Part shown: piece after piece, positions 1 to 64,000 of the stretch
Numbering within the stretch: position 1 is the stretch's first letter
How the letters are laid out: each line of letters opens with the position of its first letter
NCBI GenBank assembly: GCA_015178975.1
Contig: WHVD01000128.1
Span: 1 to 64,000 of the forward strand
DNA: 64,000 bases
Origin: Hysterangium stoloniferum
Taxonomy: Eukaryota > Basidiomycota > Agaricomycetes > Hysterangiales > Hysterangiaceae
Reading direction: 5' to 3'
Position numbers and translations under genes: made by a program
Notes under the pieces: model-generated
The model's database searches: none
What the model was told of the DNA's origin: nothing
Seen by the model: the letters and a program-made list of their open reading frames with translations, nothing else

Positions 1-60
1 CCTATATAAAAAATTGAAAAAATAGAAATTTTCTTCTTTATTACCCCCATCTTCGTCACT
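1..60 (+). promoter_or_regulatory. TATA promoter of the antisense accessory gene (A-1)
   Basis: TATATAAA lies at 3-10, about 50 bp before the ATG at 61, followed by a pyrimidine-rich stretch (ttcttctttattaccccc). The same arrangement recurs in the second element (TATA at 27124-27131, ATG at 27183), so it is a conserved part of the element. Transcription from it would run against gag-pol. Confidence 0.7.
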
Positions 61-1040
61 ATGGGGACCAAAACCAACACCACGCAAACCAATGCCGACA
101 GCAGGGCCTCCACGGGCACTCCGTATCGGGCGCCGTGGACGGCGGCCCAATTGTTGGCGCGGCGAGAAGAGCAGCGCCAGCTTCGTGAAGCAGCAGAGAG
201 AGAGGCGAGGAGGCTGAGGAGGCCCTGGACAAGGAGTACCAGGAAGCATTGGCCGCGGAGGAAGAGGCCGCAAAGGAGAGGGAACGTGAGGCGGAGGAGG
301 CTGCGCGAGTGGCCGGAGAACGCCCGGGTGGCTGCGGAGAAAGCCCGGTTGGCCGCGGAGAGGGCCGCCATTGTTGCGGGAAAAGTAAGTCCCAAATTCA
401 CTTGTCGATTGTTTACTGACTTGTGATTTTCAGCGCAAAGCGACAGAGGTGGAGTCCGAGTCCGAGGGGGAGCCAGAGAGCCCCCAAAAGGTAGGCCTCA
501 TGTCCATGGAATACCCGCGGAGACTGACCAACTCAACAGAAGGCAAGGAAGGCGGCGCCAGTCCGTCTTCCGACGCGGAACGAGCCGCGGTGTTCCGGTT
601 GCAACGACCGGAACACGGAATGCAACCGAAAGGCCGGCCGGGGGCCGGGATGTTATCAATGCGCGCACCTCAAGGCGAGGTGCTCGCTTGTGCACGAGCA
701 GGCCACGGGATCCGGGGCGCGAGACATAAGCGGTACGGACGGGTTGTCCGGGTTGGACGAGGTCCTTGGACGGATCGCCGAGGGCATCGAGGCCCAAAAC
801 GAGTTGCTCCGGAAGAGCAACAAAGTCCAAATTGTGGTGGCAAAGGAGCTGTCCGGACTCCGCGAGGAGTTTTGGAAGTTCCTGGCGGAGTATGGCGGCT
901 ATGTCTTTGAAGAGCCGCAAGTCGGGAGTTCCGAGGATGCCGGATCGGATGAGGACGGGGTTGCCGCGGAGGTCGCGGAGCTCCCAGAGGAGATAGCTGA
1001 GGAAGCAGGGAAAAAGAACAGTCCCATAAATGTAGACTGA
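61..1040 (+). CDS. Antisense accessory gene of the chromovirus: coiled-coil and Zn2Cys6-type protein, 293 aa
   Basis: Three exons are seen: 61-384, 434-490 and 540-1040. They are separated by two 49-bp GT-AG introns (gtaagt...ttttcag and gtaggc...caacag), and all junctions are in phase 0. The N-terminal exon is rich in Ala, Arg and Glu and prone to coiled coil. The third exon carries six cysteines spaced C-x2-C-x6-C-x9-C-x2-C-x6-C at about residues 145-175, which fits the fungal Zn2Cys6 binuclear cluster. A helical segment and a very acidic tail follow. The gene converges on pol (pol stop at 1252) and has its own TATA box. Sibling copy: 27183-28142. Within exon 1, about 206-320 reads Arg-rich in the ATG frame but Glu-rich in another frame, suggesting two compensating indels. 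A DNA-binding or chromatin role is inference only. Confidence 0.75.
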
Positions 1041-1251
1041 AAAAGTAGTATAGAATAAAAAATAATTTGAATTATAAAAGCAAAGCGTGAAAGAAAAACA
1101 TAAAAATTAAAAGTCAAAGCCAAAGTCCGCGGGGAATCCGCTTAAAGACTTGACAAGACATGTCAGAACCTGTAAAAGCAAAGAGAGACATAGGGCGACA
1201 GGGAATAGTGAAAATGAGTCCAAACGTAACACGGGGGTCCGTGGAGTGCGG

Positions 1252-4200
1252 TCAGAGAGACGATAATGGTCCAGGTTTGAGTGGGTAAGCTGTATGAAAG
1301 TCAGTAACAATTTCCGTGGCATTACCGAGTTCCGTGGCCAAAATCCATGAGGTTTCTTCATCGGTGCCCTCGTAACCCGCCCACTTGACCAAGTAAAGCA
1401 GTTTACAAGTGCGTCGACGCTTGTCAATTTTTGAATCTAAAATCTGAGAGATTTCAAACTCGGGTTCTCCGTCAATGACGACAGGAGGAGGCGGAGATTG
1501 CACGCGATCTGGGATAGTGTTAGCAGTACAAGGTTCTAGCATAGAGACATGAAATACCGGGTGTACCGCAGCGCATGCTATCCGGAAGCCGTAGAGTCCA
1601 AGAAACTGAACCTACTTGTGCGATAATTTCAAAAGGACCTAAATATTTTTCAGCAAGCTTCTTTGATGGACGGGTAGTCCGGAAGAATTGAGCTTTGACA
1701 TAAACACGGTCGCCAATCTTGAAGTTTGGTGGCGGGATCCGGTGTTTGTCCGCTGAATGTTGGTATTGCTCTTGGGCGGACAATATTGCAGTCCGGAGTT
1801 CCTCGTGGAGCTCGTGGAGGTCCGTGGTGAACTCTTGAGCACGAACAGAGGCGAGATTTCGTTCTGGATGTACTGTAATATTTGGATTATATCCTTTATT
1901 TGCAAAGAACGGGGAAACGCCAGTAGTGGCCGAGGGTGCATTGTTGTAAGCAAATTCTGCAAGTGGTAACAAGGTTTTCCAATTGTCCTGTTGATAGTTG
2001 CAATATACGCGGAGGTATTGTTCCAATGTCTGGTTGACGCGTTCGGTTTGTCCGTCACCTTCCGGGTGATGTCCGGACGTGAAATGTAATGTCATGTCCA
2101 AGGATTTTCCGAGGGATCTAAAGAAGTGAGACACGAACTCTGATCCTCGATCGGAAGTCACGTGGGACGGAACTCCGTGCTTGGAAAATACGTGGATAAT
2201 AAAAAGTTCCGCTAACTGCACGGACGTAATTGTATCATAAGTAGGGATGAATATACCTTGTTTTGAGAATCTGTCAACAACGACTAGGATAGCGGAAAAG
2301 CCTTCGGAATCCGGCAGGTGTTCAATGAAATCCATAGATATAGAATTCCACGGGTGTTCCGGTACCGGGAGTTGTTTCAAAAGGCCGTATGGCTTGTGTC
2401 GCTGAGATTTCGAGCGGGGACAAGTAGTGCAAGATTTACAATAGTGCTTAACGAATCCACGGAGTCCGGGCCAAGTATATTCTCTTCTTATTAATGATAG
2501 AGTCTTGTTGTACCCGAAATGTCCTGAGAGTGGATGATCATGTTTGTATTGAAGGATCCTGAGGCGGAGGCCGTCGGAGTCCGGTACATAGATCCTATCG
2601 TCAAGTCTAATGAAACCATGTTGATCAAGAGACCACCGAGGTTGATCGGGGTCCACGGGATTGTCCAGATGAGCTTTAGTAACTGGGTCTAGCGGAATTG
2701 CCGATAGAATATCTTGATGTAGCTTTTCGATATCCATAATGATAATTCCACGGACAATGGGATTGACGAGGAAAGTTGCGCGGACCGATGCGGTAAGTTG
2801 TTGATTCGTGAAGATAGGTTTCAGGTTGTGCGGATTTACCGTTGCATAGTCGTTGCTCCCCTCTTTAGGATAGACGTCCCATCGTCTAGTTAAAGCGTCG
2901 GGTTTGCCGCCGAGACGGCCGGGTCGAAAACGGATAATCATGTTGAAGGCGGAGAGATATTCAGACCAGCGGGCCTGCCGACGGGTCAAGAGTTTTGTGG
3001 TAGAAAAGTATTCCAGGTTTTTGTGATCTGTTACAACGTCAATAGGAGCTCCTGAACCTTCCAAATAGTGTCGCCACGCTTTGAAAGCTGAAAAGATTGC
3101 CAGAAGTTCTTTATCATGAACGTCGTAGTTGAGCTCTGCTCCGGTAAAAGTCCGGGACAGAAAAGCCACGGGGTGAACTTCTCCGTCGGAGTCCTGGATA
3201 GAGAGAATGGCTCCAAGTGCATAGTCGGAGGCGTCCGTTTCAACAATGAGCGGGAAGTCCGGTTTCCAATGCGACAGAATAGGAGCTGTGGAAAAAGAAT
3301 TTTTTAAAAGATTGAAAGCTTTTTGACACTTATCGTTAAAGTTCCACGGAGTACCCTTACGCGTAAGACGGGTAAGGGGTACCGTGATGTCGGAATATCC
3401 ACGGATAAAACGTCTATAAAAATTGGCAAAGCCGAGGAAGGATTGGATATCTTTAACTTTTCGGGGTTCGGGCCAGTCTTTGATGACTTGCACTTTAGTT
3501 TCGTCCATGCGGAGTCCATCGGGTCCCATCATGAAACCTAGGTATTCCACGGAGTCCGTGTCAAAAGTACATTTTTTACCATTTGCGAATAAACCATGTT
3601 GTCTGAGCCTCCGGAGAACCTCACGGACTTGTTTGTCGTGTTCCGCGGGATTCTCGGAGTAGATAAGAATGTCGTCCAAGTAAACAATGACGCATACATC
3701 GAGCATGTCGGAGAAAATGTCGTTGATAAAACGCTGAAAAACAGACGGGGCATTAGTGAGTCCAAAAGGGATGACCAACCACTCGAAGGCCCCATAGCGG
3801 GTTCTAAAAGTGGTTTTCCATTCATCGCCCGCGGCAATCCGGACCAAATGATAGGCATGCTTGAGATCTATTTTGGTGTAAATCCGGGCATTCCGCGGAG
3901 CATCGAGCAGGTCAGATATAAGTGGGAGTGGATATTTGTCCTTTTTGGTGACAGCATTGAGTCCTCTAAAATCAACACATAGTCGAAGGGATCCATCCTT
4001 TTTTCTGACAAACAGAACAGGTGCTCCAAAAGGAGACTTTGAGGGTCGAATAAAACCTATGGACAAATGTTCATCCAGGAAATCACGGATTGCGGATAGT
4101 TCCGTGGACGAAAGCGGGTAAATATGTCCTAGGGGTGGCTGGGCGCCATCTTCAAGATCGATTTTTAAGTCGTATTCTCTGTGAGGCGGAAGCCGGTCAG

Positions 4201-5110
4201 CTTTTCGCTTGCTAAAAACATCCGCGAAGTCATGGTATTTCTCCGGGACGCCTTCTAGGTCAGCAGCTTGCTCAGATTCGGATACTGGGGTTGAGAAACG
4301 TCCAGTTGCTTCATCAATTTTTAAGTTGATAGTGAACGCCTGGGATCCATCCATTTTTGAAGCCCTAATAAAAGCTGCAGCATTAATCAGAGAAATGGAC
4401 GGAGGTGCCGTGGGTTCCGGGGAAGCTGTGGGTGCCGTAGGGATCACAGGAGTCCTCGAGACTGCAGGTGCCGGGAAGGCCATGGGTGCCGTGGAGGCCG
4501 AGACAGGCGCAGTTTCCTCGGTCGCCGCGGGAGTTCGGAATGTTATACTGTTAGCTATCCAGTCAATCAACGGATTGTAGCGGGTAAGCCAGTTATGTCC
4601 TAGAACCACCGAGCAACTTGAGTCTAACTGGGTCACATAGAAAGTGACCAATTGAGATGTTCCACAAGGGAAACTGATGGGTAAATCACAAGCTTGGGTA
4701 ACAACCGAATTACTTGTGCCATCGAAGAGGCGGAGAGCGACGGGATTTATCGAATAAGTTGACAAAGAATTTTTTTGCGTGAATTTTGTATCTAAAAAAC
4801 AATGAGTCGAGCCGGAATCTATGAGAGCTGAAAAAACGAATTTCGGAAGCATATTAGACATAAGTTTAACGAAAAATGAATCAGAATGTGAAAGAGCGGA
4901 TGCGTTGAGGCGAGTGAACTCTTGAATGCGCGGAGAGGCAACGCAACCCCTAACCCGCGCGGAGTCCGCGGGGTTGCTTACTCTTTTTTCGAATCGGCAG
5001 CCGGTTTGTCCTTCGACAGGGTTTCCGTGGAGGCCTTGGCTGTTCGACCCTTTGAAGAGTTTGCTTTTGCCAGCGGACATTCCGGGACTCGATGACCGGG
5101 TTTCCCGCAC
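1252..5110 (-). pseudogene. pol: Pol polyprotein (PR-RT-RNase H-integrase-chromodomain) with one frameshift
   Basis: The main frame (5110-1520, 1196 codons) has in order: aspartic protease with DSG at residues 98-100; reverse transcriptase with YLDD at 477-480; RNase H with Asp626, Glu668 and Asp695; integrase zinc finger (His859/His864, Cys894/Cys897); integrase core with Asp927, Asp987 and Glu1023; and a GPF motif at 1158-1160. Then the frame is lost near 1566. Compared with the sibling copy, 1 nt is extra there (accgcagcgc against accgcgcac). The chromodomain continues in another frame at 1542-1252 (LLYLVKWAGYEGTDEETSW). Pol begins in the -1 frame relative to gag with a 133-nt overlap and no required ATG, so it is probably made by frameshifting. 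Without the 1-nt change the protein would be one chromovirus pol. Confidence 0.92.
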
Positions 5111-6270
5111 AAGAGACAGAGGTTGTTGTCCATACGACGTTGTCTTTCTTGTGGAGTCAATTTGCCATCAGGTCCGAGTTTGCCTGAGAGGTCGGGTTTT
5201 CCGGCTTGCTTGCCGGACTGTTGACCCTTGTTGTTGTCCTTATTGTCCTTATTGTTGTTGTTGTTGTTTGAAGACTTTTTATCGTTCTTCTTGTCGGATT
5301 GCGTGGAGTTCTGGTTGCTGGTTGACGAATTGGTGTTATTGTTTTTGTCCTTGGACTTATTTATTTTGTCCGCGGATGTCTCGCGGGCAACTTCCGCGCG
5401 ACGTTCCCAATAACGTGCGTCCGCGTTTTGAGCTTTGAGGCGCATACGGGACAGGGTTTTTGGCTTGCCATCTTCTCCTTTTGAGACTTCGTCTTTAAGG
5501 CGGGACGGCAGACCGGCATAGAATTGGTGGCGGAGAGCGGGATCGCCCCACTGACAACGAGCTGCAAGATTATTGAATTGGACGATGTAGTCCGTGATGC
5601 GCTGCGTGTCCTTCATACGAAGATTTGTGAGACTATTCTCGGCTTCTCCTGTCGGGTCATACGGGCCGAAGTTGGTTTCAAGCTCCTCAACAAAAGCTTC
5701 CCAATTTTCAAGCCAGAGCGGCTCTTCCTCGGTAATCCCGCTAAAAGCCGGTTCGAACCATTTCAACGCGGATCCCGACAAATATGAAAGTGCGTAGTTG
5801 ACTTTTCGGGAGTCCGTGGAGAATGCAGCGGCGCGATCGCGGAAATTGAAGCGACATTGCATGAGGAAAGTAGAGAGTTTGTTTGGGTTGGAACCCGTGA
5901 AGGGTTCCGGAGCATTGACTTTTGACCGTGGAGGTTCTTGTTCCTTTCTTTTTCGTTCTTCTAGCAGGTGCGTCATGAATTTATCTATAGTACCTGCTAA
6001 AAACTCAGAAGTAGGATCCCTCGTGTTTGGTCGTTGAAAAGGCGGAGGATTTTCAGGAGGGATTTCGACACCTTTGCCCTTGTCGGGGGCCACGGAATCG
6101 TCCTCGCGCTCGGATTCGTCCAGGTCTTCCGGGATTTCTTCGATGCGGGCTTCTTCCATGGGTTCCGACTGGTTCGCAAGCGTCTGACTGGTATACAGAG
6201 TTAACGGGGAATGAAGAGTCGACGGTCCAGGCATTGATGACTGTGCGCGTGTACTTCTTCTTGGTGGCAT
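4978..6270 (-). CDS. gag: Gag protein with CCHC zinc knuckle, 430 aa
   Basis: Structural capsid-nucleocapsid protein of the chromovirus. The ATG at 6270-6268 starts MPPRRSTRAQ, only 36 nt after the 5' LTR. The middle third (about residues 110-270) is the retrotransposon gag region, with conserved stretches such as LSGSALKWFEPAF and LETNFGPYDPTGEAENSL. A Ser/Asn/Lys/Asp-rich low-complexity linker follows, then one zinc knuckle C-x2-C-x4-H-x4-C (CLLCGKPGHRVPEC). The frame ends at TAA just after a run of six A, where pol overlaps in the -1 frame. The gene is intact, unlike the copies in A-2 and in the decayed elements. Confidence 0.93.
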   Translation of the reverse strand: MPPRRSTRAQSSMPGPSTLHSPLTLYTSQTLANQSEPMEEARIEEIPEDLDESEREDDSVAPDKGKGVEIPPENPPPFQRPNTRDPTSEFLAGTIDKFMTHLLEERKRKEQEPPRSKVNAPEPFTGSNPNKLSTFLMQCRFNFRDRAAAFSTDSRKVNYALSYLSGSALKWFEPAFSGITEEEPLWLENWEAFVEELETNFGPYDPTGEAENSLTNLRMKDTQRITDYIVQFNNLAARCQWGDPALRHQFYAGLPSRLKDEVSKGEDGKPKTLSRMRLKAQNADARYWERRAEVARETSADKINKSKDKNNNTNSSTSNQNSTQSDKKNDKKSSNNNNNNKDNKDNNKGQQSGKQAGKPDLSGKLGPDGKLTPQERQRRMDNNLCLLCGKPGHRVPECPLAKANSSKGRTAKASTETLSKDKPAADSKKE

Positions 6271-6293
6271 AATGAAAGCAATCTGCGAGTATT

Positions 6294-6304
6294 AGTCAGA
6301 AAAT
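6294..6304 (-). promoter_or_regulatory. Putative self-priming primer-binding site
   Basis: Reading the element strand, ATTTTCTGACT begins 3 nt after the LTR end. It is the exact reverse complement of AGTCAGAAAAT at 6631-6621 inside the LTR, which lies about 33 nt downstream of the start of the LTR TATA box and so near the expected RNA 5' end. This is the Tf1/sushi type of self-priming. No tRNA-like primer site (for example TGGTATCAG) is present in the 36-nt leader. Confidence 0.65.
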
Positions 6305-6306
6305 AC

Positions 6307-7126
6307 TGTTAGGATACACACTCAGGCCGGGTTTCCGGAGAAACCCGCGGGATATCCGGTAGGACTTGGCTTCAGCTTATAGGCTGCGCCCTCGCTAGAT
6401 CGTGTTGTCCAATTTCAGACAGGCGGACGGGAATCCCGGGGAGTCCAGGCGGGGGTTCGTGGGTCGTGAGTCGTAGGTCGTGAGTTGAGAGTCGTGAGTC
6501 GAGATAGTCGAGAGAGATAGATGCGCCGGAGCCCGTGGGCTCCGACTAGTGCGAGCGGTCTGATGAGAGTAGGGTTTTAGAGAGGAAAATGTATTAGATT
6601 ACTGGGGGGAATCTAAGCTAATTTTCTGACTGGATTGTATGTACAACATCTGCCAGTTTATATAGACCGTGGAATGCATGACATACCGAATCCAGTAATA
6701 ATGAGACGAAACGAGCAAAACATAAAACGGGAATAGTAAACACCAAATTGGTGTTAGGAACGGGACGGAACGGAGCGGAGTCCGAATCGTGACAAAGCAT
6801 AACCCATAACGGGAAACGGAGCGGGAGCGGAGTCTTAAATCGTGACAGGTCATTTGACTAAAACGGGAACGGGGCTCGATTAGAGCGGTGACGGGATTCT
6901 AAGCGGGTCCGGTGACTGATGCGTGGGACGAAGACGGACATAGACAGAGACGGGGTCCGGGGGAAGTCCGGTGACTGATATGTGTCTTAATGAGGTCGAA
7001 CGTAACGAGTCTTGACGTAACGGAGTCCGGGCGGGAAATCCTATAAACAGACGATTGGTGCTTATAGCGCGTGGGGGCGTACGAGTTAGTGCCCGGAGTC
7101 CGGCGGGATTTGTCCGGGTCGTAACA
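6307..7126 (-). repeat. 5' LTR of chromovirus A-1 (family A)
   Basis: This LTR is 820 bp. On the element strand it begins TGTTACGACC (7126) and ends CCTAACA (6307). It aligns along its length with LTRs at 26152-26974, 32732-33546 and 34096-34920. Three direct blocks containing the theme GGAATTCCCGCCGGACTCC (or decayed versions) occur near its start. Near its end it contains the block AAGCTGAAGCCAAGTCC shared with other LTR families. Confidence 0.93.
6657..6664 (-). promoter_or_regulatory. LTR promoter TATA box
   Basis: TATATAAA on the element strand lies in the middle of the LTR. The other LTR copies have TATATAGT-like versions at the same place. The predicted start, about 30 nt on, coincides with the 11-nt segment that matches the putative primer-binding site. 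Confidence 0.6.
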
Positions 7127-8186
7127 CCATGTCGCAACCCGATGGTCTCCGAGAATACTACAGTCTATCGATGTTCCAAGTTATTGATCAAGTCATCATT
7201 TCGGCAACCTTCGGAATACCGACACTGACATATACCTTCATGGCGATCAAACCTCGTTTACGCCCCTGTCAAAATATACTTGTACCATCTGGTTATGCTT
7301 TGATACATCCCCTTTCATTATGATGATCCATTTTACTCTATGTTTCACATATGCCCATATATACCTGTAGCCCGTGGACTATTTCCTTTTCTCGTAATCC
7401 CACTCTCGGCTAAATCTCGGCTTCCAATCTTATCGTAACCTTCCGGTTTCTAGTCAAGTCTATTCATCAAATAGTGTTTCTGCTCTTCCCTTAGTTAGTA
7501 GTTTCTAGATGCCGACAACTCATATATAAACCTGCTGTAAATGTAGTTATTAGACAATGAGAATATCAACTTAGAATATCGACTTAGAATATCGACTTAG
7601 ATCAACTTAGATACCCTCTAATTTCCGACTCCATTATCTATTCACGACCACCACATTCCGACTCCATCTGATTTACGATTCAACCTACATTTACAACTTC
7701 AACCTCTAATCTCCGACTCTCAGTCTCTGACTCTCAGTCTCCGACTCTCAGTCTCCGACTCTCAGTCTCCGACTCTCAGTCTCCGACTCTCAGTCTCCGA
7801 CTCTCAGTCTCCGACTCTCAGTCTCCGACTCTCAGTCCCCGACACTCTCAGTCTCCAACTCTCAGTCTCCGACTCTCTCAGTCTCTGACTCTCTCAGTCT
7901 CCGACTGTCTCAGTCTCCAACTCTCTCGGTCTCCGACTCTCTCAGTCTCTGACTCTCTCAGCCTCCGACTCTTGGTCTCCGACCCCTCAACCCAACCCTC
8001 AACTTATCCTTCGGTTTCTGATCGGTAGTTTACTGAGAGGTTTACTTGACAGGACTAGTTTTCGCCTGCCTGAAATTTAAGGACACCTGACGGTAACTTG
8101 CGAGGGTGCAGCACATAAGCTGAAGCCAAGTCCTTCCATTCGGTCCCTGTCGGCCAGCCGACATCTGTCAGTTTCTGCTCTTAACA
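7127..8186 (+). repeat. LTR of family B, cut near its start by chromovirus A-1
   Basis: This copy aligns with the complete solo LTR at 35050-35769: same start region (gtcgcaaccc), same end (ctgaagccaagtcct...cttaaca). Its first few bases are missing because A-1 inserted there. It is longer than the solo copy because of the expanded minisatellite at 7718-7985. The right border abuts a DDE transposon gene, so the LTR is itself an insertion; the expected duplication GCATG (8187-8191) has its partner outside the window. Confidence 0.8.
7718..7985. repeat. Minisatellite of 14-16 bp units (cagtctccgactct) inside an LTR
   Basis: About eighteen head-to-tail units of cagtctccgactct, with later units extended to 16 bp by an extra ct, and some with g-to-a or c-to-t changes. 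The other family-B LTR has only a single related unit (cagtctgatact) at this place, so the array arose in this copy. Confidence 0.95.
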
Positions 8187-9424
8187 GCATGGCTAACTCC
8201 ATGGCCTTGTGATTTTGATGCAATAAGAGAAGCCTCGCACCAGGTATATGAGAGCTGTGGGTCAAGATAAAGGTTCAATGTCCTAACCATCCCAGTAAGC
8301 CGTCCTTGAAAGAGAACATCAATTTTCTTATCTTTGCTCTTCACAGTCAGTGCTGCACAGGCTCACCGAAGCTTTGGTAAGTCCTTGTAATTTAATTGAT
8401 CCAGTATGATATCAGATTCTGTGGATAGAGTGTTGTCACCAGGTTTTTGGCCTTCTCGTAGCTCCTGAAGGAGCTCTTCAAACTTTTCATGAGCTTTGGA
8501 AGGTGGATATATTTCAGTGTTAACCAGTCTTTCAATTTCTTCAATTGACTAATAATATTTGGTCAGTAGAACAATAACCACAGCAGTCCATAAGATCAAG
8601 CTCACTGAGTCACTTTCTCCAGCAGATATGTTCTCTTGATCTTTGTCAAGGGTGCCCATTTCCACATCTGACTCAGAATTCTGCCCCCTAGCAATCTCAT
8701 TAACCTCACCCTCTGCAGCATTGGCTTTTGCAAACCATGTCCTAATTGAAAGGTAACCTTGCTTCTCTAGGTCCTTTCCAATCTGTTTATGCCTTCATTT
8801 TGTTTGTGCAGAGTTTGTGAGATATTTCTTTGGTCACCTGTTTTCCTTTAACCTCTTATCTTCAGCCTCAACTGCTATCCTCTGTGCCTCAGCAAGTATC
8901 CTTGAGAACTGTTCCAGGTCAGAGAGTTCTTGAATCTCTGGGTAATTATCTCTAGGATTTTCATCATTTTCATCATCCGAGTCCAAATCATGAGCAAGAT
9001 CTAGTAGAGGTTCTTCCTCAAAGTCATCAAGAAAGCCTACCAAGGTGAGAGATCCATCTTCTTCATCCATAATAAATGCTTCCTCATACATCCTTTCATT
9101 GCTTTGATCTAGATTGAGAGAAACTGGTTTGCAATTGAAGTCATCATCATCTGGGACATCCTTGATTGTCACTGAGGGCTTTTGTTGTGCCTTGGATCCA
9201 AGGTTTTTGATGTGAGATTGTGCAGCTTTAGACTTCCAAGGTATGGTAGTAGAACTGTGTGACTGCACATTTGCTACTGCACTGCTTATGTAATGCAGCC
9301 TGTGATCAAGTGCACAGCTTACTGCACAAGTACATGTGCAGCTATACCCTCTTTTTCTCAGGAGAATTTTTATGTAAGTAAGATAAGTACATATATTTGA
9401 ATTTAATACAGTTTTCTTTCCCAA
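8187..9424 (-). pseudogene. N-terminal part of a basidiomycete DDE-type transposon protein, broken
   Basis: An open frame at 9424-8834 encodes an acidic protein (VPDDDDFN, DLDSDDENDENPRD). In other frames further down it continues with GKDLEKQGYLSIRTWFAKAN, then YPPSKAHEKFEELLQELREG, then ALTVKSKDKKIDVLFQ and LNLYLDPQLSYTWCEASL. From memory this block order matches large transposon-encoded proteins with a DDE endonuclease domain that are common in Agaricomycetes. The match is recognition, not a search result. The frame has stops and shifts and is cut at 8187 by the family-B LTR, so it is dead. The start codon is uncertain because no ATG lies at 9424. Confidence 0.55.
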
Positions 9425-9779
9425 TTTAGGCCCTTAAAACAAGGCTGCCCAATATATCACGTGATGATTATGTAAGCAGCCAATACTGATACTTGCAAAA
9501 TTTTGAAAATCTCAGAATAACATGGAAACGAGTTTTTAAGCATTCAGAGACTCAAAAAAAAAGTCAAAATTTGTAAGTCCTACTTGGCAAGGGTGTTCAA
9601 GTTTTAAACCTGAGAACTGGAAAGATCCCAACTCCACTTCCCTGAGCTTTAATTACAGATTATCTATGTTGTGGAAGCACAGAAAGGAGTGCAAGTAGGT
9701 CACTTTTTGCTTACATAAACAGGTGCCAAACTAAAGTGATGCCTACCTTAGGTCCATTTCATGCCCAATACATGGATAT
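9425..9779. other. Unassigned, AT-rich
   Basis: I see no gene or repeat boundary here. Confidence 0.5.
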
Positions 9780-10035
9780 TGTTACGACTGGAATTCCTGC
9801 CGGACTCTGGGCACTAACTTATATGCACCCACACCCTATACACACCAATTGTCAGTTTACCAGAATTCCCACCAGACTCCATATGTCAGACTTGTCCACA
9901 TTCGACTTCATTACATCCTGTATCAGTCACCGGAATACCCGCCGGACTCCATCCCTGTCTATGTCTGACCTCATCCCATGCATCAGTCACTGGACCCCAC
10001 TTGGAAAACCCATCATCCCTCTAACTGAGCCCCAT
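9780..10035 (+). repeat. Truncated family-A LTR (first 256 bp)
   Basis: It starts TGTTACGACTGGAATTCC and follows the family-A LTR through the gagccccattccca segment, then homology stops. Many CpG sites are decayed to TpG or CpA. No partner LTR or coding region is attached. Confidence 0.85.
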
Positions 10036-12199
10036 TCCCAAACTCCAAGGTCTGGCATTTTTGGTCTGGGAGGTTGGGAGAATGTGTTCTAGGAGCAAGG
10101 GATGCTCTGAGGTTTGATTCAACACCAAAAGTACTGGATGAATTTTGCATCTAGTGGGCACAATGAGTGTGTTTTTGATTTTCAGATGGATTTTTGGATA
10201 GATTTTGTGTCAAGTGGGTCCATTTCTTTTGTGTTAAAAAGATGTTTAATTTTTGTTTGGTCTGTACAGATCTACTATGAGCTCTCAAGGACATGGAAAG
10301 TGGGCATGTTAGAACTTATACAGTAGTGTTGCACATCATTGATTCATCTCAACACTCAGCTAAGATGTACTTTACAGTAGCTTAGTCATACAACAAAAAA
10401 CTCTGTCTGTTTTCATTATACTGTCAACATCTTACCCAAAAGTTGACTCTTAAGCATGCCATGGAGTCTGGAGGAGATGTACAAAGGGCCTCAAAAAGGT
10501 TGTGCAAAACAGAGATGGAACTACATGATAATTATTCCAGACTAAACTACAAAGCAGAAGTTCCAGCAATGTATTCAGACCATCACTGAGCCATCCTGAT
10601 GAACTCTTCAACCCAACAATGCCATCCAATACTTACATCCCACACCCCCACAGTGCCCATCCCCAGCAGTCAATGGCAATCCTGCATTGTTTCACCAAAG
10701 CAATTCCATGATACAGGTTCCAGCCTGCTTTATCCCAAACAGATCCACAATCTCCCCAACATCATTCAATACCATACCCCCATGTTCTGCCATATCATCC
10801 AGTACCACCTATCTCCCACTCCACCCCCATCCTCCATATTCTCAGCCTGGTACATGGCTATTGGAATGTTCAAGCAAATTTGCATGAAAGCTTGTAAGAA
10901 TTGTACATCTGCCCAGCTCCACCTGAGTGTGCTCTTTGGTGTGTAGATCAAATTGACAGTGAAGTAACTGAACACAGACAGTGAGAGGGAAGGCAATACT
11001 GGGAGAAGGAATGATATGAAAGAATACATTTAGATTATCACACCAGTACTTACTTTCAAATGGTTCATGTTCTATGAGATTGAAATTTTTGATAATCATT
11101 CTAGACATTTCATGATTTTATAACAAGGTTCTACAAATACATGGTCATCTATAACCTCAATCAGTAATCAACACTACAACAAACATAGCAATAATATATC
11201 TTCCTGAGCTGGCCCTATAATCCATGAACCATTTTGAGTCCTTGCAATGCTCATCCCCACTGTCTGACATGTGTCCTGATCCCAGACTTTCCAAATTGCA
11301 CCAGTGCCAGCACTAACAATGGTGGAAACAAAGGATGAAAGGATATGTAGTACTTGGGTCTCTGGCCAGTAAGGATGTGATTATGTTGCACACAATGTGG
11401 CCAGTTGAGGTTCACACATTTTGATGTGTAGTAGGAGATGTGATAAGTTTGATATGACCTTCTGCATTGTGAAGGGTGTATGTTCAGTTCACCTGTCTGA
11501 CAAACTTGCAACACGACAGCCGTTGGTGGGTTAGATGGTTTGAAAGGCTAGAGGAAGTTTGTGGCCTAGCAGGAAGGTAAGGATGTGTTTCAGCACTTGG
11601 ACAGAACAAGATGTGACACAGGGCATTACCTATTTGAAGTTGGGGCCAGCAGTAAAGATGTATGAGATCTCAACGGAGAAGGATATCATATTTGCCAAGA
11701 ACAGCCTCGATAACGGCACTGTTGTTAAGGGGGATATGTTGCTTGTCGACCTTTCTGTAGCCACATTTGTAAACCAATGTTGTTCATTTTCATCAACTCG
11801 GCACTGGACAAGTGCTATCAGTCGAGTGCGTTATGCCAACTAAGGCCATACATCACGGGAAATATTGGCCCCCCTCATTTTGCAGGAGAGTCTGGGGAAA
11901 TATGTCCGGCAGCGCTTCCGAAGTGGTCACATTGCCTGTGAATGTCCAGCTGACACGCCGAGTGGTACCAATCGACTGAACCCTCAACCGCACATTTTGC
12001 ATCTGCTTTCAGTAAGCGGTCACAATAACGCCCTGCTGTCAGAGGTCACGTGATGCTGAGGACAGGGTTTCCGCTGTTTTTAGTCCTGTTTTTTTCACAC
12101 AAGCTGGGGAGGTGACTGGTCTTATTCTTCAGTTGATTAATTATTGAAACTGACTCTACCCTTTTCCCTCGCTGTTTATAGGGGGACATAAGTAACAGT
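10036..12199. other. Unassigned sequence, probably old repeats
   Basis: No open frame over 120 codons, no convincing spliced gene and no recognisable domain. Short open frames here have no clear codon structure. The sequence around 11559-11843 is open on the plus strand, but I do not recognise it. Confidence 0.5.
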
Positions 12200-13091
12200 G
12201 GTTGAGTGGCGTTTTGACAGTTACTGTATAAAAGAAGGTTTCCGGCGTCTACTCTTTGTTGCCTTTCTACCACCATCACTACATATAGTGCCACTGAGTC
12301 AAAATGTTCAACTGCCTCTTTGATATTTACACGTCACTTTATGGACGAGACAAGGTTCCATCCGTTAGTGCTATTTCGTATCTTCGATGGCTGAGTGGCT
12401 CAGGTGGCGTATCTGAATCCATAGCAACAGCAGGAGCACAATAAATTACCATATTTACCGGACATATCGAATCATAGCGGTGTAAATTTCTATTCCACAC
12501 GCCTATTTACACTCTCATTGACCGTGAACGAAACTGTAGGAATCCCCCGACAATGGAAACGACACAACAGCCGATTCATTGGACTCTGTGCGTCTGTTCA
12601 CTCTTGTACTCGAATACATCACTTAGATGTCTCACTATTTTATTTTTTCAGAACCTCTCATACGTCTCCCAAAGCGTTCGTCGTCACTTGGCTCCATGAC
12701 AGTTACCGCTTACATTTCATTGTAGTCCACACATTATCCTTCAAATGCTTTTGGGCACACCCATGCTAGGAACACTCTCTTCATACGGTACCCAGACTCA
12801 GATCCGTCAGTTATCAATAGCGTAGGTCATTATTATCCTATTAGTGAGATTGTTTGTCTGAATCCGCCTTGCAGTGGATGCAGCAGGTGGAGAACCCGAT
12901 GTAAGTCTTCACTTCTTAGCGGAATAGCATCTCCCTTACAGTCCTTCTTTGTGGCAGAACTCACGGTCATGCGTTTGATAGTTCTTCTCTGTCATACCTA
13001 GACAAGGTAAATGATAATTTGGTCCGATGTTCTCGCTTGCCAACACCTATTATCACAGTGCATTGAGACGTTAGAAGGGATAAAGTTGTAA
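12200..13091 (+). repeat. Arm 1 of an inverted duplication, with promoter-like TATA
   Basis: It contains actgtataaaag at about 12222, a pyrimidine-rich leader, and the first ATG (12303) opening a 46-codon frame. It is repeated in the same direction at 14945-15459 (with deletions) and in reverse at 15470-16235. Splice-like signals shared by the copies (ttttttcag/aacctc; gatgtaagtc; gacaaggtaaatg) and a shared short coding run (HAFDSSS-SYLDK) suggest an old spliced gene of unknown function. Confidence 0.75.
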
Positions 13092-13188
13092 GTATGATAT
13101 ATTTTCCACCTAACAACAATGCTAACTCCTTTTGACCTATACCAGGGTGAATAGGTTTACTTACGACAACACGCCTGCAAAGGAGCCA

Positions 13189-14019
13189 ATGCATCGCATG
13201 TTACCCCCCGGAAAGAGCATCCTCCGCAAGTCAACCACGTCTGAACCAACCGGGCGACATGCCTCCATCACCTCTCGTCGCCCTAAAATCGAGCCGTATT
13301 CAAAGCCTGATCGCTCCAGATTTACTTCTGGATCTCGATCTGCCAAAAAAGCGCGTTCCCGCCCCCTACTGCCTGAATCTCTCTCTGTGTCTTCTATCAA
13401 GCATATATCTGTGCGTAATCACAAGGGGGCCGCATCGCCTACCGCTTCCGCCCCTCAGCACCCCTGCACACCGTTGGCAGAGCCTCAGCCCAAGGACAGC
13501 GGAGAAAAAGCCATTTCGGAAATGACGTATGAGGAGCTTTGCTATGAGCTGTTCGACGGCCCAGATGATGACGACGATCAGGTGAAAGAAGCAGGGCCCT
13601 CTGGTGGCTTGTCTATTGCTCGTTGTGTTGCGAAAGGGAAGGGAGTCGATCCGAAAGAGAGATGCGGTAGTCTATCGCTAGAATCTGTATGTGTCATGAT
13701 TCTCGTCTGTTTCGTCATATGTTGATTAGCTTGTTAGTCTGATGATGAAGACGGTGCCGACGATCTCTTTCCTCATCGCCTCCACGGCCTCGAATATTAC
13801 GATTTATCAGAACTTATCACACCCGATTCAGGTTCCGATTCTGGAGCATCTGATGAGGACGTTGTCATGGTGGACGATCTTTCCTCCTCCGAGGCTCCAA
13901 TGGAAGTCACCGATGAAGACGGAGCATCTTACAGTTACAACTCCTGGCCTGGAGACTATACCTCTCCACTTTCCTTTTCGTCGTTCCGTGCGGCGGAGAT
14001 GATTCATGTTTGGAATTAA
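13189..14019 (+). CDS. Unrecognised two-exon protein, 259 aa, acidic C-terminal half
   Basis: The exons are 13189-13686 and 13738-14019, joined over a 51-bp intron (gtatgt...ttgttag) in phase 0. The frame is open upstream to 13132 but without an ATG, so I chose the ATG at 13189. The N-terminal third is basic and Ser/Arg-rich (GKSILRKSTTSE, GSRSAKKARSR). The remainder is acidic (YELFDGPDDDDDQ; ITPDSGSDSGASDED; MVDDLSSSEAPMEV) and ends in AAEMIHVWN. There is no signal peptide or membrane segment. I do not recognise a domain; a disordered nuclear protein would fit the composition. The second half of exon 2 is duplicated at 16405-16610. The gene sits between inverted duplication arms and may belong to a mobile unit. 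Confidence 0.6.
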
Positions 14020-14495
14020 AGGTGTGTCACTCGTTACTTTCCTCTTGCCGGCCTGGGTTTTTAACTGTAAGGACCACCACTAGCTTTCCGTTTCCTTATT
14101 CTACGTCTATGCCCCTTTCCAGTATCTTTTTCTTCTTTCATAATCTTGTTTCATTTCTCAAAATCATCTCTGTGCGTGCGGAAACTAGTAGTTGGGCCTA
14201 GTTGATACCCATTGGTAATCAATGGACGATCACACTATCTGGCCTTGGTGTAAGCCTTCACTTTTTTTGCAGCTATTTGGTATTGATTGAGAGTTTAACC
14301 GGATTTAGCCGAGATCTGCGATTATTTTGGAGATTGTTGGTCCTCTGTGAAATCTCGGGCCAAGTTGGTTCACGCTACTATTTACTCCGCTGACTGTACT
14401 AGCATATTGTGTCATATTGGTTTGCCGCTCGCAGATATACTTTACAAAACGTCATTGAACTGAAAAAAAATAAGTGAACATCACAACAGATCACT
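13826..14495 (+). repeat. Duplicated segment: 3' part of the gene plus downstream module
   Basis: This segment recurs in the same direction at 16405-17075. Its second half (from about 14178, gaaactagtagttggg) is also repeated at 16237-16405. The copies differ by scattered substitutions and small indels. Confidence 0.85.
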
Positions 14496-14496
14496 A

Positions 14497-14849
14497 TCAT
14501 TCACCGGGAAAAGCCCTTGCTCCAAAAATTTTTAGGATCCTCAGTAGGCTTATTTTATGTAAACTCCGCCAATCACTCATTGGATCCTTAACCGACCAAC
14601 ATGTGATTGGCGGGTTTAGAATCCAACGAACTTTTGGATCCTTAAAAGATCCATAACCGAGTTAAAATCGGTTAAGGATCTAACATGTGATTGCAGGGTT
14701 TACAATCCAATAAACTTTAGGATCCTCAAAAGATCCCTAATCAATTTTAACTCTTATAAGGATTCAATGGATGACTATTGGAGCTTATATGAAATACGGC
14801 CTTATTAAGAATCCTAAAATTTTTTGGAGAGGGGGGTTATCCCGGTGAT
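14497..14849. mobile_element. MITE of Tc1/mariner type, about 350 bp
   Basis: Terminal inverted repeats of about 40 bp: left tcaccgggaaaag then ctccaaaaatttttagga; right end is the reverse complement with few changes. Both ends are next to TA (14495-14496 and 14850-14851), consistent with a TA target duplication. The interior has no coding frame and contains smaller internal repeats (acatgtgattg, ggatccttaa). It lies between the duplicated gene module and arm copy 2. Confidence 0.7.
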
Positions 14850-14944
14850 TAATGCTCTTTGTTCGCGTCCTCCTTATATCATTGATAATCGCAGAGTAAA
14901 TTTAACTCACCTGTATTGAATTTTTGGGATTGCGAACATCAGGA

Positions 14945-15459
14945 ACACTGGGAGTGGTACTTACTGTATAAAAGCAGGTTTTCGGGGTCCACCTGACTCT
15001 TTGTTGTCTCCCTACCACCATCACTTGGACTCTGTGCGTCTGTTCACTCTTGTACCCGGATACATATCACTTAGATGTCTCACTATGTTATTTTTTCAGA
15101 ACCTCTCATACGTCTCCCAAAACGTCCGTCGTCACTTGGCTCGATGACAGTTACCGTTTACATTTCATTGTAGTCCACACATTATCCTTTGAATGCCTTT
15201 GGGCACACTCATGCTCAGAACACTCTCCATGCAGTACCCAGACTCAGATCCATCAGTTATCAATAGCGTATGTCATTATTATCCTATTAGTGAGATCGTG
15301 CGTCTGAATCCGCCTTGCAGTGGACGCAAATCACGGTCATGCGTTTGATAGTTCTTCTCCGTCATACCTAGACAAGGTAAATGATAATTTGGTCCGATGT
15401 TCTCGCCTACCTACATCTATTATCCCAGTGTATTGAGACAGTAGAAGGGATAAAGTTGT
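14945..15459 (+). repeat. Direct copy of arm 1 with internal deletions
   Basis: It matches 12210-13091 but lacks the segment equivalent to about 12288-12575 and a stretch near 12885-12958. It keeps the actgtataaaag box and the run tttgatagttcttctccgtc. Confidence 0.85.
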
Positions 15460-15469
15460 AAGTACTCGC

Positions 15470-16235
15470 TTACCTACATCGGACCAAATTATCATTTACC
15501 TTGTCTAGGTATGACGGAGAAGAACTATCAAACGCATGACCGTGAGTTATGCCACAAGGAAGGACTGTAAAGGAGATGCTATTCCGCTAAGAAATGAAGA
15601 CTTACATATACGGATTCTCCACCCGCTGCGTCCACTGCAAGGCGGATTCAGACGAACGACCTCACTAATTGGATAATAATGACACGCTATCGACAACTGA
15701 TGGATCTGAGTCTGGGTACTGCATGAGGAGAATGTTCCAAGTAAGGGTGTGTCCAAAAGCATTTGAAGGATAATGTATGGACTACAATGAAACGTCGAGC
15801 AATACACCGTGGTCCTATCAACCTGTGCGACCCGGACCCAGTGAGCCTATTTAACGACAGGCTTTCAACGTATGAGAGGTTCTGAAAAGATAACATAGTG
15901 AGAGATCTAAGTAATATGTATCCGGATACAAGAGTGAACAGACGCATGGAGTCTGAATCGACTGTTGTGTTGTTTCTAGTGCCGGGGGATTCCTACAATT
16001 TCGTTCACGGTCAATGAGAGCGTAAATAAGCGTGTGGAATAGAAATTTACGCCGCTATAATTCGATAAGTCCGGTAAATATGGCAATTTATTTTGCTCTT
16101 GCTATGAATTCAGATATGCTACCTGAGCCACTCCGCCAAGATACGAAATAGCACTAACGAAATGGAACATTCTCTTCTCCAGAAAGTCATGTGTAAAGAT
16201 CACGAAAATAGTTGAACATTTTCGACTCAGTGGCC
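15470..16235 (-). repeat. Inverted copy of arm 1
   Basis: It is the reverse complement of about 12310-13060. The junction with the direct copy at 15335-15545 makes a long near-palindrome (about 70-bp stems around a loop of about 60 bp). It contains a truncated short repeat (15800-15866) of the TG...CA family found at 19734-19903. Confidence 0.85.
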
Positions 16236-16236
16236 A

Positions 16237-17075
16237 GAAACTAGTAGTTGGAGTTGATACCCATTGTTAATCAATGGATGATCATACGATCTGACCTTGG
16301 TGTAAGTCTTCATTTTTTTGCAGCGACTTGGTATTGATTGAAATTTTAGCGGGATTTAGCCGAGCTCTGCGATTACTTTGGAGATCGGTGGTCCTCTGTG
16401 AAATCTCGGATTCCGGTTCCGATTCTAGCGCATCTGATGAAGACGTTTTCATGGTGGACGATCTTTCATCCTCCGAGGCTCCAATGGAGGTCACCGAGGA
16501 AAATGAAGCATCTGACAACTACAATTCTTGGCCTAGAGACTATACCTCTTCATTTTCCTTTTCGTCGTTCCATGCGGCGGAGATGATTCAGGTTTGGAAT
16601 TAAAGGTTGTGTCACTCGTTACTTTCGTCTTGCTGGCCTGGGTTTTTCATTGTAGGGACCACCCACTAGCTTTCCGTCTCCTTATTCTACGTCTATCCCC
16701 CTTTCCAGTATCTTTTTCTCCTTTCATAATCTTGTTTCATTTCTGAAAATCATCTCTGTGTGTGCGGAAACTAGTAGTTGGGCCTAGTTGATACCCATTG
16801 TTAATCAATGGATGATCACACTATCTGGCCTTGGTGTAAGTCTTCATTTTTTGCAACTACTTGGTATTGATTGAAAGTTTAGCAGGATTTAGTCGAGATT
16901 TGCGATTATTTGGAGATCTGTGAATTCAATCTCGGGGCAACTTGGTTCATGCTACTATTTACTCCGCTGACTGTACTAGCATATTGTGTCATATTGGTTT
17001 GCCGCTCGTAGATAAACGTCATTGAAATAAACAGAAATAAGTGAATATCACAACAGATTACTACTTTTTTGTTCG
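16237..17075 (+). pseudogene. Fragment of the 13189-14019 gene with flanking modules
   Basis: A copy of the downstream module (16237-16405) is joined directly to the middle of exon 2 (16405-16610: SGSDSSASDEDVFMVDD to AAEMIQVWN and stop). The normal downstream sequence and the module follow again (to 17075). Promoter and exon 1 are absent. The join falls where both partners read atctcgg or gattc, a short shared sequence. Confidence 0.7.
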
Positions 17076-17569
17076 CATCGTCCGTACACCAGCGTTACCA
17101 CTGCCTCAACAGTACCTTGCGTAGGGACTGCTCAATCCAATGCCTGAATTGACAAGTAGTGCAGCCCGTCGTTATAGTTCACGCCCTAAATTGACTTCTA
17201 TAAAGATCAAATATCACGATAATTACATGTATTACAGTCGTTACCCCACCTTCTCTCACCTCTCAACCATCGAGAGACGAGTACTAATATTTGGTGGGGA
17301 TGATGTGAAACTACGCAGGAGTCAGGTAGAGGGCTCTAGAGGCTTAATAGTTCCGTAAATGCATCATTCGCTTGGCGTCTCACAACGAACGTTTGCCGTC
17401 GGTCATGCGGCTTGGAGTAGGGCGGGGGCGATGGGGTGTCTTTCTCGTACGGCCAGATCATTTCAAGAGTTTAGATAGCTAGTTTGGCCTTCAAGCTTCC
17501 AAATCAAACATTCCTTAAAGTATATAATATTTACAATGTTAAACGGCTGTTCATGCGAACGATTCAAAA
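17076..17569. other. Intergenic, 3' side of the lysozyme gene
   Basis: There is one open frame of 72 codons on the plus strand (17140-17358), without a recognisable domain. I would not call it a gene. Confidence 0.4.
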
Positions 17570-18493
17570 TTAACTCTGAAAGACACTGAGATCGAACGAC
17601 CCAGACGCAGAAACGTCTGTATATTGGTGACCGACAGGTGCGGTCCATCTTAAAACCAAACAAATAAATACAATCGTCAGATATATGACCAATTTCATAG
17701 ACGGTGAATACACTTGCCCTCCAAAGGGTGAACTAAACGTGAGTGTCTGAATGGAAATTGGTGAGGATCTGACAAAGGGCGGAAGCTAGGAGACTGCGTA
17801 CCTCCACATTATTGAAATTTGCAAACCACAAGGGTGCCGAGTTGTCCAAAACTACTGATTCAGATCCAAAAATATCTCCCCATTCCTACAAATACAAGAA
17901 GAATTTAAATTAGTCCATCAAGATATGCTGCCACAGGTCGCATTTACACCAGGGCTGCTGTATATCCCAAAATTAAACCCTGAAGCCTCTATGGCAGAGA
18001 TGATTTCTCGGGCTTGAGCGAGATTACCAGAAGTCCCGTAATTCCACTGTATAATATTGAGACGCATATGGCACGGATTTTCTGGCTGTGGATGAAACTC
18101 GCTCACGTTATCACATACTGGGTCGACTTCCAAATCGATCCAAATCCTCCCAATGGCCATGGAGTGGGCATTGAAAGTAGCACCCAGCTCCGCAATCTGT
18201 GTTGCGTAAGACTTACAAGCATTGTTCACGCCCGAGCAAGGAAACCAATACGTGTCAATGTTGGTATAGCCAGCAGCACGGGCGTTATTATATGCTCCAA
18301 CGAAGTTGGGGTCGACTTGGCCACCTATGCCGCAAGCCTCTTGATATCCACGAAGGACGGCCTTCGTGAAACCTTCACCCAGTGCCGTGGAAAACGTTCC
18401 CTCCGATACCAGCGTTGAGGAATCGACAGCAAAAATGAGTGCAAGAGAGGATGTTGTGAGAGTCGCGAGGGCGAATAGCACGGAACGGATCAT
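17570..18493 (-). CDS. Secreted GH25-type lysozyme, 227 aa, five exons
   Basis: Predicted exons on the minus strand: 18493-18107, 18046-17948, 17885-17802, 17746-17712 and 17648-17570. The first intron (60 bp, gtgagc...tacag) is a multiple of three without stops and would be missed by an ORF search. The start at 18493 gives a hydrophobic signal peptide (MIRSVLFALATLTTSSLAL). The mature protein begins with VDSSTLVSEG, followed by a YWFPCSG stretch and IWIDLE (Asp120, Glu122, the likely catalytic D-x-E of the family). Then come CDN/WNYGTSGNLAQA, FGIYSSPG/EWGDIFGS, APLWFANF, SPFGGQVW, and HQYTDVSASGSFDLSVF before the stop. This is the fungal and nematode-type GH25 pattern, cleaving peptidoglycan outside the cell. 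The exon 3-5 joins are inferred from family conservation. Confidence 0.88.
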
Positions 18494-19733
18494 GGTGTCG
18501 AGGTATGGATATACCACAGAACAACGTCTTTAATGTTAGAAGGGTTTTATAAGTCATGAAATTCAATTTATCCTGGGGACCGACGTGCTTAATGAGTCAG
18601 ACCACTTAAATATATCCCTGGTATCGACATGCTTACTTTGTCTAACCAGGCGTACTAGGTGAACGTCAGGTGGGAAATTGAGACGTCCTCCATATGGAAC
18701 CGGATCCACGAGCTTCATTTGTGGTAAATAAAGCAATTGAAGGAGTGACAAATTGAGAAGTGAACTATTTCCAGTCTAAAATCCATGTGATGCAAAAACA
18801 ATGTACCAACGAGATTGTGAAGCAATATCTAACCCTGCACATGAGGAAACGTGTATACGACTCAAAAAAGGATGAAATACGCACGCTAGATAGGAACATG
18901 TACCTCGGTGTACAGCCTGGGACGAATCATCGGTGCAAAGTATATTTAACTTCTGAACCCATATGATATTGGTCAAGAGTTAAATATGGAAAACTTGGAA
19001 TCATATCGGCCTGCTAACGCTGATATTATATATACATATAAGGTAATCATCATCTGTAAACTAAATATACGTTGGCGTCACCTTCATTGACCACGCAATA
19101 GGTATGGATAGAAGGGCTGGTTCTGCATTGGAATTGCCAGTGGTACAAAACTGAGGATCTGCCTTTTCGAGGATGAAAATCGTTTCAATTTAATCTCGTA
19201 AATCTCATTGCATCGGCTGTATGTGGCATGTGAATATATATATATCGGAGCTTACGATTTATAGCCATGATCTAATAAATAACAGCACTTCCTGACTCTA
19301 ACAACCGTGACACAAGGAGCCACGAAGGAGAATCGATAGATCATGCTCAACATTACAATCTTATCAATAATTATGGTGTAAGGATTCAACGTATATTTCT
19401 TTTCTATTCTGGAGCTCTTCGAGAAGGGCCAAGTAGCCATCCACTCGCTCAACACTAACTAGGGTTCAACTGGCTCGTTCTAGGCAGGTAGGGTAATGGT
19501 ATAGAAACAGAAATTCGGACATGTAGATATTTAACTATATATCACTCCTCATAGAACCTCCACTCAATGAAATTCATTGCGCACAGTAGTTAGACCACTA
19601 GCTAGGGCCCTTTTCACCTTTGAAGGAACTTTTTCCAGGTGCTCTTCACCTGCTTTAGTGGTATAACACATCTCGTGTATTTAGTTTGATCCGTTGTCAG
19701 GAAAACGAGTTTTGTACGTCTCGCTACCGTATG
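18494..19733. other. Intergenic, promoter side of the lysozyme gene
   Basis: No gene recognised. The sequence is AT-rich with short open frames only. Confidence 0.5.
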
Positions 19734-19903
19734 TGAAAGCTTGTCGTCACATAGGCTCACTGGGCCCGGGTCGCACATATTGATAAAACCACGATGTATT
19801 GCTCGATGAACTAGTGCACGGTATACATGGTGGGCAGCAGGAAAAACAGATGATTATGAAAGTAAATAAAGTCCACTGGTATGCCTGGGATGCCAGGCTT
19901 ACA
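19734..19903 (-). repeat. Short TG...CA repeat (TRIM/SMART-like), copy 1
   Basis: This copy is 170 bp. On the element strand it begins TGTAAGCCTGG and ends GCTTTCA. Flanks are gtatg (19729-19733) and gtatt (19904-19908), a nearly perfect 5-bp target duplication. It shares the core GAGCAATACA-CGTGGT with copies at 44291, 56747 and 62816 and with a fragment at 15800. Confidence 0.75.
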
Positions 19904-20339
19904 GTATTTATCCATCTAGTTTTGACTTTGTTCTCATTCATATTTCTTGGGACTTGGCTTCATGTAGGTGCTGCACCCCCAAGCAATTGTCAAGTCCAAT
20001 TTCAGATGGGAGGACATGGGGAACTTGTGGAGTCCAGTAATATGTAAAGAGGTAGAGATAGGAAACCCAGGGTTCCATGAATATGCTATGTCTCAGTCAG
20101 AGGGTCTGCAGGCTCCAGGAAAATGCTGGCATAATGGTACTAGGATGAGCAGGTAGAATACTAGGTTGGTGCTAAGTTGATTCTCTGATAGATTGTGAGT
20201 ACAGACATATGCTAGACTATATAGAACTAGAGATTATTGTACTACTTATCTGATAAAAAGTGGAAATGGGGGAACAAGAAACAAGGCAGAGTTGACCATA
20301 CTAAGACCAAGGGTTGAGACAGAATATGGACAAACACAG

Positions 20340-21307
20340 GGGCATAATAAACCACTTACTCTTTTTTTGACTTGGAAGCTGGTTTCTCTTTTGATGTGGA
20401 TGCCATGGGGGAAGTGTTGGCTGTGTGAGCTTTGGAAGCATTGGCTTTCACTACCAGGCATTCTGGGACATCATGACCAGGTGTTCCACACAAGAGACAA
20501 AGGCTAGTGCCCATGCATCACTGTCTTTCTTGTGGGGTGATTTACTGTCAGTTTGCCTGTGAGGTCAGGTTTTCTGGTCATTTGCTGTTTACCAGATTGC
20601 TGACCTTTGTTGCTATTGCTAGAGTTGTCATTGTTGGAAGACTCTTTATCATTCTTCTGGTCAGATTGCATGGAGTTCAATTTACTTGTAGATGAGTTGT
20701 TGTTGCTGGATTTATTTACTGTGGACTTGTTGGTTTGATCCATGGGAGTCTCATGGGCAATTTCTATGCAACATTCCCAACAGTGTACATCTGTATTCTG
20801 GATCTTGAGGTGCATATGGGACAATTTTGGTTTGCCATCTTCACCTTTCAAGACTTCATTTTGAGGTGAGATGGCAAACTGGAATAAAATTGATGACAGA
20901 GTGTGGAATTGCCCTATTGGCAATGCACTGTGAGATTGTTGAACTGTATAGTCTGTGATGTGTTGATTGTCCTTCATGCAAAAGATTAGTGAGGCTATTC
21001 TTGGCTTCTCTGGTTGGGTCATACAGGCCAAAATTAGTTTCCATTTTCTCAACAAACACATCCCAGTTGTGAAGCCAATTTGGTTCCTCTGGGGTGAGTC
21101 CACTGAATTCCAGTTGAAGCTATTTTAATGCAGATCCTGAGAGGTAAGAGAGTGCATAGTTGACTTTTTGGGAGTCTGTGGTGAATGTGGCTGGTCTGTC
21201 ATGGAAATTGAAATGACACTGCATGAGGAAGGTTGTCGGTTCATTGGGATTCAAGCCAGTGAAAAGTTCTGGTGCATTGACTTTGGATGACATAGGTTCC
21301 TGGTCAT
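20340..21307 (-). pseudogene. Gag remnant
   Basis: Segments such as KVNAPELFTGLNPNEP, KVNYALSYLSGSALK, ETNFGLYDPTREAKNSL and HITDYTVQ align in order with the intact gag at 4978-6270, in several frames with stops. The Asn/Ser-rich linker is kept. Confidence 0.9.
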
Positions 21308-21744
21308 CCTCCAGAATCTGGATGTAGAGATACCCATCCATCCTTCCATCAATCTTGGATGCATACCCCCTCTCTCACAGCATGCACCCTCACACCACCA
21401 AACTTCACCAGCCCCTCCCCTGCCCTTTTCCACACTCACTTTCTACCATCTAACCACAGCCTATTGATTTTTGTCCCATCATACAACACTACATTCTTCC
21501 AGTCCTCCACAGCCCAATCTTGATGTACCAAAACAAAGTTGATCCTCTCCTTCCTATGCTTCTGGGAAAGAAGAGGCCTTTTCTTCATTATCATAGGCTT
21601 CATCCTAGCTGCCTTGAGTCCACAATACACTGTTTGAGGATGGAGTGACTGGTTAGTGATAGTGAAAAGTTCCTTTGTTGTATCTACAGCTATATCAGCC
21701 TTTTCAGAGCTAGTAGGACATTGTGAAAAATGGATGTTGGCCAT
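21308..21744 (-). pseudogene. Tc1/mariner transposase fragment fused to gag remnant
   Basis: A frame from 21744 reads LSQKHRKERINFVLVHQDW, then EDWKNVVLYDGTKINR and WLDGRK. After shifts it reads KIDGRMDGYLYIQILEDD. These are the pieces around the first catalytic Asp and beyond of Tc1/IS630 transposases (the usual W-SDETK-N is decayed to YDGTKIN). The frame runs straight into gag (QEPMSSKVNAPE) at about 21308. The N-terminal HTH and C-terminal catalytic parts are missing. Confidence 0.8.
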
Positions 21745-22205
21745 AGATGTTAAGCTCAGGGCTCATAGGTGGGTTTCCAAAGAAACCTGCAGAAGTTCCG
21801 GGAAGGATGTGGCTTCAGCTTATGTGCTGCACCCTTGTAGTTCAGTGTCCAATTTCAAACAGGAGTGAACAGGAAACCTGCAGGTTCCCAGAATATGTAG
21901 ATGAGTGGAAACTAAGTTGATATTCTGATTGGATTGTAAAGTACAGATAGCTACTTGCATATATAGATTTGTAGACTATTGTACTACTTATTCAGGCATA
22001 CAAAAAGACAATAAACCAGATTACAAACTAAACAAGAACAAGGGACAAACTAAAACCAGATGTTAACTGGCAAAGCTGGATTGAGAACAAGGGGATCCAG
22101 AATGTCTGGGCAGAGTCTGGTACATCATTCATGCATTACAGAGAGTTGGGCACATATATGCTGTAAGCTGGTGCCTGGAGACTGGCAGGTTTTCCAGTCG
22201 TAACA

Positions 22206-22439
22206 ATAGAGAGCTTTGCAGGACAACCACCAAATAACTCATAGAATACATATGTAGTCATAGCTAGAAGGAATAGTCTCACTTAAAATGTGAGGGTTTT
22301 TCAGTAAGACTTTGGATCTTGAAAAGATTGTGACCATCCTCATTGCATGAAAATCATGTGATCATGTTGTGCTAAAGTATAAGAAGAAGGGCTCTCACTA
22401 CTAAGGTTTTCCTAATTCCAACTATACACACCCTTTCCC
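22206..22439. other. Unassigned gap
   Basis: Nothing recognised. Confidence 0.4.
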
Positions 22440-22610
22440 CTGCTACCCAGCATGAGATCCTTTCTCTGCTTGATGCTGGCTATTCTGCCACACATATTTC
22501 AGCTTCTACTGGCTATGGCATTACTACTATCTTTAGGCTTTGTTCAAAAAATTGTTCCCACCTTTCTAAGCCCTCCATTACCCCAAAAATTCATCTTCAA
22601 GACTTGTATG
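22440..22610 (+). pseudogene. N-terminal HTH of a Tc1-type transposase
   Basis: One open stretch reads HEILSLLDAGYSATHISAS, then GYGITTIFRLCSKNC. This is the helix-turn-helix start typical of basidiomycete Tc1 transposases (LLDAG-SA--IS--TG---STI-R--SKH). It stops soon after, and no catalytic domain follows. Confidence 0.6.
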
Positions 22611-22626
22611 CCCTTTTAAAGTATGC

Positions 22627-22800
22627 ACAAATGTCATGGTTAAACAGGATTATCTGGGTTGTTACCTAATCTTTGGGATAGGATGTATTCTCTGGTATCT
22701 GTGTGGCTTTTACAATATCTACAAATGTCATGGTTAAACAAGATTATTGGGTTATGACTTAATCTTTGGGATAAGGTGCATTCTCTTGTATATGTGCAAA
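22627..22800. repeat. Imperfect tandem duplication, about 80-bp units
   Basis: acaaatgtcatggttaaaca begins two copies about 95 bp apart, each continuing with ggattat(c)tgggtt...aatctttgggat...gcattctct. They differ at roughly one site in ten. Confidence 0.85.
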
Positions 22801-23384
22801 CTTTCAAATATAGTTCATATAATTTAAATTCATTTGGCTTAGAAAGTTAACCAGAACTATCTGGCCTACCAATCCACATTGTGGAATTTAGTCCAAAATA
22901 ATAATCTATAAATGAATGTTTGACTAACTTTTGTCAGATGCAGGATAAATATTAATATTTCCCCATTCTTCAGAGTATTGCCTGATGGACTGGATCTGAT
23001 GATATATTAATTTTATGTCAAACAATATAAATATACATACTTGATTGAATAAATAATTTTTAAAGTTTTTGGTTATCCTCCATGGACCAGGATAATCATG
23101 AGTAGGAAAAGAAATGGATTTTGCTCACCTGGAATATCATACTTGTCAACATTGTAGCACAGATGTCAAAGGTTATCCTTCGGTGCAGAATAGAGATGTT
23201 AATATTTCTCAAGTAAGTACATGTCCACTTCCAAAGATGGTCACATTATTGAGCAAGTCCATGGTTTGTGAATTTACAAAGACTTGGGCACTGTAATATT
23301 TGACAAAAGGAAAAATAAGTCATGTAAATGAAAAGGATACTTACACAATAAGTTGTTGTTTCTCCCTGATTCTGGAGCCTGATG
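22801..23384. other. AT-rich, unassigned
   Basis: No gene or repeat structure recognised. Confidence 0.4.
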
Positions 23385-23800
23385 TTATGCTCCTGGCTTA
23401 CAGATGGATATCTGGGGAAGACCCACAGATGTTCCAGGACAGGGATGACTTGGCTTCAGCTTATGTACTACACCCTCACATGATTGTTAAGTCCAATTTT
23501 AGATAGGAGGACACAGGAGACTTGTGGGGTCCTGGAATGTGCAAAGGGACAGAGATGGGAAACCCAGGGTTCTAAGAATATGCTATGTATGTCTTGGTCA
23601 GAGGGCCTGTGGGTTCTGGGAATACAGAGGTATAAAGTTGCTGGGACAAATAGATCAAATACTAGGTGGGTACTAAGTCAATTTTCTGATCAGATTTATG
23701 TACATAGACACAAATATTTACTAGACTATATGAACTACAGATTATTGTACTACTAATCCAGTAAGATAAAAGACAAAATGTGTGAACAAGAAACAAGGCA
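23385..23800 (-). repeat. Decayed family-A-like LTR fragment
   Basis: It aligns with 19935-20285 and more weakly with family A LTRs: gacttggcttcagcttatgt, gtccaattttagatagg, gagggcctgtgggttc, ctagactatatgaac. The outer ends are lost. Confidence 0.7.
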
Positions 23801-23811
23801 GGGTTAACCAC

Positions 23812-24561
23812 TGTTAATATCTAAGCTGGGAAGTGGAGAGTGCTCTAAGTTGGAGGGCCAATGAAAGGAAATGAGTTAATCAGGGGGCTGGCAATAGAGA
23901 TTGTACTAGTCAGGAGGTCCAATCTATAACTGTAGTGGAGCTTGGCTGCAACCTATGTGTTGTGCCCTCACACAAACTGTCAGGGTGCTCCAGTCTTTCA
24001 AACAGAGCAGATAGTATGATATAAGTATAAATAAACACTTAGCTCAGTTGACTGGAGGGCCAAATCACTAAGAGTTGAAGGGTAAGGGGTCATGGCTTGC
24101 CAAAGACCACTTCTAAGGGTATAAAGGTGAGAGGAGATGGCCAAGAACTAAGAGAGGGTAATCTAAGTCAATATTCGAACTAAGGAACTGTAGCATACAT
24201 GAAAAGAACTTTATACTACATTGAGATGGATGATCAGAAGCAAAGTGTAAAATGGATCATAGAGTAGTAATGACAAGGTGGGAAGCAATGGAAACTAGTG
24301 CATAGTACTAAGGAACAGTATTAAAAGGGTATGAGGTGGCAAGTATGTAAGGTGTATACATAGGGACAGGGGTAGAAGAGTAGATGGACAGAGATGGAAT
24401 GGGGCACTAGGGAACAAGGGTACAATGTAAACAAGTGTCAGGGTGTCAGGGGCACTGCAAGGGGTAGTGGCATGAGTGGGGGTTCTGATGATGAGATGAT
24501 GAAGGTTTTTTGGTGAAAAACAAGTTGAAGGGGTCCAAAGCAAAGCAATAAGATACTAACA
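23812..24561 (-). repeat. LTR of family C (solo)
   Basis: This LTR is 750 bp. On the element strand it runs from TGTTAGTATC (24561) to ATTAACA (23812). It aligns with the family-C LTRs at 44693-45519 and 47121-47856 (ggaccccttcaacttgtt, ccttgcagtgcccctgacac, gccacctcataccctttt). The flanks accac and catac do not give a clear duplication. Heavily decayed. Confidence 0.8.
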
Positions 24562-25610
24562 CATACTGTCACAACCATAAAAATCAATTCCAATAATAGT
24601 CAACTTGATTCTCCCTCAACATTCCTTCAACATTCCTTTGACATTCCTTCAATTTCTGACTTGATTTCTGACTTGACTATCTTTTGACATTATTCAACTA
24701 ACCTTCAACTTGTCTGAGTTTGACATCATTGATGATTTTATTCTTATATCATATTATTATCATAGGTAAATGATAAAAAGCTTAAAAGGGCAATGGTAGG
24801 AGCAAGGGAAGTCAATCAGAAAACTTATACCATAATCTGTATCCTTACTATTGTATTACTAATTTGACTTCTATTTGTGATCTCTTTTGATATAATTATT
24901 CATGAGCTTCTGTGTCCTATATTTGCCTCACACTTTATTGACAGAATGAATTAATACTCCATTGAACAAGGCATTCTGTACTCAGTATAGGAGGTTGTCT
25001 GTAATCATTATAATATCAAATGTTTACTAATAAATATTATACTGCTACAAAACTTCATTTTTAAATAATGGTATCTATTCTGAGACTATTATATTGTTAA
25101 CCACCAACCATGAGAAATAATTCTCCATATTACATCCTACACAATTCAGAGTCAATTAATAGAACCTATTGTATATGGTTTTCCAAGTTATGTAAATACT
25201 TGCTAATACTTTTGTTTGTACTTTGTTTTTTAAAAGCTAAACTGTAGTTATTTCCCAGTAAAATATGTGAGAAATCATTGGAGACTCCTCATCCTATGGC
25301 TTTCTTTATTAAATAAAACCACCTATATATTCTGGGTATGTTGAATCAAGTAGAAATGTATTCAGATTGACAGACCCATTCCAATGTAATACATATATAT
25401 TCAGAGATGTCAATGACATACATGTGCATGAAATGGAGCATTTAAAAGGATATGCTTTTTAAAAGTCTCAATGTTTTAATCTACTGCACTCTTTCATAAT
25501 CTATTCAGCTCCTGAAAGATGATTTGTTTCATAATATACAAATAAGTTTTAAACATTCCCAAAGTTTGAAAAACCAAATTATGTTTGAATCAAATCCCAG
25601 ATGTTTAAAT
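24562..25610. other. AT-rich, gene-free
   Basis: No coding frame or splice-supported gene. Low GC and many poly-A/T runs; probably old repeat remains. Confidence 0.5.
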
Positions 25611-26151
25611 TGTTAAGAGGTGTGCAGAGCTTAGTGGAGGGTTTCTGGAGAAACCTGCAGATATTCCAGTAGGACTTGGCTTCAGCTTATAGGCTGCACC
25701 CTCACAAGATTGTGGTGTCCAACTTCAGACAGGCAGACAGGAAAGCCAGGGAGTCCGGGTGTACAGTAGTTGATAGGTTGATGGGTGATAGGTGATAGGT
25801 CAGAGGGTCAGTCAGAAAGCCTGTAGGCTCCGATGAGGTTGAGAGTGTTGTGCTTAAGATGAGAGGTGGAGATAGAGTAGAATAGGTGCTAGGGTTACTG
25901 GGGAAACTCAGTTGATTTTCTGATCAGATTGTATGTACAAAAATCAGCTAGACTATATATGTATGTATGGAATACTAAATCTGGTAATAATAAAAGCCTA
26001 AACAAGTAAACATAAATTGGGATGAATAAACACCAAACTAGGTGTTAGGGATGGAATGGAACCAGGGCAGAGTCTAAAACATGACAGGTCATTTGACCAT
26101 AACAGGAGTGGAGCTCAGTTAGAGAGCTGATGGATTGTCTGGGTGGAGTCC

Positions 26152-26974
26152 TGTTAGGGTACGTACATGGCAGGTTTCCGGAGAAACCTGCAGAATATCT
26201 GGTAGGACTTGGCTTCAGCTTATAGGCTGCACCCTTGCGAGATCGTGTTGTCCAATTTCAGACAGGCAGATGGGAATCCCAGGGAGTCCAGGTGGGGTTC
26301 GTGGGTCGAGGGGTCATAGGTCGGAGGTAATGGGTCAAGAGGTCAGGAGTCGAGATAAATAAGAGAGATAGATGCACTGGAGCCTGTGGGCTCTGACTAG
26401 CGTGAGCGGTGTAATTCAAGTAGGAGTATAGAGCAGAAAATGTATTAGATTACTGGGGAGAATCTAAGCCAATTTTCTGACTAGATTGTATGTACAACAT
26501 CTGCCAGACTATATAGACCGTGGAATGAATGTCATACCAAATCCAGTAATAATGAAATGAAACTAGCAAAACATAAAATGAGAATAGTAAACACCAAATT
26601 TGGTGTTAGGAACGGGACAGAACAGAGTGGAGTCCGAATCGTGACAAATCATAAACCATAACGGGAAATGGAGCGGGAGCGGAGTCTAATTGTGACAGGT
26701 CATTTGACTAAAATGGGAACGGGGCTCTGTTAGAGGGATGATGGGTTTTCCAAGTGGGGTCCAGTGACTGACGCGTGGGACAAGGTCGGACATAGACAGG
26801 GATGGAGTCCAGTGGGTATTCTGGTGACTGATACACAACGTAACAAAGTCGAACATAAACAAGTCTGATGTATAGAGTCCAGTGGGAATTCTGGTAAACT
26901 GACAATTAGTGTGTATAGGGCACAGGTGTGTATAAGTTAGTGCCCAGAGTCCAGCGGGAATTCCAGTTGTAACA
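26152..26974 (-). repeat. 3' LTR of A-2
   Basis: This LTR is 823 bp. On the element strand it begins TGTTACAACTGG (26974) and ends CCTAACA (26152). The left border is next to AGTCC. Confidence 0.95.
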
Positions 26975-26988
26975 GTACCCTCCCTTTA
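26975..26988 (-). promoter_or_regulatory. Polypurine tract of A-2
   Basis: On the element strand AAAGGGAGGGTAC lies directly before the 3' LTR, where plus-strand DNA synthesis is primed. Confidence 0.75.
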
Positions 26989-27123
26989 TGCTGAAGTCCC
27001 AAATAGGCTCTAGACCTCAATAAGGTTCTTGTCAGCTATGTGCATGTGTCAAAGCCATGTCGGTTACACATATGTGTCAAAGAGTCATGTGATCTGGAAG
27101 GTAAGGTTCAGACACGACGAGCC

Positions 27124-27131
27124 TATATAAA
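27124..27131 (+). promoter_or_regulatory. TATA box of the antisense gene in A-2
   Basis: TATATAAA, about 52 bp before the ATG at 27183. Position and flanks match the start of the window in A-1. Confidence 0.65.
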
Positions 27132-27182
27132 AATTTGAAAAAATGAAAATTTCTTCTTCTTTATTACCCCCATCTCACCATA

Positions 27183-28142
27183 ATGGGACCCAAGCCAACG
27201 CCAAGAAGACCTATGCCAACCGCTGGGCCCTCCACAGCACTCCATATCAGGCACTGCTCAGCATGGCCCAAATACTGGCGCAGTGAGAGGAACAGTGCCG
27301 ACAATGTGAAGAGGCAGAAAAGGAGGTGAGGGAGGTGGAGGAAGCCCTAGCAGGTGGCCTTAGCCGTGGAGGAAGAGGCGGAGAGGCAGAGAGGCAGAGA
27401 GGCAGAGAGATGAGGAGGAGGCCACACAAGTGGCCATGGAAAAAGCCCAGGCAGTTGTGGACAGGGCCACGTTACCGTGGGAAAGGTAAGTCCCAATGCT
27501 TCCACTTGTCAAATTTCACTGACTTGTATTTTCAGCGCAAAGTGACAGAGGTGGAGTTGGAGTCCGAGGGGGAGCTGGAGAGCCCCCATAAGGTAAGTCT
27601 CAGGTCATCCGTGGGAAGTCTGGGAAACTGACCATGATCAACAGAAAGGAAGGAAAGTGGCACCAGTCCACCTGCTGATGCAGAATGATCCACAGTGTTC
27701 TGGTTGCAATGACCAGAACACAGAGTGTAATTGGAAGTCTGGGCGGGGACCGGGGTGTTACCAGTGCGTGCACCTCAAGGTGAGGTGCTCACTCGTCCAC
27801 GAGCAACTCATGGGGTCTGGGGCACAGGATGTTACCAGGACAGACGGGATGTCCAGGTTGGACGATGTTTTGGGGTGGATTGCCGAGGGCATTGAGGCCC
27901 AGAATGAGTTGCTCCGAAAAAGCAACAAGGTCCAAATTGTGGTGGCGAATGAGCTCCATGGGCTCTGCTCAGAGTTTTGGAAATTCCTCACGGAGTTCGG
28001 CGGATACATATATGAGGAGCCACAAGCCAGGAGTTCTGAGGACGCTGGGTTGGATGAGGATGGGGTGCCCGCAGAGGTAGTGGAGCTTCCTCAGGAGATG
28101 GCTGAGGTTGGGCAAAAACATACCTCCATAAATGTAGATTGA
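27183..28142 (+). pseudogene. Antisense Zn2Cys6-type accessory gene, copy 2 (first exon damaged)
   Basis: It has the same plan as 61-1040: exon 1 from 27183 to 27485, introns 27486-27535 and 27593-27644, exon 2 27536-27592 (57 bp in both copies), and exon 3 27645-28142. Exon 1 has an in-frame TGA (about 27283) and indels, so the full protein is lost. Exon 3 is fully open and keeps all six cysteines with identical spacing (CSGCNDQNTEC, then CYQCVHLKVRC). It also keeps the helical segment GWIAEGIEAQNELLRKSNKV and the acidic tail ending SINVD. Splice donors are even better than in A-1 (gtaagt at both). Confidence 0.8.
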
Positions 28143-28337
28143 AAATAAAATAAAAGTTTAATAAATTTTTTTTTTTGAAAGTAAAAGTAAAGTGTGAAAA
28201 AACATAAGCTCAAAGTCCATGGGAAATCTGCTTAAGGACTTGAAACACATGTCAGAACCTGTAAAAGCAAAGAGAGACATAGGGCAACAGGGAATAATGA
28301 AAATGAGTTCAAATGTAACACGGGGTCTGTGGTGCGG

Positions 28338-31260
28338 TCAGAGAGATGATAGTGGTCCGGGTTTGAGTGGATAAGCTGTATGAAAGTCAGTAACAATTTC
28401 CATGGCATTACCGAGTTCCGTGGCCAAAATCCATGAAGTTTCTTCATCGGTGCCCTCGTAACCTGCCCACTTGACCAAGTAGAGCAATTTACAAGTGCAT
28501 TGACGCTTGTCAATTCTCAAATCTATAATTTGCAAGATTTTAAACTTGGGTTCTCCATCAATAATGACTGGAAGGGGCGGAGATTGCACGCGATCCGGGA
28601 TAGTGTTAGCAGTACAAGGTTCTAACATAGAAACATAAAATACTGGGTGTACCGCGCACATGCTATCTGGAAGCCGTAGGGTCCAAGAGACTGAACCTAC
28701 TTGTGCAATAATTTCAAATGGACCTAAATATTTTTCAGCAAGCTTTTTTGATGGATGGGTAGTCCAGAAGAATTGAGCTTTGACAAAAACATGGTTTCCA
28801 ATTTTGAAGTTGGGTGGCGGGATCCAGTGTCTGTCCACTGAAAGTTGGTATTGCTCTTGGGTGGACTTTATTGCATTCCGGAGTTTCTCATGGAGCTCAT
28901 GGAGGTCCATGGTGAACTCTTGAGTGCCAGCAGAGGCGAGATTTAGTTCTGGATGTACTGTAATATTTGGATTATATCCTTTATTTGCAAAGAACAGGGA
29001 AACACCAGTAGTGGCTGAGGGTGCATTGTTGTAAGCAAATTCTGCAAGTGGTAACAAGGATTTCCAATTGTGCTGTTGATAATTGCAATATATGTGGAGA
29101 TATTGTTCCAATGTCTGGTTGATGCATTCAGTTTGTCCGTCGCTTTCCAGGTGATGTCCAGACATGAAATGTAGTTTCATGTCCAAGGATTTCCTAAGGG
29201 ATCTAAAGAAGTGAGACATGAACTCTGATCCTCGATCGGAAGTTACATGGGATGGAACTCCGTGCTTGGAAAATAAATAGATAATAAAAGTTCTGCTAAC
29301 TGCACAGATGTAATTGTATCATGTGTAGGGATGAATATACCTTGTTTTGAGAATCTGTCAACAATGACTAGAATGGTGGAAAAGCCTTCGGAGTCCAGTA
29401 GGTGTTCAATGAAATCCATAGAGATAGAATTCCACGTGTGTTCCGGTACCAGGAGTTGTTTCAAAAGGCCATATGGCTTGTGTCGCTGAGATTTCAAGCG
29501 GGGACAAGTAGTGCAAGATTTACAATAGTGCTTAATGAATCCATGGAGTCTGGGCCAAGTATATTCTCTTCTTATTAATGATAGAGTTTTGTTGTACCCA
29601 AAATGTCCTGAGAGTGGGTGATCATGTTTGTACTGAAGGATCCTGAGGCGGAGGCTGTTGGAGTCCGTTACATAGATCTGATCATCAAGTCTAATGAAAC
29701 CATGCTGATCAAGAGACCACTGGGGTTGATCGGGGTCCATGGGATTGTCAAGGTGTGCTTTAGTAATTGGGTCTAGTAGAATTGCCGATAGAATATCTTG
29801 ATGTAACTTCTCTATATCCATAATGATAATTCCACGGACAATGGGATGGATGAGGAAAGTTGCCCGGACCGATGCGGTAAGTTGCTGATTCATGAAAATA
29901 GGTTTCAGGTTGTGCAGGTTTACTGTGGCATAGTCATTGCTCCCCTCTTTAGGATAGACATCTCATCATCTAGTTAAAGTGTCAGGTTTGCCACCGAGAT
30001 GGCCGGGTCAAAAACAGATAGTCATATTGAAGGCAGATAGATATTCAGACCAGTGGGCCTGCCAACAGATCAAAAGTTTTGTGGTAGAAAAGTATTCCAG
30101 GTTTTTGTGATCTGTTACAACATCAATCGGAGTTCCTGAGCCTTCCAAATAGTCTCGCCATGTTTTGAAAGCTGAAAAGATTGCCAGGAGTTCCTTATCA
30201 TGAATGTCGTAATTGAGCTCTGCTCTGGTAAAAGTCTGGGACAGAAAAGCCATGGGGTGGACTTCTCCGTTGGAGTCCTGGATAGACAGAATGGCTCCAA
30301 GTGCATAGTCTGAGGCATCCGTTTCTACAATGAGTGGGAGGTCCAGTTTCCAATGCAACAGAATAGGAGCTGAAGAAAAAGAATTTTTTAAAAGATTGAA
30401 AGCTTTTTGACACTTATCGTTAAAATTCCATGGAGTATCCTTATGCATAAGATGGGTAATGAGAACCATGATGTCAGAATATCCACAGATAAACTGTCTG
30501 TAAAAATTGGCAAAGCTGAGGAAGGATTGTATATCTTTAACTTTTCGGGGTTCAGGCCAATCTTTGATGACTTGCACTTTAGTTTCATCCATGCGGAGAC
30601 CATCGGGTCCCATTATGAAACCCAGGTATTCCACGGAATCTGTGTCAAAAGTAAATTTTTTACCATTCGCAAATAAACCATGTTGTCTGAGTCTCTGGAG
30701 AACTTCACAGACTCGTTTGTCATGTTCCATGGGGTCCTGGGAGTAGATAAGAATGTCATCCAAGTAAACAATAACGTATACATTGAGCATGTCAGAGAAA
30801 ATGTTATTGATAAAATGTTGAAAAACAGATGGAGCATTGGTGAGTCCAAAGGGCATCACCAACCACTCAAAGGCCCCGTAGTGGGTTCTAAAAGTGGTTT
30901 TCCATTCATCGCCCACGGCGATCCAGACCAAGTGATAGGCGTGTTTGAGATCTATTTTGGTGTAAATCCAGGCATTCCGTGGAGCATCGAGCAGATCAGA
31001 TATAAGTGGGAGTGGATACTTATCCTTTTTGGTGACAGCATTGAGTCCTCTGAAATCAACACATAATCTAAGGGATCCATCCTTTTTTCTGACAAACAGA
31101 ACAGGTGCTCCAAAAGGAGACTTTGAGGGTCTGATAAAACCTATGGACAAATTTTCATCCAGGAAATCATGGATTGCGGAAATTTCTGTGGATGAGAGTG
31201 GGTAAATATGTCCTAGGGGTGGCTGGGCGCCGTCTTCGAGACCAATTACATATAAGAGCT
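28338..31260 (-). pseudogene. pol: Pol of A-2: RT, RNase H, integrase, chromodomain; protease lost
   Basis: Three long frames remain. 31150-30008 covers RT (YLDD kept) and RNase H. 29893-29243 covers the integrase zinc finger (CKSCTTC) and first catalytic Asp (SMDFIEH). 29219-28338 covers the end of the integrase and, in one frame, the chromodomain (LLYLVKWAGYEGTDEE). About 650 bp equivalent to 4165-4820 of A-1 are deleted at about 31245, removing the DSG protease site and linker. The integrase-chromodomain join is uninterrupted here, which shows that the shift in A-1 at about 1566 is private to that copy. Confidence 0.93.
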
Positions 31261-31656
31261 GAAAAAATGAATTTCAGAATCATATTAGACATAAGTTTAA
31301 TGAAAAATGAATCAGAATGTGAAAGAGCGGATGCATTGAGGTGGGTAAACTCTTGAATGTGTGGAGAGGCAATGCAACCCCAACCCATGTGGAGTCCACA
31401 GGGTTGCTTACTCTTTTTTTGAGTTGGAAGCCGGTTTGTCCTTTGACGGAGTTTCCGTGGAGGTCTTGGCTGTTTGACCCTTTGCAGAGTTTGCTTTTGC
31501 CAGCGGACATTCCAGGACTCGATGACCGGCTTTCCCACACAAGAGACAGAGGTTATTGTCCATACAATGTGTCTTTCCTGTGGGGTCAATTTGCCATCAG
31601 GTCCGAGTTTGCCTGTGAGGTTGGATTTTCTGGCTTGCTTGCCGGACTGTTGACCC

Positions 31657-31703
<47 letters not shown>

Positions 31704-32697
31704 AGAAGACTTTTTATCGTTCTTCTTGTCAGATTGCATGGAGTTCTGGTTGATGAGTTGATGAGTTGTTGTTGTTGGTTTTATTGGCCATGGACTTGTT
31801 CACTTTGTTTGCAGAGGTCTCACGGGCAACTTCCCACATGACGTTCCCAATAACGTGTGTCCGCATTTTGAGCTTTGAGGCACATATGGGACAGGGTTTT
31901 TGGCTTGCCATCTTCTCCTTTTGAGACTTCGTCTTTAAGGTGGGATGGCAGACCGGCATAGAATTGGTGGTGGAGAGCAGGATCGCCCCACTGTCAACGA
32001 GCTGCAAGATTATTGAATTGGATGATGCAATCCGTGATGCACTGTGTATCCTTCATATGAATATTTGTGAGGCTGTTCTGGCTTCTCCTGTCAGGTCATA
32101 CGGGCTGAAGTTGGTTTCAAGCTCCTCAACAAAAGCATCCCAATCTTCGAGCCAGAGCAGCTCTTCTTTGGAAAGTCCACTAAAAGCCAGTTTGAACCAT
32201 TTCAACGTGGATCCCAACAAGTACGAAAGTGCATAGTTGACTTTTTGGGAGTCCGTGGAGAATGTGGTGGATTGATCACAGACATTGAAGCAACACTGCA
32301 TGAGGAAAGTAGAGAGTTTGTTTGGGTTGGAACCCATGAAGGGTTCCAGAGCATTGACTTTTGACTGCAGGGGTTCGAGATCTTTCTTTTTGCCTTCTCC
32401 GAGCATATGATTCATCAACCTTTCTAAACTGATTGCTAAATACTCAGAGGTGGGATCCAAAAGTGGCAGTCAATCACTGGATGGAGGATTTTCGACACCT
32501 TTGCCCTTGTCGGGGGCCACGGACTCATCCTCGTGCTCGGATTCATCCTGGTTTTCCAGGACTTCTTCGATACGGGCTTTTTCCATGGCTTCCGACTGGT
32601 TCACAAGTGTCTGGCTAGTATACAAAGTTAATGGGGAATGAAGAGTCGACGGTCCAGGTAATGATGCCTGTGCATGCGCTTTTCTTCTTGGTGGCAT
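31261..32697 (-). pseudogene. gag: Gag of A-2, frameshifted
   Basis: It starts MPPRRKAHAQASLPGPSTLH at 32697, 34 nt after the LTR. Gag blocks follow in several frames (32460-32053, 32007-31729, 31739-31380). A zinc-knuckle region and a run of seven A (six in A-1) precede the pol overlap. The Asn-rich linker is a (GTT)n microsatellite on the plus strand at about 31658-31700. Confidence 0.9.
31658..31700. repeat. (GTT)n microsatellite in gag linker
   Basis: About fourteen ttg/gtt triplets in a row, encoding poly-Asn on the minus strand. A-1 has only five or so at this place. Confidence 0.95.
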
Positions 32698-32731
32698 ATT
32701 GAAACAATCTGCAATTCTTAGTAGAAAATAC

Positions 32732-33546
32732 TGTTAGGGTATGTACATGGCGGGTTTCTGGAGAAACCCATGGAATATCCAGTAGGACTTGGCTTCAGCT
32801 TATAGGCTGTGCCCTTGTGAGATTGTGTTGTCCAATTTCAGACAGGCAGATGGGAATCCCAGGGAGTCCAGGTGGGGTTCGTGGGTTGAGGGGTCATAGG
32901 TCAGAGGTCGTGGGTCGAGAGGTCAGGAGTCGAGATAAATAAGAGAGATAGATGCACTGGAGCCTGTGGGCTCTGACTAGCATGAGCGGTGTAATTCAAG
33001 TAGGAGTTTAGAGCAGAAAATGTATTCGATTACTGGGGGGGAATCTAAGCCAATTTTCTGACTGGATTGTATGTACAACATCTACCAGACTATATAGACC
33101 ATCGAATGAATGTCATACCAAATCCAGTAATAATGAAATGAAACTAGCAAAACATAAAACGAGAATAGTAAACACCAAATTTGGTGTTAGGAATGGGATG
33201 GAACGGAGCGGAGTCCGAATTGTGACAAATCATGAACCATAATGGGAAATGGAGCAGGAGTGGAGTCTGAATTGTGACAGGTCATTTAACTAAAAGCTCT
33301 GTTAGAGGGATGATGGGTTTTCCGAGTGGGGTCCAGTGACTGATGCATGGGACGAGGTCGGACATAGACAGGGACGGAGTCTGGTGGGAATTCCGGTGAC
33401 TGATACACAACGTAACAAAGTCGAATGTAGACAAGTCTGACATGCGGAGTCCAGTGGGAATTCCAGTAAACTGACAATTGGTGCATGCAGGGCATGGGTA
33501 CATATAGGTTAGTGCCTGGAGTCCAGCGGGAATTCCAGTTGTAACA
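32732..33546 (-). repeat. 5' LTR of A-2
   Basis: This LTR is 815 bp, from TGTTACAACTGG (33546) to CCTAACA (32732). The right border is next to AGTCC (33547-33551). Confidence 0.95.
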
Positions 33547-33897
33547 AGTCCAGTGACTGACGCATGGAACAGAGTCAGACATAGAAAGGTTTGACGTGCA
33601 TGGGTCCCAGTGGGTTGTCCAGTTGTGAACTTCGACTTGGTGGGCATAGAGTCTGGTGCATATAAGGTGGGGTCTGGATGCTGGTGGGTTTTCTGGTTAG
33701 CTATAACCTGGTATAGAGAGTCAGGTGCATGTAGGATGGGGTCTGGAGCCTGGCAGGTTTTCCAGTCCCAACATAAATGACCTTTAAATTATATTAGAAT
33801 TTGATACACTGAATAGTTTTCAGATATCCTCCATAGTTGAAGATCTTCAATTATTATTTGACTGTTATTGAGAGAAATTTGATTTATGTCACATATG

Positions 33898-34942
33898 AAG
33901 AACAAGGGTCTAGATAGGATAGGGACAAATGCAAGGGCATAATAAACCAGATGTCAAAAAGGCTCAGAAACAGATTGGGGCAGAGATCTTGAAGTGTCTA
34001 AGAGGTCCAGGATATCTGGTCAGATTCCAGTTGGTAGATCATATTCCACCAGAGAGATAGGTGCTGGTATGGTGGGATCTGGATCCCTGCCAGTTTGTTA
34101 TGACCGGAATTTCCGCCGGACTCCGGGCACTAACTTATATGCACCTGCTCCCTATATGCACCAATTGTCAGTTTACCGGAATTCCCGCCGGACTCCGTAC
34201 ATCAGACTTGTCTACATTTGACTTCATTATGTTGTGTATCAGTCACCGGAATACCCACTGGACTCTGTCCCTGTCTATGTCTGACCTCATCTCACACATC
34301 AGTCACTGGACCCTGCTCGGAAAACCCGTCATCCCTCTAACAGAGCCCCGTTCCCATTTTAGTCAAATGACCTGTCACGATTCGGACTCTGCTCCTGCTC
34401 CGTTTCCCATTATGGTTTATGATTTGTCACAATTCAGACTCCACTCTGTTCCATCCCATTCCTAACACCAAATTTGGTGTTTACTATTCTCATTTTATGT
34501 TTTGCTAGTTTTGTTTCATTATTACTGGATTTGGTATGACGTTCATTCCATGGTCTATATAGTCTGGCAGATGTTGTACATACAATCCAGTCAGAAAATT
34601 GGCTTAGATTCCCCCCAGTAATCTAATACATTTTCCGCTCTAAACTCCTACTTGAATTACACCGCTCATGCTAGTCGGAGCCCATGGGCTCTGGTGCATC
34701 TATCCCTCTTATTTATCTCGACTCCCGACCTCTCAACCCACGACCTCCAACCTACAACCCCTCGACCCACGAACCCCGCCTGGACTCCCTGGGACTCCTG
34801 TCTGCCTGTCTGAAATTGGACGACACAATCTCGAGAGGGCACAGCCTATAAGCTGAAGCCAAGTCCTACCGGATATCCCGTGGGTTTCTCTGGAAACCCA
34901 GCCCTGTATGTACCCTAACACTGTTGTCCAGTCCCAATACCT
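33898..34942 (-). repeat. Fragment of an old family-A-like LTR, split by a solo LTR
   Basis: 33898-34095 resembles the LTR at 21748-22205 (gaacaagggtctag..., gatccctgccagtt). The expected end (gtccagtcccaata) lies at 34926-34942, on the other side of the inserted family-A LTR. Confidence 0.6.
34096..34920 (+). repeat. Solo LTR of family A
   Basis: This solo LTR is 825 bp, TGTTATGACCGGAATTTCC to TACCCTAACA, in opposite orientation to A-1 and A-2. Flanks are cagtt and ctgtt, a 5-bp duplication with one change. The segment CAGTCAGAAAATTGG near the predicted RNA start is kept. Confidence 0.9.
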
Positions 34943-35049
34943 AATCAGTGCTTGTTTCCACATTATCAGACTATTGTTTTTTGATGCCATCACTGTCTTG
35001 TGGATGTATATGAATGGAATTAATAAAATTCACTCTGTCAAAGTTGATC
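34943..35049. other. Short unassigned spacer
   Basis: Nothing recognised. Confidence 0.4.
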
Positions 35050-35769
35050 TGTTACGACCGTGTCGCAACCCTATCGGCCCCGAGGTTATCGCCACTTGTC
35101 AACGTTTCAAGTCATCCTCTCGGAAACCATCGGCCCCGAAGCTGACGAATGTTTCGCGAAGATCAAACTCCATTTACGCCCACGTCAAATAACTCGTATT
35201 GTCTGGTCAAACTTTGATACGTCCCCTTTATTATGTTGATCCGTTCAATCTTATGTTTCGCATATGTCTATCTATATTTGTAGTCCTCGAACCATTTCCT
35301 TTTACCGTAATCCCGCTCTCGGTTATCATCGGCCTCCGAACTAATCATAAACTTCCCGTTCCTAGCCAAGCTTATTGTTAATACCGTGTTCCGCCCTTCT
35401 CCCCATTAGTATTTTCCAGACACCTGTTACTTGTATATGAACCCGCTGTAATTGTAGTTACTAGGCAATCAGAATATCGACTCAGAATCCCCTCATACAC
35501 CTGTATCAGTCTGATACTAAGAATCCCCCCATCCGCCTTCGCGTGCGCTCGCCCACTCCCGGCCCCGACCCCTTGGCCCGACGCTCGACTTGTCCTTCAA
35601 TTCCGATCGGTATCACGCCGAAAGGTACTCACTAGGATTAGTCTTCGCCCGCCCGAAATTTAAGGACAACCTACGGATATTTGCGAGGGCGCAGCACATA
35701 AGCTGAAGCCAAGTCCTCCCGATCGGTCCCCGTCGGCCACCGACATTAGTCAGTTTCTAGTTCTTAACA
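35050..35769 (+). repeat. Solo LTR of family B
   Basis: This solo LTR is 720 bp, TGTTACGACCGTGTCGC to TTCTTAACA, with a perfect TGATC duplication (35045-35049 and 35770-35774). CpG-rich, so probably young. It carries ATAAGCTGAAGCCAAGTCC near its end. Confidence 0.93.
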
Positions 35770-35774
35770 TGATC

Positions 35775-36490
35775 CTTCTGTCCACTAAGCAGATGTTAAT
35801 ATTTCCCAAGAGTTGACATGAAGGGAAACTGAATAATCACCCCCCCTGACAGCAATGGTAGAGGTGGGTGATAATTTTGTCATTTGCAGTAAAACTGACC
35901 ATCCCTTATGTGAAAAGCCATCTACATGTATGTTGGTGTCCCCTGAAAAGTAAAACAAGCTGGGGGGGATGTGGTGGCACCATTAAAGATCTGGAGCAGG
36001 TGAAGGTGGTTGCACCATCTTGGGCAATGCTATTGCCAGGCACACTTGATTGATACTCAGGTATGTGAGTTTAGCTCCCATTACATCTGTACAGAATGGT
36101 CAGCAAATGCAAGGTGAACAAAATGTGGTAGGAACCATTGTATTGCACCAACTCCAGCCATGCAAGCACTGCACCATGTTAGGTAAGATACATATGCTCG
36201 GCATTTGGTATGTTGAAATGTGGACAATGTATTAGGGACAATGTAAAGTGTAAAGATCAGAACAGTGAATGTTGAGCATTTTTGGAGTTCTATCACGATT
36301 TCTGGAAATTTGAAACAAACTAGAGTGATAACCCATCCACTTTATCATACACCACTGAGTGTCCCTATAGAGTGAAGACCACAATCAAAGAGCACCCCAG
36401 CTTGTTTATTGAGTCAGAGGATGAGGAAAGGGTTGCAAAGAAGGTGAAGACAGGAAAGGGAGGGATGAAGGAGTTATTATGATATTACAG
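35775..36490 (+). pseudogene. Unrecognised coding remnants, basic C-terminal tail
   Basis: Short open frames follow each other on the plus strand (35868-36053, 36050-36235). A last stretch ends KTGKGGMKELL and stop at about 36480, with an acidic then basic composition (SEDEERVAKKVK). This resembles the 3' end of a transposon protein, but I do not recognise the family. Confidence 0.3.
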
Positions 36491-38995
36491 CTTTATGATG
36501 TTCTGTGATGTTCCCTGTATTTCTTTGATATTTCTAGTATTTTTTCCAGCACTGTAGGTGCAGTATTTAGTGATTTACCTAGTTAGGCAGCAATGTAAGT
36601 TCCCGGGAACCTGAGCACTTATATAAGTGCCCAGTGCTTTGTCACATGTGGTGGGGCTGTGGGAGAGCAACCTTAGAGCTTGCTTTCATCTCATCCCTTG
36701 GTGATCTTCAGCTTTCTATTCACCTGTTTTAATAGGCAGGATGTGTTTAGAGAGCTGATGGAGATATTAAAAATAGTATGAGTTTGCATATTGTAAATAC
36801 ACAATCTACAAGGGTTTAATAAGCTTGTAATGAAGTGTTTGGGTCAATCAATGTGTCAGTTAGTGAGTCATCTTCTAACATGATACATTTGGTGGTAGTT
36901 TAGGTGTACATAGGTAAAACCATGCATCAACCTTGGTGGAAGGAGATGGGTGAGCCACCCTTAGAGAGGTGGGCGTCTCATCATCCTTTCCACCAAGGGG
37001 TGGCATTGGGGGATCTCATCCCTGCTGGTGAAGCAGCAGCAATGGACCACAGAGCTAGAGGAGATAGTGGATTAGGTGAATTGCTAATAAAGTACATTGT
37101 TTTAAGTGTAATATAAGTGGATGATCAGGGTCTTCTCTTTGTGAAATGTACTAAGATATAAAGTGGTAAATGGGTGGGATAAAATAGGGTATCTTTAAGA
37201 AAACATAATGGCACATTCGAGTTTCTACATGTGAGGAATCAGTGATGCTAGTACTTGAGGAAGCGTGTTTTATCCCCAGGAATCTATGTGAATTGTGGTT
37301 CATCCCCATGAATATCACGTATCTCAAATGCAAATTGTTTGGGCTTTGTGAGTGATCACAATTGTAGTAGCTTAAATCCCCTCCTGTACCTGAATACCAT
37401 GGGGTAAACTGCATCATATACCTGTTCATCCACTACAAAAGGCAACGGAAGGACTTTGGTTATAGATCGAGATCCGACACCATATTGATATATCATGAAT
37501 GTGGAACTCAAGTGGAGATTCAGCTGTCTTGCCGAAATCATTCCTTTAATTCTCGCAATTGTCAGATACTAAAAGACATCTGATTGGATGTGTTGCAGTC
37601 TTCTTTTTCTCAATTATGCTATTGCTTCGCGATCTCAGACAACCTGTTACGATCTTGGTCAGGACCTCGAGCGTTGACAATGTGTAATACATCAGGGATT
37701 TGGGAATGTCTACACCCATTTTTTAGACTCCCTAGCCGAGCTAGATCTATAGGTAAGCTTTCATACCGAGTAAATAGGGATCTCGCGAAAGTAGTGTATC
37801 TAGCCGAGTCTAGCCGAGCTAGCTAGCCCTAGATGGCTCTAGGCAATATAGACGGCATACTTACTGATCTTCCCACTTTCCTGATGTATTTCGCGTATGT
37901 CTGAGCTCCGTAAGAACTACAGTGACTCGACTTAGATATCCCGTGATCAACCTTACTAAGACTCCAGCGCTCCCAGTCGTTCAACAGAACCAATACGCAC
38001 AGCGCTCACTCAAATACATATCAATCATCACAGGTGATTTTGATGAAATGTGGCTCGCTAAGAGTGGTGAGAGGCACGTCAATATCAGCGGCCCGGTACG
38101 CTCCATAGTGCGAATACCATCGGCATTTGAACTTTGAAGAGGTCCTGGTTTCCACCCAGTTCAAACGTCAAACGTCAATTTCATCTATCAACTTGAAGAG
38201 CCGAACAGTTGTCGTAGTTGGAAGAAAACGATGTCCATTCATGGTTATTCAAATCGTTGAAATTTGAACGATCTCAGGAAGCAGTGTTCAGACGTAGCAT
38301 TGATAGGTCTTGTCTTCTGCCTTCGCCTCCACCATATCCCGCCCGCCAAGAACCGAAGCATAGTTGTATATATTATCCTTCTCCCATAACCAATAACTGC
38401 CCTATCCCCGAAGCAATTTATTTAAGGAAGTTGAGCAAAAAGTAGAGGAACCAGACAGCGAACGGCCGCACATACTCTCGTCAATGTCCCCGAATCGGCA
38501 CAAAACAAGGCATACTTGGCTAATCCGCAGGCGGTGAGTAATATACACAGCCATTCTGGTTTCAACAGTCGCCGGTGGGCCGAGAATAGAATGGTCTGCG
38601 TCTCAAAAATTTAACAATGGATTGTTTATGGCGTCACAGGTGGGTTCATGGAATTGTTCATGGAAATAAAGCATTGGGCATCAATACTATATGTGCATGT
38701 GACATGCTGCGCCAATCACGGCTTGTGGTGGGCGTGGATTTTGAACGGCTCTGTCGCGTTTTCATGTCAGAAATAAGTTACAAAGCCTTTCTTAGCGGCG
38801 CCGTACACCCAGATCCGACAACCAGAGCGGTAATGATCGACTGGGTACTATTGTCTACCTGGTGTTTTCTATTCCTTTTTCCAATTAAAAAATGGTTTAT
38901 TAAATACAGATTTCGAGCTTCCGTTGATGGGACTTCAACGTCAAATACAAGCAATACCAGATCATCAATCCATCTGCCATCTCATCGCTGGGACC
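36491..38995. other. Unassigned; possible old LTR with TATA at 36633
   Basis: A box acttatataagtg at about 36630 with downstream polypyrimidine and polyadenylation-like signals suggests an old promoter or LTR, but no partner copy is seen. An open frame at 37541-37356 (minus) has no recognisable domain. 37740-37850 is rich in tagccgag and ctagc repeats. Confidence 0.35.
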
Positions 38996-40345
38996 TCACG
39001 CTTTCTCTACGAACACCACAGCATCGCGGTACGGGGCATCAACCATATTCGCACTCACAGCCTCCATATACTCTGCCTTTTTAGCCTTGCGCTGGCTGCG
39101 CTTGCCCTTAATGACCACAAACAACGCGAGGAGAATCACAGCAACGAGAGTAGCGCTGAGTCCGATAACGGTGGATCGCAACGGGTTTTCTGAGAAAGAC
39201 GTCTCCTGGCTGCGGATAAATGACTTTCTGAACATTCCAGACATGGTGTTAGGGTCGCTTCCAGACCCCAACATTGCTTGGTAGGGACTGGCAGAGGCGA
39301 GCGCTTTGTGGTGTTTCGTGGACTCAAAAAAGTCAGCGAATGTTCCGCTATGAAAGACGATGGTTACTATCACGGAGGAGAGTGATTACATTCAATACAT
39401 ACTTGAACACGAATTTCTTGCGGTTAATTTTACAGCGATCAAAACACGATTGAGCCCCTATAAGTTAAATTAGAGACTCTGAAACACTGAATAATATCAA
39501 ATCGGAAGTCACACACCGAGAGCGATGTTAGGGGGTACAACCAGCTTGTCCAAAAATTCCACCCCAATATCATTGAAAGTGGCACTAAGGATGTCCTTGT
39601 CCAGCTTGAACAGATTGAGAGCTACCTGCGACACACCCGCATCGACAAAGTCGAAACTGGCGATGAAGGTAACAGGATCGCATCCAAGATTCTGTTGGAA
39701 GTGAATGGCACCCTTCCTGGAGATAAAAAAATAAATCGTGTGGTTATGAGTTGTGAAAAACGGTGTCGACGTTAAAGGTAACGAACGGGAACACAGTTGC
39801 CGATCCTGGGGGCAGGAGGTTCTTAACTACCCGTGCATTATTCTCCTGGACGAATTGAGCCATCAAGACTCCCCCGCCGACATTAATTTGAATTTCGGAT
39901 CCACGAGGGTGGACGTGGGGAGTGTTGAGACCGCAGGGGCCGATTACCTGATTATCACAAGCGTATTAGAGCGAAACTTCGCAATGAATTAGAGGCGATT
40001 ATGATATTTACCCCGACCCCGATGGCACCGTTCCCAGCGAGAAGGGCAGGGAAAGAGGAAGGGTTGACAACGGTGATGAAGCCTATACGTGGACGACGGT
40101 TCTAGTTAGTATAACATGCGGAGAAAGGTGACAGAATTAGAGACCATCAGCGCCCTGGGCTGTATGCGTAGAGTTAACAAAGTCGAAGACGAAGTCAGTA
40201 TCTTTCTACGAAGGGTTCACAGTCTCAGTATCCTATGAATGACGGCGGGTTTGGGAAGCAATCTTACAAGATCGTTGATTCGCTCGTTCTGATTAGCCGC
40301 AGTAAGAAGCTTAGCAACAAGTTCGCTGTTGGGGGAGGTAGTCAT
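38996..40345 (-). CDS. Spherulin/germin-like cupin with C-terminal transmembrane segment, 325 aa
   Basis: Seven exons: 40345-40268, 40205-40145, 40082-40012, 39947-39787, 39716-39517, 39457-39403 and 39347-38996. The first six have exactly the lengths of those in the paralogue at 54318-55603 (78, 61, 71, 161, 200, 55). The protein starts MTTSPNSELVAKLLTAANQ, without a signal peptide. The cupin fold shows both motifs: PHVHPRGSE (His81, His83, Glu88) and FPKGAIHFQQN, the metal-binding set. A Cys pair (SCFDRCKI) and a Ser-rich stalk follow. Then one membrane segment (about 268-288, STVIGLSATLVAVILLALFV) is followed by a basic tail. Donors after exons 2 and 4 (gtctct, gttcgt) are weak but required by the alignment. 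Function is unknown; family members are wall or stress proteins or oxalate-type enzymes. Confidence 0.85.
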
Positions 40346-43300
40346 GATAACTATGGACAATAGGCAGGCTTGTGAGGGGAGGAACAGATGGCAGGAAAAG
40401 AGCAATGTCGCTCACCTTTTAACCTGCTCTTCTCATAGCTTTCCAAATTGGTCACTATCAATGGAGGTAGTGGGATGCATTGTTCCGGGGCGGCGTTTCT
40501 ATGAAAACCAGAGTCTTTCACAGCAACTCGGAACTGACTTTGCGTGGTGGTACGGGCCGACTCGGTGAACGTACATGACCGGCTCCTGGCAGGCGTTCCC
40601 GCCTTTACCCTGTTGAGGCTATACCCCAGATCAATCCGTCATAGCAGACAGACACTATTTTTCGACGCCGAATGTGGCATCGAAATCGGAGTTTTCGGTG
40701 GTGGCGATATATCAAATGACGATCAAATCTGTATTTTGAGCATTATTGGACCATTTCATCAACTGGGATCGTGAAACTAAAGCCTCTGTATCAAGACTGG
40801 CTCAAGACTGGCCCTACAGCATTCCAGCGTGTGACATCCCTTAATGACGCATCGTCTGGTGAGCAACGTCATCCCACTGCAGTTTCGACGCGTGACTAAC
40901 GCAGGGCGACAATCCCGTATCTGCCAATGGATGCACCGCTGTACTCGAGCCCCGAAGGATGACATGGCTGTTAGTCTCTGAAGCAGAGGTGTGTCGAAAT
41001 GATATTGCATGTTGGAAGGTATGCGGTGTTGTTACCTGTCCTTGCAGCCTATTCTTTTGTCCGCCCGGAAGAATGTGGAGCCAAAGCTTTCACAAACAAG
41101 TCTTGCAGTGGTTAGGTCGGCATCATGAAAGATTGTTGATACCAAACAAATTGGTAAATAGGGACCAAATAGGCGCTGAGCCGGCATCTTTCACGTCAAA
41201 CAATACTGGCGGGAATACTGGCCGGGCTAGTCAGCCAATTCATTAGCTCCACCGAAGTCCTTCTCGTTTACTAATTTTCAATCGTCCCAGGTAATTTTGC
41301 GACAAGACGCTGGAATACGATGCGTAGCTACAAAAAAATAGTGTAAATATTTGTGTCAATGCGGAGAGAGGGGGGGAGCAGGAAATGAGACGACGAGTAG
41401 TCACCGGACATTGCAGCCTAAACGGAACACAATGTCGACTCTAAGCTAAGCAAGCAACGGCGAGATTAGGTACTTCTGCCACGCCACGCCACAGCCAGAT
41501 CCCCTGTAATAACTACGGCGCCCAGTAATATTCATGTGATTAATCGATCTGGTTGGATGGATGGGGTGGCAAGTTAGTCTCAGGTGCCTGGGCCGCCCAA
41601 TCATAGTAACCGCGCCTCTGTGATATAGCCGACTCATAACCCATATCCCCTTTAATCCCGCAGCGCCGACCATTTCCCGACTTGTTAGGTACTTATCCCA
41701 GGTCCGGTACAGCCCCTAGCTGGCGCCGCCGGTGGGAAAAAATACAGAATTTTGGTTGAGCTCCCTTCCGCATCTGAGACATCATTCAAGTGAGGTGACG
41801 TTGCCCTTCACGAGTTGAGGATGTCACTGCTCCTGAACTCTGTCTAACTTCGACGTGCACCAACTATTTATAAATGGATCGAAGCGATCCTCTATTTAAA
41901 TTCACTGAACAGGAAACTCCGTCGACCTGAGGCCCAGATTATGATAGAAAACAGTTGTGACCGTTTTTTAGTGATTGTAATTTCACATATCCACTACATA
42001 GTCTGGTCATGCAATTTAGAGTGAGATTGTCCTAATTTTATAATTTGGTCGGTTTCGAGTCTACAGGTAGCACTCCACCCGAAGTACATAGACTTTAAAC
42101 CGATCGGTATGGCATGGGTTATGAGAAGTTCGATTCTTTTACCTTATAGTTGTGATATCCTGAGAGCACATGACGGCACAGGGACTTTGGAAAGAGAGTA
42201 TGATTAAGAAGCCCCTCCGATATTCCCTTATTGGGGTTTAATCAGCACTCATTGTCAATTCATAATAACCTTAAATAACCACTGTTATGAAATACTCCGG
42301 TGTTATTATTTGCTGACTCCGCACATCACGCAGGAGTCTCGATCACCGCGTTACGTTACGTAAATGCTGGCTTCCGATCTCCGATTACCCGTGGAAAAGC
42401 CACCAAAAGCATTGTCTTTTTAATGGCATTCAGGGAAACTTAATGGTTTTTGAAGGGTCTTCAGGATTATGGTATCAGTGCTGTGAACTCTGCTGAAGAT
42501 GCTTCGAAAAATAAAAGGGGCAGTGTGTTGGCACCACACTAGGTTTTCGAAAGGGTATTCCGAGATCGGAATCCGGTCTTATCGCCGTGCATATGTATTT
42601 TTCTCAAACGACTAAAAACAATGAACTATGGCGGAAAAAAACAGTGAACATATTGCCATTCCAGAATGGACGTTATTGGCAGATTGGCACTTATTTCTAT
42701 TCCGGGGAGTGATCACCGATCCTGAAAAACAAATCTTTCGGGTTTCATCAGCTTTCCCCTAGGGGTTGTGGGCAGTAGTGTGCTTTGCAGCTGATCCTCC
42801 CAACATTACATGTTAAGACATGAGCAGCTCTGACCCATGACATGTATCATTAATACATAATGCAAGATTTCGATCATATGTCCAGCCAGGGCGAAGTGCG
42901 ACAGGTCCAAATAAAATGTTGTTGATGAGTAATAGTGGGTTAACTGGTGACAGGAGAAATATCAATTCAGTCTAAGATCGGACCACATACTTCTATCTGT
43001 ACTAAATACCTTATTGTAAAGTGGTCTTCAAATACGTAGGACGATCACCAACCGCTAAAAATATATCCTGGAATATGTTTAAGGTGACTACGTTTAAACG
43101 ACTTCGCAATCACTGAGCAAAATATATCCAAACAAGCGTCAGAAGTTAAACTATCGGCTCGGTGACAAACTCTTTTTGGATGATATGTATATTGGTATTA
43201 CAGTAGGCTCATCATATTTTGAATTCTTTGCCTTGTCTTCCTCAATAGAAATATTGTTACTGTTATTTGGCCATTTTCCATTTTGTGGGTATTTTAGAGG

Positions 43301-44290
43301 GATAGATAGATTTGAGTTCAGACGCTTCGCGATATTCTAGAGGGGCGGGTAATCAGGGCATAAGTCAGTGTACTGTGTGTGGGGAGGTGCTGCTGCCTAG
43401 TAGGTGCCCCTGGGGCAGAGCCCTATGAAACTCGGTAAGATTTTCTTTTCTGTTGTTTTTTTTTCTTTTTTTCAAAATGGGGAAGTAGCAGTGAATTAAA
43501 AGTTGAAAAATAAGGAAAATGCTTTTTTGGCAAGTTATGAGGCTTCTACCGAAACTAATAATACCAAATAAGTATATGTTTCTGGAAGCCATTGGCTGTT
43601 TTAAAAGCATAACAACTTTTCCTTGCAGTAACTGTTAAGTTCGCAGTGAGAACTCGATAGTTAACAATGAATTTCGTGTCCGCCTGATACTTATCTCATC
43701 ACCAAGCTTACTAATTTTCTAGTAGCTTCTAACATTCCAACAATAGCCTCTTTGGCATAGAAAATCATACCGTCGGAGCTCAAGTTCATGATCTTAGAAT
43801 ATTCTCTGGCATTCATGGAAGGTTTCTCAAGAGTGTTCAATGTTTTAAAACTTCTTGAGAATATTCAAATTTGCAAAATGTGTGGAAAATCTTATGTACT
43901 GTAAATCATTCTCTGGGTACTTTCTGAATTGAGCTCTGTGTGCTGAAGGTGCATATATATGTTTCAACCAGGAAAACAGCCCAGAGGCTCAACGGATTCT
44001 TTGGAATACACTGTTCTGTACATCTTCAAAAATTTGAACATTCATAAGAAAACTTTATATTTTCCACTGATTTGATAGTATTCTGAGATTAAGAATTTCG
44101 GCATCATATATAATGTGGACCCCTATGGTTGTCATTTACACAATAATCAAAACAATACAATATATACTTGACAATATTACTGTAATAACATATATATACA
44201 GTATTTGGCAGCAATATGTATGTATATATGACAAAACTTCAGATGAATGTAAATATGTTGCATTGAAAATTTAGACAATACCCTATACTT
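40346..44290. other. Gene-poor intergenic region
   Basis: No frame over 95 codons and no domain recognised on either strand. AT-rich from about 41900. It contains a possible 5' UTR intron of the cupin gene at about 40350-40410. Confidence 0.5.
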
Positions 44291-44512
44291 TGAACCTGTA
44301 ATCCCGTCGTCAATAGGGATCACTGGCAGTCACACAAGTTGACAGGACCACGGTGTATTGTCCAGAGCAGAACAAGATACAGGCAAGTGCAGCGTACGGT
44401 AAGATCTAAGGTCCTGAAAACTTCCCGGCTACTTATACCGTAAAACGCGGTGATTATGTAATCACGTAAAACTAAAGGGTCCGTGCGTAAGACTGGGGGC
44501 ACCAGGATTACA
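44291..44512 (-). repeat. Short TG...CA repeat, copy 2 (decayed)
   Basis: It aligns in reverse with 62816-62989: gaccacggtgtattg, tgattatgtaatcacg, actaaagggtcc, gcaccaggattaca. The left end is diverged, and no target duplication is visible. Confidence 0.6.
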
Positions 44513-44692
44513 GAACCCACACAAAGTTTGAAAACACAGAAAAAATACATATATTGAGGATATTTACAATACTTAAACTCATCAGGCAGGTAGGTATGGA
44601 TACAAAAGATGCTGGCAATTCTATTTTCTGTCTAAGTTGCCTAAGGCTGTCAGTGTCAGTACTATAAATGACATTAGGACACTCTTTATTTC

Positions 44693-45519
44693 TGTTAGGA
44701 TCCTCACCATTTTGGGCCCCAACAACTTGGTCTTACCTTGATAACCTTTCCAAGACCATGGAGTCACTGCCTCAGGACCCTGACACTTGGTTTATATTGT
44801 TATCCCTGTCTTTCAGCCCCTGCAACTTGTTTGTACCCTTGTAACCATCTGGTAACCTGACATTGGAGCCCCCGGAACATGGTACCACTGCCTTGGCATC
44901 CCAAAACCTGTTTTATTGTAGAATCCCCCTTTAGGCATTCCATTCCATCTCCATTCCAATGCTCCCCCTTCCTCCATCCTATGTGTAAACATTATTTGCC
45001 ACCTCACACCTTTTAGAATACTTTTGTTACATTGCATTTAGTTCTAGTTTGTTCCTTGTTCCTTTCCATACTTATTTTGAGCCATCATGACCTCTTGCTT
45101 CTCTGATCAGGCCTCTGATCATCCATTACACTTAGTATAAAGTCTTTCTCATCTATGCTACAGTTCTTTAGTTTGAAACTTGACCTAGATTACCCCTCTT
45201 GCTTAAGTCCTCTTTATATTCATCTTGATAATCTTTACTCTACAACTCTTAGTATTTTTGGCCCTCCAGTCAATTGAGCTACATAAGTGTTGTCTTTAGT
45301 CTTTATCATACTATCTGTTCTGTTTGAAATACTGGAGCACCCTAGCAGTTAATGTGAGGGCACAACACATACATTGAAGCAAAGCTCCACTTTGCCTTAT
45401 AGAATCAGACCTCCCAATTAGTACAATTCACCATTTTCAGACCTCCCAATTTGTACAATTTACCATTTTCAGACCTCTGAAATCATCCCTTTTTGCCCCC
45501 CCTTGCTTAGATCTCAACA
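44693..45519 (+). repeat. Solo LTR of family C
   Basis: This solo LTR is 827 bp, TGTTAGGATCC to ATCTCAACA, with perfect ATTTC duplications (44688-44692 and 45520-45524). It shares blocks with 47121-47856 (gccacctcacaccttttagaatac, ctatgctacagtt, gaaatactggagcaccctagcag). Confidence 0.92.
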
Positions 45520-45921
45520 ATTTCAGCCTAAACAAAGTCCAATGGAAACATTTTGATCACAGGTGACTATTTACCTATGTGAAGCAAAGCAAGAAAACAA
45601 GAGAGATATTTCAAAGCCAACTATGTGGAAGAAGTGAAGAGTAAAGTGGGAAGTGGGCTTTTTAAGAGACTGTCAAATTGAGAAGATTTAGACCAAGCTG
45701 AAGAGTGTAGCATGATTGAGAAGATTGTAATGATTGATGGATCCTGCTTTAGACATGATATAAAAGCCCCAATTGAAGAACAAATGTGAGGCTTGCAGCT
45801 CAGTTTTTCAGGCCAAAGAGAAGTGGCCCAAACTATTTCGAATGGAATAATAATATAAGAGTTTCTTGCTTGAGGAGTATTAAGTGATAATTGTTAGGGT
45901 TGCTGGAGTTCAGTTCTGAAC
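45520..45921. other. Unassigned spacer
   Basis: Nothing recognised. Confidence 0.4.
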
Positions 45922-48400
45922 CTAATTCTTAACTATCAATGTTGACTTTTTTTCAAGTTGTACAGTCTGTGGGTGCAAGCTGGTCAGCTTACACCTACTG
46001 AGACCATCTGCAAAGCCATGGTATTTCTCCAGGACACCAGTTGATAGTGACAGTGGAATTCTTGATTGTCTAACAGCTCTTGACATAGGAATAGGAGCCA
46101 TAGATTGAAGTGCCATATGTAGTACTTGATTGACTCTTTGGCAGACTCAGATTATGTCCTAGGCTTCATCAACAGTAGTAGTGAAAAAACTAACATAAAT
46201 CAAATTTTATTGACTGACAAATATTGAAGTAGTAATTGAATGTCTTCAACTCTGTTGAATACAACTCTTTCAATGAAGTATTAATCCACCCTGCAGATGA
46301 TGACATATGAGGTTAATTAGGACACAAAAGACTCATGAATATATTAGTTGAAGATATCACAGAAGGTTTCATCAAGTAAATATTCATGAAACAATAGATG
46401 AGATATTTTACAAATTTTCTGACTGCCTTCCCTCACTCCTTTTGTTGTCCTTTTATGCCTTTTAATGTCAGCCAATGACCTGTATATGACTTAAGAATGA
46501 TATCATGTTTGAAAGTTGTCAGGACTGGCCTTGTGATAGTTGTGACAAAGATGGGATGCCAGTATAGAATTGGTGTTTGAGGCTGGCATCTCTCTACTGG
46601 CAATGTGCAGCAAGATTGTTTAACTGTACAATGTACTCACTGCTGTGCTGATCATCCTTTATGGCTGTTCTCAGCATCTGCTGTTTCATTGTATGGACCA
46701 AAATTAGTTTTTAACAAAAGCTCTGCAGTCTTGGAGTTGGATGGGTTTGTCCGAGGTAAATCTGCAGAATGTGGGCTCGAAATGTGTGAGTGCTGATACA
46801 AAGAGGTAAGTAGAGCATAATTCTTTGAGTCATCCATGGTGAATGCAGCAGGATTATTGCAGAAGTTGAAATGACATCACATAAGGACACTGGCCAGTTT
46901 CTTTCAGGTTTGTGTCAGAGAAAGGACTGGGTGCATTGACTTTTGACCATACAAGCTCCTTATCTTTCTTGCTATTTGATACTAGGACAAGTCATGAGGG
47001 AGTCCAGAGTCTTTGAGTCCAGAGTCTTTGCCAACATGGCTGGGTTGAAGTCTTTCATTTTGAGATGGTTCACAGGGCCAACTGTGTTCAGATTTTCCTC
47101 CTCCTTACTATCAAGGTCTGTGTTAGGATCCCTGTTGTTTTGGACCCCTTCAAGCTGTTTTAGCCTCATATTTACCCTCCAGCATCCCACTATTGGTACC
47201 CCTACTCATGGTAGCACCACTTGTGGCACCCCTGGCACTTGTTTCTTTGTATCTTAGCACCTTAGCCTTCCATTCCATTCGTTCCCCCATCACCATCCCA
47301 CATATACATCCCATTTTGCCACCTCACACCTTTTCAGAATACTTTGCTATATTGTATTTAGTCTCATTTGAATTACAATTCCTTCCCCTACTTCCTTTTG
47401 ACTCATTATCACTTTCACTTCTCTGATCCGCCCTTCAACCATTTGTCCTATTGTAGTATAAAGTTCCTTCATGTATGCTACAGTTTCTTTAGTTCAAATA
47501 TTGACTTGAATTACCCCCTTCTAGTTCTCATTCCTATTACTCCTATTCTAATACCCTCAAGGGTGTCTTCAGCAAGCTGTAACCCCTCACCTTACAACTG
47601 TTAGTAATTCGGCCCCCTGGTTGACTGAGCTAAGTGTTGATCTTCATTACTATTGTACTATCCACTCTGTTTGAAATACCAGAGCACCCTAACAGTTTGT
47701 GTGAGGTGCAACACATAAGTTGATGCCAAGCTCCATTACATTTATAGACCTCCCAACTAGTATGATCTCTATCATTGGCTCCCCAATTGACTATGTTGCC
47801 ATCATTTACCCCCCAGACTTAGAACCTCCTCTCCCCATTTGGCTTAGATCTTAACAGTCTGAAAGGGGTTCTGTGGTTTCCAAATTGCCCAGGATTTCCT
47901 TGAAATATAATTCTTTGGAGTTGTATAGCTAGTCAATGGGTTGGGTAGTGGTACCTTTGGCAGTATACAACATGAATGGAGATCAAAGGGTAGAAGATTC
48001 AGCTTCAGCCATAGGCTTGGTTTCTGTCTTCTAAGGAGGCATGATAACAGTTTACAAGGTTGAGTTCAAAAATATGTTAAGGACTGATTTTCCAAGGGCT
48101 TCCTGGTAGGCCATGGAATGAAGTACTGGGAAAGCTGCAGGGGCGCTGAGGATGGATAGGACTATGGTTTCAACTTATGTGTGATTTTGATTATAATATT
48201 TTAGAAAAAGCTGTGCCCTTGTAGAACCATCGTGTCCTAATTTCACAGACAGAAACTTAGTATATTTTCAGACAAAAGAGTGGGGACAAAGGACTAGGGT
48301 AGAGTGAGAATGAAACCAGATTCAAAGTCAACACACAAACTGAAGTACAGCTACTTTACATCACAGTATTTACAACATACCAAGAGCAGGTGTAGCTTCT
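45922..48400 (-). mobile_element. Decayed Gypsy element (gag and a pol piece), split by an LTR
   Basis: On the minus strand: LTR remains from about 48400 to 48075 (tgttaagg end); a gag start at about 48041 (ATGCCTCC-like, then a stop); and gag pieces on both sides of a family-C LTR. These pieces include ETNFGPYNETADAENS-like sequence at about 46650-46720 and DDSKNYALL. A pol piece at 46116-45922 reads VLEKYHGFADGLSR. All frames are broken. Confidence 0.65.
47121..47856 (+). repeat. Solo LTR of family C inside a gag remnant
   Basis: This solo LTR is 736 bp, TGTTAGGATCC to ATCTTAACA, flanked by GTCTG on both sides (47116-47120 and 47857-47861). The host sequence on both sides belongs to one decayed gag. 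Confidence 0.93.
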
Positions 48401-48514
48401 ACAAATAAGGAGACAAATGGTAGACTAAAGCAAGGACAAAGACATAGACAAAAGTTGCTACCTGCTTCACAAAGATCTGAAGTAATTCTTCTGCACTCAA
48501 GGTTGAAAACACTT

Positions 48515-48558
48515 TGTTGGAAACCACTAAGCCAACGTTGGTTTAGTGGTTTCCAACA
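48515..48558. repeat. 44-bp near-perfect palindrome
   Basis: tgttggaaaccactaagcc is followed without a spacer by its inverse (ggtttagtggtttccaaca), with one mismatch. It overlaps the left end of the inverted repeat 48553-48572 / 48771-48790. Confidence 0.9.
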
Positions 48559-48870
48559 TAAAGTAAACTCTGACTCAAAGGTCAGTAGTAACTCCCCTAT
48601 GACCTGTTTAAGGCTGGTAGCCAACATTGTGTGGGCCAACATATATATTAAGTAATGTTTATACCTCTTAATGCCTAAATACAAGTTGCTTTTTGCCACT
48701 TATTGTTGGGCTTTGAACTATTGGTATGGGCAGGGATTGAACTCATGACCTTGTAGGGTCTTTGGAGTATCAGAGTTTACTTTATGTTGGAAGCAAATAG
48801 CCAGGCTGGGAATTGAACCCAGGGTCTTCTGCATATATGTTACCACTACACACACCACTTGACCTTGGGT
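48553..48870 (-). repeat. tRNA-related (SINE-like) repeat with 20-bp inverted repeat
   Basis: ccaacataaagtaaactctg (48553-48572) recurs inverted at 48771-48790. Next to it, on the minus strand, GTGTAGTGGTAACA (box A-like) is followed about 20 nt on by CTGGGTTCAATTCCCAG, a perfect T-arm with box B. A second box B-like GAGTTCAATCCC lies at about 48745. No acceptor stem can pair, so this is not a functional tRNA. A relative is at 49457-49476. Confidence 0.5.
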
Positions 48871-49016
48871 TGGTCTAGACTTTCATTGTACTTAAGGATG
48901 TAACTTATTAAATTATATACACACTGAACTCAGAGTTAGATTGAATAGTTGTAACCCCAGTTGGTATTCATAATCTAACAGAAAATGTGGAGAGGGAAAT
49001 AGCATTTTGAGTCAAC

Positions 49017-49230
49017 TTGTCTATAGCTACAAACATCACCAAGAAGCCTTCACTCTCACATATGGGCAAATTTGTTATTAAATCCATAGAAATGACTTCA
49101 AAAAGAGACTGTTTGATGTGTACATCAGCTGGTCTAAGGGCTCCTTGGTGTGCAGGATGGTCAACCTCAGTTTTCTGGCATGCATGTCACAACTGCAAGC
49201 ATATACTACACATTCCTGTAGCATTCATTG
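49017..49230 (-). pseudogene. Gypsy integrase remnant
   Basis: The minus strand encodes CHACQKTEVDHPAHQGALRP and, further on, EVISMDLITNLPICESEGF. These match the end of the integrase zinc finger and the first catalytic Asp (SMDFIEHLPDSEGF in A-1). The fragment is isolated. Confidence 0.7.
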
Positions 49231-49439
49231 CCAAAGAACCAATTCCTTATTAAGTGAAATACATAGATGTTGCCCTTAGCATGAGCCCTTTCAAATGGAT
49301 TATCATAATACTCCTACATTGCTTCTAAGCTTGTCTCAGTGAATATCTGTTATCCTCTGAGAATCTTATACCATGTATTGATCTTACATCCAATTTAGCC
49401 AACATTTTGCAAGCTTGGAGTTAAATTGGTGTTAAAGTG

Positions 49440-49500
49440 TAGAAAATGAATGGCCAGACTGGGAATTGACCCCAGGGCATCATATTTCATCAAGGAATAA
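49440..49500 (-). repeat. tRNA-related repeat fragment
   Basis: CTGGGGTCAATTCCCAGTC on the minus strand repeats the T-arm and following bases of 48803-48830. Confidence 0.45.
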
Positions 49501-52500
49501 TTGGAAGTATAAAAGGAACTAACAAGATAATATTGTTGAATAATATTATAAGATCTCCTAAGACCATAGATGATAACGATGATAACAAGGGTGTTACTGA
49601 TTACACCACCTGATCATGGGTAACAGTACCAGCATTACACAATCTAACACTTGGAGGGTTGGCAAGTATTTATCCCAAACATTTTACCCAATACCCCATG
49701 TAATGTTCATTGTAGTATATCTATTCTTCTTGTTTGCCACAATCTCATGGTCACTACCTTCCGGGGTCGTCCTCAGTATTGAAATTTCTTTGATTGAGGA
49801 TGTCAGAGATGCAAATTTTGCAGCAGATTTTATTCGGGGGCATATTGTGAAAGGGACCTCCCCTCCATCCCACGGAGGCGTGCCTAACCTTTGGGCGGAG
49901 AGACGGAGGCCTTGATGCACAGTAATACAAGTACACTGGGCGACCATCCAGTTAAAGAATTCAATGACACTTTCAGAAGCAAGTTAAAAGCCCTCAAAAA
50001 ATCATTGAGTACAGCTCATATCTCGAGTAATTATTTTATGTATTCAGGATAGTAGTAGGGGCCCAAGAATATTTGTATTCATGTACAACACCTGGTCACT
50101 CAAATAGTAAAAAAATACAAATCAATCAATCTTACCGAGTTCAGACCTCAGAAGGATATAAATCGATGGTTCAGAGGATATAGGTCAGCCACTATTCACC
50201 ATTACATGCCATCCATACCAGAGTATAGAGGGAAATATGAAAGTTATGTCAAACTGGCGATCTCGAGCATATGATTGAAAGGAGCCTTCGGCCTCGAAAC
50301 CTATTCACTGCATATCTCCTCCCGAGGAAATGGCTGGAGCGTTCATCATTACTTAGCGATTATTTGCCGAAATATTCCAATAGGTCGATCACTGTAATAG
50401 TAATAGGTGAACCGTTACTTTGGTGCGAGGCATTTCTTGCGATCAGCCGATGTATTGGCATCCCGGCGCCGTTAGGAGAGACAGCAATTTCCTGACCAGT
50501 TTCTCTCCTTTGGAGGTGAAGGATCAGTAATTATTATAGTTCTTATGTTTCAAGCCAATTTTAATCTTATTTTAAAATTTTATGAGAAACCTCAACAAGA
50601 ACAATATGAGAGCGATGTTAGTCTCGATTATCGTTGTATTGGTGGTGAATAACTGCGGGATCCACCTCCATACCTCAAAGGGATTGAGTAGAGCAATGCC
50701 GGCCACTACTCCCACAGCGCTGTATGCGTTACTGCCCTTGGATATCTGGCATTCAACTAGGCGAATTATGTCTACTCGGTAAAAGGGCTTTGTGGTCCAA
50801 GCCGGTCCCCGTCTGGCCAAACGGATCTGGATGACACGATCTCTGATGACGATACAAAATGGTCACAACTGCGTCTTTCAAGGTGTACCCTGTCCGTTAT
50901 TGCCATTTCAAACCTATCCGTGATGCACGAGAGCCGTGCCCCATCTCCCGCAGCTAATACCGTGACACCATGACGACCGTCCGCAAACCTCCGTAATACC
51001 GCCCACATCCCTAAGGAATTATTCACTGGCCCTCACATCACGGTCCTCACATCACGGTCCTCCTTTCTCAACTGTAGTAAAAACATGATCCCGTAGACCT
51101 GTAACCCTCTTCCGGGGTCTCTTCATTATGCGATCAAGAGCGCATCGCGGTACATGCCGTGAAGACGCTCCCACCATACGCGCCAATTGGGCTTCCTCGA
51201 TATCTCTCTTTCACGATTTAGCTGAAACTATTAATAACATCACGGCGGTGCATCGTCATTTATAGTGTATTTCACACAAGATCGAACCGGGAGAAGGAAA
51301 CACCAACGGAGAGCTTGAAAATAAGGCTGAGGGAAGGGGGTTCCAAATGAAAATTGGTAGAAGACACCATTCCTGACGGAAGGAGGAGGCGTCGCGAGTT
51401 GATGAGTTTAATGGTGTCAATTAGTATGTGATAGGAAAGGAATCAACATGGGACGAGAGTGAATCACGTATTCCAGTGACAAACAGGAACACATCTTCGC
51501 GGTCCGGTTTGCCAAGAGGAGTACTTTCTATTTCTCTCCGACACTGTGGGAGTGGTGAATGGATTCTCCAATGTTCCCCGGAATTGAAGGGATGTTCCCA
51601 CTTAGCCAGAAAGTCACACTTGTTAAATGTTCGTTCAGAACGCGAATTTTATTGGACCGGACCTTGTCCCACGTCAACCTGACCTCATGCGTTTTCGTCG
51701 AGCTTATTTGACTGGACGTGTCACATGGGTCATAGGCAAAACTTTGAAGATTGAGTATTCAATTTCGGACACGTCAGACGTATCGGGAAATGTGTGCCGG
51801 AGGTTCAGTGTTTCACTGGACAAAGGGATCCACCGCATATATGGAGAGTGCCACAAAAATCTATAGAACTCAAGGAAACGTCCTTGGAGAATTATTTAGG
51901 ATATATAGAATTTCCCGCACATTTTCAAAAGATTGAACAACCTCAAGTATCTTCTATTTTAGAAAATATTGCGAATCTGAAAGCAGCTCCATAGCTCGCT
52001 GGACTCTCATTAAAATAACACTGCTCTAGCGCTGATTCTGAGACAAACCCAGGGCATATATGCATGCGATTTAGGGAGAAAGGCTAGAACTCTTCCGAGC
52101 GTCGATCTGGTGAGATTTTGTGGTATTTTTAGTCCTCAGAGTGCTGATCGGTTTAATATCTGGGAAAAAATGTCAGCATTCTTCAGCATACGATTATCAG
52201 CAAATGCATTTTAGTTGAATTCGAGTCCCATTGTACACTTGGAAACTTTTAAGAGGTATAGAAATAAAAGTGCGAATTAAAACGATTAGTATTCAAAGTG
52301 TGAATGCATCCATTTTTATATAACGTCAGGGTGAGTCCTGAGACAACCTCGTAAATCCGAAACTCTCCGCTCCCAGCCTCTAACGTGCATCATTTTCAAA
52401 TATTAGTTAGGCACCAACACTCGGCATAAAAACGTCATGAAGTCTAGTTTCCGAGAGTCGTGTAAGCTGATACTAACCATAACTATAGCCAACGAGTAGA

Positions 52501-54240
52501 GCGAGTGGGATATGGCTTTTAAGTTCTAGTCACCCTATATGCATGAGGGGTATGCCACACGGTCGCCACCACAGCAGGTAGCTATGCAGCACTGGCATGC
52601 GCTTCCTCTGAAACCGTGTCAGAACGATATTGTTACCTTGCAAGCGTGCGAAGTTGGTCCAGGCAGCAATACGATACTGAGCCAATGAAAGCCGAAAATA
52701 TATCGATGAGCTACTAACAACACTAATGTTATAGGAACGAGGTTTGTCAGTAGCTAATACTGACTATTCACTTTGTGGTCATCGAGAGGTATGACATCAT
52801 TGATACAATACGCCGTGGGATATAATGGCAAGCGATGCGCACTCGTGACGACATGATGATACCCGAAGGGATGCCGACCCCCAGTCTGCTACGCCGTTAA
52901 GTGAAAGCTTTCCCCATAGGTCTGTCCCCGGTTATTTATTAATTCCATCTAAAGTAATGAAGAGGACGGAATTTCCTAGGAACTTAGATCCTCCCATGCG
53001 ATCCCCATGGCAGGTACGAGAAATGTCTGTTTGCTCGTATCAACAATAGGTTATAGATGCCGAACAGCCTGCCGGCGTCAGGGGAAAAGAACGCTTTAGA
53101 GGTGCGAAGACAGTATGCTTCTACGTGCCTGGATGTTTGGTCGCATATATGATTTTCATTTGCATATGAAGCACGTGCTTTCCTTTTGGTTGTGGCTGCG
53201 TCCTAAGTTGATTCAACATTACTGCGAACGTGACGCGTTACCTTGACAAACATGATGGCCAAGGTTAGGAATGAAGCTAGGAGCATACGTGGTGGATGTA
53301 ACAGCCTCAGAAGCCGGGGATCCATGAAGAAGGATTAAGGACCGCATCCGTGTATACTAACTGGGAGAGGAATGAAACGGCTATCTGTCTTTCGGTGAGT
53401 CGCATGACTATATGGTTTGACATGCGTCTGAAATCACACGAAGTCAACACATGCATAGCGACGGCGTATTTCTCTGAAAGCTGTCAACAATATGTGCCGG
53501 GTCAATCTGGTAAAAGAATTTAGTCAACACGATGCTACGTGAGTGGCGATTATTTTCTAACCTTAAACTCATATCAGAGATTACAGTCGGATCAACAAGT
53601 GACCTTAGAATGGATATCAAATCACCATGGATCTGTATCAGACTGCGGTATGATGAAACGGGAGTTTGAAGATAAAAACCTCTTGCTTTGTCGGGGAAAT
53701 AAACACGTAATGACACAGATGATTGGGCTGGTTTAACAAGGTATTTCCAGCAAGAAAACGATTCATGCATCCCGTGTGCTTGATATCGATATCAATTGTG
53801 GCGTTAATTGAAATAAATATGAGCCTAGGCGCTACTTTCGGGGCCGCAAGATGTACAATCTCACAATCTCAGAAAAACATACGTTTTCCAGGGTCATCCT
53901 CCGCCTTTCTGCAGACCATGAGCATTGTATTTGCTGCTTTCGTTCCATACAGAGCCGATTCTTGGCGGGACATTGTTCCAACCTAGCCGACTGCGTTGTA
54001 CACGAATGTTTCAGGTAACCGAATTTACGATGACCGGTGTAAGCAATAAGGCCATCGTGGGATGCATAGGTACGTCGGCTCGGGCATACATTCTCTTTAT
54101 GGAGATGAGAGGAAGGGGATTGGAAGAAATCTCTTCACAGCTCTCACTATGGTATAATTAGCCACTGAGGACCCCTGTATTCCTAGAACTACATCCTCCC
54201 GGTGGACCCCTGAACTATAAAGCCGAACGTTGTTGTCTCA
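49501..54240. other. Gene-poor intergenic region
   Basis: No frame above 108 codons and no recognisable domain. The frames at 49616-49915 (plus) and 49684-49947 (minus) overlap each other; neither has supporting features. Confidence 0.5.
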
Positions 54241-54249
54241 TTCTGTAGC

Positions 54250-54280
54250 TCCTCACCCCCCCTCCCCCCCCTCCCCCTAA
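54250..54280 (+). promoter_or_regulatory. CT-rich tract before the cupin gene
   Basis: A run of C and T (ctcacccccccctcccccc) about 40-70 bp before the ATG at 54318. Such tracts are common at fungal transcription starts. Confidence 0.4.
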
Positions 54281-54317
54281 ACCTCTTCAGGGTTTTTGTA
54301 CTCCTTCAGAAATCAGA

Positions 54318-55603
54318 ATGGCCGGCTCACCGAATGACGCACTTGTAGCAAAGCTCATTACCGCCCCCACCCAGTCAGAGCGGGTGGCTGACTTGGTATG
54401 ACTCCCCTGGTCATTAATGCTTACTATTTCTCTTAAACATTCAATGCAGGCTGACAATCAGTTTGTATTTAATTTCCTGAATGCGACCCATTCTGCTCAA
54501 GGAGACGACGGTGAGTAGGGAGTCTCACCCCTGATCGGTTCAGCTATAATACTAATGCGGTGTAGGTTTCATTATCGTCATCAATCCAGCCACGTTTCCT
54601 GCGCTCATGACAGGCGGCGGAGCTCTTGGTCTCGGTGTAAGTTATCATGACTGATGGCACCGCTTACTGACTGATCAAACCTTTCCACAACAGTTAATCG
54701 GTCCTTGCGGACTAAATCTTCCCCACGTTCATCCCCGAGCCAACGAGATTCAACTCAACATTGGTGGTGGGGACTTGAAGGCTCAGTTTATCCAAGAGAA
54801 TGGTGGTCGCGTGGTCACCAACACCCTATCCCCGGGCATGGCGACCGTATTCCCGTAAGCAACCTCACCACGTGTGAATAAGTAACCGACCATGCTCCCT
54901 AAACCTTTTAGCAAAGGATCGTTACACTTTCAACAAAACCTCGGATGCGACCCGGTCACCTTTATTGCAAGTTTCGACTTTGTCGATGCGGGAGTCTCAC
55001 AGATTACAAAGAACCTCGTCATGCTAGATCAGGAAGTCGTTAGTGCGAGCTTGGGAAATCTAGGAATGCAGGTATTGAGTAATATAATGATCCCCGAGAA
55101 CATCGCTCTTGGTAAGATCGCAACCCTATCTCCTTCCCATCATATTAATGATTGATTCTGACAGGCGCTCAGTCATGTCTGGATAAATGTGGCATAGACA
55201 GGTCGAAGTTTCACTTTAAGTATGTCGAGGTTTTATGACGGGTATGAGAGTGAATATTAAAATTCTACTTCCCTGTAGCGGTACATTCGCCAACTTTGTT
55301 GCCTCATCTGGCTCCTCTTCGGCTGTTCCTAAACCATCCGCGTCTTCCACTGCGGTGCCAAGTATTTCCAGCATGGTCAGCAGGTCATATAAGAGTGAAA
55401 ACATATATGCGTCAGAGCCCGACATGTCATTCCAGAACAATCCGTTGAAGTCCACCGTGATCGGCTTGAGTGCTGCTCTCCTGGCTATGATGGTATGGAC
55501 GATATACAGTACTATTATTGGGCGTCGGCGCTCCCGATCCAAAAACATTGCTGGGAACTTCAAAGATGCGGTTTCTGATATGGATATTGTGTCATACAAC
55601 TAG
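54318..55603 (+). CDS. Spherulin/germin-like cupin with C-terminal transmembrane segment, 316 aa
   Basis: Seven exons: 54318-54395, 54450-54510, 54566-54636, 54694-54854, 54912-55111, 55165-55219 and 55279-55603. All six introns are 52-59 bp with good GT-AG ends. Start MAGSPNDALVAKLITAPTQS. Cupin motif 1 is PHVHPRANE (His81, His83, Glu88) and motif 2 is FPKGSLHFQQN (His129, Asn133), so metal binding looks intact. After a Cys pair and a Ser/Ala/Pro-rich stalk, one membrane segment (about 268-289) precedes an RRRSRSK tail, suggesting a basic end on the cytosolic side. Most secreted relatives have a signal peptide before SPN-LV-KL; here and in the paralogue at 38996-40345 it is absent. Enzyme activity is not established for this type. 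Confidence 0.9.
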
Positions 55604-56741
55604 CGTACCGAGCTAAGTCGAGGAAGACGGCGGCCGAGCGACAGTCATATGCTTGCTGTTGTTTGACTTCCACGATAACTTTTTCTCACTGAAACAATCA
55701 AATGTCAATTTTCTCTTTAAATAATAACTTCGTTTTTCGGTATGGCTAGTTTGGCGGACTGAGGCGAATGTTAAACTCACAGGTAGTGATCAGTTGCAAA
55801 TACTCTCTAGTGTCGGCCGTTCTTTTTCCAGCCTCAATTATAATTTATATCTGAAGGCACGTCTGACTACCGCTTGCGGGCTTTGCCACTCTCCATGAAG
55901 TAACTCCCCTACAGAGGACACCGCAAGATCGCTTGTTTATCTATGAACTTACGAGTTTAGAACTGTTAGCCCGTAAGGATCATGAATTAAGAGTTGAGTT
56001 AATTTGGTGTAGTGATCACGGGAACCGAATGCGATATTTGGATGTACCCAAATGGGGTGTATATCGGGACCCAAATTAAGCATCACGCATCGTATTGGTA
56101 GCCCTAGCGGTCCATTGCTGTTTTAACATGGCGATGCGGTTGCCAGAAAGGAGAGGGTATTCACACTAACAAAAATAATCCATCTTATATCAACTATTCA
56201 CTAATTTGCAAACGGATGTTGTATGTCGAGGTGGTGCGCCTATCACAGCTTTATCGGGCCCTAAAGACCTACTCGTCCCAACAGGGTCGAGGGTTATAAC
56301 CCCAATCGCTCTGCCCACCCAGGAAATAAGCAGTGCTGACGAAGTTGCCTCATTTGTGGAATCTATGCTCACTCTAAGGGCTGGTATCGGCATTGTACTC
56401 AGCAAAGAGAAGCACTCGGACAGTTCTTCGACTGACATTGTGTTATTTACAAACCAGACGCTAGCTGCTGGTGCGGAGGAGCAATAATAGGTCTCCACCT
56501 TTCACTAAAAAAAATCCTGATTCATATAGTTACATTTTTATGAATCTCCCTTTCAGGGTTCCACGTTTTAACACGCAGTTCTTGCAGTTTATCGCAAGGA
56601 TGTCGTCTTGAAGAGTGTGGCTTTCGCTAGATATGCATTTCCCTACATTTAGTAAACCTTAAATGTAAAAACAATTGTCACCAAGAAAGGAGTTGTGTTA
56701 CTAACTTATCATAATGTCTGGCTCCCCTTATTCGGCTATGC
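55604..56741. other. Intergenic; one doubtful open frame
   Basis: 56206-56487 (plus) and 56498-56190 (minus) are both open and overlap; neither starts with ATG. I cannot tell whether either is coding. The string agttgcaaatactctct at about 55791 recurs at 63299. Confidence 0.4.
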
Positions 56742-56746
56742 AATAG

Positions 56747-56933
56747 TGAAAGGCTGCTGTCTAATGCAGCCTTACATTGGCATCGGTCCAGACGTTGATA
56801 GGACCAAACTGTATTCCTCGAGAACGGCGAGTACGATACACGATGATGACGGTAAGTAAAACGATTAACTAAAAATGATACTACGCGCGTCTGTGATAAT
56901 GTAATCGGTATGTCGTAAGCCACCAGGCTTACA
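56747..56933 (-). repeat. Short TG...CA repeat, copy 3
   Basis: 187 bp, with perfect AATAG duplications (56742-56746 and 56934-56938). On the element strand it starts TGTAAGCCTGGTGG and ends CCTTTCA. It carries the core gttgataggaccaaactgtat. Confidence 0.8.
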
Positions 56934-57619
56934 AATAGCCATATCTGATACACTGCCCTTCGTCATTTTCTCCTTGATGAGTACTAAAGTCCTTGAGTGT
57001 TTCGAAATATGTGCAGAAACACGTAACTTCAGCCATCCAACTACATTTATAAAACGAACCTGGTTTAAATCATTTTCAGTAGCTTAACATTTTGAATATC
57101 TGGTGGTCGAAGTGTTTTTGTTTATTTAAATATAGATGTTCAGCTGCACTTTTTGAATAGAATCCGATGTCGCAGTACCGTTAATTTAAAAAATTTCCAA
57201 TTTATGACATCCTTAATAGTCTGGTTGACAGCATGATATGATTTCGGCAAGAGCATAGCATTAGGCTATGTTTAGTCGTCTTCATCCCTATCCTGTTTGG
57301 GAATAATCCGCCGATGATCTTAGAAGTTTTCGGCCCCAGGTTTCTCTTTCTCTTTTAGGCCACTCTAACCACTCTGAGTATTCTATTGTTTAATATACCC
57401 CTTCGCCACACCTTGGACCACTGCCTTACATTATTGCCTATCCCCCATCACAGCATGGTTCGGCTCCCAACACACTCCCCGGCCTCCGGCGTCAATGAGA
57501 AGAAGTGCCCTCTTTCCTTCAGAGAGTTTTTGTTTTTCTCCCAAGGTACTCATGTAATTATAAGAATTGATGCCATCCTATTAACGAACACGGATGACCC
57601 TAAACCCCAAAATAAATAA
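56934..57619. other. Intergenic, 3' side of the GT31 gene
   Basis: No gene recognised. Possible polyadenylation signal region before 57620. Confidence 0.4.
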
Positions 57620-58956
57620 CTAATTTCTTTTAGTCTTTACCAGCCATTCTCCCTTAACCTCAGACATCTCTCTAAAAGCCCTCATCTCCTCCCCTGACCA
57701 TCTATGTATACACGTACTTTCCCATCCGATTTTAGTATGATGCGGCCTCCCAGGAAAATCATGCCAATTCCAGTTGTCCAATATTTCCGTCTCAATGACC
57801 TGCGGGAAATATGGTCTAGGCTTGACACTATGTTCGAGGTCTGGCAACTTCGCGATGGACGAGAACTCGATGGAAGAATTGGGGAAGTAACGCATTCCAG
57901 CTATCCAGGCTCCGATCATGACATCGTCGGAAGGGTAGTGGATGTGATGTGGGAGGGGAGGCGTCGCAGAGAGCAAGGTTGATACGAGAGAGGAACTAGG
58001 GTGTATAGTTAGAGTCAGGCAGGGAGAGAAGACAAACCCATGACGAACGGGCTGCTAACCTGAGCATATAGCCAATCCCAGTAGGGTAAGGGAACCATGG
58101 TCCCCTGATGACTTCATCCTGACCTTGGGAATTCTCATAGCCGTCGGGAACGGTGTTCTGGAAGTATGTGAGATGTGAACCCATACGTCCAATTAAAATT
58201 GGTTTTTCTCTCGGTTTAAGATTTTTTTGGGCATACAGGTGAGGAAGGCTTCGAGCGAGGACGGTCATTCGACAGAACGTATCTGAATCAATTGTGAGAA
58301 AGTAGTCGTACGTATCGCGGGGAACGTTTCCAGCCTAGGACGAGGTATATTGTGGAAGGTGCTTTACGAAGAATCTGTAGCAAAAAACTCACCCATTTCA
58401 AAGCACTATATCGTTTCTCAGACAACCTCGCTGGAATATCCACAATGTCATTCAGTAGGGTGATATCACCATACATGACGCTCTCGTATGCTATTCGCCA
58501 GCTTAAAATCCATTCGTGGAAAGAAAATGGCGGCGACCTCTCCCCTAAAAAGAAGCGGTACTCAAGCTGTACGTCCGTAGACGGTATTCCTTGGAGCATG
58601 GATTGTCTGAGAGCGTGTCGTCGTTCAAACTCATTTCGTCGTGTAATAACGGCAACGCGCACTGCGAGCGGAGATTGTAATTGGATATCCAGGTAGGTTG
58701 GTCGAAGAGATTCGTGAAAAGTGAATGTACCATTGGAGAATAACGGCTTAGAGGGGGTGGATGATGCATTCCACGTTAAGTTCCTGCCTACGAAGGTGAT
58801 GATCGCAATAACAAACACAAACGCAACTATTAACCGCGGGCGCCGAAGGAATTTCAGTATTCTTTTGCTGGAAAGTATCCATTGAGAGGGTGCCAGGGAT
58901 GCAGTAGGCCATTCCTCCTCCTGGGGGAGCCTCGCATATTGAGTTAGCTGGTACAT
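57620..58956 (-). CDS. GT31-family beta-1,3-galactosyltransferase-like protein, 404 aa
   Basis: Three exons: 58956-58393, 58334-58060 and 57995-57620, with introns of 58 and 64 bp (gtgagt...cctag and gttagc...ccctag). The ATG at 58956 gives a short cytosolic N-terminus and one membrane anchor at about residues 41-57 (RLIVAFVFVIAIITFVG), the type II layout of Golgi glycosyltransferases. The lumenal domain has VAVITRRNEFERRHALRQSM (the family's early RR-A-R motif) and YGDITLLNDIVD. It continues with LTIDSDTF (DxD, Asp204 and Asp206, nucleotide-sugar metal binding), GPWFPYPTGIGYML, and DDVMIGAWIAG, the counterpart of the family EDV-hG motif. The C-terminus is complete. The acceptor cannot be told from sequence. 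It probably transfers galactose or a related sugar in the secretory pathway. Confidence 0.88.
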
Positions 58957-59286
58957 GAGGTGGTGCAAAAGGGAAATGAGATAATATTTAGGCTTACTGC
59001 TCCGAAATGGCAACTAAGCGGCAGCTTGTGATGGGCAGCTACATCCTGGTTGAATCATGCGATGATCGCAGTCGGCTATGTTTATTTGATAAAGAATTGT
59101 TACTAACATGGCTCCCAGATTTGTATCCTCCAAGTTCCCATATGCTCAATGTAGATCGATGTGAGCAATGTACTACTGATGTAGAAAGACTGAGAGTTGA
59201 CATTCCTCCGGTGAGGAGTCGGACTGACTGAGACCATATTCTGAGCGGCCAGCGCTGGTCCGTAGGCCATTTACGGCCTGCCAAGG
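58957..59286. other. Promoter side of the GT31 gene
   Basis: Short open frames on both strands without recognisable domains. Confidence 0.4.
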
Positions 59287-59458
59287 ATGGCCACTATTCA
59301 AGAAAATGCCTCTCGAAGCGGAACTAGTCAATTATTTCGGCTTGACTATTCAAACTCCGATATTAATATCGAATGGCCACTATTCAAGAAAATGCCTCTC
59401 GAAGCGGAACTAGTCAATTATTTCGGCTTAACTATTCAAACTCCGATATTAATATCGA
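59287..59458. repeat. Tandem duplication of 86 bp
   Basis: Two head-to-tail units (59287-59372, 59373-59458) beginning atggccactattcaag and ending atattaatatcga. They differ by a single g/a. Confidence 0.97.
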
Positions 59459-60049
59459 ATGTTGAGATATCCTAAACTTACCATATATATACATGTAGGA
59501 TACTAATGGTGTATATCCGGCCACTCCTGGTCGTCGCACATTCCATCTCACGGATTTAAATGACTAATGCTGTGATGTCGAGGCATGAGAGGTATTGAGA
59601 CTCTGAATGTGGGTGTATGGTACCTCCCAAACGGGATGCACAGTGACAGCCTGTTACCAACTTCTTTCAATATTCCCACGCTGAAAAAAATGACCGCTGC
59701 AGGCCAAAACGGCAGGAAAAAGAATGCAGGACAAACACTACCCTTCAATATATCTGTTGTGGACCAGTCTGCAGGCCCCTCTGTAAATTATTCTCCATCC
59801 TAAACCTTCGATATCCCTGTGATTGGTCTCAAAAGTGGCTGTGAGCATTTGCCTACAGCCAAAGAAGTGAAAATAAATTTGAGAAATCTTCCAAAACAAA
59901 AGCGGGTAATTCAGGACAGTAATAGTGTATCATTTTTAAAATATTATTAATATAATATTTATATATACATATATCTATTATTAGAGTTAGTACAATCCTA
60001 ATATAAATAAATAATAACAGGTTTTTCACCGTTTGATACCTGGGCCCGG
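59459..60049. other. Unassigned; one 73-codon open frame
   Basis: 59585-59803 (plus) reads LNVGVWYLPNGMHSDSLL and could be a coding fragment of unknown type. 59930-60020 is almost pure A/T. Confidence 0.35.
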
Positions 60050-60445
60050 GTGATTGAAGTAACACCTTCACATTCCTTTACATCCGCTTCCAACTCATGG
60101 TCAGAGATTGTTGTGCTCAACCTATGCATCAATGTAGATTGTAGTACTTTCATTCTTCTTGGAGATCCTTTTTGTCTAGTCTTTATTCAGGCTCCAAATT
60201 TGCAATTGGCGAAAGGGGGCCATGCCCTCCTTGCAACTTTACCTTTCCTCCCCTCTCTTTTCCTTTTCCTCTAACTTCCATACCCCCTCCCCTTCCCCTC
60301 TCAACCCTTCTGCCCCCCCAACCTACTGCTTCTAAACCTCCTTCACCCCTTCACCTTGCTTTAGGGTACTTTGTCCCCTGACCACTATGTATCTTAGTTA
60401 TGCAATGCAGTATACAAATGTATTAAAAAAAAAAGGGGGGGGGGC
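60050..60445 (+). repeat. Possible 3' end of a poly(A) retroelement
   Basis: A C/T-rich stretch (about 60240-60360) is followed by gcaatgcagtatacaaatg, ten A and then ten G (60425-60445). A pyrimidine-rich 3' region ending in poly(A) fits a 5'-truncated LINE or SINE, but no target duplication or reverse transcriptase is seen. Confidence 0.3.
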
Positions 60446-61741
60446 ACATCCGCCACACACTTAAGGTTCTGATGGCTTTATCATGGAAACTTTGAAATAG
60501 CAGCCACCCTTATCATGACTGACCCATCTTTTGGGGCTGTAGGATTTTATTATTTTTGACCATGCAGCCCCCCTGGATGAAACTAAATGTACATGAATGG
60601 ACGTCTGCCACTTCCGATCAAGCAATGGAGTTTTCTGCACTGAAAACTTGGCTGGACTATCTATTGGGATGAACTAGTTAGAGAGACATATCCTGTCTCA
60701 CACACTGGGAAGAGGAACATGACGTTTTCTGGTCTGGATGGCAGGCTTCTAGTATTACACTGAGAACATGTTTCGTTATATACGGACTAGTTTGAAGGAG
60801 CATTTGGATGGCATCAGAGATGCAAACTACATACACAAGACTTCCATCATCAGACAAACATTAGATGATATGATATCCATGAATAGCACACACCCTATTT
60901 CACGGTCACCTGAGGTCCATGACAGACCTGGTAGCAAACTTCCAAGGCCCAATGAAAGATACAATATTCTGTTTTCACAGTGCTCATAAGAATCTCCCAA
61001 CACCTTCCAGATTTTTCTGTGGTTGTGAACCCAGGACCCTTGTGCTCACTCCCAAGGGTTACTGTTTTATATGATAGAGCAACAGAGCTGTCCCTATTCT
61101 GAAGCAGATAATGAATTGGAATATGGCATCTACTGCATGGTGAAAGGTGACCTACCAGTGGAGTGCCAATGAAATCACAGCAGATTGTACATAATGATAT
61201 ATCCTTGACTAACAAAGCACCCCCACTGCAAGTTGGCCCCAGTTTGTTCTGGTGGCCTGCCATTTGATTCAAGCCTGTGAAACTAGCTTATGGCTCATAG
61301 AAATCATAATATGACTTCCCTATGTTCAAGATGACTAATACCATTTGTGCAGTGAATGGCGTTCTAGCTTGAGCTACTTGCTGTGGGTAATACTGCCAAA
61401 GTTCATCCAAGTTGCTAGCTTGTGATAGACCGCATAAGTTTCTCCCAACTTCTGGGATCATGTTTAGTTCCCTTGGTGAGGTTCACCATCTACTGTCACA
61501 ATAGAATCAAATATATTTGTTAATAATGTGAGATGAGCTCAGTAGTTTGAGAACAACTTGTTGCCACAATAGTCTGTGTGGTATTCTGCAATAGTAGAAA
61601 ACCAGACAAGTAAGGTAAGCGGGAGAACTCTTTTATTGCAATAACATAGTAATAAGTAGTACACACAGTGATCAAATACTGTACAAACGTCCACTCCAAT
61701 GCACAACCTCTCCGAGAAAATTCTTTCCTTTAATTCCATCA
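60446..61741. other. Unassigned; box B-like element at about 61030
   Basis: On the minus strand, GGGTCCTGGGTTCACAACC near 61035-61020 looks like a tRNA-type box B. No gene is recognised; the frame 61272-60895 has no known domain. Confidence 0.35.
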
Positions 61742-62760
61742 TTACACCACAGTACTGTTAGCCCACGTCAATGGGATACTATTGATCCACCTCACAATAA
61801 GGTCAGCTGCAGCCTCAGATTGATCAAAGGGAACCATGTGTCTAAAATAAACAGGGGGGGGACATGAGTCAAATCCTGGGCAGGCAAAAACACCAGACAA
61901 CCACATACCCCACCTCGTTCACTACTACAAAGGTATAGTTGGTGCCAACAGAGTGAACATCACCTGCCTCTTTCCCACTGCTAAGTGTAACCCATTTGCT
62001 GGTCTGTGTTTTCTTGAAGGCTTCTGCGAAGGGGTGACCATCAAGGTTGTGTACCCATGCCTCATTTCCCTGTACAGAACATTTTAGAAGTTATACACAG
62101 ATTCTAAAAATATATATATATACAATGAAATTGCACATGAAATCTAGAGTGAGGAAACTTTTGAGCATTTTGTTCTCTTCATTTTTCAAAAGACGGTAAC
62201 ATGTGACATACCAGCTTTGCCAGCATACAGCAGTCTAACCCCCTTGTTCAAAAGTGGAATGAGCAATTCAGCCACATTGTGCACAGAATCACCCTGCAGC
62301 ATACACGTGAGATTTACTTCTATATTACAGTCTGAAAACCAACAGGGAGAGTAGAAGAAGGTCGGACACAATAAACTGAGTGTTAACTTTACAGGATACA
62401 TACCCTCAATCCTCATAGCATGAGCTATCTTTCTTCATGTTGCATGTATGCCTGACATCATATGGGTTAAGACCTAGGTTTAGGATTGGTGCGAACATTT
62501 GATTGTTGCAGTATAGTTGAGCTGGCACACTGCAAAGATAATTAGAGACAGATGTGGGTGTACAGATAAACCACTGAAACCACTTACCAAACCAACTTTG
62601 AATTGAAGGAGTAACAAGCCTTGACGAGAGTTTGACAAATCGAGGCTGTGCTAAATAACAAAGTACACTCAGGTCCTTGGGGATCATCATAGAGAGTGTA
62701 GGGTCCTTCATAAATGGGTTCATTATTATCATTGTCATGTAAAATGATGATGAATGCAAA
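61742..62760 (-). pseudogene. Serine carboxypeptidase (S10), 3' half only
   Basis: Minus-strand exon-like blocks, in family order: LYDDPQGPECTLLF to ACYSFNSKLV (ends at 62588), then VPAQLYCNNQMF to NPYDVRHTC and CYED (from 62529), then GDSVHNVAELLIPLL to LLYAGKAG. After these come GNEAWVHNLDGHPFAEAF and VNE-VG/HMVPFDQSEAAADL, which keeps the catalytic His. The protein ends IPLTWANSTVV and stop at 61742. The catalytic Ser part (GESYGG region) is absent upstream. The segment expected to hold the catalytic Asp (YAG--D-IC) is not found, and a TGA follows CYED. A short TG...CA repeat lies 55 bp upstream. I read it as a truncated, probably dead gene of a secreted or vacuolar peptidase. Confidence 0.75.
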
Positions 62761-62815
62761 CTATGTATAAGTAGATTAATTGCTGTAGAAGTCAACGGGA
62801 CTCGACATGTTGTGG

Positions 62816-62989
62816 TGTAAGCCTGGTGCCCCAGGCATACCAGTGGACCTTTAGTTACTTATGTAATCATCCTGTTTTTCTCTGCTGCCCAGCCATGTAT
62901 CCTGTTCGTTAGTTCATCGAGCAATACACCGTGGTCATATCAACCCATGTGACCTGGACCCAGTGAGCCTATTTGATGACAGGCTTCCA
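62816..62989 (+). repeat. Short TG...CA repeat, copy 4
   Basis: 174 bp, TGTAAGCCTGGTGCCC to GACAGGCTTCCA, with perfect TGTGG duplications (62811-62815 and 62990-62994). The ends are inverted repeats of one another over about 12 bp and more loosely further in. No coding frame. Confidence 0.85.
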
Positions 62990-62994
62990 TGTGG

Positions 62995-63223
62995 TTAGCC
63001 CAAAATGGAACCCCTTAGTAAAGGTGTCACACCGCAGCCCGTTTGGGAGGTACACCACAACCTGAATTGGATGTGGGAAACTGCAGGTTTTTCACCATTT
63101 GATACCTGGTGATGTCCCTCACTGGAAAAAAAATTCCATGACAGATAAATTCTAACAAATTTGGGTAAAGCTAAAATGTATCTCAGTGATCAAGATAAAA
63201 TCTCAGTGAAGGGCCATCAGACA
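62995..63223. other. Unassigned; contains a dispersed string
   Basis: caggtttttcaccatttgat at about 63088 matches caggtttttcaccgtttgat at about 60018, and the tacctcccaaacggg string at 59630 recurs here inverted. These are pieces of an undefined repeat. Confidence 0.5.
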
Positions 63224-63311
63224 GTATTTGCAACTAATGAAACTGAATTGGTTCCTGATATTCATATCAGGAACACCATTCAGTTTGCTAATATATATTA
63301 GTTGCAAATAC
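63224..63311. repeat. Palindromic repeat, 88 bp (foldback)
   Basis: gtatttgcaactaatgaaac runs to a tight turn at about 63262 (ctgatattcatatcag) and returns inverted, ending gttgcaaatac, with a few mismatches. Confidence 0.85.
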
Positions 63312-63672
63312 TCTCTTTTAAAACATTTCAGTGAGTCAGAAAATTAAAGTAAATTCCAGTAAAATTCTGATCAAAACAGTCTAGTCATTCAAAGCAATCC
63401 AGGAAATTTAGATAAATCAAAGTCAAATAAATTCCAAAAAATTCAAGCTTTCAATTGATTCCAATAATCTCACAAAGTGGACCAATTCCAAGACCTACCA
63501 CAATCACAACTGCTTAAATCCAATCCAAATCGAGTACATATCATTTCATCAGCAACCCTCATACCTAAGTTCATCCACTCCTCCAAATGGTATATCCACA
63601 GTCTTTGTAGAATTGGGATCTGACTTTCATACATTCAGTGATATTTTCTACATCCAACCATATGAAGCCATA
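63312..63672. other. AT-rich, unassigned
   Basis: Nothing recognised. Confidence 0.4.
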
Positions 63673-64000
63673 TGTTACAACCAGAAAACCTGCTGGACTC
63701 CAGGCAGTACCCTATATGCACCTGCATCCTACATGCACCAGTTATCAGTTAACTGGAACACCCACCAGGACCTGGACATCAAACCTGCCCATGTCTGACC
63801 TTCGTTGTCTCATGAATCTGTCACTGGAATACCCACCAGGACCTGTGCATGTCATACATGTATGTACCTGTCTATCTCTGACCCTGTCCCATGCATCAGT
63901 CACCAGACTCTGCTTGGAAAACCCATCAGCTCTCTAACTGAGCCCCATTCCCATTATGGTCAAATGACTGGTCACATTTCAGACTCCACACCTGCCCTGT
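63673..64000 (+). repeat. Family-A LTR, running off the window
   Basis: It starts TGTTACAACCAGAAAACC and follows the family-A LTR (agcccc-attcccattatggtcaaatgac) to the window end. CpG-poor, so an old copy. Whether it is solo or part of an element cannot be seen. Confidence 0.88.

Follow-up and report, generated by a model that had tools for sequence, protein, structure and literature searches.

A spliced antisense Cys6 gene at the 3' end of a fungal chromovirus

On the strand opposite to pol of a Ty3/Gypsy element lies a three-exon reading frame with six regularly spaced cysteines. This locus raises the question whether a retrotransposon can keep a working, intron-containing gene antisense to its own coding sequence and, if so, what the protein does for the element. 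The window, i.e. the whole stretch of 64,000 nucleotides analysed, is the first 64 kb of contig C33 in the 111-Mb assembly of Hysterangium stoloniferum, an ectomycorrhizal basidiomycete (Phallomycetidae), and all gene copies discussed below come from this one genome. A database protein of the species matched the assembly at 99% over residues 65-201.

The host element and its antisense gene

The host element is a Ty3/Gypsy chromovirus of a family, here called A, which is present in the window as copies A-1 and A-2 (other genomic copies carry L numbers). Copy A-1 lies on the minus strand, with the 5' LTR at 6307..7127 (its far end set from the 821-bp length in other copies), gag (Retrotrans_gag) at 4981..6270 and pol, encoding protease, reverse transcriptase, RNase H and integrase, at 1252..5167, the pol frame being interrupted in this copy. 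The 3' LTR of A-1 is missing because the copy begins at base 1 of its contig; the 3' and 5' LTRs of A-2 are located at 26152..26974 and 32732..33546, also on the minus strand. A Pfam scan placed RVP_2, RVT_1, RNase H, Integrase_H2C2 and rve within a single pol frame of the element and gave a Chromo match of 32.3 bits, above the cut-off of 25.1, at the pol end (chromodomain frame of A-1 at 1252-1611, minus strand). Self-comparison revealed paired LTRs in 13 of 20 stretches around other copies, the remaining seven being cut by contig ends. The LTR measures about 821 bp, the two LTRs were 100% identical in L017 and in L022, and 5-bp target-site duplications were readable in six of seven copies (L011, L014, L015, L017, L022 and L028, not L009). 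Five full-length copies (L010, L011, L015, L017 and L022) had open gag, pol and antisense frames, with stop-to-stop frames of 437-438 aa for gag and 1304 aa for pol. Many of the closest family A copies are no more than a few kb away from a contig end (e.g. in C33, C25, C545, C554, C103 and C16), probably because repeats break the assembly. The diverged A copies were also considered as independent active families, which was rejected as they resemble old relics in a ladder-like tree, the next match of L042 being only 88%.

Self-primed elements of the Tf1/sushi-like type have a primer-binding site complementary to the 5' end of their transcript. In the sequence of one copy, L022, the stretch adjoining the 5' LTR (ATTTTCTGACT) has its complement in AGTCAGAAAAT, which lies at LTR position 495, 33 bp downstream of TATATAA at LTR 462. 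The primer-binding site (window 6250-6310 in A-1, and its counterpart in L022) thus looks self-primed and Tf1-like rather than tRNA-primed.

Between pol and the 3' LTR, the opposite strand carries the antisense gene, which is oriented tail to tail with pol; it starts about 210 bp inwards of the 3' LTR, and its end is 214 bp away from that of the pol frame. On the plus strand of A-1, a TATA-like box (CCTATATAAA, 1..10) precedes exon 1 (61..384, charged and coiled-coil-like), intron 1 (385-433), the 57-bp exon 2 (434..490, with GT-AG flanks), intron 2 (491-539) and exon 3 (540..1040, stop at 1038-1040), which encodes the Cys6 cluster, a helical stretch and an acidic tail; small length differences in exon 1 scramble part of its frame compared to other copies. 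On the plus strand of A-2, a leader between the 3' LTR and the gene (26975..27182, TATA-like box at 27122-27131) is followed by exon 1 (27183..27485, with in-frame stops in this copy), the 57-bp exon 2 (27536..27592) and an open exon 3 with six cysteines (27645..28142). These layouts bear out the preliminary description, made from the window alone, which had proposed a three-exon antisense gene between pol and the 3' LTR, with correct coordinates in A-1, and the same gene at 27183-28142 in A-2 with the same intron positions, a 57-bp exon 2 and six cysteines. Its proposal of a TATA box specific to the gene was likewise upheld, TATATA being kept in 42 of 45 copies. Since both window copies are degenerate in exon 1, that description had seen two imperfect copies of a well-kept gene. 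The antisense protein of L022 has 294 residues, encoded by 109 + 19 + 166 codons, and all introns are in phase 0.

Splice signals and selection across copies

The gene is not confined to the two copies first noticed. A DNA search returned matches at 97-100% among the best 40 of 630 candidates, and the best 150 of 1341 candidates in an exon 3 protein search comprised 110 without stop and 40 with stop, 19 of them identical in protein; there are thus at least 40 DNA matches and at least 150 exon 3 protein matches. We assembled 47 copies from the 25 best DNA matches (in any frame), the two window copies and 20 diverse exon 3 matches (L029-L048), the latter being a biased subset as they were chosen stop-free; L001, L002 and L006 were left out as duplicates. 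The three-exon frame was open in 35 of the 47, including A-1, which is open but scrambled. Splice signals were scored in 45 copies, omitting L023 and L024, which are cut by contig ends. GT and AG were kept at both introns in all 45, the intron 1 donor was GTAAGT throughout, and a CTRAY branch-like motif was found in 43 copies in intron 1 and in all 45 in intron 2. The introns themselves drift, differing by up to 0.256 from those of L022 at non-CpG sites, with the splice signals still kept. Among 44 copies, indels were multiples of three in 17 of 27 cases in exon 1, 0 of 1 in exon 2 and 6 of 7 in exon 3, and in 3 of 69 cases in intron 1, 1 of 10 in intron 2 and 2 of 24 upstream of the gene. Three H. 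stoloniferum models were found in the protein database, two of which are continuous where splicing predicts it, P0002 at the exon 1/2 junction and P0003 at both junctions, although these models may be pure predictions. They were the only homologues found by word-based database searching of limited reach (in one case covering 8000 candidates at most), and no homologue was found in the viral contigs scanned. The introns would outlast retrotransposition because it is the sense RNA that is copied, and in that RNA they do not act as introns.

Substitutions were analysed in 44 copies, leaving out L023, L024 and A-1. In bins of increasing dS, exon 3 dN/dS was 0.19, 0.24, 0.27, 0.20 and 0.16; this comparison across copies, suggested in the preliminary description, hence gave 0.16-0.27 and not a value near 1. 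Similar values of 0.17-0.25 were found for the pol C-terminus (42 copies), while exon 1 was under weaker constraint (0.25-0.54) and exon 2 fell below the length threshold of the script. In control frames of exon 3, dN/dS was 1.04-2.22 for forward shifted frames and 1.05-1.99 for reverse frames 0 and 2. Reverse frame 1 gave 0.17-0.34, which is low because its wobble position is shared with exon 3. A sense-strand gene opposite exon 3 was rejected both in this frame, which has stops in 44 of 44 copies, and in reverse frame 0, which is open in 27 of 44 copies, yet has a dN/dS of 1.05-1.99. The copies are decayed at CpG sites, but the contrast in exon 3 persists without these: non-CpG transitions had changed 43 of 270 nonsynonymous vs 73 of 126 synonymous sites and non-CpG transversions 50 of 675 vs 30 of 117, with a smaller contrast for non-CpG transitions in exon 1 (67 of 175 vs 63 of 90). 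CpG transitions in exon 3 were seen in at least one of the 44 copies at 59 of 61 nonsynonymous and 41 of 41 synonymous sites.

Judged by these sequence comparisons, the antisense gene is real and under selection, introns included, and the view of an element-encoded antisense protein gene was supported by its conserved introns, purifying selection and multiple copies. A passive passenger, or a chance frame amplified with the element, would be present in the copies simply by inheritance, but it is hardly credible with a dN/dS well below 1, which holds even at the near-saturated dS between two divergent forms of the gene (B1 and B2, see below). It is also very improbable that the antisense RNA is the functional product, acting as dsRNA or by interference with the sense transcript, and that the protein is dispensable. 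Such a transcript and the sense RNA would overlap in the 3' portion of the latter, and antisense RNA control is discussed for other elements in the part of the literature consulted (PMC7264820); however, protein-level purifying selection in both A and B, frame-preserving indels in exon 3 and invariant splice sites speak for the protein.

Divergent forms and the block that reaches the distal U3

A chromodomain search was performed (best 150 of 2268 candidates) and five 3' regions were then inspected (L049-L053), one of which, L051, contained a divergent antisense gene with a Cys6 cluster. The ~3.1 kb fetched for each of L049, L050, L052 and L053 showed no antisense frame of the Cys6 type, and the gene is therefore not generally required by chromodomain elements. 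Downstream of pol, L049 (919-1509, element sense) and L050 (364-843) have homologous sense frames with 51% identity over 156 aa; the Pfam scan of the L050 frame gave no match, and by its sequence this is a different 3' extra gene. A long sense frame after pol was observed in L053 (311-2539, 743 aa) and L052 (405-1124), again with no Cys6 antisense frame in the stretch fetched, and the chromodomain end of both resembles that of L051.

With exon 3 of L051 as a query, the best 150 of 395 candidates showed 71-100% identity. Eight further B copies were read, seven of which had the same three-exon plan, the exon 2 region of L056 being apparently lost. Some copies are broken, in exon 1 (L057, L060 and L061), in exon 3 (L060) or at the exon 3 end (L057), and exon 2 of L060 is expanded into a long acidic run of EED repeats. 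Two forms were distinguished, B1 (L054, L055, L051 and L061) and B2 (L058, L059 and L057), each of which includes a young pair (L054/L055, dS 0.05; L058/L059, dS 0.02). Between the forms, exon 3 dS was near-saturated, with imprecise values of 2.4-2.7 for L055 compared to L057, L058 and L059 and of 1.5 for the older L061 compared to L058, at a dN of 0.22-0.24. Pooling nine B copies gave a dN/dS of 0.17, compared to 1.35 and 1.365 for shifted frames. When only these two sequences were compared, the A and B1 proteins aligned over 178 residues at 30% identity (E 1e-6), a match that is partly coiled-coil-like and weak alone; their homology is very likely because both genes have the same intron positions, intron phase, exon 2 start and Cys6 cluster.

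We also considered L051 (C553) as a second, unrelated chromovirus family carrying the gene, the pol of L062 being 29% identical to that of A. This was dropped because in L055 and L058 the B1 and the B2 gene, respectively, adjoin A-like pol and because the likeness of L051 to B1 ends ~17 bp past the exon 3 stop. Compared to A (L022), pol was 74% identical in DNA over 592 bp for B1 (L055) and 77% over 1476 bp, or ~85% in protein, for B2 (L066). From its sequence, L051 is a chimera or nested insertion in which, near position 529, a different pol type is joined to a B1 antisense gene.

The extent of the divergence was mapped on one B1-B2 pair (L055 vs L058). Identity in pol was 96-98% in the windows farthest from the gene and 78% at the pol end, and pol dS rose from 0.12 in the 100 codons preceding the chromodomain to 1.05 in the final 88, within which the chromodomain lies. 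On the other side of the gene, identity in 50-bp windows was 49-70% in the initial 150 bp of the LTR (U3) and 78-96% from position 150 to 721 (88.7% overall from 151 on), while two B1 LTRs compared to each other were 97-100% identical. The divergent block hence takes in the chromodomain, the gene, the leader and the distal U3. As far as this sequence comparison goes, a rise in dS from 0.12 to 1.05 and on to 1.5-2.7 over ~1.2 kb is hard to explain by regional rate, and the B pattern is what recombination between element lineages would produce. It looks like an exchangeable cassette composed of a regulator and its candidate target. A cassette could not be derived from rate alone in family A, where exon 3 and pol distances correlate (Mantel r 0.76 in 23 copies, 0.62 without A-2; 0 of 1000 permutations reached the observed r) at a median exon 3 to pol divergence ratio of ~3, so that a regional rate difference may suffice. 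In the A-2 LTR, the bin at the U3 end was the most diverged (0.176 and 0.184 vs 0.078-0.115).

The motifs of the LTR and leader were compared as well. Upstream of the TATA box, the A U3 contains CCGGAC six times and TCCCGT five times, all in the same orientation; this array is a lead only, because 6-mers reach these numbers in shuffled sequence as well (mean maximum 4.4, top 9) and no such array occurs in the B LTRs. CGG/CCG triplets were rejected as LTR target sites, since their enrichment in the LTR (56 vs 40.5 in shuffles) is accompanied by one in pol (175 vs 124.2), so that they mark no target. Three B LTRs showed no TATA-like hexamer in their first 620 bp. An unusually conserved leader was rejected, too: identity between A and B was 57-61% vs 43% in shuffles, yet lower than in pol. 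The family A leader (window 26975-27182) has a duplicated ATGTGTCAAA...GTCATGT motif, one unit of which is lost in L043, and B copies with a leader have a single one.

The block bears on two further readings. An accessory factor of the particle or pre-integration complex, serving in RNA binding, nuclear import or integration targeting with the chromodomain, would fit the basic stretch beside the Cys cluster (see below) and the position of the chromodomain end of pol within the divergent block (dS 1.05 vs 0.12 just upstream). However, a separate antisense promoter and splicing would uncouple its production from Gag-Pol, and the block reaches the noncoding U3, which makes this role doubtful. A little less doubtful, though still unlikely, is an anti-silencing factor similar to VANC, which would bind noncoding DNA of the element and counter methylation or heterochromatin, an arms race diversifying both gene and target. 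Consistent with this, CpG transitions are near saturation across copies, as expected of methylated copies, the divergence of exon 3 is ~3 times that of adjacent pol, and gene and distal U3 have diverged together between B1 and B2. On the other hand, the layout differs from that of VANDAL, and we know of no Cys6 cluster or antisense layout in VANC. VANC proteins are anti-silencing proteins of Arabidopsis VANDAL transposons (PMC10398659, PMC5735166), i.e. of plant transposons, and according to the parts of these sources consulted the analogy concerns only how they work, as element-encoded, sequence-specific proteins acting on their own family.

The predicted protein, its possible role and known antisense genes

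The antisense protein consists of an N-terminal charged, coiled-coil-like region, an acidic linker, a basic stretch, the Cys6 cluster, a predicted-helix-rich stretch and an acidic tail. The pattern CX2CX6CX9CX2CX6C was found in 45 of 47 form A copies (absent in L024 and L028), and the B copies read had six cysteines with a spacer of 10. Fungal Zn2Cys6 clusters follow CX2CX6CX5-12CX2CX6-8C with a basic first half-cluster. The spacing observed here is compatible with these factors (PF00172), but the cluster lies mid-protein after a coiled-coil-like region and a basic first half-cluster is not evident in form A. Pfam Zn_clus (PF00172) scored 10.2 bits, under the cut-off of 21, with weak matches in six of nine members (best E 0.35) and no match listed for the B forms in the Pfam scan. 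The label Zn2Cys6-type, given initially, therefore suits the cysteine spacing but is not backed by the Pfam profile (10.2 vs 21 bits). TRP28 (PF04195) was not among the Pfam scan matches of the A and B forms, no relatives of the protein were found in the PDB, and an AlphaFold2 model from three sequences was too poor for use (mean pLDDT 42).

Taken together, the basic stretch, probable zinc cluster, helical stretch, putative own promoter and U3 linkage are best read as pointing to a trans-acting regulator of the element's own DNA. We put the probability that the element carries its own nuclear nucleic-acid-binding regulator at roughly one half, and the faster diversification of the gene compared to its element neighbours, while it is kept working, suggests that this regulator is owned by the element. 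Transcription of the antisense gene would start from its own promoter, whose TATA-like box is immediately internal to the LTR, and the transcript would be spliced; zinc and DNA would be bound by the Cys6 region, and the helices may dimerise. The target would be the U3 or leader of the element itself, where the protein could, as proposed for antisense 3' proteins of plant elements, tune sense transcription or silencing of the element in trans, with either sign. HBZ of HTLV-1, which acts in trans on its element, provides an analogy for the proposed regulator; it is a spliced product with its promoter in the 3' LTR and belongs to the bZIP proteins. Both genes lie antisense at the 3' end of an LTR element and have a spliced layout, and the protein described here would share with HBZ the role of a DNA-binding-type regulator, but HBZ is a bZIP protein of a retrovirus with a promoter in the 3' LTR, and no sequence relation is claimed. 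That HBZ is the product of an antisense gene is described in the part of PMC4776189 consulted.

A more specific and rather unlikely extension of the element-owned regulator takes the lambdoid phage immunity region, composed of a repressor and its operators, as a model. In such a specificity cassette of antisense gene and distal U3, old copies would supply a trans regulator for matching U3, and variants with a recombined divergent cassette would escape and amplify as 'heteroimmune' elements.

The preliminary description had assumed that chromoviruses normally have only gag-pol, which overlooks antisense 3' genes reported for the plant Gypsy elements Retand, Grande and RIRE2 and, as brtn, for the fungal chromodomain element Boty. 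According to the parts of these sources consulted, Retand-lineage plant Gypsy elements carry antisense TRP28 ORFs (PMC11963269), and Grande (gene23) and RIRE2 have antisense 3' genes, gene23 being transcribed from a promoter upstream of the gene (PMC7264820). Similar to the gene described here, these genes lie between pol and the 3' LTR, are conserved over copies and are thought to be nucleic-acid-binding and possibly regulatory; Retand differs in being a non-chromoviral plant element, the genes are without Cys6, and those parts of the sources do not mention introns in them. Boty/BcGypsy1 of Botrytis cinerea carries the antisense gene brtn (Zhao et al. 2011, as reported in parts of PMC7264820, PMC8365987 and PMC4227169). 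This fungal Gypsy element with a chromodomain has its extra antisense gene at the same place, a likeness by description only, but its host is an ascomycete. In a survey of fungal LTR elements, a term search of the main text did not find the word 'antisense' (PMC3248453), and the open-access literature consulted in part yielded no fungal spliced or Zn2Cys6 antisense element gene beyond Boty.

Overall, antisense 3' genes are of a known kind, found in plant elements and Boty; what appears to be new is a spliced form with Cys6, together with the cassette. A fungal chromovirus lineage has long kept an antisense protein gene with introns, which gives a handle on the role of such genes and suggests a simple reason for the persistence of introns in a retrotransposon, namely that only an antisense transcript would contain them as introns. 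What merits following up is the cassette pattern, as near-saturated divergence of gene and U3 beside near-identical pol predicts allele-specific action of the protein on its own LTR.
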